The notes beneath the pieces are model-generated. The model saw only the letters and a program-made list of their open reading frames with translations. It did not search any database and was not told where the DNA came from. Of a stretch of DNA of 64,000 nucleotides, positions 1 through 64,000 are shown in pieces; positions within the stretch are counted from its first letter, which is position 1; each line of letters begins with the position of its first letter. The position numbers were made by a program, and so were the translations under genes. This DNA comes from Methanomicrobia archaeon (lineage in GTDB: Archaea > Halobacteriota > Bog-38 > Methanoflorentales > Methanoflorentaceae): NCBI GenBank assembly GCA_015660915.1, contig JACTTZ010000001.1, forward strand, positions 100,865-164,864, written 5' to 3'.

Positions 1-456
1 ACGCTTTGGTCACGTCTCAGTCATATTGATATGATCGCGAGTGACCACGCGCCTCATTCTATTGCCGACAAAAGAATGTCGCACCCCCCTCCAGGGGTTC
101 CAGGGGTTCAGACTTTGCTTCCCTTGCTATTATCAAGGCTCGATCGAATTGGCCTAAAGAGGCTCGTAGATCTAGTAAGCGTAGCCCCAGCGACTCGGTT
201 CAATTTGAAGAACAAAGGAGCGATAGTCAAAGGATACGATGCAGATCTCATACTTGTTGATCCCAACGATAAAAAAATGATAACACCGAGTATGCTTCAC
301 AGCAAGTGTGGTTGGACACCTTTCGAAGGCAGCGTCGCCGTCTTTCCGTCACTCACTATGGTACGAGGTGAAGTTGTATTTAGTGAAGGTTCTATCACGC
401 TAAAGAAAGGGTGGGGCAGTCAGGTTTGCGGAGCTGGTTCGCGTCGACTTAATTAG
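1..456 (+). CDS. pyrC: Dihydroorotase (C-terminal part, 5' truncated by window edge)
   Basis: Third step of pyrimidine synthesis: interconversion of carbamoyl-aspartate and dihydroorotate in the cytosol. The frame is open from base 1, so only the last 151 codons are here. SDHAPH near the start is the amidohydrolase segment carrying the late metal-site Asp and nearby His; GVPGVQTLLPLLL and the end segment with KCGWTPFEG (substrate/lid region) are typical of archaeal class I dihydroorotases. The N-terminal HxH metal motif is outside the window. It ends 67 bp before the convergent topoisomerase VI gene. Allantoinase is the main alternative family, less likely from the KCGWTPFEG segment. Confidence 0.9.
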   Translation, partial: TLWSRLSHIDMIASDHAPHSIADKRMSHPPPGVPGVQTLLPLLLSRLDRIGLKRLVDLVSVAPATRFNLKNKGAIVKGYDADLILVDPNDKKMITPSMLHSKCGWTPFEGSVAVFPSLTMVRGEVVFSEGSITLKKGWGSQVCGAGSRRLN

Positions 457-523
457 CTGCTACTACGTCTTAAGGCGATAATCCCAGCGCGCCCCCAATC
501 TTTGCGCAAATCGTCACGAGCCA

Positions 524-1648
524 TCAAACTATCCCGAGATCAGTGAGTCTTTCGGGAAGGTACACGTCAGTAACGTAGTCTAAACCTCGACTTGCGAACG
601 CTTGCTGTTCAGACTTTTTCTTCAGTTCGAGCTGGAGATTGATCTCTTCCTTCCAGAAATCAGTTGCAAAACGTGGATCGGTAAGTTCTGATTGCAGAGC
701 TCGCATGTCCTGGTCAGAAAGCTTATCGGTGGGCAGATCGTAATTGATGATGTCGCTCGGGCGCACGCCAATAAACTGGGCTGCGGGGGTTGCCATGTAT
801 TCCGACATATGTGCGCTCTTTATCGAGCCGTAAGCGACGGAGGCGAATATCCTGTAGGACCAGGGATCTCCGTCCGTAAAAACGACGACAGGCAGCTTTA
901 GCCGCTCGTTCATCCTTTTCAAAAGCCGCCGTGTGCTTCTCGCAGGCTGGCCTTTTAGGTGTACGATAATTGCGTTATAGTCTGTATCAAAGCCATTTTC
1001 GATAAGCCTGTCCCGCATTCCGCCGGTTTCGATGGCGATAATAAACTTAGCGTCGTGCTCGACAAAATCGAGGTTATCGACGTTGTATGGAATCTGGTAC
1101 CCTCCCTCACCGACATCATCGACGCAGTGAATGACGCGTTCGGATATTTGCCCGCGTCTTTCAACGTTTTCTTTGATTCGAATCGGACCAAAAATGGTAG
1201 CGCCGTTTTCTTCGGGTCGCACATGAAAGTTTTCTCGCTGTAGTTCAGTTATAATCTCCAGATCCTCAATCATTCTGTCAGACTCAGGCTGCTCTCTAAA
1301 CTTCGCCAGTTTCCAACCTTCAGAGATGTAGTAAAGCTCCCTGAGCGTTGACGAGCGGTTCTCGTCGAGTTGTTTTTTTAGGAATTCGATCGTGTAGCTC
1401 GACCTGAGGAGGCTATAAGCTCCTCGAACCGTCTTGCAGCTTCTTGCACTCTCCCGGTCACCATAGACCCAAACCTCTGATTCCTCGTTGAATTCAATGT
1501 TCGATTTCGTTCTTGTGGGGATCAGCAGTTGTGGAATTTGTTCTCTCGCAAACTGATCGTAGATGGTTTCGATGATTTTCAAGAGCCTTTGTTCAGTCAA
1601 GCTGTCTTTTTCTTTCTTTGTTTTCAATAGATCTTTTTTAGCGTTCAT
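524..1648 (-). CDS. top6A: DNA topoisomerase VI subunit A
   Basis: Catalytic subunit of the type IIB topoisomerase that relaxes and decatenates DNA, homologous to eukaryotic Spo11. The 374 aa length is normal. The winged-helix CAP domain carries the active-site tyrosine in [10 protein letters not shown] (Tyr106/107). The Toprim fold follows, with the acidic IETGG motif around residue 205 and FTDGDPWS around 260, which binds magnesium. It is encoded directly after top6B with an 8 bp gap, so both subunits should be made from one mRNA. The ATG at 1648 gives the expected N-terminus. Confidence 0.97.
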
Positions 1649-1656
1649 GCTTAACC

Positions 1657-3522
1657 TTACTCAATAGCTCGCTTTTTGGGCAGCGCGTTTGCCCCTGTGA
1701 CCATCTCTACGAGTATCCCCTCGACCAAAGGACTTGCATTCGCAGATTCTTCTGACTTAACCGTATATCTGACCTTCTTTTCTGTATTAGGCTTGATTGA
1801 TACTTTCCACATGTTGTCGAATTGGCCGTCAAAACTCGACACTCTTGGCTTTGGAGTCGAATCTTCGATCTCTACAGGAGAGACTTCGTGCAGCTTGAAC
1901 TCTTTGAGGCTCTCTGAAAAGTTCTTGATGCGGATTGTCACTGTGCATGCAGTATCGCTCTGCTCGGCCGTCTTTTGAATGAGCACGTTCCCCATAATTT
2001 TAGCCACGATGGGTTGAATATTAGGTTGTGGGGCTCCGGCAACTTGGGATACTTTCTCGGCAAGTTTAGGAAGAACCTTCTCTATTATTTCCTCTTTCTC
2101 TTTTCTCTTTGCGAGGATTTTTTGCTTTGCCAAGTAGTTTTTAAGGCCACGTGCGACGTCTCGGACTGCAAGTTCTATTTCATCTACTATCTCGGGTATA
2201 TCTGCGATCGCTTCTTTAGACTCTGACGTGAAAGGAACATTGGTTGAAGCTACGTGCGTAAGCACGACGATTGGGCCTTGAGGGATACCGCTCCCGCCTG
2301 GTTGCAGGAGTTCATAGTTCCTCCAGTTGATCTTCTCTACGGCGTGAGTGCTTGCGCATCCCCCTTGTTGATACAACAAGGGAACTCGGTTTGCGAATCG
2401 CAGGATGTCTATCCTCTCTTCCTTTGGCAAGCTGCCTCCGTAGGCAATGCCTGCTTCGACGATGAATGGATTCCCTGTGTGCACCGAGGCGTCACGCGTA
2501 GTTGTCGCGATAAAGTCAACATCGTATTCTTTTTCTAGCCCTTTTCTGATTAGCTCTTCCGTGATGGGGGAAAGGCACTCAGTTGAAGGCGCAATGATTT
2601 TGACAGTTTTAAATGACTCGAGCAAGCGCTTTGCTTGATCGCGTGAAAGGTCATTGGGGTTCACGTCGGGGTCGATTCCGGCTCTTGCACATATTTCTTT
2701 CGCGGTTTTGTGTCCAATCCTCGCGAATTCGTTTGTCAAGAATGAGGTTAATCGTCTTCTTTCAGTATCCCGTAACATCTTGATTAGAGTGCCTAGTTCA
2801 ATGCCTTCCGGGTGTGGCAATATCTCACATGGTTCGACTGGCAAGATCTCGGTGACGCGCTCAAACACTTCAGTGTCACCAGTCGGCTCAACTAACGTCA
2901 ATCTGGCGTGCGGATTGACTATGGCAGTCGATTTCGCGTAACCGTAGATCGATTGCTTGCGTGCGCGGACGTATGTGCCTTGCATCTCGACTTCAATTCT
3001 GGTCCCGTGAGGCCGGTCCCAAGGCACTATTTTCTCCATCAATATTTCAGGTTCGTTGGTCTTGGTATTGATAACGAGCTCGTAATAATGAGCGTCTTCA
3101 TTCTTTCCTGTTTTTGAGTATATCGCAGTGGGCCGCCCAGATGTGAGTTGCGCATATAACACGACCGCGGATATTCCTATGCCTTGCTGCCCCCTGCTCT
3201 GTTTTAGGGCGTGAAATCGAGAGCCGTACAGCAGCTTTCCGAACACTCGCGGTATCTGTTCTTTCACGATGCCGGGGCCGTTATCTTCGACTATGACACG
3301 ATAGTTGTCTTTATCCACTTTCTGAATTTCAATCAGAATGTCGGGAAGTACACCGCTCTCTTCGCAAGCATCTAGTGCGTTATCAACCCCTTCTTTGACA
3401 CTTGTTATGAGGCTTCGAGTCGACGAGTCGAAACCGAGGATGTGACGATTTTTCTCAAAGAACTCCGCTATACTAATCTCTCGCTGTTTTTGGGCAAGCT
3501 TCTCGGCGATGTTTTCAGCCAT
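1657..3522 (-). CDS. top6B: DNA topoisomerase VI subunit B
   Basis: ATPase subunit of topoisomerase VI; ATP-driven dimerisation closes the gate and transmits the signal to subunit A. The N-terminal GHKL ATPase motifs are clear: [10 protein letters not shown] near residue 48 (Mg-binding Asn), VEDNGPGI near 78 and the glycine-rich lid [13 protein letters not shown] near 113. The H2TH and transducer regions follow, with the conserved Lys segment [13 protein letters not shown] near 400. At 621 aa it has the C-terminal extension seen in methanogen-type Top6B. It is first of a two-gene unit with top6A; 15 bp separate it from the upstream regulator gene. Confidence 0.97.
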
Positions 3523-3537
3523 CTAATGTTCTCCAGA

Positions 3538-3777
3538 TCACAGTTCTGCGCCAACGATGGTGTGAGTCGTCGTCACTCCTTTGATATCTCGTATGTTATC
3601 AACTGAATTGTTCAATGCAGTAAGTCCCTCGACTTCAATGATGACAACAAAGTCATACTCTCCAAAGACGTGGTACACTTCTCGTATACCACCTAATTCC
3701 AAAAGCGTCCTGTAAACGTATCGTTCTTCACCAGGAACTACGTTAACCATTGTAACTCCAACAACCACTATGGTCAC
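3538..3777 (-). CDS. Stand-alone Lrp/AsnC effector-binding (RAM) domain protein
   Basis: A 79 aa protein consisting only of the alpha/beta effector-binding domain of Lrp/AsnC regulators, without a helix-turn-helix. The pattern [14 protein letters not shown], then [18 protein letters not shown] and the terminal [10 protein letters not shown] is the family signature (strand, helix, GxYDxxV, strand). Such proteins form amino-acid-binding oligomers; the ligand cannot be told. The GTG at 3777 keeps the whole first strand; an ATG at 3750 has a better GGAG ribosome site but shortens that strand. It lies 15 bp upstream of top6B and may be co-transcribed. Confidence 0.85.
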
Positions 3778-4057
3778 CCATTACATAAACGCGAGAGGCG
3801 TATTTAGAAATTCCGATATTTAATTGCAGGATTCTCGAAAAAGGTAGTGTGCTTGGACTTCTGTTGACTGCTCGTCGAACGCCGCCTTTCAAACTAACTT
3901 CTAACGGTTTGTTGCGAGATCCCCCCAGGTAAGGCGCTTGATTGTTTGCGATAAACAATACTGCGTTGACATGCATAATCGATTTTGGGGAAGATGCGCT
4001 TCTAGCTGCGCGTTAGTTAACTAGAAATACGTGACAGCTATACTAAACAAAACGGAA

Positions 4058-4140
4058 GCGGAGGTAGCCAAGTGGTCAACGGCGGTGGGCTCAAGATCCA
4101 CTCTCACAGGAGTTCGCGGGTTCGAATCCCTCCCTCCGCA
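4058..4140 (+). tRNA. tRNA-Leu, anticodon CAA
   Basis: Acceptor strands 4058-4064 (gcggagg) and 4133-4139 (cctccgc) pair perfectly, with discriminator A at 4140 as expected for Leu. The anticodon stem 4085-4089/4097-4101 closes the loop ctcaaga, so the anticodon is CAA at 4092-4094, reading UUG codons. A long variable arm follows (class II tRNA), and the T-loop contains ttcgaat. The T-stem has one non-pairing position as read here. The CCA end is not encoded and no intron is present. Confidence 0.96.
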
Positions 4141-4181
4141 TCATAACGTCAGTCGTTGTTCATTTTACGCGCGGTTTAGAT

Positions 4182-4211
4182 CCTTAGCACGTGGTCTTTG
4201 TTTTTCTAAGG
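4182..4211 (+). terminator. Possible terminator region after tRNA-Leu
   Basis: A 6 bp perfect inverted repeat (ccttag at 4182-4187, ctaagg at 4206-4211) encloses a pyrimidine stretch with five Ts (4201-4205). Archaeal transcription ends at T-runs, so the T-run is the more meaningful part. It is about 60 bp downstream of the tRNA and upstream of the sRNA promoter, a sensible place for termination. Confidence 0.35.
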
Positions 4212-4267
4212 TCGAAGTAATTGCTTGCGCAAAGCGTCGTAGGCTGCAAGCGGGGTGGTCAACGAGG

Positions 4268-4275
4268 TATATCTT
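4268..4275 (+). promoter_or_regulatory. TATA box for the C/D box sRNA
   Basis: tatatctt lies so that a start site about 26 bp downstream of its centre falls at about 4298, within a few bases of the predicted 5' end of the C/D box RNA at 4301. No other gene begins in the next 160 bp, so this promoter seems dedicated to the sRNA. Confidence 0.6.
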
Positions 4276-4300
4276 AATACTGAGAAGCTCAAATGCACTT

Positions 4301-4369
4301 GTGCCGATGATGTACATTAACTCCCGAGCGCTAAAGACGCAATGATGATCCCTATGAGTTCTGAGGCAC
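4301..4369 (+). ncRNA. C/D box small RNA (2'-O-methylation guide), predicted
   Basis: Archaeal C/D box sRNAs carry box C (RTGATGA), D', C' and D (CTGA), bind L7Ae, Nop5 and fibrillarin, and direct 2'-O-methylation. All elements are visible: terminal stem gtgcc (4301-4305) with ggcac (4365-4369); box C atgatgt (4307-4313, last base off consensus); D'-like ccga (4324-4327); perfect C' atgatga (4342-4348); perfect D ctga (4361-4364). The C'-D spacer is exactly 12 nt (tccctatgagtt), the archaeal norm; the C-D' spacer is 10 nt. By the D+5 rule the first guide marks the C of a CAT within aactcataggga, which resembles a tRNA-Met anticodon loop (C34). D' is weak. Confidence 0.75.
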
Positions 4370-4425
4370 CGAAGAGAAACGGTCGATTGATAAAGCTGCT
4401 TTTTTATCCTTCGTGATTAGCAGAG

Positions 4426-4433
4426 TATAAAAG
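4426..4433 (+). promoter_or_regulatory. TATA box of the JAMM/RibL unit
   Basis: tataaaag is centred about 37 bp upstream of the ATG at 4466, predicting a transcript start near 4455 and a leader of about 10 nt. This makes the in-frame TTG at 4436 an unlikely start, since it would lie upstream of the transcript. Confidence 0.6.
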
Positions 4434-4465
4434 ATTTGGAGAGAGTATGCAACTACGTAGCACTT

Positions 4466-4903
4466 ATGAAAAAGAAGATTAAAGGCATCGCCCGTGACGC
4501 ATTGAAGTTTGTGCTTGAAGTGAGTGCATCCTCCCACCCCAAGGAATTCGCTGGGATGTTATATGAAACTGACCAAATCATAACCGATGTGGACGTTCCT
4601 ATTACTCAGTCTTCAAATGTGAGCGCGGTTATGAATCTGTTCATGTTACCTGTTAACACACATATTGTAGGATCGGTGCACAGTCATCCGTCAGGGGAGC
4701 TTCAGCCGTCGGATGCAGATATTCATATGTTTATGCAAAATGGTGATTATCATATCATTGTCGGCTATCCTTATAAACTCACGAGCTGGGCTTGTTACGA
4801 TAGAGTCGGCAACATTAGAAAACTCGATGTGCTCGACGTTGAAATTGAAGAGAGCGCGGTATATAGAGACATAAAAGAAACATTCGGCGGCGAAAATGAC
4901 TAG
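4466..4903 (+). CDS. JAMM/MPN (JAB1-type) metalloprotease domain protein
   Basis: A 145 aa single-domain JAB1/MPN protein. The full zinc motif is present: Glu in KEFAGML near residue 28, then HSHPSGELQPSDAD near residue 73, fitting HxH-x7-S-x2-D, so it should be an active isopeptidase or peptidase. Archaeal relatives act on ubiquitin-like SAMP conjugates or on other C-terminally linked peptides; which substrate applies here is not evident. The last 8 bp overlap the FAD synthetase gene, implying coupled translation. The ATG at 4466 is chosen from the promoter position. Confidence 0.88.
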   Translation: MKKKIKGIARDALKFVLEVSASSHPKEFAGMLYETDQIITDVDVPITQSSNVSAVMNLFMLPVNTHIVGSVHSHPSGELQPSDADIHMFMQNGDYHIIVGYPYKLTSWACYDRVGNIRKLDVLDVEIEESAVYRDIKETFGGEND

Positions 4904-5321
4904 AGTTCTCGCAACTGGCACGTTTGATATTTTGCATCCCGGCCACATCCTTTATCTACGGAAAGCAAAGGAGCTAGGTGACGAACTATTTGTCATTGTG
5001 TCACGCGATTCGATGGTTCAGCACAAGTCGAAACCTATCCTCCCAGAACAGCAACGACTGCAAGTAGTCCAAGCCCTAGAGATGGTAGATCATGCTGAAC
5101 TTGGGAGCGAGCGCGACATATTCGAGCCTCTAAAACTGATCAAACCAGATATAATAGCGCTTGGTTTCGATCAGTATTTTGACGAGAACAAGCTTCAGCA
5201 GGACCTTGAAAAAAGGCACATCCCTTCAAAAGTGATACGGCTGCGTAATCACGATAGTAGTAATCTATCGGGTACGGAAGACATAATTCGGGAGATCATT
5301 AAGCGTCGGGTCAAGTGTTAG
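4896..5321 (+). CDS. ribL: FAD synthetase (archaeal RibL type)
   Basis: Adenylates FMN with ATP to give FAD. The 141 aa nucleotidyltransferase fold shows GTFDILHPGHILYL at residues 8-21 (HxGH motif) and ends with a segment resembling the ISTT-type motif (DSSNLSGTEDII). Size and the Lys/Arg-rich end match RibL rather than glycerol-3-phosphate cytidylyltransferase or TagD-like relatives. It overlaps the JAMM gene by 8 bp and its tail overlaps the convergent aminotransferase by 11 bp. Other flavin genes are nearby (ribH, riboflavin synthase). Confidence 0.88.
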   Translation: MTRVLATGTFDILHPGHILYLRKAKELGDELFVIVSRDSMVQHKSKPILPEQQRLQVVQALEMVDHAELGSERDIFEPLKLIKPDIIALGFDQYFDENKLQQDLEKRHIPSKVIRLRNHDSSNLSGTEDIIREIIKRRVKC

Positions 5322-6477
5322 ACTCTTTCTGAAGCGATTCTTCGATCCTGCGGATGCCTTCAGCGATGTCTTCGCGACTCGTGGCGTACGAAATACGCAC
5401 ATAGCCTTCACCGTTCGGGCCGAATGCTGATCCAGGCGTCACAGCGACCAACGCGTCCCGCAATAGTTGTTCAGTCACCTGCTCTGAAGTGCCGAACCGA
5501 GCAACCTTTGCAAACGCGTAGAACGCACCTTTCGGGAGTACGCATTCTATTCCAACTCTAGCTAGTCCATTGACCATGAGGTCGCGCCGCGTTTGGAATT
5601 CAGTCACCATGGCACGCTGAGCGCTTTGGTCACCGCTCAGCGCCTCGATGCCGGCTCTTTGGACGAAGGAGGTAGCGTTGCTAACTGTGTGTTGTTGAAT
5701 CTTAAGCATGCTTTGAAGGATTGAGTGAGGCGCAGTTGCATAGCCGAGCCTCCACCCCGTCATAGCGTATGCTTTCGAGAATCCATTTACCGTAATCGCT
5801 AAGTCAGGTATCAATGCACCTATGCTGTGATGTTTAGCGCCATAAATGATCTTTTCGTAGATCTCATCAGAAATCACAAAGATGCCATGATCTTCTGCGG
5901 TCTGAGCTATGCTTTTTATTACACGTTCGTCGTACACAGCCCCAGTTGGGTTGCATGGGCTATTTAAGACAAGGAGCTTGGTATTTTTGGTTATGTGGCT
6001 TTGGAACTCAACTGGCGCATAGCCATCCCCTTCGGAAACAGGAACCAGGACGGGCTTTCCACCAGCGAATTTCACAATTGCTTCATATGAAACCCAAGCT
6101 GGATCAAACAACAATACCTCGTCTCCTTCATCGATGAGTGTGCAGATCGCTTCGAATATCGCGTGTTTCGCGCCGGTTGTGACAATTACGTCGCTTGAAG
6201 TCACGTCGAGGCCGTTATCAGTTTTCAGTTTCTCTGCTATTGCTTCCCGAAGTTCCAGAATTCCACTGCCTTGCGTGTAATGTGTCTCGCCACGATCGAG
6301 GGCAATTTTTGCGGCTTTTTTTATGTTCTCTGGGGTCTCAAAATCAGGTTCACCGAGACTGAAACTGATAATGTCTCGCCCTTCACGTCTAAGATTGGCT
6401 GCAATGTCCGCAATCTTCATCGTAGCGGATTGAGGTATGTGTCGAACTCTCGCAGAAATAACTGGATTTTGTCCCAT
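5311..6477 (-). CDS. Class I PLP aminotransferase (aspartate aminotransferase-like)
   Basis: Cytosolic fold-type I aminotransferase, probably aspartate/2-oxoglutarate or aromatic. Motifs: SLGEPDFETP, NSPCNPTGAVY, ISDEIYEK, and the Schiff-base lysine in NGFSKAYAMTGWRLG; the substrate-carboxylate Arg lies near the end in VRISYA. The 388 aa length is standard. The ATG at 6477 overlaps the ribH stop by one base (TGATG), so it is translated after ribH in the riboflavin unit. Substrate specificity cannot be read from sequence. Confidence 0.9.
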   Translation of the reverse strand: MGQNPVISARVRHIPQSATMKIADIAANLRREGRDIISFSLGEPDFETPENIKKAAKIALDRGETHYTQGSGILELREAIAEKLKTDNGLDVTSSDVIVTTGAKHAIFEAICTLIDEGDEVLLFDPAWVSYEAIVKFAGGKPVLVPVSEGDGYAPVEFQSHITKNTKLLVLNSPCNPTGAVYDERVIKSIAQTAEDHGIFVISDEIYEKIIYGAKHHSIGALIPDLAITVNGFSKAYAMTGWRLGYATAPHSILQSMLKIQQHTVSNATSFVQRAGIEALSGDQSAQRAMVTEFQTRRDLMVNGLARVGIECVLPKGAFYAFAKVARFGTSEQVTEQLLRDALVAVTPGSAFGPNGEGYVRISYATSREDIAEGIRRIEESLQKESNT

Positions 6478-6899
6478 CAAAGTCTTTTAAAAAGCTTTAC
6501 AGCGGCTTCGACCGCCCTTTTTGCGTAATCGACCCGCTCGTGCGCTTCCAAACGGGACATTCGTGGACCCGATATTCCCAGTGTGATAGGCTTGTTGTGC
6601 TCTAACGCCAAATCCGCAATTTTGCGAGTCGCGTGCTGCGCTACAATTTCGTCGTGCGTCGTTGAGCCTTCAATTACGCAGCCGATCGTCACTACTGCAT
6701 CGACTTCATCATCTGAAGCCAAATTCTTTACTGCTAAGGGCATGTCAAAAACCCCAGGAACATAAATGGTCTTCACGACATCAGCGCCTAAGAATGCAGC
6801 ATGCTCCTTTGCAAGAATTTCCATTTGGTACGTGATGTCCCGGTTAAATTCCGCTACGACAAATCCAAGTCGTATTTGCGTGTCATCTTTTTGATCCAT
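6477..6899 (-). CDS. ribH: 6,7-dimethyl-8-ribityllumazine synthase
   Basis: Condenses 5-amino-6-ribitylamino-uracil with dihydroxybutanone phosphate, the penultimate riboflavin step. The 140 aa protein has the expected FNRDITYQM start, the VPGVFDMPLA segment that binds the pyrimidine, the VIEGSTTHDEIV region with the catalytic His, and TLGISGP. It lies 24 bp downstream of riboflavin synthase and overlaps the aminotransferase start by one base, so the three probably form one mRNA. Confidence 0.96.
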   Translation of the reverse strand: MDQKDDTQIRLGFVVAEFNRDITYQMEILAKEHAAFLGADVVKTIYVPGVFDMPLAVKNLASDDEVDAVVTIGCVIEGSTTHDEIVAQHATRKIADLALEHNKPITLGISGPRMSRLEAHERVDYAKRAVEAAVKLFKRL

Positions 6900-6923
6900 A
6901 ATTCTCTTCCTCTCGTTGATATT

Positions 6924-7379
<456 letters not shown>

Positions 7380-7416
7380 TCAAAGCACCATTACCATCAA
7401 CACCAAACCTTACACA

Positions 7417-8565
7417 TTATAATCCTTCAAGCACGCAATCAGCAGCGAGCGTTCCTGCGCCCATCTCATTAACAACGCCGTTTTCAAGTAATACGAGCTC
7501 AAGTTTCTCTATGGCTTGCAGTATGTCACCTTTGCTTAAGTTGCCCATATTGCCTATGCGGAAGATCTGGTCCTTAAGCCGTTCTTGGCCACCTGCAATA
7601 ATAATACCTCGCTGTTTCATCTCTTTTTTGAGCGTAAAAAAATCTATTCCAGGTGGCATATTGACTGCCGTCACTGTGTTTGAATACGCGCTCGAAGCGC
7701 CAAGTTGTGGGAATAGTTCTAAGCCCATTGCTTTAACGGCTGCACGGATAGATGTCGCAAAAGTGCTGTACCTGTCGATGCGTGCGCTAAGCCCCTCAGC
7801 TTCAAGCATTTTAAGAGCTTCTTCAAGCGCGAAGAATAGCGGCATGGTAGGAGTATAAGGTGTCTGACCTTTCTCGGCAGATTTCATGTGTGCAATCAAA
7901 TCAGCGTAGTAAGGCCTTTTTTGTGTCGTTTTGATGACTTCCCACGCCCGATCGCTTATTGAAATCATTGAAAGGCCCGGTGGAAGGCCGAGGCATTTCT
8001 GAGAGCCCGTGAACGCTATGTCGACACCCCATTTATCTATGGGGGCTTCGATGCCGCCGATAGATGATACTCCATCCATGATTAGCAGTGCATCGTGTTT
8101 TCGGCACAGAGCGCCTATTTCTTCAACGTTGTTCGTCATACCTGTTGAAGTCTCATTATGGACGAGTGTGACGGCATCTGCTCCAGTTTGCAGCGCTTGT
8201 TTGACCCTGTCAGTGTCGATTGACGTTCCCCAATCGGCAACCACCGCTACCGAGCTGCCATAAAGCGAGGTTAACACCTTCAATCGTTCTCCGAACTTGC
8301 CGTTTTCGAGCGCAACGTATTTTTTGTCCCCCCCGAGGTTTCCGACTGCCGCTTCCATCGCACACGTACCGGACCCACTAAGTATTAGGACGTCATTCTC
8401 AGTTTTAAAAACGCCGCGGAGTTTTTCGCGGCTCTCGTCTAGCAGCTTTTTGAACTCAGGCCCGCGATGATTGATCATCGGTTTTGATAGAGCGCGAAGT
8501 ACTTGGGGCGCCACTGGGACGGGTCCGGCAAGCATTAATAAATCAGTCTCAGCTGTATCGTCCAT
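7417..8565 (-). CDS. Class V PLP aminotransferase (alanine/serine-glyoxylate or phosphoserine type)
   Basis: Fold-type I class V enzyme of 382 aa. Signatures: MLAGPVPVAPQVL at the start, NHRGPEFKKL, SGSGTCAMEAAV, VHNETSTG, the PLP-binding Asp in MDGVSSIGG, and the lysine in TGSQKCLGLPPG. In methanogens such enzymes act as broad aspartate/phosphoserine/alanine-glyoxylate aminotransferases; the substrate is not determined here. I start at the ATG at 8565, with ggag 11 bp upstream; a longer in-frame start at 8604 adds a basic non-conserved stretch. A TATA-like taaata lies near 8615. Confidence 0.88.
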   Translation of the reverse strand: MDDTAETDLLMLAGPVPVAPQVLRALSKPMINHRGPEFKKLLDESREKLRGVFKTENDVLILSGSGTCAMEAAVGNLGGDKKYVALENGKFGERLKVLTSLYGSSVAVVADWGTSIDTDRVKQALQTGADAVTLVHNETSTGMTNNVEEIGALCRKHDALLIMDGVSSIGGIEAPIDKWGVDIAFTGSQKCLGLPPGLSMISISDRAWEVIKTTQKRPYYADLIAHMKSAEKGQTPYTPTMPLFFALEEALKMLEAEGLSARIDRYSTFATSIRAAVKAMGLELFPQLGASSAYSNTVTAVNMPPGIDFFTLKKEMKQRGIIIAGGQERLKDQIFRIGNMGNLSKGDILQAIEKLELVLLENGVVNEMGAGTLAADCVLEGL

Positions 8566-8863
8566 ATGTGCATTTCTCCGCGGCAATATGCGTGCAAAAA
8601 GCAATCCGCCTCGTTATTTAATCGCAACACTCTATTTAGATATTTTGTGTCACTCCAAACGTCCTGACAGAAGATTAGTATCTGTGCGTCAAAAAACCTC
8701 GAGTCCGCTCTTGTTCGCAACGGAATTTCACTCCACAGAAGGTCGATAGCGTCTGTTTGTGAAACCCTATATGTTTTAGGCACTTGCAGCCGAACGATGG
8801 TGCATTTGCTAGCATTCTGCGTGTGGAGAAAGAGTTTTACAGTGGCGGGACAACAACAATGCG
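8566..8863. other. Divergent intergenic region, aminotransferase/purE
   Basis: 298 bp between two divergent genes. On the minus strand a TATA-like gattaaataac lies near 8612-8622, fitting a start near 8590 for the aminotransferase. On the plus strand a TATA-like ctatatgtttt lies near 8767-8777. I see no tRNA, box C/D motif, small gene or strong repeat in it. Confidence 0.4.
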
Positions 8864-9268
8864 ATGAAAACCCCCGATGTGGCTATATTAGTGGGCTCCA
8901 CTTCTGATATGCACGTAGCGGAAAAAGCGATAGAGATAATAGAGGATGCGGGCATCACGTATGACCTAGAGGTCATTTCGGCGCATCGAGAGCCGAACCG
9001 CCTTGATGAATATCTTCGAGAAGTTCACGCTAAGGTTTATATTGCTATTGCAGGCCTATCTGCAGCGCTACCAGGCATCATCGCATCAAAAACAACAGCT
9101 CCAGTGATAGGTGTACCTGTGAGCAGCAAGCTCAGCGGTCTAGACGCGCTGCTTTCAGTAGCGCAAATGCCTGCTGGAGTTCCGGTGGCGTCGGTGGGAA
9201 TAGACAACGGTAAAAATGCCGCGCTGCTGGCGCTTCGAATTCTGCAAGTGAATAGCGGAACTAAGTGA
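8864..9268 (+). CDS. purE: N5-carboxyaminoimidazole ribonucleotide mutase / AIR carboxylase
   Basis: Purine synthesis: forms carboxyaminoimidazole ribotide. The 134 aa length, [14 protein letters not shown] (phosphate loop), [13 protein letters not shown] with the catalytic His, the [11 protein letters not shown] loop and [25 protein letters not shown] are the complete PurE core. The usual GSPSD reads GSTSD and the usual AHR motif is intact. No purK neighbour is present. It is a single gene between a divergent aminotransferase and convergent thiC. Confidence 0.94.
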
Positions 9269-9295
9269 CAATTCGCGCTTCTAAGCAGTTTAGAA

Positions 9296-10567
9296 TTATG
9301 GCTTGGAGTCGTTTAACGCCGCTTTTGCGATTTTTATCGCACAAAGATCTCCACACATCGAACAAGCATCAGTCATTCGACTACGGCAGTTAAACTTGGC
9401 CCGAGCTAGTTCTGGATCCACTGAAAGCTGGAATTGCCTTTCCCAGTCTAATCTAGCCCGCGATTGGGCCATCTCTTTATCGAGCTGATGCGCACGCGGC
9501 ATCCCTCTCGCGAGGTCAGCAACATGAGCGGCTATCCTTGTGACGATCGCTCCTTGTTTGATATCCTCTTGTGTAGGCAGCCCGAGGTGTTCCGACGGCG
9601 TTGTCATGCACAAGAAATCGGCCCCATACATCCCTGCGAGGGCACCTCCAATCGCTCCTGTTATATGGTCGTACCCGGGGGCTATGTCTGTGACAAGTGG
9701 TCCAAGCAGGTAGAGTGGTGCGCCACCCGTCAACGATTTCATTGCCCGGACATTGGCCTCTATCTCGTTAAGTGGCACGTGGCCTGGTCCCTCCACAAGA
9801 GTCTGAACGCCGCTCTCTTTAGCCCGTTGTGTGAGCTCTCCGATTTGGATATATTCCATAAACGTAGGACGATCGCTTGCATCGTGCAAGCATCCCGATC
9901 TCATGCCATCGCCGAGGCTTATTACGAAGTCGTATTCCTGTGCGAGCTCAAGGAGATAGTCGTATTCTGCATAGAAGGGGTTATCTTCGTTGTTGTGTGT
10001 CATCCACGCTATTGTGAAAGCGCCCCCCCGACTGACGACCCCCATGAGTCTTTTACTCTTCTTCAGCACTTCCAGGGACTTCAAATTGACTCCTGCGTGG
10101 ATAGTCATGAAATCAACCCCGTCTCGCGCATGCTTACGAACGGTATCGAACATGTCGTCCGTCGTCATTGACACTACGGCGTCCCGTCGCATTGCTGCCT
10201 GGTATATCGGCACTGTGCCAATTGGGGCTTGGATCTCGCGTAGAATCTCGCGTCGAATATTATCTAAGTCCCCGCCCGTAGATAGATCCATGACAGTGTC
10301 TGCGCCGAATTTAAGCGCTATTTGTGCCTTTGCTAGCTCTTCGCTTTTTTCAATGTAGTCTATGGAAGTACCTATGTTGGCGTTGACTTTTGCCCGAAGC
10401 GTTTGTCCAATACCGATCGCCGTGACGTCGTGAGTCGCATTCTTCAGTATGACGGCTCGACCACTAGCGATGTTGCGCCTAAGTCTTTCGTTCGCTATGC
10501 CCTCTGATTCGGCAACGTTTCTTATGTCATCAGTTAATCCTTTCTTCGCTTCTGCTAGGAGTGTCAT
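9296..10567 (-). CDS. thiC: Phosphomethylpyrimidine synthase ThiC
   Basis: Radical SAM enzyme converting aminoimidazole ribotide to hydroxymethylpyrimidine phosphate for thiamine. The non-canonical cluster motif [11 protein letters not shown] near the C-terminus (CxxCxxxxC) is intact, and [22 protein letters not shown] and EGPGHVPL are typical. From the ATG at 10567 it is 423 aa, the archaeal length; the upstream extension to 10681 looks non-conserved. No TPP riboswitch was recognised upstream. It shares its substrate branch with the adjacent purE (AIR), a plausible metabolic link. Confidence 0.95.
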
Positions 10568-10698
10568 GCTGTTTCTCGGTTGCGCTTGGCTTACGCCTCT
10601 GTATAGTCTATGCGCTTGTTGCTTAAAAATGTGAGCCGCGCCACGCTGTGTTGGTTTAGCCCAAGCTTTATTAAACCGCAAAGCCGTACTTCATAAAA

Positions 10699-11322
10699 GT
10701 GCGTGTAGACACCTTTTCGCGGCTTTACGAGAGCAACACTTTCTGGTTAAATGCAGAGCAGAAAGCGATTGTTGACTTAGGATCTCTGACTATTGCTAAA
10801 CAGTTGCCGTTAGATGAAGTCTGTTGCGTTATTTTGACTCACTCGCATTATGATCATACGGCTGCGTTGGACAAGCTGGAACTTCCAAGTAGTGCGATAG
10901 TTATGATGCACGAGGCCGATGCTACAGCAATAGGGACGAGCGCTTCAGCAGCACATTTTTTTGGCGCGCCCCCCCCTCAATTTCACGTTGACAAGCTGCT
11001 AAGAGATGGAGCGAGCATTGACCTCGGTGATTCCATCTTGCGCGTGATCCACACGCCGGGGCACACCCCTGGAAGTATCTGCCTCTACGAAGCCCATTCG
11101 AAGAGCCTTTTTTCTGGGGACACAGTCTTTCCCCATGGGGGTATTGGTCGGACTGATCTGCCAGGCGGAAACTCGCACGATTTGACCCGCTCAATCTCGC
11201 GATTGACTAAACTGGAAGTGAGCGTATTATATCCTGGACACGGGGAGGTCACAGCAAGCAACGTAAATGAACAGATCAAACAGTCTCTCACGTTCGCAAA
11301 AGCGAACGAAAGCCCAGAGTGA
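10699..11322 (+). CDS. MBL-fold metallo-hydrolase (glyoxalase II-like)
   Basis: A 207 aa cytosolic metallo-beta-lactamase-fold protein. It has the binuclear zinc motif THSHYDHTAAL (HxHxDH) near residue 52, the third-site HTPGHTPGSICLY, the bridging Asp in LFSGDTVFPHG and the last His in LYPGHGEVT. These match the glyoxalase II/persulfide dioxygenase-like branch, but no substrate can be assigned. It begins at GTG 10699, about 17 bp from the end of the longer thiC frame, and its 3' end overlaps the GIY-YIG gene by 56 bp. Confidence 0.82.
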   Translation: MRVDTFSRLYESNTFWLNAEQKAIVDLGSLTIAKQLPLDEVCCVILTHSHYDHTAALDKLELPSSAIVMMHEADATAIGTSASAAHFFGAPPPQFHVDKLLRDGASIDLGDSILRVIHTPGHTPGSICLYEAHSKSLFSGDTVFPHGGIGRTDLPGGNSHDLTRSISRLTKLEVSVLYPGHGEVTASNVNEQIKQSLTFAKANESPE

Positions 11323-11791
11323 TGTCGCGAAGGGCGCTTACGTGTTGCTTCTTTGGTTGAATTCGGCGAAAGATGTGACGGTCGGAAAGCTCGGGACCAT
11401 AGCATTTGCGCGAGGCTTCTACGCTTACGTTGGATCGGCGATGGGGTTATCCGGCTTCAAACGAGTTAGGCGCCACTTGGATGTTGCTACCGGGCGTCGC
11501 AAGACGCAAAAGTGGCACGTTGATTACCTCTTACCCGTTTCCGAGGTAATCAAGACAGTTGAAATCATAACACAAGAGAGAATTGAATGTAGAATAGCGG
11601 ACAGCCTGTGGAAGAACCCTTCGCTGGCAGCCATTAAGGGTTTTGGTTCGTCAGACTGCAGGTGCTGTTCCCATCTCTTCTACTCACGCCGCCTCAATGA
11701 CCTTGAAGACGCGGCACAGGGGCTCATTTACGAACCCCGTTTAGAGAAACCTAATAAATCAGTCACCGCAGAGGTTGCGAAAAGAGTATAA
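11267..11791 (+). CDS. GIY-YIG nuclease-related DUF123 protein
   Basis: Archaeal DUF123 protein (174 aa) with a modified GIY-YIG core: GAYVLLLWL and GFYAYVGSAMG form the two strands (AYV-YVG for GIY-YIG), followed by VRRHLD, KWHVDYLL (catalytic-region His/Asp), then CRIADSLW and FGSSDCRCCSHLFY with the Cys cluster typical of this family. Relatives are fused to endonuclease III in some genomes, suggesting DNA processing. The only start in frame is the ATG at 11267, which places about 18 codons inside the preceding gene; the family usually starts just before AYVL. Confidence 0.8.
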   Translation: MNRSNSLSRSQKRTKAQSDVAKGAYVLLLWLNSAKDVTVGKLGTIAFARGFYAYVGSAMGLSGFKRVRRHLDVATGRRKTQKWHVDYLLPVSEVIKTVEIITQERIECRIADSLWKNPSLAAIKGFGSSDCRCCSHLFYSRRLNDLEDAAQGLIYEPRLEKPNKSVTAEVAKRV

Positions 11792-11865
11792 CAGGCGAGA
11801 GCAAGTTCTCACGCGTTATTCGATAAGCGCTGTGAATCGAGATTGCACTAAGGAGGAGCATCTGA

Positions 11866-12816
11866 ATGGGAATTCTTACTAACACAGTTGGGAGCTACCC
11901 AACGCACATTATCGGAGAAGACAGCAAAGCTAAAATGAGCGTTCAAGATCTTATGGCTGGAAAGGATCCTTTCATCGCGTCCATTGAAGCAGCAGTCGTC
12001 GATCAACTTAGAGCTGGGGTCGACCTGATCTCTGACGGCCAGGTTAGGGCCGATATGATTAGCGCGTTTGCAGCCGGAATTCCAGGAATGAAAAGCGAGA
12101 ACGGTCGGTCGTACATAACTGGAAAAATTACGCGCCCCCTGAGGAGCATAACTGCAAAGGACCTCACGTTAGCACGACAGTATGCAGGCGAAGGTGCTAA
12201 GATCAAAGGCATCATTACCGGGCCCGTCACACTCGCAGCGTCATCTTCTTTAAGCCACGGCGCGCCGTACAGGTCGAGGTTTGACCGACTTTTGCTTAGT
12301 GACCTCGCAAAAGCGCTCCACTTTGAAGCTGACCAGCTTTGTCGCGCAGGAGCGTATGCCTTGCAGATCGATGAGCCAGTTCTGTACAACGTGGGAGTTG
12401 AGAACATGCTCGGATATATCGACACGGCGGTCGAGAATGTTGAGATTCCAGTGAAGCTTCATCCTCATGTAGCGTCCTTCAAGGAGTTTGAGCAGCTCCT
12501 CAAGCTAAAAAACGTCGACTATATCGGCGTTGAAGCTGCGAAATACCCTGTTCTGCTAGAAAAACTAACAGGAGCTGCATTTGAAGGCTGCGAAAAAAGT
12601 GTCGCACTCGGTGTGATCGACACCGACAGTCCAGAGGTCGAATCTATAGAAACGGTTAAGAAGCGAATCGAGCGGGGCATAGAAGTTTTTGGTGATGATA
12701 TGTGGGTCAATCCTGATTGCGGACTGCGCCTTCAAACGAGGGAAGTGGCGTTTCAAAAGCTCAAAGTGTTGGTCGACGCTGCCAGCCAAGTGAAACTTGA
12801 GCTCAGTCAATTCTAG
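11866..12816 (+). CDS. Core (MetE C-terminal type) methionine synthase
   Basis: A 316 aa TIM-barrel protein equal to the catalytic half of cobalamin-independent methionine synthase. Archaeal relatives transfer a methyl group, in some cases from methyl-corrinoid, to homocysteine. Typical segments are NTVGSYP, DLISDGQVRADM, ITGPVTLA, QIDEPVLY and VNPDCGLRL. The zinc ligands in MetE are His, Cys, Glu, Cys with 2, 24 and 85 residue offsets; here LHPHVAS, GVEAAK and PDCGL supply His, His, Glu, Cys at 2, 24 and 86, so the first Cys is replaced by His. A ggagg site precedes the ATG. It overlaps the convergent Taw2 gene by 14 bp. Confidence 0.88.
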   Translation: MGILTNTVGSYPTHIIGEDSKAKMSVQDLMAGKDPFIASIEAAVVDQLRAGVDLISDGQVRADMISAFAAGIPGMKSENGRSYITGKITRPLRSITAKDLTLARQYAGEGAKIKGIITGPVTLAASSSLSHGAPYRSRFDRLLLSDLAKALHFEADQLCRAGAYALQIDEPVLYNVGVENMLGYIDTAVENVEIPVKLHPHVASFKEFEQLLKLKNVDYIGVEAAKYPVLLEKLTGAAFEGCEKSVALGVIDTDSPEVESIETVKKRIERGIEVFGDDMWVNPDCGLRLQTREVAFQKLKVLVDAASQVKLELSQF

Positions 12817-13624
12817 CATCGACAACGACGTGCGCAATTCCTGGAGCGTAATCCTTCACTTTGCGGGTACCAAGTAGGTCGGCTGACCTAGCGAGTGCTT
12901 GCGCAGCTTGCTCTACGCGCGCGTACGGTCTTTTGTGCATCAATTCTAAGGGGACGATTTCGTGGTAGTGTACGACTCCTTCAGGAGCCAAAGAGCGCAA
13001 CGCTTTACGAAGGTAGTCGCACGCGTCGAAATGTCCCATGATCACTCGATCGAATTGGTCGTTTGGCGTGACGTGCGCGCAGTTGCCCAATATGGGTTGG
13101 ACTATGCCATCTACGTTATTTAACCTGATATTTTGCCGAAGGTAGCGATATGCAACTGAATTAAGTTCAATAGCAGCAATCGATTGTGGACGGGCGTGCA
13201 CAGCCATCGGAATGCTAAGCTGACCTACGCCGCTAAACATGTCGAGGACTTTCTCGTTGCTGCCGACCGTGCTCATTCGAACTCGTTCCGCAAAATTGCC
13301 TGCTGAGAACATAACGCGGCTCGCGTCGAGAGCGAATTTGCACCTGTTTTCTTTATGAACAGTTCTCGTTCCTGAACCTGCAATCACTTCGATCTCAGGC
13401 GTCCGGAGGCTGCCGCGCACTCCTTTGTCCCACAAAACACTCTTGCAGCGTGGATAAAGGTCCAGCAGTGCTTCACCTATCTCGTGTTTCAGATGTGCGA
13501 TTTTGGTCGGGATGTTGACGAGCACCAAGTCGCCAAGGATCTGCCACCTACGTGGCAACAGCAGCTTTTCGTGTTCTTCGAGCGGCGCTCTTAGTCGTTG
13601 CTCAAGCAACTGATGCCCTTTCAT
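12803..13624 (-). CDS. taw2: tRNA-Phe wybutosine-synthesis aminocarboxypropyltransferase Taw2 (Trm5-like)
   Basis: Class I SAM-fold tRNA enzyme of 273 aa in the Trm5/TYW2 family. The SAM motif VLDMFSGVGQLSIPMA is near residue 147 and ELNSVAYRYL follows. In place of the Trm5 NLP motif it has IMGHFDACDYL and the later GVVHYHE, the pattern of TYW2/Taw2 enzymes that transfer the aminocarboxypropyl group to 4-demethylwyosine at position 37 of tRNA-Phe. Trm5 methylation activity is the alternative. It overlaps NMD3 by 4 bp (ATGA), in the conserved Taw2-NMD3-DUF424-MCM order. Confidence 0.83.
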   Translation of the reverse strand: MKGHQLLEQRLRAPLEEHEKLLLPRRWQILGDLVLVNIPTKIAHLKHEIGEALLDLYPRCKSVLWDKGVRGSLRTPEIEVIAGSGTRTVHKENRCKFALDASRVMFSAGNFAERVRMSTVGSNEKVLDMFSGVGQLSIPMAVHARPQSIAAIELNSVAYRYLRQNIRLNNVDGIVQPILGNCAHVTPNDQFDRVIMGHFDACDYLRKALRSLAPEGVVHYHEIVPLELMHKRPYARVEQAAQALARSADLLGTRKVKDYAPGIAHVVVDARID

Positions 13625-14640
13625 GGAAGGATAAATACCCCTTCTTGCGTCTTCACGACTCTTATCTCCTTGCCTTCGTCTTCTTTTCTGATGTGCGGCG
13701 GCTTCTTGATCGTAAGAGTAATGTAAGTTTCAGGGTCGAGCAGGTGAACTTCGTCAGCGTCGATCGCAACTAACACAGTTCGTCTCGCATCACTTCGAGT
13801 GCCAACGAGCTCTGCATTGCGTAAGTCCTTGGCACTCAGGGCAGTTCTATGGCCCGTCTCTAGGTCGACAGCGTTTTTGGTGCTTGTTGTCGAGCATATC
13901 TCATAAACGCGCTGCTGAGACGAAACAATCGCGCCAGTCGGAAATTCGGGAAGTCTCACGACGAAGGTTACGCGGTAAACATCCTTTCCGTCGCGTCGTC
14001 CTATGAGCTGCGCCGAGTCGCTAAAATTTCCCCCCATCTCCTTTAATAAGGTGCGTACAATCCGTTTTGCGGCCTTGACCGTGCCGATATAAAGGTCGAG
14101 GCCCTCTCTCAGCCAGATTGTTTTGGCGATAAACGCTAGTCTATCCTCCTTGAGTGTAAGGTCAATGGTTCTTGCAGTAATCTCAAGGGCGCGTTCGAGC
14201 TCGGCTCGTTCTGGCGTCCTATGGTCGGCGCGTATTTGAACTTTGCTTTCGTAATAACCACCCGAAATTCGAGAGCATCTGTCGCAGGCGACTCGGTTCA
14301 CACGGACATCTACGTCAAAACTTTCATGTGGCCCTTCAGCTTCAGAGACGTTGATTTCGATACGCGCGTGTATAATCGTCGGGGAAATCTGATCTAAAAC
14401 AATCGTAAAAGCTGCTTCTTCGACATCAATCTTCAGGGCCTCTTCGACTGCGTTTGCAATTGCATGATTGGTATCCTCGTTCATCCATCTGCCCTTGAAG
14501 AAGTGATCGGAGCACGTCGGACACACTTGTATAGAGAGGAATCTAGGCATTGCTGCGATAGTGCGACCGCGGGCAAGACACCGCTCGCACACACCGTACG
14601 AACTTTCACCACAGCTGGGACAAACGCTTTCGAGAGTCAC
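13621..14640 (-). CDS. nmd3: NMD3-family 60S ribosome-associated protein
   Basis: Archaeal homologue of eukaryotic NMD3, the adaptor that binds the large ribosomal subunit in late maturation. It has an N-terminal treble of CxxC pairs: CPSCGESSYGVCERC and CPTC in the first 40 residues, then CDRC near 120. The remaining region is the eIF5A-like/OB part ending in the basic PPHIRKEDEGKEIRVV. The 339 aa length is typical for Archaea, which lack the export signals. The stop-start overlap with Taw2 is ATGA, and DUF424 lies 15 bp upstream. Confidence 0.92.
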   Translation of the reverse strand: MTLESVCPSCGESSYGVCERCLARGRTIAAMPRFLSIQVCPTCSDHFFKGRWMNEDTNHAIANAVEEALKIDVEEAAFTIVLDQISPTIIHARIEINVSEAEGPHESFDVDVRVNRVACDRCSRISGGYYESKVQIRADHRTPERAELERALEITARTIDLTLKEDRLAFIAKTIWLREGLDLYIGTVKAAKRIVRTLLKEMGGNFSDSAQLIGRRDGKDVYRVTFVVRLPEFPTGAIVSSQQRVYEICSTTSTKNAVDLETGHRTALSAKDLRNAELVGTRSDARRTVLVAIDADEVHLLDPETYITLTIKKPPHIRKEDEGKEIRVVKTQEGVFILP

Positions 14641-14655
14641 ATTGCCTCCTTTGAT

Positions 14656-14946
14656 TTAGAAAAGAACCATCTGCGCGTGCGGCACGCCATCAATCATAAT
14701 GACGTTGTCTTCATCGACGACACCGCTTTCGATGCCGCAAGTAACAGACCGTTCGCCGACAAGATTTGCGATGGTGGCTTCTTCGAGTGCCATTTTCACC
14801 TCGTGCTCGTCTGCCGGCTGACCCTTGAAGAAGTCTTCATTGACATACAAGTGAAGCTCTCCTTCGCAAAATGTGCGTCCGACAAGTTCTGAATCGCACA
14901 CAGCAACTAGAATTTCTCGGTTAACGCTATAGGAATTCAAATACAT
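14656..14946 (-). CDS. DUF424 domain protein
   Basis: A small archaeal protein (96 aa from the ATG at 14946) of unknown biochemical role. The family core is clear: VCDSELVGRTFCEGELHLYVNEDF in two parts, ATIANLVGERSV and VIMIDGVPHAQMV. It sits in the conserved string with NMD3 and MCM, hinting at a role in translation or replication, but nothing catalytic is visible. Alternative starts are ATG 14964 and TTG 14979; the last is 5 bp from the MCM stop and would favour coupling. I prefer 14946 because the family begins at MYL-type N-termini. Confidence 0.85.
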   Translation of the reverse strand: MYLNSYSVNREILVAVCDSELVGRTFCEGELHLYVNEDFFKGQPADEHEVKMALEEATIANLVGERSVTCGIESGVVDEDNVIMIDGVPHAQMVLF

Positions 14947-14984
14947 GCTCGCAAGAGCGGTCATATCTCTATTTTCCAAGCATC

Positions 14985-17048
14985 TTATTGTTGCGTCAGC
15001 CTGTAGTTGCTGCTGTATCTGACGGGTTCAAAAATTGCTGCTTCTTGTACTAATCTAGCAATCTCTGCTTCAACTTTGTCCTTGTCGAAGCCCAATTTTG
15101 AAGCTCTCTCTAAGATTTTATCAAGAGGCGCGGATCCTTCTTCTCGCTCGAGCTCTCTTATGATGTCCCTTATGCTTTTAATGCGTTCCTGTTGACTTTT
15201 GCTTTTTCCAACGGCAATTACGTCGAAATCCCGCTTCCCTGTTTCAGGGTCAACACCTACCTCTTTAAGACAAGCTTCAACGATTCTAATCACGCGTTTC
15301 GCATCATCGAGCGTCACCCATTTGCTTAATCTCGTGCGTGCGCTCGCTTCTGCAAGCCGCACTAAGGCTTCGAGCTGGCGCGCTGTTATCGGGATAGGCG
15401 ACCCCTCACCGCCTTGTTTCCTCAAACCTACATAGTAGTCGATGAATTGCTGCTTGGCCTCTTCGGTGAGGATAGGGTTGATCCTTTTTGCATAGCCAAT
15501 GAACTTCCGCAGCAGCTCCGCTTCAATTACAGGACTTATAATGCTCATCGCGGCTTCTACCTCTTGGTTTGGCATGCCAGAAGAGGCAAGTTCTCCAGCA
15601 AAATGTGATTGGAGTATATGCTTTGCGATACCCGTATCGTTGTTCTCATTCGGCACATCGGTCAGCACGAAAATCAGGTCAAAGCGAGAAAGAAGGGTAG
15701 GCGGCATGTTTATTTGCTCAGCTATTGATTCGTAGGGGTCAAACCTTCCGTATCGAGGATTAGCAGCTCCCAACAGGGCACAACGGCTGCTTAGGTTCGC
15801 CATAATTCCCGCTTTCGCCACGCTGACAGTTTGCTGCTCCATCGCTTCGTGCAGAGATGATCTATCTTCAGATCGCATCTTGTCCATCTCGTCAACTGCC
15901 GCTATCCCTTGATCCGCGAGCACAAGTGCGCCGGCCTCTAAAGTCCATCTGCCGTCGCCAAATTCATCCTTAATCGCAGTCGCAGTTAACCCCGCGGAAG
16001 TTGAGCTCTTGCCACTCGTGTATATGCCCCTCGGCGCGAGCTGGACCACGTATCGCAACAGTTGCGATTTTGCTATGCCAGGATCCCCCACGAGGAGAAT
16101 GTGAATATCTCCCCGTATGTGTGAGCCATCAGGAAGCGTTTTCGGTACTCCTGAAAAAAGTTGGAGCGCTATCGCCTCTTTGACGCTCTCATAACCGAAA
16201 ATTGATGGGGCTATCGAAGACACGATGTCTTGGTCAATTCCTGTCCTCCCAGCAAGTTCGACTATTTTGACCTCATCTTCCTGCAGTATTTCGATGTCCT
16301 GAAACTCTTTGTCTTGGATTTCGATTGAGTTTGTCTCCAGAAATAAATCGAACGTCGTGCTTTTTACGTTCTGATACTGCCGCTGTGCCACTCGCAGCAA
16401 GCCAGTCATCGCAGCTCTGTCGCCAGGAAAGACCTTTCCAGCGAGCGTGCCCTCTACGTTTGCGTCGAGCGTTTGTGGCTGTTCTCCGCCTTTCATGCCC
16501 TCTGGGGACTCTTGCAGCCGAATTTTTTGTGCATCCACGAATTTTGAATGCGTGAAATTCAACTTGAATGGGCCCTTTTTCCGGCAGACGCGGTGAGAGC
16601 ATTCGGCTGGCTCTTTGAGCTTAGCATCGTCTTGTTCGACCGTTGTGATATTTCCGCAGCTCAAACATTCGAAGCCTGCCTCGGTAAGTTTTGGACGAAC
16701 TTCAGTGGCTTTGCGTACGATGCCTTCGATCGACACGAGCTTCCCAACGTGGTCGCTTCTGAGGTCCCTAACCTTTGTTTTTTCTGGAACGTTGATGATT
16801 CGTACTTTGGCGTCCAGCTTGCATTCGATGGGCAAGTCATATTCAAGGAGTGCGTCGTGCGCTGCTTGTAAGATCGGTAATGGGCCATCTAGCAGCGCAT
16901 CTGCTAGAGAGATGTCAAAGTTTTGAAGGGCTTCGTAGTCGACATCGATGCTGTTTACTTCTGGGTACTCACTCGCCAGTTTCAGTATCTGCTTTTCGTA
17001 GTATCGAGCGAAAAAAGTGGCCCATCGCTCTTTGAAATCACTGCTCAT
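14985..17048 (-). CDS. mcm: Replicative DNA helicase MCM
   Basis: Hexameric 3'-5' DNA helicase of the replication fork. The 687 aa protein has the N-terminal domain with a zinc site (CLSCG near residue 130, then a Cys-rich stretch ECSHRVC). The AAA+ core shows Walker A GDPGIAKSQLL near 325, Walker B LADQGIAAVDEMDKM, sensor 1 LLGAANPRYG and the Arg finger SRFDL. A winged-helix end follows. No intein interrupts it. It heads the MCM-DUF424-NMD3-Taw2 unit, with DUF424 directly after its stop. Confidence 0.97.
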   Translation of the reverse strand: MSSDFKERWATFFARYYEKQILKLASEYPEVNSIDVDYEALQNFDISLADALLDGPLPILQAAHDALLEYDLPIECKLDAKVRIINVPEKTKVRDLRSDHVGKLVSIEGIVRKATEVRPKLTEAGFECLSCGNITTVEQDDAKLKEPAECSHRVCRKKGPFKLNFTHSKFVDAQKIRLQESPEGMKGGEQPQTLDANVEGTLAGKVFPGDRAAMTGLLRVAQRQYQNVKSTTFDLFLETNSIEIQDKEFQDIEILQEDEVKIVELAGRTGIDQDIVSSIAPSIFGYESVKEAIALQLFSGVPKTLPDGSHIRGDIHILLVGDPGIAKSQLLRYVVQLAPRGIYTSGKSSTSAGLTATAIKDEFGDGRWTLEAGALVLADQGIAAVDEMDKMRSEDRSSLHEAMEQQTVSVAKAGIMANLSSRCALLGAANPRYGRFDPYESIAEQINMPPTLLSRFDLIFVLTDVPNENNDTGIAKHILQSHFAGELASSGMPNQEVEAAMSIISPVIEAELLRKFIGYAKRINPILTEEAKQQFIDYYVGLRKQGGEGSPIPITARQLEALVRLAEASARTRLSKWVTLDDAKRVIRIVEACLKEVGVDPETGKRDFDVIAVGKSKSQQERIKSIRDIIRELEREEGSAPLDKILERASKLGFDKDKVEAEIARLVQEAAIFEPVRYSSNYRLTQQ

Positions 17049-17185
17049 CTAAATCGAACTATGCAAATCATCCCTCTTAAAACTAAGCGAAGCGCTTGCA
17101 GACTAATTAAGGAGCAAAATGGAGCCTTTTAATGATTAACAAACACTAGAGCGATGCGACGCCAAAAGACAGGTGTACCCGGTCT

Positions 17186-17518
17186 TTATCTCTCGATGAA
17201 CATTAGCGGATAATCAGCGTCCTCGTCGTACTGCATCTTGACGAGTACCTTTGCCGTACCATAGGCGACCACAAGTTCAACGTCGAGCATTTTACCTTCA
17301 AGCTCTGCATAGCCAAATTTGTTGATTTTAGACGCAACGCTATCCTTGTCGATTCTGACTAGGATGCTCTCGACATACGGTTGGACGCGTATGCTTTCTT
17401 GGATTGCTTTTTCGAGCGTTTGAATTGTGTCGAGATCGAGTGGTGCGCCGACGTATTGGTGATACAAAGCCCCAAGTTTGATGCCTGCTTCAAAAAGCGC
17501 TTGTTCTCGGTCGTTTAT
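17186..17518 (-). CDS. mptD: Archaeal dihydroneopterin aldolase MptD, with probable ATA start
   Basis: Cleaves 7,8-dihydroneopterin (removing glycolaldehyde) to 6-hydroxymethyl-dihydropterin for tetrahydromethanopterin. The 110 aa frame contains FEAGIKLGALYHQYVG, with the Glu and His ten residues apart that are catalytic in the Methanocaldococcus enzyme, and ends DADYPLMFI with the late Tyr. No ATG, GTG or TTG occurs upstream of the conserved Glu in this frame; the first TTG (17467) would remove it. ATA at 17518 overlaps the TAA of the previous gene as ATAA, 8 nt after a ggggg ribosome-site-like run, so I take it as start. ATT further upstream is possible. Confidence 0.8.
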   Translation of the reverse strand: MNDREQALFEAGIKLGALYHQYVGAPLDLDTIQTLEKAIQESIRVQPYVESILVRIDKDSVASKINKFGYAELEGKMLDVELVVAYGTAKVLVKMQYDEDADYPLMFIER

Positions 17519-18198
17519 CTGAAATACCCCCGAAATAGTGGATTTAGGACATACACGATCGAAAGCAGCAGAAGCACGAGGGCAACAATCGAGTAACTGG
17601 TTCCCAGCGCAAAAAGAAGCAGAATGAGCAGGAGCAATGCGCCCACGATTGCTAGGGTGATTGTATTTCTGACTTTGGGATACTTGATGTCGCTGACCAT
17701 CAGTCCTGCCAGGACGAGCGCTACTAGTAACGACCCAATGGGGGGCAGTCCTGCGATTATATAGAGTGCGATTATTAACCCTCCCGCAGTTATAGGCAGC
17801 CCGTAGAAATTAGTTTCTTGGGGGGCGACGTTATATCGAGCAAGTCGCAGCATCCCGCTCACAACATATATGAATGAGACGACGATGAGCAAGAAGAAGA
17901 GACTGCGATTTCCTACCGCCTGTCTTGCCGCATAGTATACCAGAATTGAGGGCAATAAACCGAAAGAAACAAAATCTGCGAGCGAATCAAGCTGGAACCC
18001 AAGGCTTCCCTGTCCTCTTGTTCTCGCGAGATAGCCGTCAGCTCCGTCGGCGAGGACGCAAACCAGAACAAAAACTGCGGCAATACTTATGTTGTCTCGC
18101 GACTCGATCAGAAAGAGGATAGCTAGCGTGCCGAACAGCAAGTTGACTATTGTGGCGGCATCCTGCTCCCTAATTTCAATATTAAATGGTAACCACAT
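17515..18198 (-). CDS. pssA: Archaetidylserine synthase (CDP-alcohol phosphatidyltransferase)
   Basis: Integral membrane enzyme joining CDP-archaeol and L-serine. The CDP-alcohol motif is present near residue 52: DGYLAR then G, D and D in LGFQLDSLAD (spacing DGx2ARx7Gx3Dx3D). About six to eight hydrophobic helices fill the 227 aa. Myo-inositol-phosphate transfer is excluded mostly by context: the next upstream gene is the serine-lipid decarboxylase. The ATG at 18198 leaves a 16 bp gap from that gene; a longer frame reaching 18318 overlaps it and is not conserved-looking. Confidence 0.9.
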   Translation of the reverse strand: MWLPFNIEIREQDAATIVNLLFGTLAILFLIESRDNISIAAVFVLVCVLADGADGYLARTRGQGSLGFQLDSLADFVSFGLLPSILVYYAARQAVGNRSLFFLLIVVSFIYVVSGMLRLARYNVAPQETNFYGLPITAGGLIIALYIIAGLPPIGSLLVALVLAGLMVSDIKYPKVRNTITLAIVGALLLLILLLFALGTSYSIVALVLLLLSIVYVLNPLFRGYFR

Positions 18199-18214
18199 AA
18201 ATACCACTACCTTA

Positions 18215-18799
18215 TTAGAGCAATTTAGCGATCGTTGTCTCTCCGGCCTTGACCTTTTGCCCTCGTGACACAACAAAAGAATAACCTCGAGGCAGTGCGA
18301 CATCGACCCGTGAGCCAAACCGGATCATGCCTATTCTCTGGCCTCGTGCTATTCGTTCATGTTGACTAACGTAGCAAACAATCCTTCGGATGACCGCCCC
18401 AGAGATTTGCGTAACGATGACATTGCCAATTCGAGTACGAATAGTAATAGTGTTTCGCTCGTTTCTATCTGAATCTTTGTAAAAAGCGGGGACCCTGCCT
18501 CCTTTATGGTATTGTATGTCTATAACTTCGCCGTTGACAGGAGATCTGTTGACGTGCACGTTGTGAATGTTCATAAAAATGCTAAGCTGATGATCCTGTA
18601 CCTTGAGTACTCGTCCATCTGCCGGGCTCACCACGTCGGTCGAGTCATAGCTTTCCGATGACCGTTCTGGATCTCTGAAAAAAAGGAAGAGAAAAACGGT
18701 AATCAAAATACCAACGAACATATACGGGGTAAAAAAAGCTATAAACGCCGTTAGTGCGAAAGAGCCTAGGATCCAGTACTCAGATCCCTTAGCTAGCAC
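18215..18799 (-). CDS. asd: Archaetidylserine decarboxylase
   Basis: Decarboxylates archaetidylserine to archaetidylethanolamine. It is the short (194 aa) PSD type that self-cleaves to form a pyruvoyl group; the Gly-Ser cleavage site is visible in IRFGSRVDVALP near residue 166. VVSPADGRVL and NIHNVHVNRSP are the family motifs. Two N-terminal hydrophobic segments anchor it to the membrane. It starts at GTG 18799, overlapping the artA end by 11 bp, and is followed closely by pssA. Confidence 0.93.
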   Translation of the reverse strand: MLAKGSEYWILGSFALTAFIAFFTPYMFVGILITVFLFLFFRDPERSSESYDSTDVVSPADGRVLKVQDHQLSIFMNIHNVHVNRSPVNGEVIDIQYHKGGRVPAFYKDSDRNERNTITIRTRIGNVIVTQISGAVIRRIVCYVSQHERIARGQRIGMIRFGSRVDVALPRGYSFVVSRGQKVKAGETTIAKLL

Positions 18800-19559
18800 G
18801 GATAACGCCTCCTTTTAACAAATCGAACACGTTAACTACCATATCGAGCAATTCTGGCAGCAACCTGAATACCATGTACGAGATTAATATCAAAGCACCG
18901 ATCGATCCAAATTTTGCAATAACGTTGTGCGAGATGTAGAAACTGGTTTCAGGCAAACCAAACCATTGGTTACCCGTAGCTGTCAGCACAAATGCATTGC
19001 GCAGCACATTCAATATGTAAATCGTTGGGACGGAGACCATAAATGCGGCCAATTTTCTGCGTGGCGGGGCACGCACGCACGATATGACTCCAAGGAACAG
19101 AGCCATGCTCTCGATGCCAGTGCAGCCGAGTATGATTTCGACTGGGTAGCCGTTCAGTGTCAGAACGTTCCAATCAGCCAGAACTGCAGGCACCCCGACG
19201 GCATTTAACGTGAAGGCAGTCTGTGATGCTACCGCGCCGATCAACAAGTGATTGAGCGACGCGAACTCTGCGAAGGAGAAGTAGAATATGCCCCCTAAGG
19301 CGGCGGCTTTGGTGATAAGGAGGGTTAGATCATCAGCTTTCTTCCACATAACAAAGGCGACATAGCCGCAAAAAATGGCAACACAAACGGTCACTATGAC
19401 GTTGAAATAGTCCTCGATTGCCAGATAATGCACGGGTTGGTATGCCCAATGTAACGCGAAAAAAACCCAACCGGCAGCTCCGATCGGATATGCGATCTTA
19501 CGCGGCGCAACGGTCGCAATAATGAAAAGACCGAGTGCAATCCACAGTAACGCCTGCAT
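18789..19559 (-). CDS. artA: Archaeosortase A
   Basis: Membrane transpeptidase-like enzyme that cuts PGF-type C-terminal sorting signals of surface proteins and links them to archaeal lipid. The 256 aa protein has about eight membrane helices. The exosortase/archaeosortase catalytic residues are visible: Cys in ILGCTGIESMALF, Arg in NVLRNAFV and the His region in YISHNVIAKFG. It is first in the artA-asd-pssA-mptD unit. The lipid genes are the ones shown in haloarchaea to be needed for ArtA processing, so the arrangement is functional. A ttataa box is at 19605-19610. Confidence 0.93.
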   Translation of the reverse strand: MQALLWIALGLFIIATVAPRKIAYPIGAAGWVFFALHWAYQPVHYLAIEDYFNVIVTVCVAIFCGYVAFVMWKKADDLTLLITKAAALGGIFYFSFAEFASLNHLLIGAVASQTAFTLNAVGVPAVLADWNVLTLNGYPVEIILGCTGIESMALFLGVISCVRAPPRRKLAAFMVSVPTIYILNVLRNAFVLTATGNQWFGLPETSFYISHNVIAKFGSIGALILISYMVFRLLPELLDMVVNVFDLLKGGVIRAS

Positions 19560-19604
19560 GAATCCACCAATGGGTTAGAAGTCGCTAAACAAAGACACAA
19601 CGCC

Positions 19605-19610
19605 TTATAA
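19605..19610 (-). promoter_or_regulatory. TATA box of the artA unit
   Basis: On the minus strand ttataa predicts a start near 19581, leaving a leader of about 20 nt before the artA ATG at 19559. Confidence 0.45.
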
Positions 19611-19634
19611 TGAAACTGGCATATAACCATTTTG

Positions 19635-19675
19635 ACTCGTCGTTTTGTGACTCCCGGTTAGCTAGCTCGACGAGT
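19635..19675. repeat. 8 bp inverted repeat between artA and tfs
   Basis: actcgtcg (19635-19642) and cgacgagt (19668-19675) are perfect inverted copies with a 25 bp spacer, both flanked by ttttg. The repeat lies between two divergent genes, upstream of both promoters. It could be an operator or the stem of a short RNA; no consensus identifies it. Confidence 0.5.
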
Positions 19676-19705
19676 TTTGATTTGGTCAGCTGACACGAGC
19701 GCTGC

Positions 19706-19713
19706 ATATATTT
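19706..19713 (+). promoter_or_regulatory. TATA box of tfs
   Basis: tatattta within catatatttaagg predicts a start near 19736, about 45 nt before the TFS ATG at 19781. Confidence 0.5.
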
Positions 19714-19780
19714 AAGGTACGACAAATAAAGAACTCACTCGCGAGAAGTGCTTTGGCGTAATCGGAAGCTGTGTGGAAGA

Positions 19781-20098
19781 ATGGAATTCTGTCCTAAGTG
19801 CAAAAGCATTATGGTTCCCGAAGAAGGCCTAGTGACGTGTCGAGCGTGCGGTTTCGTCAAAGAGAAGATCCAGTTGGCTAAGAAAAAGCACGCCCACGAA
19901 ATCTCTCGGAACACGCGAACCATGTTGGTAATCGAAGGCGAGTCGGACGAAGGGAAGCCTACCATCAAAGCGTATTGCTCTGAATGTGGTCACGACAAAG
20001 CTTATTGGTGGCTCAGACAGCTGCGTTCTGCAGACGAGAGCGAAGTACGATTCTTTCGATGTACGAAGTGTGGTTACACGTGGCGCGAATATGATTAG
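19781..20098 (+). CDS. tfs: Transcription factor S (TFIIS/RPB9-like cleavage factor)
   Basis: Stimulates RNA cleavage by stalled archaeal RNA polymerase. The 105 aa protein has two zinc ribbons: CPKC...CRAC at residues 4-27 and CSECGHD...CTKCGY at 67-99. The catalytic acidic pair is in RSADES, conserved as in active TFS copies. The ATG at 19781 gives the classical MEFCPKC start. It is a single gene with its own promoter; trmJ starts 128 bp downstream. Confidence 0.95.
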   Translation: MEFCPKCKSIMVPEEGLVTCRACGFVKEKIQLAKKKHAHEISRNTRTMLVIEGESDEGKPTIKAYCSECGHDKAYWWLRQLRSADESEVRFFRCTKCGYTWREYD

Positions 20099-20226
20099 CT
20101 GTTTGAATGATTCCTGCGACAAAGCTAAGGCATTGTACGGGCGCGATCGCGGCCCCTACGATTCAGCCGAATACGTCAGTTGAAGCGAATCCCTCGGTAG
20201 ATGCTCTCGCAAGTCAAGAGCTGTAA

Positions 20227-20916
20227 ATGGATGTTGAAGTTGTACTAGTAAATCCCGTTTATCAAGGCAATGTGGGCGCCGTTGCTCGCGTGATGAAAAA
20301 TTTCGGCTTCTCAAAACTCGCTCTGATAGAGCCGTGCGAGCTGGGGTCCTTAGCAAGAGCGATGGCATCTCACGCTCAGGATGTGCTCAATTCTGCGAGG
20401 CTTACGACGCTTGAAGATGTTTTACGCGCATCGAATTTAGTTATAGGGACGACAGGAATTGTCGGATCCAGAGCAAATCTAAGGACACCGTACCCGCTTG
20501 CGAGACTCGGCGTCAAGCTCTCGGGAATGCGCGGCATCGCTTCGATACTCTTTGGCGCTGAAGATCAGGGACTTTCAAACGCAGTGTTGCAGGAATGTGA
20601 CATGATCGTCAACATTGAAACGAGCCCGGAGTATCCGGTAATGAACATTTCGCACGCCGCAGCCGTTGTATTGCACAGCATCGCCAGCGCGACGACACTT
20701 GCCACTCCAAAACGAACGGTGGCATCGCATGAGGAGCTCGATCGATTGCTGCAGCATTCAAGCGATGTTCTCCAAGCAATCGACTTTCCGACGCACAAGC
20801 GGCGGCGGGTGCTTATAAGCCTAAAACGCATCTATGGCAGATCAGAACTAACCGCTCCAGAAGTCAGCACACTTAGAGGCATATTAAGCAGGGTACAACT
20901 CCATCTCAGACGATAA
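20227..20916 (+). CDS. trmJ: tRNA (cytidine/uridine-2'-O-)-methyltransferase TrmJ
   Basis: SPOUT-class methyltransferase that 2'-O-methylates position 32 of tRNA. The N-terminal NPVYQGNVGAVARVMKNFG and the knot motifs LFGAEDQGLSNAVL and PVMNISHAAAVVLH are diagnostic. At 229 aa with a C-terminal helical part it matches archaeal TrmJ. It ends one base before the convergent nucleoside phosphorylase stop. Confidence 0.93.
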   Translation: MDVEVVLVNPVYQGNVGAVARVMKNFGFSKLALIEPCELGSLARAMASHAQDVLNSARLTTLEDVLRASNLVIGTTGIVGSRANLRTPYPLARLGVKLSGMRGIASILFGAEDQGLSNAVLQECDMIVNIETSPEYPVMNISHAAAVVLHSIASATTLATPKRTVASHEELDRLLQHSSDVLQAIDFPTHKRRRVLISLKRIYGRSELTAPEVSTLRGILSRVQLHLRR

Positions 20917-20917
20917 G

Positions 20918-21772
20918 TCACTTGAGGTACTTCCCCAAAAGCGGACGAAGCTTGTCCAGCGCCTCGGCTGAAATGGCCTCTGGACTAGTCACAATAGCAT
21001 CCTTAAGTGCGTGTCTGCACTCGCACGTGCCATCCTTGACAGGGAGGTGGGACACCACTTCTTGGATGATTCTCTGCGTGCTCGCTGCGTTTTTCTTGAC
21101 GTTACTTATCACTGTTTCAATGGTAACCCCTTCCTCGCGCCAAACGTCGTAATCTGTAACCGTAGCTAACATGCTAAAGCACATCTCTGCCTCTCTCACG
21201 AGTTTGGCCTCAGGCATTACCGTCATTCCTATGATATCAAAGCCCATCCGTCGATAAGCGTTCGATTCTGCCCGCGTCGAAAACTGAGGGCCCTCGATGC
21301 AGACATATGTACCGCCTTTTTCGATGCTGCATCCGACCTTTTGCGCCGCCTGCCACAACGCGTGCGACAGATCCAGACAAAATGGGTCGGCTAAGCCTAT
21401 ATGAACGCAAATGTCATCAAAAAAAGTATTTGTACGGAGCCTAGTTCTGTCAAAAATTTGGTCTGGAATTACGATTGCGAGAGGTTCGATCTCCTCTTTG
21501 AGGCTGCCAACTGCTGAAATTGCGACAACATTTACGGCGCCTAGAGTTTTTAGGGCGTAAACATTTGCTCGATAGTTTATGCGGCTTGGCGAAAAACGGT
21601 GGCCAGCCCCGTGTCTAGCTAGAAAAGCACAGTTTTTCCCGCTGATTTGACCGAGGACTATGTCCCCTGAGGGAGGACCAAACGGTGTTTTTACTGCGAC
21701 GGTTGTCGGATTTTCAAGGAGATCAGGGTTGTAAAAACCGGAGCCACCTATGAACGCAAGCTCGGCGTTCAT
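20918..21772 (-). CDS. S-methyl-5'-thioadenosine/thioinosine phosphorylase family protein
   Basis: Purine nucleoside phosphorylase of the MTAP branch (284 aa), splitting methylthioadenosine or methylthioinosine with phosphate. IGGSGFYNPDLL, the phosphate motif FLARHGAGHRFSPSRINYRAN, EGPQFSTRAES and GMTVMPEAKLVREAEMC are the family signatures. In methanogens the true substrate is often methylthioinosine after deamination; sequence alone does not separate the two. The ATG at 21772 overlaps the upstream stop by 4 bp (ATGA), coupling it to the phosphoribosyltransferase gene. Confidence 0.92.
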   Translation of the reverse strand: MNAELAFIGGSGFYNPDLLENPTTVAVKTPFGPPSGDIVLGQISGKNCAFLARHGAGHRFSPSRINYRANVYALKTLGAVNVVAISAVGSLKEEIEPLAIVIPDQIFDRTRLRTNTFFDDICVHIGLADPFCLDLSHALWQAAQKVGCSIEKGGTYVCIEGPQFSTRAESNAYRRMGFDIIGMTVMPEAKLVREAEMCFSMLATVTDYDVWREEGVTIETVISNVKKNAASTQRIIQEVVSHLPVKDGTCECRHALKDAIVTSPEAISAEALDKLRPLLGKYLK

Positions 21773-22455
21773 TTTAATGTCCAGCCCCCTTCTTTTCGTT
21801 CGACGAGCCTCCTCCTTTGCATCTCTTTCAAGATCTCCGGAAGGCGTCCGGGCTGGGCGATGTCTAAGTGAATAGGATCTATCGAGAACGAATGATTCAG
21901 TCCAGCCTTGATTGATTTTTCGTTCCACACGTCTTTTCTCTCTTTAGCCATCAGTTTTGCTATTAGGTCGATCATATCTTCGATAAAATTCCACGGGTAT
22001 ACGACCCACGTCCAATCTTCGAGAAACTCCGCGTAATAGTCGGGTGTAATTTCGGAAGTGAAGAGCAGTTGTAGAACGCCTGTTTTGCAGTCAGTTGGTT
22101 TAAATTCTTTTACGTAGTCTGACGAATGCTGAAGACTTTTTCCTGTGTCAGCGATGTCGTCCACGATAAGTACCTGCTTATCTCTGACCATTTCTTCTAC
22201 GATGGGGTATCGTACTCGACACTCATCCGCTAGGCGAGCAGTTCCCACATAGTGTTCGACTTTCAAGCTAATCAGGTCGGAAATACCGAGAAAATCGCAA
22301 ACCATACGGCCAGCAAACCATCCCCCACGCGCCAGCGCCACTATGACGTCTGGTTCATATCCTGACTCGACGACGCTCGTTGACAGATCGCGGCACAGGT
22401 CGTAGATATAGTTCCAATTCGTCACTGTACATCTGATCTTTTCAGGAACAGCCAT
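21769..22455 (-). CDS. Purine-type phosphoribosyltransferase with C-terminal extension
   Basis: Type I phosphoribosyltransferase that attaches ribose 5-phosphate from PRPP to a base. VALARGGWFAGRMVCDFL is the N-terminal PPi loop and VLIVDDIADTGKSL near residue 98 is the 13-residue PRPP motif with adjacent acidic residues. About 60 extra residues follow, ending in a basic helical part that looks like a winged-helix (GRLPEILKEMQRRRLVE). Hypoxanthine, guanine or xanthine is the likely base, given the coupling with the nucleoside phosphorylase that frees adenine or hypoxanthine. Confidence 0.85.
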   Translation of the reverse strand: MAVPEKIRCTVTNWNYIYDLCRDLSTSVVESGYEPDVIVALARGGWFAGRMVCDFLGISDLISLKVEHYVGTARLADECRVRYPIVEEMVRDKQVLIVDDIADTGKSLQHSSDYVKEFKPTDCKTGVLQLLFTSEITPDYYAEFLEDWTWVVYPWNFIEDMIDLIAKLMAKERKDVWNEKSIKAGLNHSFSIDPIHLDIAQPGRLPEILKEMQRRRLVERKEGGWTLK

Positions 22456-22573
22456 GGATCATCCGTCGAGAAATCATAATATTTATTTCTACCTATCCTA
22501 TGTTCTAATGGAATTCAAAAGGAATTTATGCAGCAAACGCTATTACGGTTAAGTGCTTTAAAGGAGTTTTCCT

Positions 22574-23026
22574 ATGCGACTTGAACAAGAAGACATCAAC
22601 GCGATAGGTGAAATTGTAGTTAGTCGATATTTCAAGAAGGGCGGCTTTCAGTATATCAGTTTGAGTGATCCGAGGAGGATAGTCAAAGCGTACAACGATG
22701 TCGACGAACAGTATAAAGAATATCCTCAAATGAGCCGCGACTGGTACGTCTCTAACTCGGTTGAGAAAGATGCATATATCGCGAGAACGTGGAAGGAACT
22801 TAAGAAACTCGTAGATTTTTTGAATGGCTTGAGTGACAAGAAGCTCTACAACTTTGTGGTTCGAGCGAATGACGAGCTCGTTTTGGCCAAAGTGGAAACT
22901 GAACGATCAGAAGTCTCGAAAGACGCTATTGCGATCGCGAGGAGGAACGATTATAAGCTCTACCTTTTCACCGTGAAAGTCCCTAGCAACCTTGAATACG
23001 ACGTAGACGTACTGAACGGCAAGTGA
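22574..23026 (+). CDS. Hypothetical protein, possible degenerate PD-(D/E)XK nuclease fold
   Basis: I do not recognise this 150 aa protein as a named family. The N-terminal half is helical with a conserved-looking SRYFKKGGFQYI. The second half (FVVRANDELVLAKVETERS, then AIAIARRNDYKLYLFTVKV) resembles the strand-ExK-strand-helix-strand core of small archaeal nucleases, but where they have E-x-K this has K-V-E, so if related it is probably inactive or rearranged. A good aaggag site precedes the ATG. It stands alone between divergent purine salvage genes and the convergent pps gene. Confidence 0.6.
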   Translation: MRLEQEDINAIGEIVVSRYFKKGGFQYISLSDPRRIVKAYNDVDEQYKEYPQMSRDWYVSNSVEKDAYIARTWKELKKLVDFLNGLSDKKLYNFVVRANDELVLAKVETERSEVSKDAIAIARRNDYKLYLFTVKVPSNLEYDVDVLNGK

Positions 23027-23034
23027 TCGGCTGG

Positions 23035-23796
23035 TCACAGCGTGAGAGACTGAAGCCGTTGCTGTATGATAACGTATGACGTTTTCAAGTTCTGAACGTT
23101 GTCAAAGCTTGCTTTTAGCGTATCAAGTCCATCCTGATCGTCTTTGCCTTCAAAGCGCTTCGCAAAACTAATCAGATTTTTCATCGCGCGCGTGACTTCA
23201 TCGACGATTGTTACAGTACTCGTCACCGCCGTCCGAGACAGCGGGTTTAGGTCGACAGTTAGAACAACTTTCCCGAGCCGAGTCAAAGCTTGAGCCCTAT
23301 CGCCGTCTTCTAATGGGGCGAAAACCACGTCTGCTTTGAATATCCCGTGCTTGTCAACTTTTGCCCTGTCGCTAGAAATATGGTCGAGCTTAACGAAGTC
23401 AAATCCGGCTAGAACGTTGACCACTCCGTGCGCGTGCAAGTAATCTGCGATTCTATTTATCCGCTTGACAGACCGATGAAACAGATTAACCTCAACAGGA
23501 ATGCTGGTTATCGCGCAAAACTCTGCTATTTCTTCTGATGCGAGAGCCGCGGTATTTCCATTTACCGACAGAATCGGGTGGCGTGCAGTGAGCAAATAGG
23601 CGCACGCAACGTTAGTTGCGTCGAGTGCATTCTTGCTCGTTTGCTCCCCTAGCAAGTAATCGAATGCTTCGCCTCTCCCGTGCGCAATGAGGCCGTGAGC
23701 GCTCGTTATGCCTTTTTCATAGCCGTCGACTAGTTTATTGCGCAGCCTAAGCGATTTGTAACGAGGATGTCCTTCCAAGACCATAATTTGCGTCAC
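23035..23796 (-). CDS. 4-phosphopantoate-beta-alanine ligase (archaeal phosphopantothenate synthetase)
   Basis: Archaeal coenzyme A pathway enzyme that joins phosphopantoate and beta-alanine using ATP, replacing bacterial PanC. The 253 aa DUF137 protein shows HPRYKSLRLRNKLVDGYEKGI at its start (in two halves), GRGEAFDYLLGE, HPILSVNGNTAAL, LDHISSDRAKV and DLNPLSRTA, all family marks. It starts at GTG 23796; ATG 23784 is an alternative. It shares a 73 bp divergent promoter region with nreA. Confidence 0.92.
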   Translation of the reverse strand: MTQIMVLEGHPRYKSLRLRNKLVDGYEKGITSAHGLIAHGRGEAFDYLLGEQTSKNALDATNVACAYLLTARHPILSVNGNTAALASEEIAEFCAITSIPVEVNLFHRSVKRINRIADYLHAHGVVNVLAGFDFVKLDHISSDRAKVDKHGIFKADVVFAPLEDGDRAQALTRLGKVVLTVDLNPLSRTAVTSTVTIVDEVTRAMKNLISFAKRFEGKDDQDGLDTLKASFDNVQNLKTSYVIIQQRLQSLTL

Positions 23797-23838
23797 TCTG
23801 CGGTCGTTTTGTTTGATAGCGCGCTACACAACCCTTTG

Positions 23839-23846
23839 TATATAAA
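23839..23846 (+). promoter_or_regulatory. TATA box of nreA (leaderless)
   Basis: tatataaa predicts a start near 23868, two bases from the GTG at 23870, so the mRNA is likely leaderless. This supports the GTG as true start. Confidence 0.6.
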
Positions 23847-23869
23847 TCTTCAGGGACAAACATGTTACC

Positions 23870-25006
23870 GTGAGGGCTGCATCGGAGGAGCTAAGCCGGA
23901 AGGAGCTCCTTTTAAACTCATTTAAGCTCGGTAAGATAGACAAGGACCTATTTGGTCCGACGCCACCTTCGGCGTTTGTTGGAAGATTTGGCTACCCTGA
24001 GGTTCTTGCTGGACCGTTGGTTTCGCCCGCAGGTGAAGAGGTTTCACTTAGTGACACGCCAGACAAATGGCTTTATTTGAGCAGAGAAGAGATAATTGGG
24101 TTTAGATCAAACTTAGTTCGGTCCAATTTCAAGTTGAACGTGAAAGACGCACGCGATCCCGGCCGACTTCTTAAGGAGACGCAGGAGCTCGCAATGGCCG
24201 CACTCCCTGTCGACGTTGAGGTGAAGTTCTTAAAGCCGCCAAGACGAGCCATTCAGTTTGACGGTATCCTCACACCTATGGGGCCGTCCGGAACCGTGAC
24301 CGACATCGAGATAGTTGAGAACCCTCAAGTCCCTAAAAAAGTAGATGCGCTTGCCGACGATCGAGACATCAAAGCAACAGAGGCGGCAATCCTTTTGTAC
24401 GAGGCTTCGATATCCCCATATCAAATTAGTCGGCTTCTGTCGGTCGGCACGTTGGGCAAGAAGCGCTTGATTGTCCCGACGCGTTGGTCTATCACTGCGA
24501 CCGACTCCATGCTAGGCGAAAATCTGCTTAAACGGGTGCGGAACTATCCAGAGAACGCAGATGTTCAGCTCTTTGTCTCTGAAGCGTATGGAAACCACTT
24601 CGAGATACTCTTCGTCCCTCGAGCCTATGCTTTCGGATGGACGGAAATGTGGATATCGCAGAAAGGCAAGGTCGAGATAGGCGATTTGTACGAAGATGCG
24701 ATGAATAAGCCAGCCTATATGGATGGTGGCTATTATGCGGCGCGATTTTCAGCGCTTGAGTTTCTTGAACGCGTCAGAAGGCAGGCGTCAATATACGTTA
24801 TGCGCGAAGTAAAACCGACGTACGACATCCCTCTCGGAAGCTGGGTGATTCGAGAGCTCGTTAAGGATGCGTTCTCTCGGCAACCACTGATATTTGGCAG
24901 TGTGACGGACGCCCTCAAGAGCGTGCGAACGCGCATCAACGTGCCACCTAACACTCTTTTTTTGAAAAAGCATCTGTTGCAGACAAGGCTAATGCAGTTC
25001 GATTAA
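23870..25006 (+). CDS. nreA: DNA repair protein of the Nre family
   Basis: Archaeal Nre proteins aid DNA repair after damage and bind the sliding clamp. The 378 aa protein has the Nre N-terminal part (FGPTPPSAFVGRFGYPEV, then SDTPDKWL) and C-terminal part (VPTRWSITATDSMLGE, YGNHFEILFVPRAYAFG). The very end, QTRLMQF, fits the QxxLxxF clamp-binding (PIP) box. The zinc finger found at the N-terminus of many Nre proteins is absent, and the leaderless promoter argues that it is not merely missed. It is monocistronic as far as can be seen. Confidence 0.9.
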   Translation: MRAASEELSRKELLLNSFKLGKIDKDLFGPTPPSAFVGRFGYPEVLAGPLVSPAGEEVSLSDTPDKWLYLSREEIIGFRSNLVRSNFKLNVKDARDPGRLLKETQELAMAALPVDVEVKFLKPPRRAIQFDGILTPMGPSGTVTDIEIVENPQVPKKVDALADDRDIKATEAAILLYEASISPYQISRLLSVGTLGKKRLIVPTRWSITATDSMLGENLLKRVRNYPENADVQLFVSEAYGNHFEILFVPRAYAFGWTEMWISQKGKVEIGDLYEDAMNKPAYMDGGYYAARFSALEFLERVRRQASIYVMREVKPTYDIPLGSWVIRELVKDAFSRQPLIFGSVTDALKSVRTRINVPPNTLFLKKHLLQTRLMQFD

Positions 25007-25154
25007 ACGCCAGCGTATGGCGATAGCCGTTGTACCACAAAGCAAGGACGACTGCAAGAGAAAACCCAAAACTTATTACTTGTGGGGTTGATGTCATGCT
25101 TCAAGATCGGCACTGAACCGGTCTCGGCGTAGCAAACTGGAATGAGGGGTGCAA

Positions 25155-26255
25155 ATGGCCGTAAAAGTAGCAATAAATGGTTATGGAAACATTGGTAAAC
25201 GGGTTGCAGATGCGGTAGCTAAGCAGGACGACATGGAATTAGTAGGGGTGGCAAAAACGCGGCCAAATTTCGAAGCCTTTGTCGCCGCTCAGAAGGGCTA
25301 CCGCCTTTATGCATCTGAAGAGGACAAAATAGCAGCTTTTAATGCCGCAGGCTTAGAAGTCGCCGGTACGACGATGAATATGCTCGGCGAAGCCGACGTT
25401 GTGGTGGATGCCACGCCGGAAGGGATGGGTGCGCAGAATCTGGAAACGATCTACAAGAAGCTTGGCATTAAGGCCATATTTGAAGGTGGCGAGAAGCACA
25501 ACGCGATAGGGGCATCATTCAACGCATACTGCAACTATCAAGACACTGTTGGGAAGGATTATGTTCGGGTAGTATCGTGTAACACGACAGGACTGTGTCG
25601 CTCCCTATCCGCTGTCGATCGCGTTGCAGGCATTAAGAAGGCCCGAGTAGTATTGGTGCGAAGGGGCGGTGACCCAGTTCAAATCAAGAAAGGACCGATC
25701 AACGCTATTATTCCAAACCCGCCGACCGTTCCCTCACATCACGGTCCAGATGTCAATACGGTAATGCCAAAATGGAACGTTGCAACGATCGCCGTGCTCG
25801 TCCCGACGACGCTTATGCATCAGCATAACATCATGATCGAAGTCGAAAACGACGTCTCTCGTGAGGACGTGCTCAAGGAGTTTTACAGTCGCAGGCGGCT
25901 GATGCTCGTGCGGGCAGGAGACGGTCTAGGCTCTACCGCGGAGATTATTGAGTTAAGCAGGGATCTGGGGCGACCGCGCTACGACCTTTGGGAAATTGCA
26001 ATCTGGGAAGAGAGCGTCAACGTCGTAGACAAAGAAGTATTCTACATGCAGGGTGTCCATCAAGAGGCCGACATAATCTTAGACAATATTGATTGCATCA
26101 GGGCGGTCACCGAGGCTGAAAAAGACGCAGAAGCATCTATTCGGAAAACTGACAAAGCAATGGGGGTTATGGGTTCCTTTAGGCCACCGCAATGCCTTCA
26201 GGACAAACCTGAGGAGCTTCGAGCTATTCATAGCAAGGTATGGGGGATCGAGTAA
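25155..26255 (+). CDS. gap: Type II (archaeal) glyceraldehyde-3-phosphate dehydrogenase
   Basis: Phosphorylating GAPDH acting in gluconeogenesis or lower glycolysis. The 366 aa protein has the Rossmann start [15 protein letters not shown], the archaeal variant of the active site [12 protein letters not shown] (catalytic Cys near residue 140), [17 protein letters not shown] and the late [10 protein letters not shown] gaggggtg ribosome site precedes the ATG at 25155. Phosphoglycerate kinase follows 92 bp downstream on the same strand, giving a two-step carbon module. Confidence 0.96.
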
Positions 26256-26347
26256 CTCAGCCGCAGACTGTTAAACCGCTCACAAAATCGAACACCGGTT
26301 AGACACTCAGCTGTGACCTGTAGGAAACGCGCCAAGCGCTCGTTACT

Positions 26348-27607
26348 ATGTTAGATTTTCTGACTCTTGACGATGTGGAACTTAAAGGTAAGACTGTACT
26401 TCTTCGTGTGGACCTCAACGTACCTGTCGATCAGGTAAGTCGTCGAATCTCTGAATCAAAGCGCGTTGAGGTAATAAGGAATACGGTCGAGGAACTTGTT
26501 GATAGAGAAGCAAAAGTGGTTTTGATTGCGCATCAAGGCCGGGTTGGAGAATATGACTTTTTGCCTTTAGACCAACACGCAGCCGTTCTGAGCGCCACAT
26601 TTGGCGAGACGTTCGGCTACGTCGATGATACTATTGGCGTCGCCGCGCGTGAGGGTATAAAGGCGATGAAACCCCGGGAAGTGCTCTTGCTCCAAAACGT
26701 GAGATTCTTGGCCGAAGAAACGCTTGATCGGACTCCGAAAGAACACGCGACAACGATTCTTGTGCAAAGGCTGAGCTCGCTAGCTGACGTGTTCGTAAAT
26801 GATGCATTTTCGGCCGCTCATCGGTCGCACGCGTCACTTGTGGGCTTCACACGGACGTTGCCGGCTGTGGCAGGCAGAAACATGGAACGGGAACTTCGCT
26901 GTGATCAGCAAGTCCTCACTAACCCCGAGCGCCCACTCGTTTATTGTTTAGGCGGCAGTAAGCCGGATGATATCCTTGAGGTGATGAAGTACGCCTTAGG
27001 AAGAGGTATCGTCGACGACGTCCTAACCTCCGGAGTGCTTGGCCAATTGTTTCTACTGGCCGCAGGGAGGATGCTTGGCGAAGAGACTGACACTCTGCTA
27101 CGGGACAAGCACTATCTTGATTATATGGGTGAGGTCAAAGACCTTCTCGACCGATTTGGCGCTCGCATACGCATCCCTCTGGACCTCGCCTACAACGACG
27201 AAGGAAAGCGGATAGAGGTTGGCGTGCTGAACTTGCCAGGGAAAGGGCTCGTTGCTGACATTGGCAAAGAAACGATTACCGCATACGAATCCATCATAAA
27301 AGACGCAAAGACCGTGGTGACGAAGGGGCCAGCCGGGGTTTATGAGCTTCCTGGATTTGCGGAGGGGACCAGGGCACTGCTAAAAGCTATCGGCTCTTCT
27401 AGGGCGTTCTCACTTGTGGGTGGGGGTCACATGCTGTCGGCGATACGCCAACTTGACATCGACGAGACCAGTTTCTCGTACGTGAGTTTGGGAGGCGGCG
27501 CACTTATCAATTATCTCTCTGGCAAGGGGCTTCCAGCGTATGACGCTTTGAAACAGGCTGCCTTGCGGCTTAGAGGCTCACTTGAGCTTGAGGTCGAGCG
27601 CGCTTGA
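26348..27607 (+). CDS. pgk: Phosphoglycerate kinase
   Basis: Interconverts 1,3-bisphosphoglycerate and 3-phosphoglycerate with ATP. The 419 aa archaeal form shows LLRVDLNVPV at the start, the substrate basic patch RNTVEELVDREAKVVLIAHQGR in two parts, LLLQNVRF, NDAFSAAHRSHASLVGF, and the nucleotide site KGPAGVYELPGF followed by SLVGGGH. It lies between gap and an alkaline-phosphatase-superfamily gene, all on the same strand with gaps of 92 and 65 bp. Confidence 0.96.
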   Translation: MLDFLTLDDVELKGKTVLLRVDLNVPVDQVSRRISESKRVEVIRNTVEELVDREAKVVLIAHQGRVGEYDFLPLDQHAAVLSATFGETFGYVDDTIGVAAREGIKAMKPREVLLLQNVRFLAEETLDRTPKEHATTILVQRLSSLADVFVNDAFSAAHRSHASLVGFTRTLPAVAGRNMERELRCDQQVLTNPERPLVYCLGGSKPDDILEVMKYALGRGIVDDVLTSGVLGQLFLLAAGRMLGEETDTLLRDKHYLDYMGEVKDLLDRFGARIRIPLDLAYNDEGKRIEVGVLNLPGKGLVADIGKETITAYESIIKDAKTVVTKGPAGVYELPGFAEGTRALLKAIGSSRAFSLVGGGHMLSAIRQLDIDETSFSYVSLGGGALINYLSGKGLPAYDALKQAALRLRGSLELEVERA

Positions 27608-27672
27608 AGATGCCTCGGCCGTTGCCGCCCTGAAGAATAGATCCGATATTCTGGCGCAGGAGACGTGAACAA

Positions 27673-28467
27673 ATGGGATATACGCAGCTTGACATCGCAC
27701 CGACCATCAGCACATTGCTAGGGTTTGAGATCCCTGAAAAAGACGGAAGAGAGATCAAAGAGATTACGGCGTTCTGTGCTGATAAGAGCGTTGATCAAAT
27801 ATTGCTGATTGTTGTAGATGGCGTGGGGGCGACACTGTATAAGAAATTGAACGGTGCTTTGGCGCACCTGCAGACTCTCTCCAAAGATGGCTTATTCTTT
27901 GAGATCTATTCGTTGCCACCTAGGATAACGACGCCTAATATCGGCACTATCTTGTCCGGATATGCGCCTGAACACCATCTTTTGTACGAGGTCGCTGACA
28001 CCTTTTACACGCCGGTGCGATCAGTTCTTGAGCTCGCAAGTGAGAAGGGGATTAAGTCTGGTATAGTGATAGAACTCCTCGGTGCTAAGGCGATGCTAAA
28101 TCGAGTAGATCTAGCCATTGGTATCGAGAATCTTCACGGGATCATTGACTACGACCGGCGTATCGCTGATTTGGCATTGAAGGCGTTTAGTTTGGAAGGA
28201 ATAAAGCTGCTGATGATACATATGCGGGCAATTGACAACTGCGCACATCATTATGCGAAGGTCTGGGACGATCTTGCCCTAGCAGCGCGGACGATCGACA
28301 ATAACTGCGAGCGGCTTTGTTACGGATTGCGAAAGCCCACGTTGATTCTGGCAACCTCTGACCATCCGATACACGTCGAAAAATGGGCCTACCTTGAGGA
28401 TAACAACGAAGATGTGCCGTTAGTTGTCGGCTATGTGAGCGGAGCGAGTTTAAGCAAGGAGAAATAA
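27673..28467 (+). CDS. Alkaline phosphatase superfamily protein (phosphodiesterase/phosphomutase-like)
   Basis: A 264 aa protein with the metal-binding core of the alkaline phosphatase superfamily: IVVDGVGATLY (first Asp), RITTPNIGTILSGYAPEHH with the nucleophile Thr, MIHMRAIDNCAHHY (Asp and His) and LATSDHPIHVEKW (Asp-His plus His). The small cap points to the type I phosphodiesterase/nucleotide pyrophosphatase branch. Its place directly after gap and pgk raises the possibility of a role on a phosphoglycerate, but it lacks the length of a standard independent phosphoglycerate mutase. Substrate unknown. Confidence 0.75.
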   Translation: MGYTQLDIAPTISTLLGFEIPEKDGREIKEITAFCADKSVDQILLIVVDGVGATLYKKLNGALAHLQTLSKDGLFFEIYSLPPRITTPNIGTILSGYAPEHHLLYEVADTFYTPVRSVLELASEKGIKSGIVIELLGAKAMLNRVDLAIGIENLHGIIDYDRRIADLALKAFSLEGIKLLMIHMRAIDNCAHHYAKVWDDLALAARTIDNNCERLCYGLRKPTLILATSDHPIHVEKWAYLEDNNEDVPLVVGYVSGASLSKEK

Positions 28468-28537
28468 ACAAAGGTTTTACAATTGGCCTAAGCGCAATGA
28501 TTTAAGTTGTTATTCTCTGATCAACAAGAGGGGGACA

Positions 28538-29398
28538 ATGAAGGATAGACACGTCTTGGAAGCGTTAGGAAAGGCTTACGTCGTGGTCGAAGACGGGCAC
28601 GTAGTGGAGGTGGGGGAACCTCTAATCGAACGTTGTCCAATTTTCGCAAAAGTGCGTGGCATTCAAGAGTTCAATAAAGAGATCGTCAAAGAGAACATTG
28701 AATTTCGAATTCGCGATTTTGGAATGTGCACCGGTGACCGGGCTATAGAGATGGAAGTCTTCGTTGGGTTTGGCGCATCCGAAGTAATGATGACTGGACT
28801 CCGGCGAGGCCTCATTGATGCCGCCGTCACAGTTTGTGAAGGTGTTGGAACCATCATTACTTCCAATCCGAACCTTGCTCAAGGAATAGGTGCTCGGATT
28901 TCGGGCGTAATAGAGACAACTCTAATTCCAAAATTGAAGAATCGAGTGGAGGAAAAAGGCGGAACTCTACTTGATGGTAGCAAAGCAGTTATTAACCAGC
29001 CTTTGGGCGTCGCTCGCGCTTTAGAGATAGGGTATAAACGCGTAGCTGTAACAGTCGTGACGTTAGAGGATAGTCGACAATGTCGTGAAATCGAGCGAGA
29101 GACAGGTGCCGACGTCATCGTCATCGGCGTTCACGTCACTGGAATGACAGAGGAGGTCGCTCGCGCTTTTATCGATACGGTGGATATTACCACGGGGTGC
29201 GCTTCTCGCTTCATCAGAGAAGCCGTCAGCGGTAAAGCGCTCACCCAAGTTGGCACTGGCGTGCCACTTTTCGCCTTTTCGCAAAAAGGAAAAGAGTTGT
29301 TACTCGAAAGAGCGAAGGAAGTGACGACGCCAATTCTGGTTAATACCATGAAATTGCCGGTGCTCCCGGAAGATAAGCAGCCAAAGCCATTGATATGA
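28538..29398 (+). CDS. Methanogenesis marker protein 8 (DUF2099)
   Basis: A 286 aa protein of the family that tracks with methyl-coenzyme M reductase in methanogens and relatives. Recognisable segments are DFGMCTGDRAIEMEVFVGFGASE, split by a Cys, then GLIDAAVTVCEGVGTIIT, GARISGVIETT and VGIHVTGM-like VIGVHVTGMTEEVARAF and ITTGCASRFIREA. Several conserved Cys residues suggest a cofactor or metal, but the function is not established. A gaggggg site precedes the ATG. The trans-sulfuration enzyme gene starts 9 bp after its stop. Confidence 0.9.
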   Translation: MKDRHVLEALGKAYVVVEDGHVVEVGEPLIERCPIFAKVRGIQEFNKEIVKENIEFRIRDFGMCTGDRAIEMEVFVGFGASEVMMTGLRRGLIDAAVTVCEGVGTIITSNPNLAQGIGARISGVIETTLIPKLKNRVEEKGGTLLDGSKAVINQPLGVARALEIGYKRVAVTVVTLEDSRQCREIERETGADVIVIGVHVTGMTEEVARAFIDTVDITTGCASRFIREAVSGKALTQVGTGVPLFAFSQKGKELLLERAKEVTTPILVNTMKLPVLPEDKQPKPLI

Positions 29399-29407
29399 GA
29401 CTATCCT

Positions 29408-30580
29408 ATGCACTATGAATACGGAATCAATACAAAGTTAGTGCACGCTGGCGAGCATTCATCTCCTGATATGTCTGCACTTGCGCCGCCGATTTACCAA
29501 ACGTCAAGCTTTGCTATCGATGAGCTCCTTCCATCGGGAATCAAACGCGGGACGTACATCTATTCCCGGCTTTCAAATCCAACGCTTACAGCACTTGAAC
29601 TAAAAATGGCGGCGCTTGAAGGGGGTAACGCTGCCGTTAGTTTCGCTACGGGGATGGGGGCTATTTCAGCAATCATGCTGACGTTGCTCAAATGTGGCGA
29701 TCATCTCATCGCTGATCGAGTGCTGTACGGCAGCACTTATGAGCTCTTAAAAAAAGGTGCTCCACGCCTAGGATTTGACGTGAGCTTTGTTGACACGTCT
29801 AAACCCGGGCGTGTCGCTGAGGCTCTAAGAGATAATACGAAGCTTGTTTTTTTTGAAACCCCGGCTAATCCGACGCTTAAGCTCGTGGACATACGAAAGG
29901 TTGCCGCTGTCGCATCGGAAAATGGCGCTAAGACAATTGTCGACAACACGTTTCTAACCCCCTACTATCAAAAGCCCCTCGAACTCGGGGCCGACGTCGT
30001 TGTGCATAGCGCGACGAAATATTTAAACGGACACGGCGACGCGCTGGGCGGAATCATCGTTTCATCCTATGAGGATGCAATTAGCATCAGAAAAGGGGTC
30101 TTGCGAGATATGGGCGCCGTGCTTAGCCCTTTCAATGCTTTTCTGATCTTGCGTGGGCTTCGCACCCTCGGTGTGAGAATGGAGCGACACACGCAGAACG
30201 CGACCGAGCTCGCTACTTTCTTGAAAGCACAGAAGCTCATCAAGCGAGTTTTTTACCCGAAATTCGATAGAAATCTCGAACGTAAGCCAGATCTCAAGGC
30301 GCAAATGTCAGGCTATGGGGGAATGCTCGCGTTTGAGATTCGTGGAGGTGTGGATGCGGCTATCACATTTTTGAATAACCTTAAGCTTTGTACGGTCGCT
30401 GTGAGTCTCGGCGACACTGCGACGTTGATAGAGCACCCAGGACTTATGACTCACTCAGTCGTGCCAAAAGAAGACAGAGAGATACTCGGGATCACAGACA
30501 GTCTCATAAGGGTCTCAGTAGGGCTTGAAGATGTAGTGGACATTAAGGCAGACATTCAACAAGCTCTTGACACAGTTTAG
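29408..30580 (+). CDS. Cys/Met-metabolism PLP enzyme (trans-sulfuration family)
   Basis: Fold-type I PLP enzyme, 390 aa, of the cystathionine gamma-synthase/gamma-lyase/O-acylhomoserine sulfhydrylase family. YSRLSNPTLTALE, FATGMGAISAIM, FFETPANPTLK, DNTFLTPYYQKPL, and the lysine in VVHSATKYLNGHGDALGG are diagnostic; the SVGLEDVVDI end is typical. Which reaction it performs cannot be decided by motif; methanogens often use such enzymes in methionine or homocysteine metabolism. It follows marker 8 with a 9 bp gap and converges on lysK. Confidence 0.9.
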   Translation: MHYEYGINTKLVHAGEHSSPDMSALAPPIYQTSSFAIDELLPSGIKRGTYIYSRLSNPTLTALELKMAALEGGNAAVSFATGMGAISAIMLTLLKCGDHLIADRVLYGSTYELLKKGAPRLGFDVSFVDTSKPGRVAEALRDNTKLVFFETPANPTLKLVDIRKVAAVASENGAKTIVDNTFLTPYYQKPLELGADVVVHSATKYLNGHGDALGGIIVSSYEDAISIRKGVLRDMGAVLSPFNAFLILRGLRTLGVRMERHTQNATELATFLKAQKLIKRVFYPKFDRNLERKPDLKAQMSGYGGMLAFEIRGGVDAAITFLNNLKLCTVAVSLGDTATLIEHPGLMTHSVVPKEDREILGITDSLIRVSVGLEDVVDIKADIQQALDTV

Positions 30581-30598
30581 TAGACATGGCTGTGGCTT

Positions 30599-32098
30599 TT
30601 AGCTCATATCGCCAGCAGCTTCTTTGAACCGGGCGATCACGAATTCCGGACTTAGTGAGGTCAAAAACCAGCCCGCCCGGGGTCCCGATGTTTTTGCGAG
30701 GAGCGAGAGGTATATTGCTTTGAAAGCGTCTCTCGAGTCGATTCCTACTTCTTCACTGATGGCGTAGACTTCATTGTGGAGCCACTCTGGATCGCTGCTA
30801 TTCGTCTCAAGTGCCGCTGCGAGCTTTGCTAAAGCCTTTCTTTGCCCGCTAGTGAGTGTTTTGACTTGAACTGGAACTGAACGTTGGACTTGAAACTTGA
30901 CGAATTCAGGTGCGAAACGATCGAGCCAGTTTCTCACATTGCGCGCTCTTTTTTTGAGAGCATTCGTGTCTAAGGCGTTGTAGCCGCTTCGATGAAGAAC
31001 TTGGACAAGCTCGTCGCAATCGTTTGCGATTTGAATTGCTGTAACCATATGCTTGAAGGGAACATCGCAGCTTTGCTCAGAAATTCGTGAAAGCTCGAAA
31101 GCGCGACCTTCGCCGTGGTCAAATTCATCAACAAGCGTCAGGAGTCCTAAGCCGGGATCGAAATCGATGAGCTTCTCAGGCTTCGTTTTAATTATCATGT
31201 AGCGCAGGACATCGGCAGGTGCGCTCTCAAGCATTTCGCTGATGGTGATAGTTACGCCTTTAGAGCTCGACATCTTGCCGCGCCCCTTCAGGTGAATGTG
31301 ACCATACGGAACCGGATACGGAGGGGGATATCCATATACTTCTCTTGCGATACGTTGGCCAGTATCATAGGAGCCCCCTGCAACCGCGTGGTCTTTGCCA
31401 AAGGGCTCGATAGTGACGCCTAAAATCTTCCAGCGTGCCGGCCAGTCGACCCGCCATGCGAGTTTGCCCTGCCCTCTCGAATAATCTGCCACTCCTTCAG
31501 CGCCACACTGACATCTATACTGGACGGAGCTGCGCGAGGGAGTGTGCTCGACGATTTGTGCGGAACTGATTCGCCGGCATTGCTCACAAAGCGGATTATA
31601 TGGACTCCACCCTGCAGGTAGTTTTCTCTTTGAAACGCTCTCAATTATATCAGCTATAACGTCGCGTCGTTCGAGGGCGACTTTCGTCGCGTCGGTATAC
31701 AGGCCATTCTTATACATCTGGTCTGCGCGGTAAACTTCCGGATTAATGTCCAGTTGACCCAGCGATTCTGAGAAAGGCCTAAGGTAATGCTCCGCGTAGC
31801 TTGAACAACAGCCAAAAGGGTCAGGTATCTCAGACAAAGGCATGCCGACGTACTTTTTGCACGCAGCGGGCAAGAACGGATAAACCGTCCGGAGTGGGTC
31901 ATACGTATCAGCCACGTATATGAGGCGAGCAGCTTTGCCGACGTCCTCAATTGCCCGAAATATTGCGTCAGCGGTGACTACCTCTCGCATGTTGCCGACG
32001 TGGATATTGCCGGATGGGGTGATACCCGTGGCTATAACTTGCTGCCCTTCAACGGCGTGTGCAATCACGTCTGCCCAGTGAATGCGTGTTTCTTCCAT
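30599..32098 (-). CDS. lysK: Class I lysyl-tRNA synthetase
   Basis: Charges tRNA-Lys with lysine. Unlike the class II bacterial enzyme this has class I signatures: ITPSGNIHVGNMREV (HIGH variant) near residue 27 and GKMSSSKGVTI (KMSKS) near 278. A zinc-type Cys group lies at residues 165-200 (CEQC, CQC). The 499 aa length is standard. Class I LysRS is common in Euryarchaeota. It starts at ATG 32098; no operon partner is on its strand within 150 bp. Confidence 0.96.
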   Translation of the reverse strand: MEETRIHWADVIAHAVEGQQVIATGITPSGNIHVGNMREVVTADAIFRAIEDVGKAARLIYVADTYDPLRTVYPFLPAACKKYVGMPLSEIPDPFGCCSSYAEHYLRPFSESLGQLDINPEVYRADQMYKNGLYTDATKVALERRDVIADIIESVSKRKLPAGWSPYNPLCEQCRRISSAQIVEHTPSRSSVQYRCQCGAEGVADYSRGQGKLAWRVDWPARWKILGVTIEPFGKDHAVAGGSYDTGQRIAREVYGYPPPYPVPYGHIHLKGRGKMSSSKGVTITISEMLESAPADVLRYMIIKTKPEKLIDFDPGLGLLTLVDEFDHGEGRAFELSRISEQSCDVPFKHMVTAIQIANDCDELVQVLHRSGYNALDTNALKKRARNVRNWLDRFAPEFVKFQVQRSVPVQVKTLTSGQRKALAKLAAALETNSSDPEWLHNEVYAISEEVGIDSRDAFKAIYLSLLAKTSGPRAGWFLTSLSPEFVIARFKEAAGDMS

Positions 32099-32267
32099 CT
32101 CACACGTCCTTTAGAGGTCTTCAGTCAAGCCAATCGTGCGCAGCTCTATTCGCTCTTGACCTACGCTACTAGGTGGCCTCTTAAAACGCAAGATCCCACT
32201 TTTTGGGAAACACTGTTGTCACTTCTCAGCTGCAGATACCCTTGAAAGGCCATTTGTGCATCTCGGA

Positions 32268-32579
32268 TCATCGCGTCTCTTCGCGTATCCAATCAAGATA
32301 CGGCGGCCATCCTGACTCTATCGTGAAGGAGATAATGCACGGGGTTTCGTAGCTATGGAGCTCTCGTATTCTGGCAGTTACCTTGTCAACCAATGCGGTT
32401 TTGGTTTTGATCGACAATGCATACTCTTCATCTTCTTCGATGTTTCCTTGCCATCTATACAATGACTTGATCGGATGCATGTTCGCGCAAGCTCCGAGCT
32501 TTTCTTCAATCATTGCGTGAGCAATGCGCGTTGCCTCCTCCAAAGTCGGTGCAGTTACGTATATGTCAGAGAACATCAT
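32268..32579 (-). CDS. cutA: Divalent cation tolerance protein CutA
   Basis: Small trimeric protein (103 aa) linked to copper or other metal tolerance; its exact role is uncertain. MMFSDIYVTAPTLEEATRIA, CANMHPIKSLYRWQG, EYALSIKTKTAL and the end WPPYLDWI are family marks. The ATG at 32579 has aaggggt 6 bp upstream; the frame extends further up to 32738 but that part is antisense to the protease gene and unlike CutA. Its start is only 24 bp from the divergent TTG start of the protease. Confidence 0.93.
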   Translation of the reverse strand: MMFSDIYVTAPTLEEATRIAHAMIEEKLGACANMHPIKSLYRWQGNIEEDEEYALSIKTKTALVDKVTARIRELHSYETPCIISFTIESGWPPYLDWIREETR

Positions 32580-32603
32580 GAAACCCCTTAAGGTGAAAGC
32601 CAT

Positions 32604-33938
32604 TTGGATTATTATACTCTTGCATTGATTATCTTCGCGGCTTATTGGCTTTTCGTGATTTTGCTGAACTATCGAGGCGTCCTCGCACGACACGGCATTA
32701 GCGCTTACGGTCCTATTCTCATGCTGAGGACGACGCAAGGCTTGCGCCTGCTAGACAAGCTAGCGCAACCCAAGCGGTTCTGGAGGGTCTTCGCGAACAT
32801 CGGCATCCCTTTAACCGTTATTGCGATGTTCTTTATGCTTGCGATACTGCTCGTCGGTGACGTCCGGGTTATCGTCACACAGCCAGCGCCCACCGCTTTG
32901 AATGCCCCGCAAAACGTGCTGCTGCTACCAGGAATAAATCAATTCATTCCACTAACGTGGGGACTCATTGGCTTGATAGTCACGCTCGTGGTTCACGAAC
33001 TCTCGCACGCAATCCTCAGCAGAGTTGCAGATATAAAAGTGAGATCACTAGGCATTCTAGTCGCGCTCATCCCCATCGGTGCTTTTGCAGAGCCGGACGA
33101 ATCACAGCTGTTAGGAATAGACGCGAAACCGGGCGACAAAATTGCAACACGACCAGAACGGTTGAGGGTGTTTAGCGCAGGAATCACGGCAAATTTTGCA
33201 GTTGCGTTAATCGCATTTATGTTGTTGTTTGGGCCGGTCTTATCATCTATAACGTCAGTTCAAGGGCTCGGGGTCGTCAGCGTCGTGTCTGGATCTCCAG
33301 CGGAAAAAGCAGGTCTACAACCAGGAATGGCAGTCTATCAAATCGATAGCGCCAAGATCTCTAATCAGGGCGACTTTCAAGCGTTTATGAATACGACGCA
33401 TCAAGGCCAGATAGTGACCGTGAAAGCAACGGATCAAGGAGTCTCAAGGAGTTTTGTCGCTGTTCTAGACAAAAATCCAAACTACGACAAAGGTTTCTTG
33501 GGCATCCAAGGAGAGTCAGCGGCAGAGCTTCTCAGTTATTTGAAGTCAATCCCGGCTAGCCTCAATACCTTGCAAGGATGGGCTGCTCTTGTCGGCCTGC
33601 CTTTCTTCTTTGGTGGCTTTACCGGCGCTATCGCACACCTCTATCAGCCGGCTGGGTGGGCGGCACCTCTTGGGAACACCTTTTTTTGGATAGCCAATAC
33701 TCTTCTCTGGGTCGGCTGGATAAACTTCTGGGTGGGGCTGTTTAACTGTCTCCCTGCAGTTCCTTTAGACGGCGGACACATATTTCGGGAGCTCTTCAAG
33801 TCGCTTGCCGAAAAATTCCTACGAAACGCCAAAGATCAAGAGCGTGTCACAAGTGCACTCGTGACGACTCTGGGGGTAGTCATACTCTCTTCGTTCTTGA
33901 TCGTAATTGTCGGTCCATACGTCTTTGGTTCGCTGTGA
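32604..33938 (+). CDS. Site-2 protease-like M50 membrane metalloprotease with PDZ domain
   Basis: Intramembrane zinc protease, 444 aa. VVHELSHAIL near residue 131 is HExxH in the form HELSH; NCLPAVPLDGGHIF near 380 supplies the third ligand (Asp). A PDZ domain lies between (VVSGSPAEKAGLQPGMAVYQI, in two pieces). Six or more membrane helices are visible. It would cut membrane-anchored regulators or signal remnants. The start is TTG 32604 with aaggtga 7-13 bp upstream. Promoter sequence must overlap the cutA start region or lie inside cutA. Confidence 0.92.
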   Translation: MDYYTLALIIFAAYWLFVILLNYRGVLARHGISAYGPILMLRTTQGLRLLDKLAQPKRFWRVFANIGIPLTVIAMFFMLAILLVGDVRVIVTQPAPTALNAPQNVLLLPGINQFIPLTWGLIGLIVTLVVHELSHAILSRVADIKVRSLGILVALIPIGAFAEPDESQLLGIDAKPGDKIATRPERLRVFSAGITANFAVALIAFMLLFGPVLSSITSVQGLGVVSVVSGSPAEKAGLQPGMAVYQIDSAKISNQGDFQAFMNTTHQGQIVTVKATDQGVSRSFVAVLDKNPNYDKGFLGIQGESAAELLSYLKSIPASLNTLQGWAALVGLPFFFGGFTGAIAHLYQPAGWAAPLGNTFFWIANTLLWVGWINFWVGLFNCLPAVPLDGGHIFRELFKSLAEKFLRNAKDQERVTSALVTTLGVVILSSFLIVIVGPYVFGSL

Positions 33939-34021
33939 GATCATATGTGGGTGCTAAAAGAACCAGTTGGGTGTAATGCTTGTTGTTTAAGCCGTCGCGG
34001 TCTTGATGAGAGGGGATAAGA

Positions 34022-35620
34022 ATGGAGCGAATTCCTGCCACAATGGCTACCCAGCATCCCGATTCAGCGACTGTCTATGTCCCGGTGCAAAAAGAGCCAC
34101 AGGAGGCCCTTGACGTTCTCAAGCCTGTGGATCGCGGAGGGCTTGGGATCGACGAGTATATGATTGATTTTGAAGGGAAGATGACGCCGTGCATTCAGAC
34201 GACGGAAGTCGTGCTAAGACTCGTGTCAGAGGGAATAATTCCAGGCAAAGACGTGTTCGTCACCCCCCGAATTCCGAGCGCCTCGCAGGAAACCGTTTTT
34301 AGGCAGCTCATGGCGTTGATGTCGATAATGGAAGCTTATTATCGTGTACACGACGTCATCGCGGGACCGAGCATAATCGAAGTGATACACCCAATGAGCG
34401 CGAGCTCTTCGGAACTGTTAGAAACGCGACAAAGAGTAGTCGACGTGGTCAACCTGACGAACCAAGAGTTTCATATCGCTGTTGAGCCAGATGTCATAAA
34501 ACTGATTCCGTTAGTGGAGGCAGTCCCGCAACTAGTCAGGATCAAAAGAATCTTGGGCGAATACCTCATCGGAAGCAAGCGACTGAAATTAGGGGACGAT
34601 AGGCTTCGCGTTATGCTTGGGAGAAGCGACGCCGCTCTGGATTATGGTCACGTAGCAGCAGCTCTCTCTATCAAGCTCGCAATATCAGAGTGCTACACGT
34701 GTGGCGAAGAGGTTGGCTTAACGATCGCGCCTATCATGGGTGCTGGCACCCTTCCGTTTAGAGGGCACGTCACGCCCAAAAATGCCGACTGTTTGATGAA
34801 TGAGTTTAAAGGGTTGAAGACAATTACGATTCAATCGAGTCTTCGCTACGATTGCGACCGACACGAAACGATCGAGCTAGTCAAAAAGATGAAGGCTGGT
34901 CTGCAGAAGCCCGCGCCGACTATTTTTTCGCGCGAAGAAGGGCAAGAAATTCTGTTCCTAATCGGACTCTTCACCAAGCATTATTTGAAAACTTTCTACC
35001 ACATTATAAACCCGGTAAAAGCGATTTCTGATTTGTTTCCTGATCAGCGAGACCGGCTTGCACGGAAAGGCCCAGTCGGGTATTCCCGTGACGTTCCAAA
35101 GCCTGCCGATCTTGCTGTCTGTGTAGATGACAAAAAGCTTTCCTCTGAACTGAAACGGTTACAGGTCGCTCGTGCCCTACCTGATCTGCCCAGAGCAATA
35201 AAATATACAGGTGCGTTATACAGCATTGGCCTGCCTCCTGAGATCATTGGGACCGGTAGGGGCCTTAAGGAAGCCGATGAGCACGGCCTGCTAGACAAAC
35301 TTTTAACAGAGTACTACGCAAGCGTGTCTTCTGATTTAGCGTTCGCATATCAATTCGTTAATCTAGACGCTGCAAAAGCCTTCATTCCACGCGTTCCCTT
35401 TCGGCAGGTCTCAGAAGACGTCAAATATATCAAGGAGTATCTGAAAGTTGATAGAAGGGCGCCTAATCTGTTGTACGCGACTTTAATGGAGACGCTGAAG
35501 CCCTCCCTGAGACAATTTGTGAGCAGTGAACATAAGATGCTCGTTGACGAGGTCACCCAACTTGGTCTTATCGAGAGCTGTTTGTTGAAGATGAGCCAGA
35601 TTCGAGGCGCTTTGGGTTAG
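34022..35620 (+). CDS. ppcA: Archaeal-type phosphoenolpyruvate carboxylase
   Basis: Carboxylates phosphoenolpyruvate to oxaloacetate, feeding the incomplete TCA cycle and aspartate. The 532 aa protein is the short archaeal type. It opens with IPATMATQHPDSATVYVPVQ, and shows EYMIDFEGKMTP, VTPRIPSASQE, EPDVIKLIPL and MLGRSDAALDYGHVAA, all family signatures. A gagggg ribosome site precedes the ATG. It converges with ribB. Confidence 0.96.
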   Translation: MERIPATMATQHPDSATVYVPVQKEPQEALDVLKPVDRGGLGIDEYMIDFEGKMTPCIQTTEVVLRLVSEGIIPGKDVFVTPRIPSASQETVFRQLMALMSIMEAYYRVHDVIAGPSIIEVIHPMSASSSELLETRQRVVDVVNLTNQEFHIAVEPDVIKLIPLVEAVPQLVRIKRILGEYLIGSKRLKLGDDRLRVMLGRSDAALDYGHVAAALSIKLAISECYTCGEEVGLTIAPIMGAGTLPFRGHVTPKNADCLMNEFKGLKTITIQSSLRYDCDRHETIELVKKMKAGLQKPAPTIFSREEGQEILFLIGLFTKHYLKTFYHIINPVKAISDLFPDQRDRLARKGPVGYSRDVPKPADLAVCVDDKKLSSELKRLQVARALPDLPRAIKYTGALYSIGLPPEIIGTGRGLKEADEHGLLDKLLTEYYASVSSDLAFAYQFVNLDAAKAFIPRVPFRQVSEDVKYIKEYLKVDRRAPNLLYATLMETLKPSLRQFVSSEHKMLVDEVTQLGLIESCLLKMSQIRGALG

Positions 35621-35661
35621 CGCAAAGTCAATTCTTCAAAGACGTACGCGAGAAAAAGTAC

Positions 35662-36357
35662 CTACTGCGCGTGCTCGTAAGCGTCGGTTATTGTCTGACC
35701 CGTCACGAATGCGAGTCCACTTCTTTTTGCGTAGCTCATCGCATCTTGTTTCGTAAGAGCTTTGCCTGCTCGTGCGTCGAGCATTTCACACATAGCCATT
35801 GCCGGGATGATCCCTGCCATCTCAGCTAAGGCTATCGAAAGCTCTGTTTGTCCTTTTCGTTCTGAAATCAGCCCTTGTGCTGCTCGAAGCAATGGAACGT
35901 GGCCTGGCGAGCGAAAAGCAGCGCCGAAGTCAAATGGATGGTGAAGTGTCGCATTTTCTACAGCTATACCAAGCTGAGTAATCGTCAGCGCACGATCTAT
36001 GTCAGTTATTCCGGTCCCGACGCTTCTGTGATTCACGGCGATCGAAAAGGAGGATCGAGTGTCATAATTAAGATCGCCGGGCTTCTCGCAGACAGAATCG
36101 AGCTTTAATCCGCGCCCATTAGAACTTACGAATTTTAAGATGTCTGCCATAAACGGCAGACATAGTATTTCCGCAGCTTCTGGAGAAATGGCGACGCAGA
36201 TGAGGCCTCCAGCTTCGATGCGCATTCTCGCCACCTGCGTAGGCGTCGTTGAGATGGCCGGAACCACCATGTCCGTTTCACCCTCTCTGTCTTCCGAATC
36301 GTAAATGAGTACCATTTCTCCTTTCTTTACTGCTCTTATTGCCTCTGTTACGGTCAT
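35662..36357 (-). CDS. ribB: 3,4-dihydroxy-2-butanone 4-phosphate synthase
   Basis: Makes the four-carbon riboflavin precursor from ribulose 5-phosphate. The 231 aa protein has DSEDREGETDMVVPA near residue 20 (metal-binding Glu), AGGLICVAIS, FSIAVNHRSVGTGITD and HVPLLRAAQG with the catalytic His. No GTP cyclohydrolase II domain is attached. It overlaps ribK by 4 bp (ATGA) and lies second in that operon. Confidence 0.96.
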   Translation of the reverse strand: MTVTEAIRAVKKGEMVLIYDSEDREGETDMVVPAISTTPTQVARMRIEAGGLICVAISPEAAEILCLPFMADILKFVSSNGRGLKLDSVCEKPGDLNYDTRSSFSIAVNHRSVGTGITDIDRALTITQLGIAVENATLHHPFDFGAAFRSPGHVPLLRAAQGLISERKGQTELSIALAEMAGIIPAMAMCEMLDARAGKALTKQDAMSYAKRSGLAFVTGQTITDAYEHAQ

Positions 36358-36998
36358 AACACCACTACCTTAACAAAATCGCCATTATCAACGTTGAGAG
36401 TCTTCTTGATTGAAACTGGAGCAACAGTCTCGATCACATCGTTGTGATAGTGCGAGCGGTCGGGGACGATTACTGCGCCGTCAATCCCCCCAATCGAAGC
36501 CACATAGCACTTTATGCCGCCATAAGTGCGGTTGCTAGTCTTGAAACTTGAGATATAGATGGGTGCTAGGTTGTCTAGTCTCACTCGCGCTGCGACGCTC
36601 TCATCATCTAGCTTGACATTTAACGTGCCGGGGTATGGGTTGAATCCTAGCCGCTCTTCAAACTGTTTTGTGTAGCCGCGAATAGAGAGATAATACCTAC
36701 CCTCTCCTAACCCTGATTCAATGATTCCGTTCAATTCGATCGCAGGTTTCGACTCAAAAATGGATTTATAGGCTAGATATTGTTCTTTTAGTGTGTTGGA
36801 TCCCTTCTCGGTAATGATGATAGCTTGAGACCTACCTGAGAGCATTCGAGCAATCAGGCCTCCATCTTCGAGTTCTTTGAGTCGTCGCGACGCAGTCATT
36901 GGACTCGTCCGGAGTCTTTTAGCAAATTCGACCGCTGACATTTGAATTGGCTGCTGCGCCGCGTTAATAAGAGCGAGCTCAAGAAGCGGATCTTTCAT
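36354..36998 (-). CDS. ribK: CTP-dependent riboflavin kinase with N-terminal HTH (RbkR-type)
   Basis: Archaeal kinase that phosphorylates riboflavin to FMN using CTP. Residues 1-80 form a winged helix (SAVEFAKRLRTSPMTASRRL is the recognition part), and residues 85-214 the kinase, with GLGEGRYYLS, LGFNPYPGTLNVKL and NGDFVKVVVL. Proteins with this HTH-kinase architecture act as riboflavin-gene repressors (RbkR) in several archaea. It heads the ribK-ribB unit; an inverted repeat is centred on its predicted transcription start, consistent with self-regulation. Confidence 0.93.
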   Translation of the reverse strand: MKDPLLELALINAAQQPIQMSAVEFAKRLRTSPMTASRRLKELEDGGLIARMLSGRSQAIIITEKGSNTLKEQYLAYKSIFESKPAIELNGIIESGLGEGRYYLSIRGYTKQFEERLGFNPYPGTLNVKLDDESVAARVRLDNLAPIYISSFKTSNRTYGGIKCYVASIGGIDGAVIVPDRSHYHNDVIETVAPVSIKKTLNVDNGDFVKVVVL

Positions 36999-37300
36999 GG
37001 AATCTCAATCACCAGTATTGATATACCTATCACTATTGAGTTGATGTTATAAGAAGCTATTTATGTCACATTCTCGAAGCGCAAACGCTAATCTAGGTTT
37101 TTATGGCGCATCGTCACTTTTTTTGGGCTAAAACGCTTAAGAAGCTATCAGTGCCTATGAGCCGAAAAAAACAGACTGGCTGACTCGCAGTCGAGTTGAA
37201 CAGGAGCTGCGAAATGCGTGAGTTTTACTCGGTTCGAGCTGCTTATCGCACTATATGGGATCTAGAGCTAGAGGAATGAAAAGGATTGAAGCCTGTCAAC
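36999..37300. other. Intergenic region between ribK and sepS
   Basis: 302 bp. It holds the ribK promoter (minus-strand ttataa at 37047-37052), the inverted repeat at 37004-37040, and two copies of an 11 bp direct repeat taagaagctat at 37050-37060 and 37138-37148. Two tiny plus-strand open frames (21 and 17 codons, from 37214) were judged doubtful. No structured RNA was recognised. Confidence 0.5.
37004..37040. promoter_or_regulatory. Possible operator at the ribK promoter
   Basis: ctcaat (37004-37009) and attgag (37035-37040) are inverted copies 25 bp apart. Their midpoint, 37022, coincides with the transcription start predicted from the ttataa box at 37047-37052 (about 37024). A repressor bound here would block initiation. 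RibK's own HTH domain is the natural candidate. The arms are short, so chance is possible. Confidence 0.35.
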
Positions 37301-38893
37301 TTAAGCAGCGTGCATTCGGATTGTTGTGAAAACGGGGCCACGCAGGTCGATTTTTTTGTTTCGGCTTGTAATATATCTCGTCGCTACTGGATCTATCTTA
37401 AGGTTAATGTCATTTGGCGACCGAGCTATTCGTACTCGCACTTCAAGTTTGTTTTTCCCCTCTTTCAAGGCCTGCTCGATCGCATAAGCCGCTTCAGCTG
37501 CGAAAGCCCCGATGTACGTAATCCCTGTCGAAACGCCTTCGGGCTTTGCGGCTCCTATTACGTTTCCATCTTTGACGAATATCTCGTTGAGGAAAGCCGG
37601 TCCGCAAAGTTTCGTATCTTCTTCAGGCTCTACCACAGTGATTCGTACGAACGTGTCGAGTAGCTCCCCCTCCCAAGCCACAAATTCAACCGGGCTCGTA
37701 TCGGCGCCATGAGTTTTGCAGATCTCGACGATAGAGCGTTGAATCTCTTGTCCTTGGGGCGTTGCTGGTGTGTTTTTAAGCCTGATGAGGCTGACTAGCT
37801 CATCGTCAGTCAAAACGAATTCTCCGTAAAACTGAGGGTATACGAGAGTTCTAATGTCTTTGTATCCGTGTACGAGCATCGCGATCCTCTCGACTCCAAT
37901 GCCGCAGTTGACTACAGGGCATTCGATACCGTAGTTGGCTAGTGTGAGGGGGCTGTACAATCCAAAATCAGCTACTTCGAGCCATCCGGCATCCTCGCTT
38001 GCGACTTCTTCAAAATCGGGATGATAGGCGAAGGCCTCAAAGTGCTTTCCAGGAGCGTAGTAAGTGTCCGTGCCGCTGGAAACGTGTCTGAATTGAAAAT
38101 CCTCAAATCCGAAAGGCCGTAAGAATTCCTTCACTATCCATCTCCCGAGGTCAATCGATACATCCTCATCCATCACGACGCATGAAGCGGAATCGTGCAC
38201 TCGAAGGTGCGTTGCGTCTTCGCGTTGCTCTCTTCTATAACGAGGGCCAATTGAGAACAGCTTAACGGGGACGGGGGCGTATTTTTGGATGGTGGCGAGC
38301 GTATCGAACCAAGCAGCAGTCATGTGCGATCGCAGCGTAAGATTAGAAGGGAGTGGTTTCAAGTCTTTGAACTCGAAAAACACCTTTTCGAAGACTTCTA
38401 TTGCGCGGTCATCGGCGATATCTAACTCTTTTCCGATCTCCCTGATCAACTCATCGCCCTCGAGCTCACCCGTTTTGAGCTTATGGAGTGCAAGCTGGAG
38501 CGCGGCCACTTTTTCAGGAGGCAGGTCTATACCGAAGCTTTTAATGGCTGCTTGTTTCTGCGAACTCAACCCGACGTCAGGCCTTGGTAGGGCTGCCAGA
38601 TAGTAGCAGCGATCGAGTATGGCATAACCGGTCGGCCCCCACTGTTTCATTATATCTTCGTGCGGGAAGATGGTCTCGTTAATAATCTCGTCGAAGCCAA
38701 GTTGCAGGAGTCGTTGTCGCATTCTCTCAAGGAGGTCGTTGAGTGGATGCGGCTTTCCTAGCGAGGCTGCTTGTGTAACGCGGCTCAGGTCGTAGGCGCT
38801 TCTGTCATTGAGCAATTCGCCTCCGTATTTCCACGCCTCTTCAAAGCTTTTTTCTTTGATTCGTAATAGTTTGTTTACTGGAACCTTTTTCAA
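37301..38893 (-). CDS. sepS: O-phosphoserine-tRNA(Cys) ligase (SepRS)
   Basis: Class II synthetase that charges tRNA-Cys with phosphoserine, which SepCysS then converts to Cys-tRNA; found in methanogens and a few relatives. The 530 aa protein shows the class II motif 2 region FSIGPRYRREQREDATHLRVH, broken here for length by the central Arg pair, then SSGTDTYYAPGKHFE and motif 3 NCGIGVERIAMLVHG. The C-terminal anticodon-binding part ends after VRIARSPNDINLKIDP. PheRS alpha is the nearest homologue but is shorter. No SepCysS is in the window. It runs opposite to the following gene set. Confidence 0.94.
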   Translation of the reverse strand: MKKVPVNKLLRIKEKSFEEAWKYGGELLNDRSAYDLSRVTQAASLGKPHPLNDLLERMRQRLLQLGFDEIINETIFPHEDIMKQWGPTGYAILDRCYYLAALPRPDVGLSSQKQAAIKSFGIDLPPEKVAALQLALHKLKTGELEGDELIREIGKELDIADDRAIEVFEKVFFEFKDLKPLPSNLTLRSHMTAAWFDTLATIQKYAPVPVKLFSIGPRYRREQREDATHLRVHDSASCVVMDEDVSIDLGRWIVKEFLRPFGFEDFQFRHVSSGTDTYYAPGKHFEAFAYHPDFEEVASEDAGWLEVADFGLYSPLTLANYGIECPVVNCGIGVERIAMLVHGYKDIRTLVYPQFYGEFVLTDDELVSLIRLKNTPATPQGQEIQRSIVEICKTHGADTSPVEFVAWEGELLDTFVRITVVEPEEDTKLCGPAFLNEIFVKDGNVIGAAKPEGVSTGITYIGAFAAEAAYAIEQALKEGKNKLEVRVRIARSPNDINLKIDPVATRYITSRNKKIDLRGPVFTTIRMHAA

Positions 38894-39097
38894 ATGGCAG
38901 CACCCAACCTTGCCACGCAGCTGGCTCTTTTCAGGTCTAGCCTACGCAACGGAGTTACAAACCCCTCAACACGATCATACTTAAGTTTTTACGTGATAAA
39001 AGGGCACATATCGCATAAAGAGAGTTGCTTTCGCGTTAAATAGCAAATAATAGACGAACGAAGTAGAAGCTTAAATCGTCGAGAGAGTTTGAGCGCC

Positions 39098-40114
39098 ATG
39101 GGAACCGTGCATAGTAAAGGATGCGAGTTATGTCAGCTTGGCGCGAAGATGGTACTTTTTGTCACAGGTTTATGCCAAAGGAGCTGTTTCTATTGTCCTT
39201 TGTCTGAAGAGAGGAAGGGAAAAGACGCCGTATATGCGAACGAGCGACTCGTGCGATGCGATGCCGATGTTTTAGAAGAAGCGCGGTCCATGGACGCGCT
39301 TGGCACGGGCATCACTGGGGGCGAACCTTTGTTGAAACTCGAGCGAGTCCAAAACTATATCGAGCTCTTAAAAAGTGAGTTTGGATCGGCACATCACGTC
39401 CATCTTTATAGTTCTCTTGCCCCTTCTAAGCACGTTCTCGACGCGTTATCTGGCACCGGGTTGGATGAAATACGTCTTCACCCGCCGATAGAGGAGTGGG
39501 ATAACTTCTCTACGTCTCGTTACCGCGAAGCGCTCGAATATGCTCGCGTACTTGGCCTGCAGGTCGGTGTTGAGATTCCAGCAATTAAACCTGTCCCTGC
39601 GATTGTAGAAGCTCTAAAAGAGCTTGGCGGATTCCTCAACCTTAACGAACTTGAGTTTTCAGAGACGAACTATGAAGCGATGATCGCAAGAGGGTTTGTC
39701 CAGCTCAAATCGGGGTACGCTGCTTTCGGCAGCCGAGAAATTGCCTTAGAGACTGCTCGTGATACACTATTGGCGTATTTTTGTCCCTCAGCGTCAAAAG
39801 ACAGTGTCCAGCTTAGAGAACGACTGAAGCGCAAAGCGCTGCATTTAGCTCGGCCATTCGAAGAAGTTACCGAAGACGGGACGCTTGTGTTCGGCGTTTT
39901 GGAATCTGTGCCGAGTCTTGATAGCCTCACAGGCGTTTCGAGCGAGGAGTATACGATTGTCAACGGCGAATTTCTGACGTCGTGGCAATTAGCGCTCCAG
40001 CTAGTGAAAGATCAGCCAGAGTTAACCAAGAAAGCACGCATCGTTGAGACTTATCCAGACGGCATGGTGGTAGAATCTACCCCATTGCGCGATTGCTTAA
40101 AACCGAAAACGTAA
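39098..40114 (+). CDS. Radical SAM protein (COG2108, pyruvate-formate-lyase-activase-like)
   Basis: A 338 aa archaeal radical SAM protein of unknown target. The cluster motif CQRSCFYC near residue 29 is CxxxCxxC, and GTGITGGEPLL near 72 is the SAM-binding GGE. An extra pair CELC lies before the motif (residues 10-13). The C-terminal domain, residues 270-338, is unlike the activases. It is followed by DUF2551, cis-prenyltransferase and mobA genes on the same strand. The ATG at 39098 is preferred to the TTG at 39089. Confidence 0.82.
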   Translation: MGTVHSKGCELCQLGAKMVLFVTGLCQRSCFYCPLSEERKGKDAVYANERLVRCDADVLEEARSMDALGTGITGGEPLLKLERVQNYIELLKSEFGSAHHVHLYSSLAPSKHVLDALSGTGLDEIRLHPPIEEWDNFSTSRYREALEYARVLGLQVGVEIPAIKPVPAIVEALKELGGFLNLNELEFSETNYEAMIARGFVQLKSGYAAFGSREIALETARDTLLAYFCPSASKDSVQLRERLKRKALHLARPFEEVTEDGTLVFGVLESVPSLDSLTGVSSEEYTIVNGEFLTSWQLALQLVKDQPELTKKARIVETYPDGMVVESTPLRDCLKPKT

Positions 40115-40147
40115 ATACTTCGCTGGTGATTTACTATCGCCTCGGAT

Positions 40148-40489
40148 GTGATCGAGCTGAATGGTAGAAATGTTGAGAATCGATTAAAGAACTATCTCGA
40201 ACGAGACGGGCTAGGAGTGCGAAGGGCCGTGCTCGAATTGTTTCTGCAAAAGCATATCTTTACCACTGAAGAGGTCTACCAACATCTGAAAGATTGCGGA
40301 TATGACGTGAGTTATCGTGGAGTCTCCGCAATGGTAGGGCTTATGAATACTAGGTTGGGCATCTTTAGAATAGACGTTACCAAGAATCACAACGTCTATT
40401 CTTTGAAAGACTCATACAAAGACGTCGTTCGGTCGCTTCTAAGCGAAGACGGGGGGCTTGCCCCTCTAACCGAGGACATCGTGTTTTAG
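40148..40489 (+). CDS. DUF2551 archaeal winged-helix protein
   Basis: A 113 aa protein with a predicted winged-helix fold: VRRAVLELFLQKHIFTTEEV then LKDCGYDVSYRGVSAMVGLM (recognition helix) and IDVTKNHNVYSLK. These are the DUF2551 hallmarks in methanogen-related archaea, resembling Fur-like or ribosomal winged helices in shape. Probable transcription regulator; targets unknown. It begins at GTG 40148 and ends 7 bp before the cis-prenyltransferase gene, so co-expression is likely. Confidence 0.8.
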   Translation: MIELNGRNVENRLKNYLERDGLGVRRAVLELFLQKHIFTTEEVYQHLKDCGYDVSYRGVSAMVGLMNTRLGIFRIDVTKNHNVYSLKDSYKDVVRSLLSEDGGLAPLTEDIVF

Positions 40490-40496
40490 GGGCTCC

Positions 40497-41441
40497 ATGT
40501 CGTGGATAAGACAAAACGCTCATAATTCACTGTATAAGGCGTACGAGCGGCTTTTGGTTAGAGAAGTTAAGGCTGCTCCCATGCCGCAACACGTCGCCAT
40601 AATACAAGACGGTAACCGACGATATGCTGACAAGATTGGTGAACCACGCGCTCATGGCCACGCTTACGGCGCGTTGACGACGGAGCGGGTTTTATGGTGG
40701 TGTCTCGATCTCGGAATTAAACAACTCACGCTCTACTCCTTTTCGACTGAAAACTACGGGCGGCCCGAGGAAGAGCTCGCGTCTCTGTTCTCACTCTTCG
40801 AACAAAGGTTTGTGGACCTCTTCAATGAAGAACAAATCTACGAAAAGGAGGTTCGCGTCCGAATGATCGGAGAACGTGACTTGTTGCCCGATAGCGTCCT
40901 CCGGTCCGTGGAGCACGTTGAGGAAGCCACTCGTCACTTCGAGAGACACTCCTTAAACTTCGCCTTAGCCTACGGAGGAAGAAAGGAGATTGTGGATGTC
41001 GTTCGTTCCATCGCTAAGTTGGTGGAAAACAACACTTTAGCCGTTCACGAAATCGATGAACACGTGCTTGCGGAGCTTTTTTACAGCAATAATGCACTCG
41101 CCGACGTTGATCTTATAATTCGGTCCGGTGGTGAAGAACGAACGTCGAATTTTCTGCCGTGGCAAGCGAGTGGCAACGAGTGTTGTTCCTATTTTTGTGC
41201 CCCTTATTGGCCAGAGTTTAGAAGAATTGACCTTCTCAGAGCGGTGCGTACTTTTCAAGAGCGAGAGCAGGAACGAAGGATCAGTATCGTTCAACGTGCC
41301 TTTTTGTTTCTCAACGAGATAGGCAAAGTCGAAGTCGAAGAGGTCTTCAATCTGTCAAGAAGAGCTTGCGTTATCACACGCGAAGAGGTAAAAGACATTC
41401 TCCGAGATTTTGTCCCCGGAATTACAGCTCAAAACGATTGA
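40497..41441 (+). CDS. uppS: cis-Prenyltransferase, catalytic (DHDDS/UppS-like) subunit
   Basis: Adds isopentenyl diphosphate units in Z configuration to make the polyprenyl carrier lipid. The catalytic Asp is in VAIIQDGNRRYADK near residue 38; SFSTENYGRPEEE, FALAYGGRKEIVD and LIIRSGGEERTSNFLPWQ follow. At the conserved end, where single-subunit enzymes have RRFG (the RxG motif), this has EQERRIS with no Gly, and an unusual 45-residue tail follows. A second, complementary homologue lies at 44241-44879. Its stop overlaps mobA by one base. Confidence 0.9.
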   Translation: MSWIRQNAHNSLYKAYERLLVREVKAAPMPQHVAIIQDGNRRYADKIGEPRAHGHAYGALTTERVLWWCLDLGIKQLTLYSFSTENYGRPEEELASLFSLFEQRFVDLFNEEQIYEKEVRVRMIGERDLLPDSVLRSVEHVEEATRHFERHSLNFALAYGGRKEIVDVVRSIAKLVENNTLAVHEIDEHVLAELFYSNNALADVDLIIRSGGEERTSNFLPWQASGNECCSYFCAPYWPEFRRIDLLRAVRTFQEREQERRISIVQRAFLFLNEIGKVEVEEVFNLSRRACVITREEVKDILRDFVPGITAQND

Positions 41442-42034
41442 TGAGAACTGCGGTAGTCTTGGCGGGAGGCAAAGGGTCCAGACTGAATTATGTAGAGAAG
41501 GCGCTGCTCGAACTGCACGGGGAACCGATACTTAACCACATTATCGAAACACTTTCGGGCTGTGTTGACGAGATCGTTGTTGTTGCTCGAGATGAGGAGC
41601 AGCAAAGGACGTTGCACCTCGCCGGAGTCAGGATTGTTCGAGACGAGGTTCGAGGCTTTGGTCCTGTGGCGGGTATTTACAGTGGACTCAATGCGTCCAG
41701 TTTTGAATATGCGTTCGTTGCTGCGTGCGATATGCCTTTTATAAGAGCAGACGTCGTCGACTTGCTGTTTCGTAGGGCCGTAGGATACGACGTGGCCATT
41801 CCTTATCCGTTGGAACCGTTGCACGCGGTGTACAGGCGTGAAACGACGATTCGCGCTGCAAAAGCGGCGATTGAAAGGCGCGAGGGGGCGATTATGTACA
41901 TTGTTGATAAGCTGCAAGCCAACTACGTGCCAAAAGACGAGATTCGTGCCATCGACCCTAATTTGTGCACTTTTGTTAACATTAACAACTTGGAAGACGT
42001 CGAAATATTGAACAAAAAGACGCTGTGCGACTAA
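41441..42034 (+). CDS. mobA: Molybdenum cofactor guanylyltransferase-like nucleotidyltransferase
   Basis: A 197 aa nucleotidyltransferase of the MobA family, which attaches GMP to molybdopterin (or, in relatives, activates other phosphates). VVLAGGKGSRLNYVEKALLEL at the start is the GTP-binding loop with its lysine; FVAACDMPFI carries the metal Asp, and FVNINNLEDVE is the characteristic end. It overlaps the cis-prenyltransferase stop by one base (TGATG). Formate dehydrogenase or formylmethanofuran dehydrogenase would use such a cofactor. Other NTP-transferases remain possible. Confidence 0.8.
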   Translation: MRTAVVLAGGKGSRLNYVEKALLELHGEPILNHIIETLSGCVDEIVVVARDEEQQRTLHLAGVRIVRDEVRGFGPVAGIYSGLNASSFEYAFVAACDMPFIRADVVDLLFRRAVGYDVAIPYPLEPLHAVYRRETTIRAAKAAIERREGAIMYIVDKLQANYVPKDEIRAIDPNLCTFVNINNLEDVEILNKKTLCD

Positions 42035-43095
42035 CGCACGGGCGCAGCTTCGGTGCTAGCTGTAGCTGGCGGCGCATCGCTTGGTCTTGGTGGCTTTTTG
42101 CGCGTCGCTAAAAGCAGCAGGATCATGAAGCCTAAGATTCCAAAAAAAAACACTGTGCCCGCGACGACACCACCTCCGACGTACTCGTGTAATCCAGTGC
42201 TTATGCTGACATAGGTTTCGAGAAATGGAAGGACGTACCCCACGCCGAGGAACGTGCAAATAACCGACATGAATCCAAACGTAGCGATGTATGCGGCAAG
42301 CGACGAGCTCCAATTTTGTGTTTTCGCGTGCAAGTAGATCAGAAAGACAAGCCAAGTGATTAGCGACCACGTCTCTTTTGGATCCCAGCTCCAGTAACTT
42401 CCCCAGGCGGTCTCTGCCCATATCGCTCCGGTTATAATTCCGATCGTGAGGAGGGGGAATCCAACTGCAACGCTTTTATATGCTAGGTCATCCAGTTGAT
42501 CTAAACTAAACTTGTCTAGGACGCCTATCGATTCACTCGAAACTGCACGCGCGGCGTTAGCGGCGCTATCTCTCGGCTGGAGGGCCTCTTGCACAGGACG
42601 CCTCTCGCTCAGCTTCTTATCTTTGAATAGATAGAGAACACTCGCGATAAACGCGACGAAGAAGGCGCAGTAAGATAGAATAACAATGGGAACGTGTATC
42701 AGCAGCCAGACACTCTGCAGCGCGGGGACAAGCGGTGATGGGTTTGCAGGTTGCAAAGAGGCGAATCCAAGCATGGCGAATGCGATCGGCGCGACAAGCG
42801 TTCCAACACTCCTATAGTCAGATCGCACGTTTAGTATCAGATAAGCACCCACAATGGTCCACGCAAAAAACGACATGACTTCGTAGGTATTCACCCACGG
42901 AGGGTAGCCCGCGTAAAACCATCGCGCTGCAAGTGCAAGGGTTTGAAACGCGAATCCAAAACCTACGAGAGTAAATCCCATCTCTGCGAGGCGTCGTTTT
43001 TTTGTTGAGAAGTAGAGGATAAAAAGGATCGACGATATAAGGTAAGCTCCAAGTGCAATTTCGAATCCCAAGTGTTCAAGAGCTGCGATGTCCAT
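42031..43095 (-). CDS. ccsA: Cytochrome c assembly protein CcsA (System II, heme-handling)
   Basis: Polytopic membrane protein (354 aa, about eight helices) that brings heme to apocytochrome c. The tryptophan-rich WWD-type motif is clear in WGSYWSWDPKETWSLITW near residue 238, with His residues in flanking helices. A central hydrophilic loop (about residues 155-195) is rich in Arg/Ala. It partners ResB, encoded 51 bp upstream on the same strand. It shows that the organism makes c-type cytochromes. It converges on mobA with a 4 bp overlap. Confidence 0.9.
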   Translation of the reverse strand: MDIAALEHLGFEIALGAYLISSILFILYFSTKKRRLAEMGFTLVGFGFAFQTLALAARWFYAGYPPWVNTYEVMSFFAWTIVGAYLILNVRSDYRSVGTLVAPIAFAMLGFASLQPANPSPLVPALQSVWLLIHVPIVILSYCAFFVAFIASVLYLFKDKKLSERRPVQEALQPRDSAANAARAVSSESIGVLDKFSLDQLDDLAYKSVAVGFPLLTIGIITGAIWAETAWGSYWSWDPKETWSLITWLVFLIYLHAKTQNWSSSLAAYIATFGFMSVICTFLGVGYVLPFLETYVSISTGLHEYVGGGVVAGTVFFFGILGFMILLLLATRKKPPRPSDAPPATASTEAAPVR

Positions 43096-43146
43096 CGGTC
43101 GTTTTACTCACTTCACGCAACGTTATATCTTTTATGATCTGGCCAC

Positions 43147-44115
43147 CTAATCACGTGCCTGAGAGTAATCCTCCAGCTTCGCGCGCATACTATCAATGTC
43201 CCTGAAAAACCGCGCTGAGCTTTTGTTGCTTATCGCTCCGAGCAAAATACGCTCGTTGGACCATTTTACCCAAATCCTCTTATGTGACACGTAGAGGGAT
43301 ATCATTATACCAACTAGCGTCACCACTGCCCCGGCATAAACTAGAGGCACTCCTGCATCGCTCTTGATCTGAAATGCGACCCAGCTTGCTTTTCCAGATT
43401 CCATCACTCCGTTTGAATCATAAGCGTATAGATAGAAAGTCAGCCCTTTATACGTTAAGGGCCCGTTCACGGTGATATCGCGAGTCTGTACCAGATTGCC
43501 ATCGATTAGTGTTATGGTCGCTCTGTAATCCTGCACGGCACCAGTGTTATAATAGCTGACGTTAAAGCCGTTGAGCTGCAGGGCAAAGCCATCAACTTGC
43601 AGCGTACCGCCCTCAGGAATCACTGCAATCTTGTTATTATAAGGGTTAGCATAACCGTAAGCTGCTCCGACAGCGACTCCCAATAAAAGTAGTAGCGCTC
43701 CAAAGTGCGCGATATGCGGTCCGAATCTGCCAATTCTTCCTTTCTGCGCAAACAAGAAGGTGGTATCCGGGCTCTTCGCTTCGTGCCATTTGTACCCTTT
43801 CCAGTGGGCTTTGACTTGTGAGACCGTAACGCCCGAGATACTGGCGTTGTACGGGAGCTTTTGTACAAATTCATCGCTTACCTCTATTGGAGGGTGCATA
43901 ACGCCGCGCCATAAGGGGACAACCCTCGTCAGACTGCAAAGTGCGGTTGACACCGCAAGCAGTCCTATTAAGACAAGGAAAGGCAAGGACCCAAAAACCG
44001 CATCACCACCTGGATAAAAGCTACCTACAGCTGATATGAGGATAATCACGGCCATAGTGGCGACTGCAAATTTAGTAGAAGTAAACAGCTTAATTGCGAA
44101 ATTCATGTGATTCAC
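43147..44115 (-). CDS. resB: ResB/Ccs1-like cytochrome c biogenesis protein
   Basis: Membrane partner of CcsA in System II maturation, 322 aa. It shows the family layout: an N-terminal helix pair (FTSTKFAVATMAVIILISAVG opens it, in two parts), a third helix around residue 130 preceded by RFGPHIAHFGALLL with a conserved His, a long extracytoplasmic domain (residues 155-270), and a final helix. It is shorter than bacterial ResB. It is the first gene of the resB-ccsA pair and lies 125 bp from the cis-prenyltransferase-like gene. Confidence 0.8.
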   Translation of the reverse strand: MNHMNFAIKLFTSTKFAVATMAVIILISAVGSFYPGGDAVFGSLPFLVLIGLLAVSTALCSLTRVVPLWRGVMHPPIEVSDEFVQKLPYNASISGVTVSQVKAHWKGYKWHEAKSPDTTFLFAQKGRIGRFGPHIAHFGALLLLLGVAVGAAYGYANPYNNKIAVIPEGGTLQVDGFALQLNGFNVSYYNTGAVQDYRATITLIDGNLVQTRDITVNGPLTYKGLTFYLYAYDSNGVMESGKASWVAFQIKSDAGVPLVYAGAVVTLVGIMISLYVSHKRIWVKWSNERILLGAISNKSSARFFRDIDSMRAKLEDYSQARD

Positions 44116-44240
44116 TTAGAACTTTGCGCGTTGTGGAGCTAGCACGTTCAATATTCAGCGGGACTGCCGCTCAGGCAGGTTCACCCCGGGCTGAAGCACA
44201 ATCGCAGACACTCTTTACGTTGAAGTACCATCTGGTATGA

Positions 44241-44879
44241 TCAGAGACCGCGTCGCCGTTTTCTGTTTTGATAGTCGCGGATAGCCCTGAGCAAATCCAT
44301 TCTCCTGAAATTTGCCCAGTTCACCTCAGTGAAGCACAGTTCTGAGTAAACGGCTTGCCATATCAAGAAATCGGTCAAGCGATTCTCACCAGTTCGTATT
44401 ACGAGTTCTGGCTCCTCTTTGAAGATGAGATGTGAGCTGACTGTTTCTTCAGATATGTCATCAGCTCGGAGCTCCTCATTCCGAACCTTCTGCGCTATCG
44501 ATCGAATGGCATCGACGAGTTCTTTCTTGCCGCCATACCCTATCGAGATACTCACAGCGGGTGTTTGATCACTGTTTATGGGATCTGGGGCGTCCGGCGA
44601 GTAAATTGTGGCATCAACTGACGTAGATTGAAGGCAATCCGTGATTCTTTGGACGATTTGCGACCGCAACTTTTGGTTGACCTCCTCTCCGAGACGAAGC
44701 ATGTTTATATACACCGTGACGCGACTTATTCCAATGTCGCTGCACCACGACGTGAACGCACCTATCTTTTTATAAGCTTCGGTGGTATCGAGGTCTTTTT
44801 CAGCGACGACGAGGGCAACGTGTCGTGGAACTTCGTGAATCTGGTCGAGAAGCCTTCGTTCGTAAAGGTTTGAAATCAT
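44241..44879 (-). CDS. cis-Prenyltransferase-like protein lacking the catalytic Asp (NgBR/Nus1-like)
   Basis: A 212 aa cis-prenyltransferase homologue. The central and C-terminal parts are normal (ISIGYGGKKELVDAI, LVIRTGENRLTDFLIWQ, FRRMDLLRAIRDY), but the N-terminal DGN motif is gone (VALVVAEKDLDTT), so it cannot activate the allylic substrate alone. It retains RxG at its extreme end (KRRRGL), which the 314 aa partner at 40497 lacks. This is the division seen in eukaryotic DHDDS-NgBR heteromers and reported for Methanosarcina mazei. It is divergent from the DUF92 gene, 91 bp apart. Confidence 0.85.
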   Translation of the reverse strand: MISNLYERRLLDQIHEVPRHVALVVAEKDLDTTEAYKKIGAFTSWCSDIGISRVTVYINMLRLGEEVNQKLRSQIVQRITDCLQSTSVDATIYSPDAPDPINSDQTPAVSISIGYGGKKELVDAIRSIAQKVRNEELRADDISEETVSSHLIFKEEPELVIRTGENRLTDFLIWQAVYSELCFTEVNWANFRRMDLLRAIRDYQNRKRRRGL

Positions 44880-44970
44880 GCGTTGTCTAGTCTCATCATT
44901 CAGCCTGTTTTTTCATGCGGGGCCATCGTAAACGTAAAGTACTTCGAGCTTGAACTAGAAGGCGATTAGC

Positions 44971-46266
44971 GTGAATGTCGTTGCAGCACGAAGGCTGATA
45001 ATTCGCGCGAGTTTTGGGTTGGTCGCCTTGGTTGTTCCTTTTTTGGGGAGCACGGGCTCGCTTTTCCTCTTTTTGTTTTTGTCTTTGTTGATTGCTCTCA
45101 CCAACCCGAAGATGCACGTCTTCATGCTCCTTGCAACAGTTGCGGACAAGAAATCCGAAGTGCTCATAAAGCCGCTGGCTCTCACGTTGTCTTTGACGGC
45201 GCTGTGTATCTTTAGCGTAGTCTCGAGCTTGCCACTGTATATAGTAAGCGATGTCATTATAATTGTAACGCTGGCTGAGGTTCTCGCCGTTTTGTTTGAG
45301 TCATACGGTGGCTTGACAAGCAGCTTGATATACGTGTTATCAGGCGCCTTCTTCGGTTTTCTGGTCGGAGGGGCGGCTGCGACCTTTACGAACGTTGCCA
45401 CGTCGGCCGACTTTTTGCTTTTCGTTGCCATGATCGGGGCGCTTGTGGGGGCGCTTTTGAGGAATATCTTGCACAAAATAGAAGAGAACGTGGTCGTCCC
45501 ACTTGGCATCGGCTTTGCTATCTGGTTATTCAATGGTTTCGACTACTCAGTTCCGGTGTTGCGACTCCTTTTGACGCTTCTATTCATGATCGTGCTGGGC
45601 TATGCCCTTGGGAGGGTCAAACTAGCAGACATCTCAGGTGTTCTCAGCGGCATCTTAATGGGCTTCTTAATAGTCTCGTTTACGGACTTTCGGTGGTTCG
45701 TGCTTATCCTCTCGTTTTTCGTGATCGGCGGGATTTTCACAAAATACAAGTATGAATACAAACGCGCTATCGGCATTGCGCAAGAAGCGGGTGGCGCGAG
45801 GGGGTATCGGAATGTCTTCGGCAATGGCCTTGTGGCGCTCGTTTGCGCTATCGCTTTTGGGATCACCGGCAACTCATTGCTTATCGTTGCGTACATTGGT
45901 GCAGTAGCAACAGCCACAGGCGATACCCTAGCGAGTGAGATCGGACAGACCCACAAGAAGCTGCCGCGATTGATCACGGATCTAAGGTACGTACCTCACG
46001 GCACCGACGGAGGAATAACCACGCTGGGAGAGTACTCCGCCTTAGCAGGAGCGGCCGCGATAGCGATCATAGCTATTTTATTTGGAGTCGGAGCGTTCAA
46101 CACGGTCATTCCCGTCATCCTTGGTGGCTTTTTCGGAGCTAACATTGACAGCGTTCTGGGGGCGGTATTGGAGCGACGGCATTACCTGACGAACAGCTCG
46201 GTAAACTTGCTCGCAACTGCCGCTGGTGCCATAGCCGCGGTCGTCATTTTTCTGCTGCTTCTGTGA
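44971..46266 (+). CDS. DUF92 (TIGR00297-type) membrane protein, possible polyprenol-related kinase
   Basis: A 431 aa protein with about 12 membrane helices. The C-terminal half is DUF92: GARGYRNVFGNG, AVATATGDTLASEIGQ, LRYVPHGTDGGITTLGE and FFGANIDSVLGA. Plant VTE6, a phytyl-phosphate kinase, belongs to this family. The N-terminal half ends in HKIEENVVVPLG, faintly like the acidic end motif of dolichol/phytol kinases. Next to the NgBR-like gene, a role in phosphorylating polyprenol is an attractive inference only. The GTG at 44971 is the start used. Confidence 0.75.
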   Translation: MNVVAARRLIIRASFGLVALVVPFLGSTGSLFLFLFLSLLIALTNPKMHVFMLLATVADKKSEVLIKPLALTLSLTALCIFSVVSSLPLYIVSDVIIIVTLAEVLAVLFESYGGLTSSLIYVLSGAFFGFLVGGAAATFTNVATSADFLLFVAMIGALVGALLRNILHKIEENVVVPLGIGFAIWLFNGFDYSVPVLRLLLTLLFMIVLGYALGRVKLADISGVLSGILMGFLIVSFTDFRWFVLILSFFVIGGIFTKYKYEYKRAIGIAQEAGGARGYRNVFGNGLVALVCAIAFGITGNSLLIVAYIGAVATATGDTLASEIGQTHKKLPRLITDLRYVPHGTDGGITTLGEYSALAGAAAIAIIAILFGVGAFNTVIPVILGGFFGANIDSVLGAVLERRHYLTNSSVNLLATAAGAIAAVVIFLLLL

Positions 46267-46343
46267 AAAGAGATATCTTGCCTCCTAACGTTGTGCAATC
46301 TGAGGCATTGTTGGCGCGGGCGTGTGAGCGCGTTAAGTATGGT

Positions 46344-47120
46344 TCACTTTATGGTCACGCGTTCGCTTAGGAGTTGGAGAACGATTGCTTCTCGAATGTT
46401 GCTTAGGCAGTCAAATGGTGAGCCTTCCAGCCTAAAGACAAGCGAAAACGTGACACCCTGTTCATCTGTTTTTGACATAATAACTTGGATTGTATCTTGC
46501 TCAACCACAGCAGCCTTTTGCGCTTCCTGTCGAATGATCTGTTTTGTCAAAAGTAAGTCCGAGTCGTAAGAAACGCGGATGTCTATGCGGCCCGCTATGT
46601 TGTGATCTGAGTGGTTAAACACTACGTCACTTGTTATCGCCGAATTCGGAATGATCATATGGGCATCGAGAAGGCGAATAACGGTATGTCTATAGGTGAT
46701 ATCCTCCACAAACCCGGATTCGCCGCGTACGGTCACAAAATCACCCACGCCAAAAGGCTTGGATACGACAATTGCGATGCCAGCGATGACATTTGAAATG
46801 GTGCTCTGGGCAGCAATACCGACGATGATACCGATGATGCTGACGCTTGCGAAAATAGCGACGGACAGCGATTGTAGCTGCGGCGTCGAATAGATGATGA
46901 TGATGATGCCGGTTATGTAGATCGCTGCGATAACGAGCCGCCGAAGCACGAGGTACTTCGTGGCGCTGACTCTTAGTCGTATCGAAGCTTGTCGCAAATA
47001 TCGTTCAAGCAAAGTCTCAATGACCTGTGCTACGATGATGGTGACTGCTGCGAAGAGCAAAATTCGCAATGCGATGCCTGCCGGCGAGTTCAAGTCGTAT
47101 AGGTCACTTGGAAGTGTCAT
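46344..47120 (-). CDS. Small-conductance mechanosensitive channel (MscS family)
   Basis: Tension-gated membrane channel that releases solutes on osmotic downshock. The 258 aa protein has three N-terminal helices, the pore-lining TM3 with its Gly/Ala pattern (IIGIVGIAAQSTISNVIAGI), then the beta domain with KPFGVGDFVTVRG and VIRLLDAHMIIPNS. The C-terminal cytoplasmic alpha-beta part is complete. The gene converges on DUF92 and lies 30 bp downstream of the ABCE1 gene's stop on the same strand's opposite side, with no functional link evident. Confidence 0.92.
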   Translation of the reverse strand: MTLPSDLYDLNSPAGIALRILLFAAVTIIVAQVIETLLERYLRQASIRLRVSATKYLVLRRLVIAAIYITGIIIIIYSTPQLQSLSVAIFASVSIIGIIVGIAAQSTISNVIAGIAIVVSKPFGVGDFVTVRGESGFVEDITYRHTVIRLLDAHMIIPNSAITSDVVFNHSDHNIAGRIDIRVSYDSDLLLTKQIIRQEAQKAAVVEQDTIQVIMSKTDEQGVTFSLVFRLEGSPFDCLSNIREAIVLQLLSERVTIK

Positions 47121-47150
47121 CTGCTTGCAAAAGCTTTAGGAGCAACTGGA

Positions 47151-48914
47151 CTATTGCTCTGGATAGTAGTACTCTCCGTCTTCCCGTTGTTTCCGGTCCA
47201 ATTTGGAACCCATTTTATTAACTCTCGGCCGGTGGGTATCATCATCCCGCCGGAACGTGATTCCAATGTGTTTTAAAAAACGATTCATTCCGTTGTGCAT
47301 ATCAAAAGGACCTTCAGCTTTTCCTTTTGCGCCCGGTTTCCCAGTAAAAACCATCAATCGCTCACTCGCTAGGTCAATCATATAGATATCGTGATCAACG
47401 AGAAGCGTGCCTGCCTTCTTATTCTCGGTGAAGCGCCTAATGAGACTAGTTGCGAGGGCCCTTTGTTCTACATCGAGGTGTGCGCTCGGCTCATCAAGCA
47501 TAAAAAGGTCTGCGTTCCGGCTAAGGCAGGCAGCGATGGCTACCCGTTGGAGCTCCCCACCGCTCAGTTTCTCAAGTGACCGATCTAATAAACGTTCAAG
47601 TTGCAGCGGTTTGAGGATCTCAGTTCGATAGTAGCTTGAATTGTAAGAGTCCGTAATCGATTCTAGGAGCGAGCCGACGCTTTCGTTTGCATTGCCGTCT
47701 CTTGTCACATACTGTGGCTTATAAGAAGTCTTCACCTCTACGTCGACGCTTCCTTCGTCTGGTTCGATCACGCCGGCAAGTAACTTGACGAATGTTGTTT
47801 TTCCTGTGCCGTTAGCGCCCATGACGCCGATCACACCTTTCGAAAGCTCTCCGCCAGTCGCTTCAAACTTAAAAGAATTATAACTCTTCTTTAGGTTCTT
47901 CACGTGCGCTAAGATACGTATATCCGTATCGAGGCGCGGTGCGTGCAGCTCAAACTTGATCGCTTCGGCTCTAATTCGTACATTCTCCTCTCGAAGATAC
48001 CCTTTGAGATATTCGTTTATCCCGACTCTGACTCCTTTTGGATTGGTGATCACGCCATATGTCCCCGGATCACCGTAAGCGATATACACCACGTCTGCGA
48101 GCAAATCAAGTATAGCAAGATCGTGCTCGACCACCACGACTGGCTTTCGTTTTGCAAGCTCTCTAATCGTGCGCGCAACGTTAACACGTTGATAGATATC
48201 GAGGTAGGGCGTAAGTTCGTCGAAAAAGTAGAAATCCGCGTCTCGAGCGACGGTGGCGGCAATTGCCAGGCGCTGCAATTCACCACCGCTTAAATGTCTG
48301 ACCTCCCGCTCTTCGACGTTCGTAAGCTCAAGCTGATCGAACAGTGTGCGACTTATCCCGCGTTCGTCAGCCTTCTCGATAAGATCGGCGACCTTACCCG
48401 CGTATGCGTGGGGTATGAGGTCGACGTTCTGTGGTTTGCTAGCAGTTCGGAGCTTGCCGTCATAAACGTTTTTTAGGTAGTCGTGTATCTCGGTGCCAGA
48501 GTAGTGCTCAAGGACCTCTTCTTCTCTGATGTGGTCTTGACCAAAATTCGGCTTGATATCTCCCGTCAGAATGTTGGTTATCGTGGTTTTGCCTATGCCA
48601 TTTGGCCCTAAAATGCCCGTGACGCGGCCACCGTGCGGAATGGCAAGTCCGTAAAGAGCAAAACCGTTGACGCCGTAACGATGGGTCGGTTGTTCAAGTT
48701 CCTCTGGTAAACTGACTATCGTTATCGCATCGAATGGGCATTTCTTGACGCAGATCCCACACCCTACGCACAGCTCTTCGGAAATTACGGGTTTGCCATT
48801 GGCGCCAAAGACGATCGTTTCGTCGCCTGTTCTGACCGGAGGACAAAAACGCAGACACTCTGTGCCGCATTTCTTACTGCGACAGGTCTCCTTTTTCAGC
48901 ACTGCTATTCTCAT
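47151..48914 (-). CDS. Ribosome-recycling ATPase ABCE1 (RLI)
   Basis: Splits ribosomal subunits after termination. The 587 aa protein has two N-terminal 4Fe-4S clusters (CRSKKCGTECLRFCP and CVGCGICVKKCPFDAI), then two ABC domains: Walker A GPNGIGKTTI and GANGTGKTTF, signatures HLSGGELQRLAIA and KLSGGELQRVAIA, Walker B FYFFDELTPYLD and LFMLDEPSAHLD. The hinge and the C-terminal part are standard. The ATG at 48914 gives MRIAVLKKETC; a TTG at 48932 also exists. EMC6-like and RqcH genes lie just upstream. Confidence 0.97.
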   Translation of the reverse strand: MRIAVLKKETCRSKKCGTECLRFCPPVRTGDETIVFGANGKPVISEELCVGCGICVKKCPFDAITIVSLPEELEQPTHRYGVNGFALYGLAIPHGGRVTGILGPNGIGKTTITNILTGDIKPNFGQDHIREEEVLEHYSGTEIHDYLKNVYDGKLRTASKPQNVDLIPHAYAGKVADLIEKADERGISRTLFDQLELTNVEEREVRHLSGGELQRLAIAATVARDADFYFFDELTPYLDIYQRVNVARTIRELAKRKPVVVVEHDLAILDLLADVVYIAYGDPGTYGVITNPKGVRVGINEYLKGYLREENVRIRAEAIKFELHAPRLDTDIRILAHVKNLKKSYNSFKFEATGGELSKGVIGVMGANGTGKTTFVKLLAGVIEPDEGSVDVEVKTSYKPQYVTRDGNANESVGSLLESITDSYNSSYYRTEILKPLQLERLLDRSLEKLSGGELQRVAIAACLSRNADLFMLDEPSAHLDVEQRALATSLIRRFTENKKAGTLLVDHDIYMIDLASERLMVFTGKPGAKGKAEGPFDMHNGMNRFLKHIGITFRRDDDTHRPRVNKMGSKLDRKQREDGEYYYPEQ

Positions 48915-48941
48915 CGTAACGAGCTCGCTCAATCGGTAAGG

Positions 48942-49313
48942 TCAAGCGGGTTTATTAAGCAATATCGTCCAACTGACAAACCAGAACGCGAAGGTCATGA
49001 ACCCAAGGAAAAACCAGTCCGTTAAGCGATATTCTTTCGTGTCAATTGCAAGACGAGGCAAGATAAGCCTTTGGCCGTATACTACTACAATAAGGATGAA
49101 TAAGCTGTAAGCAGGCAGATAGTACGAAAAAACTCCGCCGGCAACACCGAGTATCGACGAAAGTGCCGTCTTCTTGATGCCTTCAACGTGCTTGACCCGT
49201 TTTTCTTCCGCTTGTTGTTCATCGGATTTTTTTGTCGGGCCTTTTTTTTCAGCCTTTCGCGAGGTACCTTTTTTTTCAGGTTTCGGGGCAGCTTTTTCTT
49301 TAGTTTTTGGCAT
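48942..49313 (-). CDS. EMC6-like membrane protein
   Basis: A 123 aa protein with a very basic N-terminal 40 residues (Lys/Glu repeats) then three helices: SSILGVAGGVFSYYL, FILIVVVYGQRLI and DWFFLGFMTFAFWFVSWTI. The last two match archaeal EMC6/Rab5-interacting-like proteins, which in eukaryotes form part of the ER membrane-insertion complex. The basic tail could contact ribosomal RNA. It lies 27 bp upstream of ABCE1 on the same strand and divergent from RqcH, so a ribosome-membrane function is plausible. Assignment rests on pattern. Confidence 0.68.
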   Translation of the reverse strand: MPKTKEKAAPKPEKKGTSRKAEKKGPTKKSDEQQAEEKRVKHVEGIKKTALSSILGVAGGVFSYYLPAYSLFILIVVVYGQRLILPRLAIDTKEYRLTDWFFLGFMTFAFWFVSWTILLNKPA

Positions 49314-49558
49314 GCTTCGACATCAACTAACATTCAACTGTGCTTATATGTTTTGCGGCTTTGCGACCGCGTTATTTGACTAACTGAAGTCAAACGTAAA
49401 CTAGCGCGACTGATTTGCGTTCTGATAAGGTTATGGCACGGCCGATGGACCACGCCGCAAGAACGCAGGTTTTATGTCTCTATCAAACGATCGTGTGATA
49501 GCTTGCGTTCGTTTGGTAGACACGCAGCCTAGTTAGAGGCGATCGCTTGAAGACGGTG

Positions 49559-51496
49559 ATGACGAGCGTTGACGTGGCGGCGCTGTTGCCGGAACTAGCC
49601 TTGCTTATCGGAGCGAAGCTGGAAAAGGCGTACCAAGTCACGCCTGTGGAGCTTCGTCTGAAGCTTGCGACACAAAATGGGAAACACGACTTAGTAATCG
49701 AAGCGGGAAAGCGGTTGCACCTCACGTCTACTCCTACCGCAGCACCTGCCGTACCCCCCAGTTTTCCGATGCTGCTCAGAAAAGAGCTCAAAGGCGGAAG
49801 GATCAGCGCAATTGCGCAACATGATTTTGACCGCGTGGTGGAAATACGGTTTGTGCGCGGCGATGATGAACGCTATTTAATATGTGAACTCTTTTCGAAA
49901 GGGAACGTTATTCTTACCGACGAATCCAAGCGCATTATTTTGCCGTTGCGAGGCGTGAGGTCAGCAACGAGGCAGGTCGTGAGAGGCCAACAATACGAGT
50001 ATCCAGCAACGCAGCTCAGCCCTGTCGACCTGTCGTACGACGAGTTTGAAGCGGCTATCACACCAGTCTCGCGCGACGTCGTCAGAACGCTCGCGACTCG
50101 TTTCAATATGGGAGGCTTGTATGCTGAAGAAGCATGTTTGAAAGCAGAAGTCGAAAAAAACAGTGCGAGCGTTAGTCCGGGGGAGGTCCAGAGGCTTTAT
50201 GTCGCGTTGAGGGCGGTTTTTGATCCACTTCGATCGAATACCTTAAAACCACACATCGTATGTGAAAACGAATCGGCACCTATCGATGTCCTTCCGTTTG
50301 AAGTATCACAGTTCGACAGATACGAAAAACACTATTTCGGAAGTTTCAACCAAGCCCTTGACTTTTACTACGGGCTGAAAATTGAAGAACAAGCAACTGC
50401 GCCTGCGAGCCAAGCGCGGCTTCAAAAGATTATCGACAGGCAAAAGGCGGCAATTCAACAATTCAACAACCAAGAGCGCGAGAACAAGTCTAAAGGGGAT
50501 CTTCTGTTCGAAAAGTATCAAGAGATCGATCGATTAATAAAAACGGTAAGAGGGGCTAGGAGGTCAAAAACGTGGGGCGAAGTTAGCCGTGCTCTCGCCT
50601 CTTTCTCATTCTTCAAGCATGTCGATCAAAGCACAGGGACCGTCACCATAGAAGTTGAGGGAGTCCTTATCGACGTCATTATTGATGTGGATGTCCCTCA
50701 AAACGCGCAGAAGTACTACGAAAAAGCGAAGGTGATGAAAGCAAAGGCTGAGGGCGCGGAGCGCGCGTTGACGCTCTCATTGAAAAAAATGGACGAAGAA
50801 AAAGGGTCCGAGACCAAACAACCGGGGCCTGAAAAGCGCCGCGTCAAGAAAAAGAAGACTCGCTGGTACGAGCGGTATCGTTGGTTTTTTTCGACAGAGG
50901 GGTTTCTAGTGATAGGCGGGAGAGACGCGGATACAAATGAAGAATTGGTAAAGAAGTACCTGGAACCTCGCGACATATTTCTCCACGCCGATGTCCACGG
51001 AGCACCGGCAGTGATCGTGAAATCTGACGGCAAGGAAATATCAGAACCCACGTTGCACGAAGCTGCTCAGTTCGCTGTGTCTTATTCTGCGATTTGGAAA
51101 CAAGGTCTCGGTTCCGGTCGCTGCTACTGGGTGCATCCGGACCAAGTGTCGAAAACCCCTGAATCTGGAGAGCACGTGCCTAAAGGCGCGTTCATTATTA
51201 GGGGTGAGCGCCACTATCTGGAGTCACGAGCGCAGCTTGCCGTCGGCATCCTCGACGACAAGATCGTCGGAGGTCCCGTGTCTGCCATAACCCGCGTTGC
51301 TCGGCTAGTTGTCGTCCTCGAGCCTGGAAAGTACAATCCGAGTGATCTAGCGAAGATGATTTCGAGAGAGCTCCTTGCTGCGGCACCTGAGGACGAAAAG
51401 AAGAACTTACGAAAAATTATAACGGTCGATCAGATAGCCAAGTTCCTGCCCGCTGGTTATTCTGAAATAAGCCGGTTTGAGCTAGGGCAGCACTAG
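49559..51496 (+). CDS. rqcH: RqcH/NEMF-type ribosome quality-control protein (NFACT)
   Basis: Archaeal homologue of Rqc2/NEMF and bacterial RqcH, which bind stalled large subunits and tail nascent chains. The 645 aa protein has NFACT-N (MTSVDVAALLPELALLIGAK start), a helical coiled coil around residues 280-340, and the NFACT-R/DUF814 domain near 460 with FLVIGGRDADTNEELVKKY and DIFLHADVHGAPAVIVKS, including the DR pair required for tRNA binding. I begin at ATG 49559; an in-frame TTG is 12 bp earlier. Confidence 0.92.
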   Translation: MTSVDVAALLPELALLIGAKLEKAYQVTPVELRLKLATQNGKHDLVIEAGKRLHLTSTPTAAPAVPPSFPMLLRKELKGGRISAIAQHDFDRVVEIRFVRGDDERYLICELFSKGNVILTDESKRIILPLRGVRSATRQVVRGQQYEYPATQLSPVDLSYDEFEAAITPVSRDVVRTLATRFNMGGLYAEEACLKAEVEKNSASVSPGEVQRLYVALRAVFDPLRSNTLKPHIVCENESAPIDVLPFEVSQFDRYEKHYFGSFNQALDFYYGLKIEEQATAPASQARLQKIIDRQKAAIQQFNNQERENKSKGDLLFEKYQEIDRLIKTVRGARRSKTWGEVSRALASFSFFKHVDQSTGTVTIEVEGVLIDVIIDVDVPQNAQKYYEKAKVMKAKAEGAERALTLSLKKMDEEKGSETKQPGPEKRRVKKKKTRWYERYRWFFSTEGFLVIGGRDADTNEELVKKYLEPRDIFLHADVHGAPAVIVKSDGKEISEPTLHEAAQFAVSYSAIWKQGLGSGRCYWVHPDQVSKTPESGEHVPKGAFIIRGERHYLESRAQLAVGILDDKIVGGPVSAITRVARLVVVLEPGKYNPSDLAKMISRELLAAAPEDEKKNLRKIITVDQIAKFLPAGYSEISRFELGQH

Positions 51497-51559
51497 CGTA
51501 ACAACGCTCACAAGCGCTAAGGTCGCGATGCGCCATCGAAAAAGCATTTATACCTAACC

Positions 51560-51566
51560 ATATAAA
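51560..51566 (+). promoter_or_regulatory. TATA box candidate of the L7Ae operon
   Basis: atataaa within catataaag predicts a start near 51587 and a leader of about 130 nt. A second TATA-like ctatatcg at 51653-51660 would give a start near 51681 and a 37 nt leader. Which is used decides whether the box C/D-like motifs at 51665-51702 are transcribed. Confidence 0.45.
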
Positions 51567-51664
51567 GAGAAGCCACCAATAAGCAGCGCAAGCGGCCTAT
51601 TGACCAGAAGAAAGCTTAGTCGATACGGCTTTTTGAGTTCCTACGAGAGCACCTATATCGATGA

Positions 51665-51702
51665 ATGATGACGGGATTCGCGTTATTTACGTCGGATCCT
51701 GA
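51665..51702 (+). promoter_or_regulatory. Box C/D-like motif pair upstream of L7Ae
   Basis: A perfect atgatga (51665-51671) is followed 27 nt later by ctga (51699-51702), ending 15 nt before the L7Ae start codon. ggat (51674-51677) and atcc (51696-51699) can pair in between. L7Ae itself binds kink-turns built from such boxes, and autoregulation through a leader kink-turn has been reported in Sulfolobus. The spacing is too short for a regular guide sRNA, and the pairing is imperfect. Confidence 0.35.
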
Positions 51703-51717
51703 AAGAGGTATGTGAGT

Positions 51718-52092
51718 ATGGCAAAACCTATGTTTGTGAAATTTGATACCCCCGACGACGTCGAAAGCAAGGCGTTAGAAGCCTTAGAGAGTGCCCGTGA
51801 TACGGGGAAAATAAAAAAGGGTACGAATGAGGTCACTAAGGCGATCGAACGGGGAATCGTTCAGCTTGTATTAATTAGCACAGATGTCCAACCTGAAGAA
51901 ATCGTGGCGCACATCCCCCCACTTTGTGATGAGAAGCGGATATCGTACGTCTATGTAAAACGACAGAGCGACCTTGGAGCTGCGTCGGGGCTTGATGTAA
52001 GCTCTGCAGCGGCCGCAATCATAGACGCAGGGAAGAGTAAAGCCCTCGTCGACGAAGTCGTCGAGCAGCTCAAAACGATTCGTTCAGGCTAA
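51718..52092 (+). CDS. rpl7ae: Ribosomal protein L7Ae
   Basis: Binds kink-turns in 23S rRNA, C/D and H/ACA guide RNAs and RNase P. The 124 aa protein has [21 protein letters not shown], here in two parts with the RNA-contacting NEVTK, and [27 protein letters not shown]. The ATG at 51718 gives the usual MAKP start. It leads the L7Ae-S28e-L24e-ndk operon, with gaps of 30, 4 and 10 bp. It is the protein partner of the C/D RNA found at 4301. Confidence 0.97.
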
Positions 52093-52122
52093 CCCTGAAG
52101 GACCAGTCGCGGAGGACATACG

Positions 52123-52338
52123 GTGGCAGAATATAACGACGCAACGCCTGCAGAGGTAATCGAAATAGTGGGAAACACCGGGATGCACGGAGAGGCAAAA
52201 CAGGTGAAATGCCGTATCCTCGAGGGCTCGAACAAGGGGCGAATAATCACGCGGAACTGCGTAGGTCCTGTCCAAATTGGAGACATTCTTATGCTTCGTG
52301 AGACGGCACACGAAGCCAAGAAACTGATGACACGGTGA
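52123..52338 (+). CDS. rps28e: Ribosomal protein S28e
   Basis: Small-subunit protein with an OB-like fold near the mRNA exit. The 71 aa frame from GTG 52123 contains [21 protein letters not shown], split at the Gly, and the conserved [21 protein letters not shown], also in two halves. The archaeal/eukaryotic family ends after GDIL-RE. It is second in the L7Ae operon and 4 bp before L24e. Confidence 0.96.
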
Positions 52339-52342
52339 GACG

Positions 52343-52531
52343 ATGGAAAAGCGAACGTGTACCTTCTGCGGCAGCAGCATCGAACTTGGTACTGGAAAGA
52401 TGTTCGTCAAGCGAGATGGCACGGTGCACAATTTCTGCTCTTCTAAATGTGAGAAGAACTTCAGATTGGGTCGTCTTGCGCGACGAGTTGCTTGGACAGA
52501 ATCTGGGCGAGCAGCTCGCAAGAAAACGTAA
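52343..52531 (+). CDS. rpl24e: Ribosomal protein L24e
   Basis: A 62 aa zinc-ribbon protein of the large subunit. The four-Cys zinc site is complete: CTFCG at residues 4-8 and FCSSKC near 33-37, with GKMFVKRDGTVHNF between. It follows S28e by 4 bp and precedes ndk by 10 bp, the order known in many euryarchaea. Confidence 0.96.
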   Translation: MEKRTCTFCGSSIELGTGKMFVKRDGTVHNFCSSKCEKNFRLGRLARRVAWTESGRAARKKT

Positions 52532-52541
52532 TGAGGTCTAA

Positions 52542-53003
52542 ATGGCGTCTGAAGATCATATCGAACGCACTTTCTTAATGATTAAGCCAGACGGAGTTAA
52601 AAGGGGGCTTGTAGGACAGATCATTTCGCGACTCGAGGAGAAAGGTCTGGAGCTTCGAGCGCTAAAACTTAAAAATCTCGATATCGAAACGGCTAGAAAA
52701 CATTACGCAGAACACAGCGACAAGCCTTTTTACGACCACTTGGTTTACTATGTAACTTCTGGACCAATCATCGTAATGGCGGTTGAGGGATTCAATGCTG
52801 TGCGCGCGGTTCGCCAACTTGTCGGCGCAACAAATCCGATTGAAGCGATGCCCGGAAGTCTGCGCGGAGATTTTTGCCTTGAGCAAGTGAGAAACTTGGT
52901 ACACGCGGCCGATTCGCTAGAGGCGGCTTCCCGCGAGTTGTCGCTGCATTTCAACAGAGATGATTTCGTCAGTGAAGTGCGGGTCGGCGAGATTTACGAC
53001 TAA
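52542..53003 (+). CDS. ndk: Nucleoside diphosphate kinase
   Basis: Transfers gamma-phosphate among nucleotides through a phosphohistidine. The 153 aa protein shows FLMIKPDGVKRGLVGQII, HYAEHSDKPFYDHLVYYVTSG in two parts, and the active His in NLVHAADSLEAASREL near residue 121. It is last of the ribosomal operon here; the translation-initiation factor gene that often follows ndk in other archaea is replaced by a ferredoxin gene. Confidence 0.97.
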   Translation: MASEDHIERTFLMIKPDGVKRGLVGQIISRLEEKGLELRALKLKNLDIETARKHYAEHSDKPFYDHLVYYVTSGPIIVMAVEGFNAVRAVRQLVGATNPIEAMPGSLRGDFCLEQVRNLVHAADSLEAASRELSLHFNRDDFVSEVRVGEIYD

Positions 53004-53023
53004 TTCTTCAGCAACAGTTCCAA

Positions 53024-53245
53024 ATGCCTCGGATTGTTATTGACCACGAAAAGTGCGATGGCGTTGGAAAATGCGCTCGGGTTTGTCCTAAGGGTCAGCG
53101 AATTTACGGCGTTGCCATCATTGACGGCAAGCGAAAACGCGTCGTTAAGGATGCCCGTTTCTGTCTGGGCTGCACGACGTGCATAGGAAGTTGTCCGAAA
53201 GGCGCTATTCGAATCGACTTCTCTGCGCCAAAGCCAACGCGCTAG
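53024..53245 (+). CDS. Ferredoxin, probably 7Fe type ([3Fe-4S][4Fe-4S])
   Basis: A 73 aa electron carrier. The second cluster motif is complete (CLGCTTCIGSCPKG). The first reads CDGVGKCARVCPKG, that is C-x5-C-x3-CP, with Val where the second ligand Cys of a [4Fe-4S] motif would be; C-x5-C-x3-C is typical of [3Fe-4S] clusters. An unusual basic insert (DGKRKRVV) lies between them. Its stop overlaps the convergent guaAA by 4 bp. Partner enzymes are not evident. Confidence 0.85.
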   Translation: MPRIVIDHEKCDGVGKCARVCPKGQRIYGVAIIDGKRKRVVKDARFCLGCTTCIGSCPKGAIRIDFSAPKPTR

Positions 53246-53805
53246 CACTCCTCGCAGGTTTTAACAAAGTTCATCAAAAGCGTATCTCCCGCTTCCGTGT
53301 GCGCCACTTCAGGATGCCATTGCACGCCGTAAATAGGCTTAGTGGGGTGTCTCATTGCTTCCACTTCACAAATTTCTGAACGAGCGAGTTTCACGAAATC
53401 GTTCGGTAAGCCACTTACTTCGTCGGCGTGTGATGCCCACGTGCTTATCGTTGGCCCCATGTCGACGAGAATGTCATCCGGTTCGATGATTTCTACCGTG
53501 ACGCGCGCGTATCCCCCTAAGGCGCCTTTACCAACAGTGCCACCAAAGGTTTCAGCTATCAGCTGATGACCCAAGCAGATTCCCAAGATTGGCAGGGTTA
53601 TCTCTCTTACATACTGCTTGCAGTTTCCTATTCGATCCATAGTCGGACCGCCACTCAAAATCAAGCCGTCTGGACCTCGCCCGAGTAGCTCGTCGGTGCT
53701 GAGGGTGTTCTTTACGAGTTCGCAGCGGGTGCCTAGATCTCGAACAGCGCGATGAATCAGGTGGGCAAATTGGCCGTAGTTATTTATGACCAAAACCGAA
53801 GTCAA
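53242..53805 (-). CDS. guaAA: GMP synthase subunit A (glutamine amidotransferase)
   Basis: Archaeal GMP synthase is split; this 187 aa subunit releases ammonia from glutamine. Catalytic Cys is in LGICLGHQLIAETFGG near residue 76, and the His-Glu pair in YGVQWHPEVAHTEAG near 165. Its ATP-pyrophosphatase partner (subunit B) is not in the window. It lies 35 bp downstream of the DUF7123 regulator gene on the same strand. Confidence 0.94.
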   Translation of the reverse strand: MTSVLVINNYGQFAHLIHRAVRDLGTRCELVKNTLSTDELLGRGPDGLILSGGPTMDRIGNCKQYVREITLPILGICLGHQLIAETFGGTVGKGALGGYARVTVEIIEPDDILVDMGPTISTWASHADEVSGLPNDFVKLARSEICEVEAMRHPTKPIYGVQWHPEVAHTEAGDTLLMNFVKTCEEC

Positions 53806-53840
53806 TGGCTCACCTAAACTTTATGTAAAAAAGAAAGTCG

Positions 53841-54074
53841 TCAAGCTTCCTTCGCAGTGTATACCCGCCAGGTAGTTCCGTGAGAATAGCTCCATTTCTC
53901 AATGACGATATCTTCGGCGTTGTCGATCAGCATGCTGATATTCGTGCCGACTTCATTGGGACTTAGACCTAGTTCTCGCGCGATTGATTTGCTCTTAAAG
54001 AAGTATTTACCTCGTGTAACCCCTTTTTTTAGATAGTTGAGTATCTTTCTTTGGTTATCGTTGGTGTCAGACAT
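53841..54074 (-). CDS. DUF7123-type small winged-helix protein
   Basis: A 77 aa basic protein with a winged-helix pattern: RKILNYLKKGVTRGKYFFKSKSIARELGL, read in two halves, then SPNEVGTNISML (recognition helix) and IEKWSYSHGTTWRVY. The same pattern is frequent in haloarchaea and other euryarchaea as a small conserved protein of unknown targets. The strong tatatata box at 54106-54113 predicts a start near 54083, so the ATG at 54074 is favoured over the one at 54086. Confidence 0.72.
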   Translation of the reverse strand: MSDTNDNQRKILNYLKKGVTRGKYFFKSKSIARELGLSPNEVGTNISMLIDNAEDIVIEKWSYSHGTTWRVYTAKEA

Positions 54075-54105
54075 CTTCTTCTCCATGTAAGTTGACAGCT
54101 TTTGT

Positions 54106-54113
54106 TATATATA
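54106..54113 (-). promoter_or_regulatory. TATA box of the DUF7123 gene
   Basis: tatatata on the minus strand predicts a start near 54083, giving a leader of roughly 8 nt before the ATG at 54074. Confidence 0.6.
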
Positions 54114-54175
54114 CTCTTTAGTTTGGTAATTTCAAGCCTTCGTGTAGCTGAGTACAGCTTTTCGCTAGCAGCATA

Positions 54176-55150
54176 TTAAGCGTAGTTAGACAAAAAATGT
54201 TGCCCTCTTTCGAGCGGCATTGCTTCAATGCCGAGGTGATCGCGAACGAGGCGCGCAAACCTCTTTGCTGAGCCGTGACACGTATATACGACATCAGGAT
54301 TGCATCGATCAATGAAGTTAATGAGGTCTCGAAAATCAGCGTGATCTGACAACGCAAATGCGTAGTCCACACCTTGAAAGTATTTGAAACCGCTGTTTAT
54401 CGCCCAACCCGAAACCGCAAGCGTGCGCTTTTTTCCGCCGAGCTGTTCGTCTGCAGCTTTAAGCTGCTTTGCGCGCCTGCTCGTAATGAGCACAAAAGGT
54501 TCTCGTGACTCTTTGATGGACATCTCGTCGAATAGCTGGTGGCGAAACTTATAGCCAAAGTCCTTAAGCGCTTCATTAATCTCAAAGATGCCACTATCAA
54601 CAAAGGGGTCATAATCCCGAAGAAGGTGTGTCAGCTCTTGCGCCTTTCCAAAAGGATAGGCAAGAACGATTACCGACTCGTCGTTTTCGATGCAAGCAGC
54701 GACAGATTCTTGAATTTGCGCGGCTACTTTTTTCGTTTCTGGAAAAATGTACTCTTCGCTTCCGAACGTGGATTCGACAATCAAGACGTCGACGTCGACG
54801 GGTTGTGCCCCCCGTGAAAAGAACTTCTCTTTGGTGCAGAAGTCGCCGGTGTAGAGGATAGTGTGGTCGCCGTCTAGAAAAAACATATGCGAGCCAATAA
54901 CGTGGCCAGCGTCAAGTGCGCGTACTGAACCGTGACTCAGTATGTCCGCTTCGGCGCATTTTCTGAGCTTAAGCAGTGCCTGCGTGACGTCGGACATCAC
55001 GACGCTTTTGCCATTGCAGCGAGTCGGTAAGTGATCAGAGTGTCCATGCGAGATTAAGTTGATTTCGCCTGGTGAATACGTTCGTGGATCCAGCCTGAAT
55101 TTTGTCCCGTCATCAAAACTGACGCATATCCCGTTTTTCTGATAGATCAT
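54176..55150 (-). CDS. MBL-fold RNA processing exonuclease-like protein (COG1236)
   Basis: A 324 aa metallo-beta-lactamase/beta-CASP-like protein related to mRNA 3'-end processing factors. Motif SHGHSDHLPTR near residue 35 is HxHxDH, ILYTGDFCTKEKFF holds the bridging Asp, and ALSDHADFRDL and VYTCHGSAKRFARLV the later metal and C-terminal elements. It lacks the KH domains of the longer archaeal CPSF homologues. It lies upstream of the regulator-guaAA pair and downstream of chorismate mutase on the same strand. RNA or DNA as substrate is undecided. Confidence 0.82.
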   Translation of the reverse strand: MIYQKNGICVSFDDGTKFRLDPRTYSPGEINLISHGHSDHLPTRCNGKSVVMSDVTQALLKLRKCAEADILSHGSVRALDAGHVIGSHMFFLDGDHTILYTGDFCTKEKFFSRGAQPVDVDVLIVESTFGSEEYIFPETKKVAAQIQESVAACIENDESVIVLAYPFGKAQELTHLLRDYDPFVDSGIFEINEALKDFGYKFRHQLFDEMSIKESREPFVLITSRRAKQLKAADEQLGGKKRTLAVSGWAINSGFKYFQGVDYAFALSDHADFRDLINFIDRCNPDVVYTCHGSAKRFARLVRDHLGIEAMPLERGQHFLSNYA

Positions 55151-55189
55151 CGGTTGGAGACTCGTGTCTTCGTGCGGAGTAGGTCACCG

Positions 55190-55474
55190 TTACGGCAGGT
55201 TGCCTTCCCCACTTAAGCCGTGCTGCATTTCCAAGTTCATTGCGATAAGAATCTCAAAAATTTCTTTCACTGAACCGGCGTCTATATTTCGTTCGGTAGC
55301 CAGATCGACCGCTCTGTTGAGTACTCGCTCGTTTTGCTTTTCGTCGTTGATCTGCGTGAATCCATCCGCCCTTTTTGCGTGCAAGACTTGCGACGCTAAG
55401 TCTGTTCTTCGTCCTATCAGTTCGATGATGTCCGCATCGATCGCCTCTATTTGACTTCGCACCTCTTCTATCAT
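55190..55474 (-). CDS. aroQ: Chorismate mutase (AroQ type)
   Basis: Rearranges chorismate to prephenate for phenylalanine and tyrosine. The 94 aa all-helical protein shows VRSQIEAIDADIIELIGRRTDLA in two parts, with the two active Arg, Lys in VLHAKRADGFTQIND and NERVLNRAVDLA; these are the AroQ site residues. It follows the shikimate kinase gene by 60 bp on the same strand. Confidence 0.9.
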   Translation of the reverse strand: MIEEVRSQIEAIDADIIELIGRRTDLASQVLHAKRADGFTQINDEKQNERVLNRAVDLATERNIDAGSVKEIFEILIAMNLEMQHGLSGEGNLP

Positions 55475-55534
55475 CTGGCTTGAATGTATTTACCTCGTAT
55501 TAGAAGAATGTTGGCCCTTTCCACAAGAGAATCT

Positions 55535-56383
55535 TCAAAGCGGTTCTACCCGCGCTCCCTTGTTAGAAGTTTTGGTTTCGATGATACGCCCTTCGAGGCG
55601 TTCCCACTCGTTTTTTACGGCTGATGAAGATGATCGATCGACGAGCGCAATGTATGCCGGCCCTGTTCCCGAAAGGGAAGCAGCTCTTGCTCCAGCAACT
55701 AACGCTGAAATCACAGGTTCCGGGCTAAATCCAAACGCGCTACAGTATAGCAGGCCGTTTAAAATCATTGCCTTTTCGTACGCTCCTTCGCTAGCCAATT
55801 GATATGCCATGTCGACCCACGGAGCGAGAAGCTTTGCCCGTGCGACGTTCGCTTGCGCAGAGTAGGCTTTTTCGCGTGGCACATAGACCAGTACGTCGGC
55901 GTTTAGCTCAACTCGCTTAAGCAGCACGTCGCGCTCATTGTCGGTGAGAACGAGCCCTCCGAAAAACGATGCACAAGCATCGTCGAATGCTCCGGTAATC
56001 GTTACGCCCGCCCTTCGCGCCGCGAGGACACCTAGCTTAACAATCTCGAGCGGCTCTATTTCGATTCCCAGCGCTTCAACGAGTCCGAGCACAGTCGCAT
56101 TGGCTGCTGCGCTGCTGCTTTTCAGCCCGCTCGCGATCGGTATCTCGCTCTTTGTGGTAACGTGCACGCCGACGCTTGGGGCAAATCGCTCCACCACTAA
56201 GCGCGCACATTCTGCAATCAACGAGGTATTAGCTGCGGGATCGTTAGCAATTTGGCATGCAATACCGCTGTTGACGATCTCGACCTCGGCACAAGTCTTC
56301 AGGTTTATGGCAAAAGCAGAGCCTTTGAGCGTTGCGATCGCATTAATGACGGTGCCTGCTCCCAGTGCTGACGCGGTTACCAT
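55535..56383 (-). CDS. aroK: Archaeal shikimate kinase (GHMP family)
   Basis: Phosphorylates shikimate; the archaeal enzyme is a GHMP kinase unrelated to bacterial AroK. The 282 aa protein begins VTASALGAGTVINAIATLKG and has the ATP loop PIASGLKSSSAAANATVLGL near residue 85 and AASLSGTGPAYIALVD near the end, the typical GHMP motif 3. A tatata box at 56409-56414 places the transcript start on the ATG. It leads the aroK-aroQ pair. Confidence 0.93.
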   Translation of the reverse strand: MVTASALGAGTVINAIATLKGSAFAINLKTCAEVEIVNSGIACQIANDPAANTSLIAECARLVVERFAPSVGVHVTTKSEIPIASGLKSSSAAANATVLGLVEALGIEIEPLEIVKLGVLAARRAGVTITGAFDDACASFFGGLVLTDNERDVLLKRVELNADVLVYVPREKAYSAQANVARAKLLAPWVDMAYQLASEGAYEKAMILNGLLYCSAFGFSPEPVISALVAGARAASLSGTGPAYIALVDRSSSSAVKNEWERLEGRIIETKTSNKGARVEPL

Positions 56384-56408
56384 AGCACGCTCATGGTCAC
56401 TTGTAAGT

Positions 56409-56414
56409 TATATA
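56409..56414 (-). promoter_or_regulatory. TATA box of aroK (leaderless)
   Basis: tatata on the minus strand predicts a start near 56385, two bases from the ATG at 56383. It supports that start and a leaderless mRNA. Confidence 0.55.
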
Positions 56415-56521
56415 GAGGTGCGGTTGCTACCAACAATGCCAATAGCTCTGCGGGGCTGCACCAAATTTACGGTATAATTCATTCTCAGGCTAGGAAGCTC
56501 AGTATCTCTGTGATGCTAAAC

Positions 56522-56989
56522 TCACTTTACGACTTTGCTTTTTTGTAAAACGCGAATATCTCGAAGCTTCGTCACAGGATAGTTGCCCGTTGCATCTTTT
56601 TCAATGTTCTTGACCATGTCCCATATCGTTAAAAGTGCTACGCTCACACCAGTTAGTGCCTCCATTTCAACCCCTGTCTTGCTTTCGGACTTTACTTCAA
56701 CGGTTGCCTTGATCGTCGTATTTAGCACCGAATAGTCCACTTGGATGCTCGTCAAAGGGATAGGATGGCAAAACGGAATAATTTGTGCGGTTTCCTTGGT
56801 GGCAAGCACGGCTGCCACCGTCGCGGTGTTTAAAACGTTTCCTTTTTCGACCGAGCCTTGCTTTATGGCATCAACTGTTTCTGATTTGAGCTCAATAATC
56901 CCTTCTGCGAGCGCGCGCCTCGAAGCTACGGGCTTATCGGAGATATCTACTTGCTGTGCTTTGCCGTCTTTAATATGCGTAAAGTCCAT
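56522..56989 (-). CDS. moaC: Cyclic pyranopterin monophosphate synthase MoaC
   Basis: Second part of molybdopterin precursor synthesis. The 155 aa protein has TVAAVLATKETAQIIPFCHPIPL, split here before the conserved CHPIPL, and TGVEMEALTGVSVALLTIWDM read in two halves; Lys and His active residues are in place. The ATG at 56989 has a TATA-like aatatattt about 20 bp upstream (57010-57018). It stands alone between aroK and the divergent DJ-1-like gene, and complements mobA at 41.4 kb. Confidence 0.94.
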   Translation of the reverse strand: MDFTHIKDGKAQQVDISDKPVASRRALAEGIIELKSETVDAIKQGSVEKGNVLNTATVAAVLATKETAQIIPFCHPIPLTSIQVDYSVLNTTIKATVEVKSESKTGVEMEALTGVSVALLTIWDMVKNIEKDATGNYPVTKLRDIRVLQKSKVVK

Positions 56990-57244
56990 AAATCACCCAC
57001 CGTCACGAAATATATTTCTCAGAGAGTTACAACGTCCGCATAAAAAAGGCTGGCGTTTGTGAATCGGTGCTTGGGTGAACATTGCCAAGCACGCAACCTA
57101 AAATACGCATAAAGGCTCGTTCAGATCACAATGCCCGTGCGTAGCGAAATGAGCTATCGTATAAGCTTGTGGATAGGTCGTTCAGCAGGGGATTGCATAA
57201 AGAGTGGACAAATTTTTTTGCCAAGAGACTAGCAACAATCTTCT

Positions 57245-57796
57245 ATGTCGATTATCAAGAAATTAGAAGGAAAACGCGTACTCATTTTGCTAGCGTCAGA
57301 ATTTGAGGACTCTGAATTTCGGGACGTCGCAGGAGCTCTCTTACTCGAAGGCGCGGAAATTACTGTGGCGAGCACCGCGCAAGAGGTGCTGAGCGGGAAG
57401 CGTGGCGACGTGGCAGTTATTGCCGACGAGCTTGTACGCGACGTCAACGTTCAAGGTTATGCCGGCCTTTACATACCTGGTGGCAAAGCGCCGTCAAAAA
57501 TTAGGGATGATCCAGACGTGCAGAAAGTTGTCAGAGAAGCCTACGATGGAGGGTTGCGGATCGGAGCGGTTTGTCACGGCCCGCAAGTGCTCATATCAGC
57601 CGGAATCGTGCAGAACAGGACGTTAACGTCGCACCCGGCGGTGGGACGAGAATTGCAAGAAGCCGGCGCAAACTACTCGGGCAGGCCAGTAGAGCGAGAT
57701 GGGAGCATTATCACGGCTACTGATCCTCGCGCCATAGCAGAGTTTAATACAGCATTTATTAGGGAGATCGCGTGCTGTGAGTTATTCGGTCCTTAA
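57245..57796 (+). CDS. DJ-1/PfpI family class I glutamine amidotransferase-like protein
   Basis: A 183 aa DJ-1/PfpI-fold protein. VLILLASEFEDSEFRDVAGAL carries the nucleophile-elbow-facing Glu, and GAVCHGPQVLISAG near residue 105 has the Cys with adjacent His. Relatives are deglycases, proteases or chaperones; the actual activity is unknown. The stop is 38 bp inside the convergent cfbB tail. A region with two copies of cgcataaa...ggct lies upstream (57037 and 57106), of no clear meaning. Confidence 0.85.
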   Translation: MSIIKKLEGKRVLILLASEFEDSEFRDVAGALLLEGAEITVASTAQEVLSGKRGDVAVIADELVRDVNVQGYAGLYIPGGKAPSKIRDDPDVQKVVREAYDGGLRIGAVCHGPQVLISAGIVQNRTLTSHPAVGRELQEAGANYSGRPVERDGSIITATDPRAIAEFNTAFIREIACCELFGP

Positions 57797-59207
57797 ACTT
57801 CGCGCACGATTCTGTGAAGTTCGCGGCAAGATTTGGGTACGAGAGCGGGTGAACGTGGGCGTACGAGGCAAGCGTCTGTCCTACTTGTACACCGTCGCAA
57901 CCGTCCGAAATACCCCGGCCTTTTTGCAGCTGGAACGCAAATTTGACCTTTTTGCTTAGATCGGTAAGCTCCGAATAGTGAAATTCGTGGCCGCGAAATT
58001 GGGTTCCTTTGCATCCAATAACGGTATCGCGAATGGTCGTGCCTGCAACATAGCCGATAACCCGCTTGTTCACCATGTTGGTGTTTGCGGGAATGACACC
58101 TGCCATTTTTGAGGTTCGTCCACCGTACGTCAACGATTCAGTTAGATACATGAGGCCCCCGCACTCGGCAAACGTAGGGACGCCTGCATGAGCGCGTGAC
58201 GCGATTGAATCGCGCATTGAACGGTTTTGCTCCAGCTCATCGCCGAAGAGTTCCGGGTATCCGCCGCCTATATAGATGCCATTAACGTCGGGAACTTCCG
58301 AATCGTGCAAAGGACTGAAGAAGACGATATCAGTGCCTTTTAGGGAAAAAAGATCAAATAGATCGCGGTAATAGAAGTTGAAAGCCTCATCGTAGGCGAC
58401 GCCTATACGCACACGCCTGTTATTTGCGGCTTGCCTTTTGCGCGAAGAAACGAACGCCTTAGGCGTAACTTGTGGCAGCTGCCCCGCGCTTTTTGCAATT
58501 TGAAACACCTTATCCACATCAACACAACTTTGAACTATTTCTTCAATATTTTCGAGTTGTTTTCGAAAAGTACTATCTCTTTTGAGCCCTTCGGAAGCGG
58601 GGACGAGTCCTAGGTGGCGCATCGCCAGGTGCATTGAGTCGGTGCGTGGGATCTGCCCTACGACCTCAATGCCATTGTAATGTTCAATAGCTTCTTTGGC
58701 CTTGGTTGCGTGCGTCGGGCTTCCTATATTGTTGAGTATCACTCCTTTGATGTCAACTCGCCTGTCAAACGAACGGTAACCCTTAACGAGCGCCGCCGTA
58801 CTCCGTGTTATGCTCCGTGCGTCGATAACGAGGATAACCGGGGAGCGGAGCATCTTTGCGATTTGGGCGGTACTTCCAACGTCGCTTAAGCTTTCCAAAC
58901 CCTCGTAAAGACCTCTTACGCCTTCTATGATTCCGATGTCGGCACCACGAATTGCGTGGGAGAAAACCTCTATGATTGCGTGCCGGTTCATCAAAAAGCC
59001 GTCGAGGTTACGGGAAAAGCGCTCGGTAACCGCGGAGTGGTAGCTCGGATCAATGTAGTCTAATCCGACTTTGAATGGCTGAACGACGTATCCTAGTTTG
59101 GAAAAAACAGACATTAGCCCTACGGCTATTGTCGTTTTGCCCGCGGAACTCCTGTCAGCCGCAATAAGTATGCGGGGAACGCGAAGATTGGTTTGCTTTG
59201 TTGTCAC
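57759..59207 (-). CDS. cfbB: Ni-sirohydrochlorin a,c-diamide synthase (CbiA-like)
   Basis: Amidates two carboxylates of Ni-sirohydrochlorin, an early F430 step, using glutamine and ATP. The 482 aa protein has the N-terminal P-loop ADRSSAGKTTIAVGL near residue 17, DYIDPSYHS and EGVRGLYEG, and the C-terminal amidotransferase with FAECGGLMYL near 350. Cobyrinate diamide synthase (CbiA) is the close homologue; the neighbours cfbD, cfbE and cfbA make the F430 role far more likely. It overlaps cfbD by 4 bp (ATGA). Confidence 0.92.
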   Translation of the reverse strand: MTTKQTNLRVPRILIAADRSSAGKTTIAVGLMSVFSKLGYVVQPFKVGLDYIDPSYHSAVTERFSRNLDGFLMNRHAIIEVFSHAIRGADIGIIEGVRGLYEGLESLSDVGSTAQIAKMLRSPVILVIDARSITRSTAALVKGYRSFDRRVDIKGVILNNIGSPTHATKAKEAIEHYNGIEVVGQIPRTDSMHLAMRHLGLVPASEGLKRDSTFRKQLENIEEIVQSCVDVDKVFQIAKSAGQLPQVTPKAFVSSRKRQAANNRRVRIGVAYDEAFNFYYRDLFDLFSLKGTDIVFFSPLHDSEVPDVNGIYIGGGYPELFGDELEQNRSMRDSIASRAHAGVPTFAECGGLMYLTESLTYGGRTSKMAGVIPANTNMVNKRVIGYVAGTTIRDTVIGCKGTQFRGHEFHYSELTDLSKKVKFAFQLQKGRGISDGCDGVQVGQTLASYAHVHPLSYPNLAANFTESCAKFKDRITHSTRSP

Positions 59208-60358
59208 TGTGCCCTTTTGGCTCCTTCGTGCTCCTCTAAAAATACGGCACGCAACGTGTCGCCGAGTTCTGATGGCACGATGTGACTCACACCCAGGGTC
59301 TTTGGATGCAGGTCTATCTCGACGGTTACGTGCTTGTGACGAAGTTGTTTTAAGGGCAACACTTGTCGAGGTCCGTTAGTGACTGAAAAAATGGTCTTCT
59401 GACCTAGGCTCTTCATTGGAACGGCATGCGGGACGCCTAATAGTACGGCAAAGTCATAGTCGCCGTAGCGGCTTTCAATCAAGTTTCCGGCTCTAATGCC
59501 TGTGATCGGATACTCGTCTAATCCACCCGTGATGTGGTTAATGACGACGTCGCTCGCCGTCAAGTCGTTCAGAATGTTCTCTGCATGTCTTCGGAGCCGC
59601 GGCAACCCGACATCAACGTCGAGATTTGCAAAAGTCTTGAGGTACCCATTACCGATGTCGCTTGCAACGGTTGAGAGCGCGACAAGTATGTCAGCGAATT
59701 GGTATGCGGTCTCTTTTTTGGCATTTAAAACGACAAGTCCCCTCTTTTTGTGCTCTAAAAGCTCCAGCAAAGCCCTGGCAGTGACGTATTTGATGTCACC
59801 GCGCGATGGCGAGATGTACTCTTTGCTTGCTACTCCAGCGATTTTTTCAAGATCGGTTGCTTTTACGAGTAGCTCCTTTTGTCGTTGATATTCGCCCGGA
59901 TCGAGCACTCCTGCTTGAACGGCTGCGGCGAGTGTCGCAATGGCACCATACGTGTTATCTCTGTATCCAGCGTGAATTTCAACCTCGATTACTGGGCACG
60001 GCGGGGTTGCGTCATTCACCGCCTGGTGGATGTCTTCGCCAATGATCATGCTCGCACACGAGCCAATCACGCCTAGGAGGCTCGGATCGAAGAGCTCAAC
60101 TGCTCGTCGTATCACCCTCGTAAGGACTTTGTCGCCCCCAAATACGAAATTGGTCTCGTCCATTGCCGTCGTGATAACCCGAATTCCATCCTCTTCGAGG
60201 AGCCGGCTATGCTTGAAGCAGCAGCCTGATGGCCCGTGTATTATTACAACGTCAGTTTCAAGATCTCTCAGTGTATAGAGCGCGGCAACGATTGAGCTCG
60301 GTCGGGGATGGATTATCTGCTCGGTACTCACGCCAGCTGCGTGCGTTTTGGATGACAC
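59204..60358 (-). CDS. cfbD: Ni-sirohydrochlorin a,c-diamide reductive cyclase, catalytic subunit
   Basis: Nitrogenase NifD-like subunit which reduces the Ni-macrocycle and forms the gamma-lactam ring. The 384 aa protein shows HGPSGCCFKHSRLL near residue 40, AMDETNFVFGGDK, IGSCASMIIGEDI and NHITGGLDEYPITGIR. The Cys residues that hold the shared 4Fe-4S cluster appear at GCC and GSCAS. Its reductase partner CfbC is not in this window. It is 4 bp after cfbE and overlaps cfbB. Confidence 0.94.
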   Translation of the reverse strand: MSSKTHAAGVSTEQIIHPRPSSIVAALYTLRDLETDVVIIHGPSGCCFKHSRLLEEDGIRVITTAMDETNFVFGGDKVLTRVIRRAVELFDPSLLGVIGSCASMIIGEDIHQAVNDATPPCPVIEVEIHAGYRDNTYGAIATLAAAVQAGVLDPGEYQRQKELLVKATDLEKIAGVASKEYISPSRGDIKYVTARALLELLEHKKRGLVVLNAKKETAYQFADILVALSTVASDIGNGYLKTFANLDVDVGLPRLRRHAENILNDLTASDVVINHITGGLDEYPITGIRAGNLIESRYGDYDFAVLLGVPHAVPMKSLGQKTIFSVTNGPRQVLPLKQLRHKHVTVEIDLHPKTLGVSHIVPSELGDTLRAVFLEEHEGAKRAQ

Positions 60359-60362
60359 CGTA

Positions 60363-61673
60363 TTACCTCCACATTTTCACACACGAAATAATGACATCAC
60401 GGGCATCGGTCAGTGCGAGAGCCTTGCGCAACGCACTCTCTAAGCTGTTTGTTCGGACAACGCCCTTTCCAAAGGTGTTTAGATGATCGCCGACAAGGAC
60501 GACGTGGTCGAGCGCGTCATTTTCAGTGAGCGATATGAGAGCTTCTGGCGCTATCCCGTCGCAGACGTTTTTTGCCTCCTCACCGATGACTAAGACGACT
60601 TTATGGCCGGCTTTCTTGAACGTAAGTCCGTACCGTATTGCTTCTTTGATCGACAGTTCGTCGAGGCCGGAGTTTGAGTTGTCGATGAGGAATCTCTCAT
60701 TGATCGTTGCGGCAGACATCCTGCCCAATACTCCTTTGAAGTCCGATAGCGTACGTTCGATCGCTTCAGGACTGAGGCCCGCTGAGAGCGCTGCAGTCGT
60801 AAAACACAGCAGCGCGTCTTCGTAACTCCTAACGTCATAGGAGCCGGAGAGCGCGAAGCGTACCTCCCCTGATACCCGGCTTCCGTCCATTCTCTCCAGA
60901 CTAGTGTATGCAATTGTAGCCTTATCACCCCTTATATTGTCGTATCGTGCGGTTGCCCCACTCTCACCGAAGGTGTTCAGGCAGCTAGCCGGTTTTGCCA
61001 AGGACGCCGTTTCAATTGAAGCGATGAGGCACGAATTGGCCTTAGCGTTTGCGATCATCTGCATTTTTGCAGACGTAGAAGTCTTCGTGTGTTGCGCGAT
61101 GCCGTACTCCGGCGACAACGTTGTAAGCACGTTTATGTCAGCAAGTCCGGTGCCACCAAGGGACACCTCGAAGACACACACTTCTGGGTCAAAGTCGAAC
61201 TCCTTGCTCAGGTCCATCGCCATCAATATGCTTGCTGGGGTGATGCTTAGTCGCTTTTTGGCGATATATCTCCCATTTTCGTGGAGTTCGAGTCCGCGAC
61301 TCGTTAGCGCAAGCAGCCTTCGATCAGAATAAACGTTCCCCAAGAGCGATGCGGTCGTCGTTTTCCCTTTGACGCCGGTCACTTCAAACACAAGAGCGCC
61401 CTGCAACGCTCCAGTTTGCTGCACGAGCTGACCCACGGCTTGATGGTGTGTCAAAATAGGAATGCCCAAAGCTTCGGCGCGTTCTGTGAGCACGGTGTGG
61501 GCGTGAACGGGTGCTATAACAACGTCAAAAGTGTCGATCACATCGGGCGTCGGCGTATCGTGATAAATGTTGATCGCTACTGCGACTGCCCCAATTTCGC
61601 GTAGCTTTTTGCAGATCTGTCGCCCGCCGTGAATCGTGTCTAGAACGGCTACATTTTTGCCGCCAAAGTCCAT
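60363..61673 (-). CDS. cfbE: Coenzyme F430 synthase (Mur ligase-like)
   Basis: Last step of F430 assembly: carbocyclic ring closure with ATP. The 436 aa protein has the Mur-ligase P-loop EVTGVKGKTTTASLLGN near residue 108, DNSNSGLDELSIKE and VLVIGEEAKNVCDG. The ATG at 61673 gives MDFGGKNVAVLDTIHGG and lies 8 bp after the cfbA stop; the longer frame to 61772 would overlap cfbA and is not needed. Mur ligases of cell walls are excluded by context. Confidence 0.94.
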   Translation of the reverse strand: MDFGGKNVAVLDTIHGGRQICKKLREIGAVAVAINIYHDTPTPDVIDTFDVVIAPVHAHTVLTERAEALGIPILTHHQAVGQLVQQTGALQGALVFEVTGVKGKTTTASLLGNVYSDRRLLALTSRGLELHENGRYIAKKRLSITPASILMAMDLSKEFDFDPEVCVFEVSLGGTGLADINVLTTLSPEYGIAQHTKTSTSAKMQMIANAKANSCLIASIETASLAKPASCLNTFGESGATARYDNIRGDKATIAYTSLERMDGSRVSGEVRFALSGSYDVRSYEDALLCFTTAALSAGLSPEAIERTLSDFKGVLGRMSAATINERFLIDNSNSGLDELSIKEAIRYGLTFKKAGHKVVLVIGEEAKNVCDGIAPEALISLTENDALDHVVLVGDHLNTFGKGVVRTNSLESALRKALALTDARDVIISCVKMWR

Positions 61674-61680
61674 GTGGAAT

Positions 61681-62073
61681 TTAAGCCTCTCTAAGCCTTT
61701 TGTGCGCCAAATCGGCGATACAGGGGTCGACGCCAAGCGGCTCTGCATACACGATGTCGACTTTTCTATCACCGAACGAACGCGTGGTTCGACGTTGGCC
61801 GTCTGAAAGTCCGAGAATCTCAGGGATATCCTTCAATGTGTGAGTGCCGTGAGCGAGAAAGAGCGGAAGCACGTAAAGCGCAGTAACGCCAGTTTCTGCA
61901 AAACTTTCGATCCCCTCCTCAACCGTCGGATGATCCATGTTGAGGTAAGCGGTTTTTATGATTGCGTCATTCATTCTCTCTGCCAGCATGGTTGCCACAG
62001 CTTCAACGGTGTGCTTGTTGTAGGTTAGCTTGCTCCCGTGACCCAGCACCAGGACCCCACAGTTCTCTTGCAT
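61681..62073 (-). CDS. cfbA: Sirohydrochlorin nickelochelatase (CbiX-small)
   Basis: Inserts Ni into sirohydrochlorin, the first committed F430 step; in other pathways the same protein inserts cobalt. The 130 aa small chelatase shows VLVLGHGSKL with the first His and PLFLAHGTHTLKDIPEIL with the second. The ATG at 62073 matches the usual size; the frame continues to 62274, through antisense of the DUF169 C-terminus. It heads cfbA-cfbE-cfbD-cfbB and follows DUF169 with 92 bp between. Confidence 0.95.
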   Translation of the reverse strand: MQENCGVLVLGHGSKLTYNKHTVEAVATMLAERMNDAIIKTAYLNMDHPTVEEGIESFAETGVTALYVLPLFLAHGTHTLKDIPEILGLSDGQRRTTRSFGDRKVDIVYAEPLGVDPCIADLAHKRLREA

Positions 62074-62165
62074 GATGCTCCTCCAATTAGTGTGCGAATT
62101 GTCCTCCTGATATTTAACGGTACAGCTCAAGCAACAACCAGCGTGATTGAGTTCTCGCGCGTCAA

Positions 62166-62837
62166 TCAGGCAAGTCTTTGGAGAGCGTCGGCTAACTTGG
62201 GAAGGATCGTCATGGGGACGCCGACGATCAGTTCGTCTTCGCTTACCTTCGCGTATTTTCGGGAACCGGAGCACCCGAGGGTAAAGTTTATGCTATCTCT
62301 GACGAGGGGGGCAGCTACCGCATCGCCGCACAACGATTGAATTCCCGAGAAATCGGCAGTATTTCTCGAATGCAACTCATAAACGTTTGCCTGCGCGATC
62401 ATCATCGCTTGGCGAGGGTTAACGAGGAGCACAACCACGTCAGGCTCAAAGGGAGTCTCGGCAAGCGGGGAGTATGCCGTCGCATAGGTTTTGAAGTCGA
62501 CGCGGGGAATAGCTTGCATGGTCTCACCGGCGTGGTCGACAGAAGAGAATCTTCCGAGTTTGTAGTAAAACTCGCCAGACTTGATGTTTTCCGGTATCTC
62601 GATTACGCCGAGCATTCCGGCGCCGCCTTTACAGGCGTGCTGTTCGACCGTTGCGTAGAATTTCGAACCGCGGCGCGCCCTCTGCACCATTTCGCAATGG
62701 CGTAGCACCTCGTTTATGTGATTCAGTCCTTCTGGAACTTCTGACTCAGTTCGAATGAGTTTGACCGCCACGGGTGAGCCTTTCAGGCCTAAAACACTCG
62801 TGAGCTTGTCGGACAGTGCAGCGTAGTCTAGGCTCAT
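62166..62837 (-). CDS. DUF169 protein within the F430 gene cluster
   Basis: A 223 aa protein of the DUF169 family, function unknown. Family marks are SPVAVKLI near residue 19, CEMVQRARRG, QHACKGGAGMLG, VVVLLVNPRQAMM, LCGDAVAAPL and LGCSGSRKYAKV. The four conserved Cys sites suggest a metal or tetrapyrrole ligand role, but that is inference. It lies between mfnB (73 bp) and cfbA (92 bp), all on the same strand, which ties it to F430 or methanofuran synthesis by context only. Confidence 0.85.
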   Translation of the reverse strand: MSLDYAALSDKLTSVLGLKGSPVAVKLIRTESEVPEGLNHINEVLRHCEMVQRARRGSKFYATVEQHACKGGAGMLGVIEIPENIKSGEFYYKLGRFSSVDHAGETMQAIPRVDFKTYATAYSPLAETPFEPDVVVLLVNPRQAMMIAQANVYELHSRNTADFSGIQSLCGDAVAAPLVRDSINFTLGCSGSRKYAKVSEDELIVGVPMTILPKLADALQRLA

Positions 62838-62910
62838 ATCATAAACATAGCAGCGTGAACAGTAATAGTTTGCTGCAGCATTCGATGACGTGGTGTCCCT
62901 CAGTAGGCAA

Positions 62911-63624
62911 TCACGCCTGTTTAGCCAGTTCCACAAGGGCTCTGACGTTTTCGGCCTGTATCGTGCCGGTCAATCGGTCGCCGTGCGAACAAGCTGCGCC
63001 ACGGATTCCAACGATGTCAGCGCCTACATGCTTCAATGCAGGAATTTCTGGCAGTTTGATTGACCCTGCGAGGGCAACCTGTAGGTCTCGAGTGTGGCCA
63101 TTATCGATGAACTGCTTGCAGGAAGCTTCGTCCATGAAATCGAAGAGGCTATTTCCATCCTTTATGAACGTATCGACCATCACGACGTCGCAGTCCGCTC
63201 TGCGTGCTATGTCGGGCAGCAGAAAAGGATCGAGAGTCGCTGCCCGGTGAAAGTCTGCGTATCCCGCGAGGACGACTTTGGTCCGCGTGTCGAATTCCTT
63301 TACCGTTCTCGTTACGTGCTGCATCAAGAAAATCGCTTCATCTACGGTTTTGGACCCTTTCAGCCCTACTTTGACGTAGTTAGCTCCAGAGACAGCTGCA
63401 CCTAGTGCGGCCAACGAGGCGGAACCGGGAAGATGCGGGAAATCACCGATCGTTGCGCTCACTTCGATCGAGTGCGGCACAAGGCTCCGAATCTGTCTTA
63501 TGACCCATGGAAAGTTAGCCCCGAGTGATCCTTCTATCGGGTTTTTGACGTCAATGATGTCTGCGCCCCCATTCACTGCCTCTCTCGCCTCAAATTCGTC
63601 TTTGGGACTTATTAATACCTTCAT
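62911..63624 (-). CDS. mfnB: (5-formylfuran-3-yl)methyl phosphate synthase
   Basis: Condenses two glyceraldehyde 3-phosphate molecules to the furan precursor of methanofuran. The 237 aa TIM-barrel shows MKVLISPKDEFEAREAVNGG, read in one piece, DVKNPIEGSLGANFPWVI with the first catalytic Lys, YVKVGLKGS, VVLAGYADFHRA and VDTFIKDGNSLFDF, matching MfnB. The tatata box at 63653-63658 puts the mRNA start about 5 nt from the ATG at 63624, supporting this start over the longer frame to 63690. Confidence 0.95.
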   Translation of the reverse strand: MKVLISPKDEFEAREAVNGGADIIDVKNPIEGSLGANFPWVIRQIRSLVPHSIEVSATIGDFPHLPGSASLAALGAAVSGANYVKVGLKGSKTVDEAIFLMQHVTRTVKEFDTRTKVVLAGYADFHRAATLDPFLLPDIARRADCDVVMVDTFIKDGNSLFDFMDEASCKQFIDNGHTRDLQVALAGSIKLPEIPALKHVGADIVGIRGAACSHGDRLTGTIQAENVRALVELAKQA

Positions 63625-63977
63625 ACGCAAAGGCGAGATGAGATTGGAAGCATATATAACTTTTGAGTGATAGGAGGCCGCTGCGTTCATAAAATCGTCC
63701 TCGCGACATTTTTATATAAAAAGTAAAATAAAAATTTAAGCGGTTTTTTTTTCGAAAATCTCGGCAAAAATTATTTTATTGATTCTCCGCATTTTACCAG
63801 CACAAGCTTAATAAACTATGAAATTGAACATAACTTAAACCCGGAGTATGCTCCATGCTAGGTGAAACATACAGCTCGTCATCGTTTTACGATAGAGTTG
63901 TATTCAGTTATTTTTCAGTCCCAGTTTTCAGCATACAGAGTAGTTCGTATGGCAGTTAACTCCGTGGAGGGATAGAA
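63625..63977. other. AT-rich divergent region between mfnB and mcrB
   Basis: 353 bp with strong AT bias between 63705 and 63830. Minus-strand tatata at 63653-63658 serves mfnB. Plus-strand candidates are tttatataaa (63711-63720) and cttaataaac (63807-63816), which would give mcrB leaders of about 235 or 140 nt. A small hairpin ggag-tatg-ctcc is at 63843-63854. No open frame, tRNA or box C/D RNA was seen. A long leader before mcr genes is a common situation. Confidence 0.55.
63653..63658 (-). promoter_or_regulatory. TATA box of mfnB (near-leaderless)
   Basis: tatata predicts a start near 63629, five bases upstream of the mfnB ATG at 63624. Confidence 0.6.
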
Positions 63978-64000
63978 ATGCCAAAATTTGAAGACAAAGT
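63978..64000 (+). CDS. mcrB: Probable methyl-coenzyme M reductase beta subunit (N-terminus only)
   Basis: Only 23 bases are inside the window, reading MPKFEDK and a partial Val codon. This agrees with the MAKFEDKVD start of McrB in hydrogenotrophic methanogens. The ribosome site ggaggg (63966-63971) is 6 bp before the ATG and the leader is long and AT-rich. The F430 genes directly upstream on the other strand make an mcr operon likely. The call rests on seven residues plus context; the sequence beyond base 64000 would decide it. Confidence 0.6.

Follow-up and report, generated by a model that had tools for sequence, protein, structure and literature searches.

The locus lies in a 64,000-nt stretch of archaeal DNA (hereafter the window), where a complete box C/D small RNA (sRNA) gene is set between a tRNA-Leu(CAA) gene and a gene for a JAMM-domain protein (Table 1). 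An earlier note on this DNA had described such a gene as a 69-nt segment with ordered C, D', C' and D boxes, a 5-bp terminal stem and a 12-nt spacer between C' and D, and we were able to read every one of these features in the sequence: GTGCC-G-ATGATGT-acattaactc-CCGA-gcgctaaagacgca-ATGATGA-tccctatgagtt-CTGA-GGCAC. The order of the boxes and the spacers of approximately 12 nt are those of archaeal box C/D sRNAs (consensus RUGAUGA for box C, CUGA for boxes D' and D), with deviations in the D' spacer (10 nt) and in box D', in which the U is replaced by C in the window copy (CCGA; the copy in G003 has CTGA).

Table 1. Features of the sRNA gene and its surroundings, in window coordinates.
Feature	Position	Strand	Remarks
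tRNA-Leu(CAA)	4058..4140	+	conserved upstream neighbour
BRE/TATA-like element gaggtatatcttaata	4264..4280	+	about 22-37 nt upstream of 5' stem; putative promoter
Box C/D sRNA, probable sR-tMet-type guide RNA	4301..4369	+	69 nt, stem to stem
5' arm of terminal stem, GTGCC	4301..4305	+	pairs with 4365-4369
Box C, ATGATGT	4307..4313	+	100% identity, six genomes
D' spacer, acattaactc	4314..4323	+	variable
Box D', CCGA	4324..4327	+	sequence
D'-C' linker hairpin GCG-ctaaaga-CGC	4328..4340	+	
Box C', ATGATGA	4342..4348	+	sequence
D guide TCCCTATGAGTT	4349..4360	+	12 nt; 100% identity in six genomes
Box D, CTGA	4361..4364	+	
3' arm of terminal stem, GGCAC	4365..4369	+	
T-run tttttt	4401..4406	+	probable archaeal U-rich terminator; ~30 nt downstream of sRNA
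JAMM-domain protein gene (label from the earlier note)	4466..4903	+	conserved downstream neighbour

The terminal stem has the geometry of a K-turn, with a 3-nt bulge (GAU) and G-A pairs available, and the GCG/CGC hairpin held by the 14-nt D'-C' linker would allow the internal C'/D' motif to form a second K-turn with the 3-nt bulge aat. To judge from the sequence, K-turns with 3-nt bulges can thus form at both ends of the sRNA. A scan for the combination of C, D', C' and D boxes with a terminal stem returned this element as the single match in the window and no match when the window was resampled 60 times with a first-order Markov model. The folding energy of the sRNA is not unusual (z = 0.59), as is common for C/D RNAs.

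The sRNA was present in six of the seven genomes of the genus, in each case flanked by tRNA-Leu(CAA) on one side and the JAMM gene on the other. The named relatives with this locus are metagenome-assembled genomes from peat, including Methanomicrobia from SPRUCE and Euryarchaeota from the Stordalen fen and bog, among them isolate bog_38. The GTDB genus Bog-38 corresponds to Methanoflorens (PMC10805028), and by its close relatives the host appears to be a methanogen of the Bog-38/Methanoflorens lineage. Mean pairwise identity among the six genomes was 100% for the C box, the D guide, the D box and the 3' stem, 95% for C', and approximately 67% (66.7%) for the D' spacer, and the spacer between the sRNA and the JAMM gene was not conserved. 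Pairing was retained in 96.7% of cells of the terminal stem over the six sequences and in 95% of those of the stems overall; in the linker hairpin, the three outer pairs are invariant and five pairs are possible in four relatives. We observed no covariation to speak of in the stems of these six sequences. The TATA-like element, which the earlier note had rightly placed upstream of the gene, showed 91% mean pairwise identity in the same six genomes, compared to 60-66% in most of the neighbouring spacer. A scan with bacterial promoter and terminator models, which are not applicable to archaea, found nothing. The best-supported reading of these sequence data is that the sRNA gene is independently transcribed from its own conserved promoter-like element.

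The earlier note had proposed that the D guide pairs with the exact 12-mer aactcataggga and directs methylation of C34 of tRNA-Met by the D+5 rule, and it had staked this reading on the presence of a tRNA or rRNA in the genome with at least 9 bp of complementarity. The predicted site and its register held up, and the 12-mer did not. Across the seven genomes, the exact 12-mer occurs only in the sRNA itself, and matches with one mismatch lie, as judged by eye, outside tRNA and rRNA genes. The full 10-mer CTCATAGGGA has no match in tRNA, and the SSU and LSU rRNAs of the genus offer the guide at most seven contiguous Watson-Crick pairs. Instead, we found an 11-bp target on the intron-containing precursor of elongator tRNA-Met in the same genome (G000) and also in that of a second species (G001). 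Here, the D guide forms 10 Watson-Crick pairs and one G:U pair with 5'-GACUCAUA^GGG, in a duplex that spans eight bases of the anticodon arm (G30 to A37) and the first three bases of the intron (GGG), and C34 faces the nucleotide five positions upstream of box D (N+5 register). The use of intron bases together with C34 of (pre-)tRNA-Met at N+5 is what characterizes guides of the sR-tMet type. After splicing, only 8 bp are left between guide and tRNA-Met, and the calculated duplex energy is -17.6 kcal/mol for the precursor versus -8.7 for the mature tRNA, -8.3 for initiator tRNA-Met and -11.1 for tRNA-Ile2. The mature initiator and Ile2 tRNAs, which also carry the CAU anticodon, offer only the CUCAUA loop (six Watson-Crick and two G:U pairs). 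When the guide was shuffled, 2 out of 2000 versions matched pre-tRNA-Met equally well, and 17 out of 2000 did so for some pre-tRNA. These observations suggest that the D guide very probably directs modification of the first base of the anticodon in elongator tRNA-Met before splicing. For the D' guide, we found no conserved target in tRNA or rRNA (the best rRNA match scores 6.6). Since the D' spacer is variable and has no convincing target, the RNA appears to act as a single guide, with the D' guide probably idle.

The elongator tRNA-Met gene was located by searching for CTCATAGGG with its sequence context, at G000:C4:45377-45507 on the minus strand (L203), with the same gene in G001 (L204). 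It contains a 31-nt intron in the D loop and a 26-nt intron at position 37/38, each with a bulge-helix-bulge (BHB) motif in which two 3-nt bulges flank a central helix of 4 bp. The intron at 37/38 begins with GGG and has a canonical, textbook BHB. Removal of both introns yields a 74-nt tRNA that ARAGORN calls tRNA-Met(CAU). The presence of two introns explains why routine tRNA scans missed the gene, and the second intron, which had not been anticipated in the D loop, also hid it from searches for an intron-bearing tRNA-Met that relied on T-loop or A-box spacing. This second intron is non-canonical, lies after position 17, and has a BHB built on the palindromic pair CUAG/CUAG; for euryarchaeal intron-bearing tRNA genes, a single canonical intron has been described (PMC4090602).

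Two Rfam families matched the sRNA over its full length under permissive settings, both below their cut-offs: sR41 (39.2 bits, E = 5.6e-8, cut-off 54) and sR-tMet (RF02163; 27.7 bits, E = 0.0027, cut-off 50), for which the congeners score 26-29 bits. The D guide core CCCUAUGAG is common to the window sRNA and to both families. By its sequence, the sRNA would thus resemble sR-tMet in function without being a member by the RF02163 threshold. Another family of the same phylum has an RNA with this guide immediately 5' of the same JAMM gene in two genomes (L065 and L073). L065 (G028) has the same guide core and scores 59.4 bits for sR41, which is above the cut-off, and the score in G081 is 46.5 bits; at the other 23 JAMM loci outside the genus, there was no such sRNA match. 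Only a few bases separate the end of the sR41-like sRNA (L065 1430-1485, L073 1429-1485) from the start codon of the JAMM gene, so that a shared transcript of sRNA and mRNA is possible at these two loci.

Guide RNAs of this type have been described before in halophilic and thermophilic archaea. The haloarchaeal representative is sR-tMet of Haloferax volcanii (Joardar et al., 2011, as cited in PMC4033218), with which the window sRNA shares the order of the boxes, the terminal stem, the guide core, a hairpin between D' and C', a short D' spacer and, as far as the pairing predicts methylation here, the target C34 of an intron-bearing elongator pre-tRNA-Met. It differs from sR-tMet in its D'-C' linker (14 nt, versus the 19-21 nt stated for Halobacteria in PMC2584109) and in its box D (CTGA, versus CCGA in the haloarchaeal consensus). 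The boxes and guide core are also those of sR41 of Pyrococcus and Thermococcus (RF01126), which, in contrast, has a short D'-C' linker without a hairpin. Pyrococcus sR41 was tentatively assigned to 23S G1950, with sR49 named as the tRNA-Met guide (PMC2584109), and sR41 has also been labelled an orphan in the literature. According to the same study, Cm34 of intron-containing tRNA-Met in archaea is directed by a stand-alone C/D sRNA, which must act before splicing because part of its pairing involves the intron; its D'-C' region measures 19-21 in Halobacteria versus 4-10 in other orders (PMC2584109). The sequence of the window locus fits this rule, with a linker of intermediate length. A further comparison is offered by the box C/D guide in the intron of tRNA-Trp (Rfam sR3-like, also present in G000), which directs Cm34 on an intron-containing pre-tRNA; that guide is a double guide inside the intron of its own target, whereas the window sRNA is a separate gene. 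In G000, the 95-nt intron of tRNA-Trp (L047 504-674, minus strand, G000:C9) matches Rfam sR3 with 50.4 bits (cut-off 41), in agreement with the C/D guide for Cm34/Um39 known from this intron.

We consider it highly probable that the element is an archaeal box C/D guide of the sR-tMet type, which is transcribed on its own and directs 2'-O-methylation of C34 in elongator pre-tRNA-Met. In the mechanism that we propose, L7Ae would bind the terminal C/D K-turn and the internal C'/D' K-turn closed by the small hairpin, after which Nop5 and fibrillarin would join the complex. The D guide UCCCUAUGAGUU would pair with the exon-intron junction of the precursor and bring C34 into the N+5 register relative to box D, where fibrillarin would methylate its 2'-OH. 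Because the intron contributes three of the paired target bases and the mature tRNA is left with just eight pairs, methylation should precede splicing. Pairing with the intron bases would further keep the guide away from the initiator and Ile2 CAU tRNAs, which otherwise share the loop. In this way, a tRNA intron would supply part of the guide target and set elongator tRNA-Met apart, and a wobble-C34 guide for pre-tRNA-Met that is known in haloarchaea and has been proposed for Pyrococcus would extend to methanogens of the Bog-38/Methanoflorens lineage.

If the element is a genuine box C/D sRNA, its main target might still lie elsewhere, for example at C6 of tRNA-Arg(UCG) or at an rRNA site. The 5' end of tRNA-Arg(UCG), GGCUCGUAGGG, pairs with the guide over 11 positions at -16.8 kcal/mol, nearly equal to pre-tRNA-Met, yet this duplex contains three G:U pairs, position 6 is absent from the 2'-O-methylated tRNA positions of Haloferax (32, 34, 39 and 56; PMC2584109), and the guide core is the one that Rfam holds for sR-tMet. 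Given also the short rRNA matches, we regard a main target other than pre-tRNA-Met as improbable.

Still less probable, and to our mind very unlikely, is that the C/D gene is degenerate or silent, or that the element serves as a conserved regulatory 5' leader of the JAMM gene and only mimics a C/D sRNA. The few bases between the element and the JAMM start in L065 and L073 would permit co-transcription, whereas within the genus conservation is highest in the guide and the boxes and is absent from the spacer towards the JAMM gene, and an 11-bp target in the correct register exists in the same genome. Single boxes are short and common, so their chance assembly in an intergenic region also deserves mention; it has next to no probability in light of the empty randomised windows and the E-value of the sR41 match, and the conservation in six genomes already refutes it. 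We therefore retain the reading of the element as a C34 guide for elongator pre-tRNA-Met.

In two distant families, the guide locus neighbours the same JAMM gene; the D'-C' linker is short in one family and holds a small hairpin in the other. This shared neighbourhood connects sR41 with sR-tMet by synteny. We tentatively speculate, at somewhat worse than even chances, that the Pyrococcus-type sR41 and the haloarchaeal sR-tMet are one ancient orthologous guide for C34 of pre-tRNA-Met, that the haloarchaeal linker hairpin arose stepwise via a Methanoflorens-like intermediate, and that the tRNA-Met intron has been retained for the portion of the target that it supplies.

The tRNA set of G000 (L008-L047) includes at least a dozen intron-bearing tRNA genes, which is more than the ~8% reported for Euryarchaeota (PMC4090602). 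ARAGORN mislabels several of these as Stop, SeC, Phe-aaa and Ser-aga; by eye, we read the mislabelled tRNAs as Gln-UUG, Arg-UCG, Ala-CGC and Lys-CUU. At two further sites (L045 and L046; G000:C9:200812-200868 and G000:C10:68214-68270), sub-threshold tRNA matches have a disrupted 5' half and may be tRNA remnants or integration scars.
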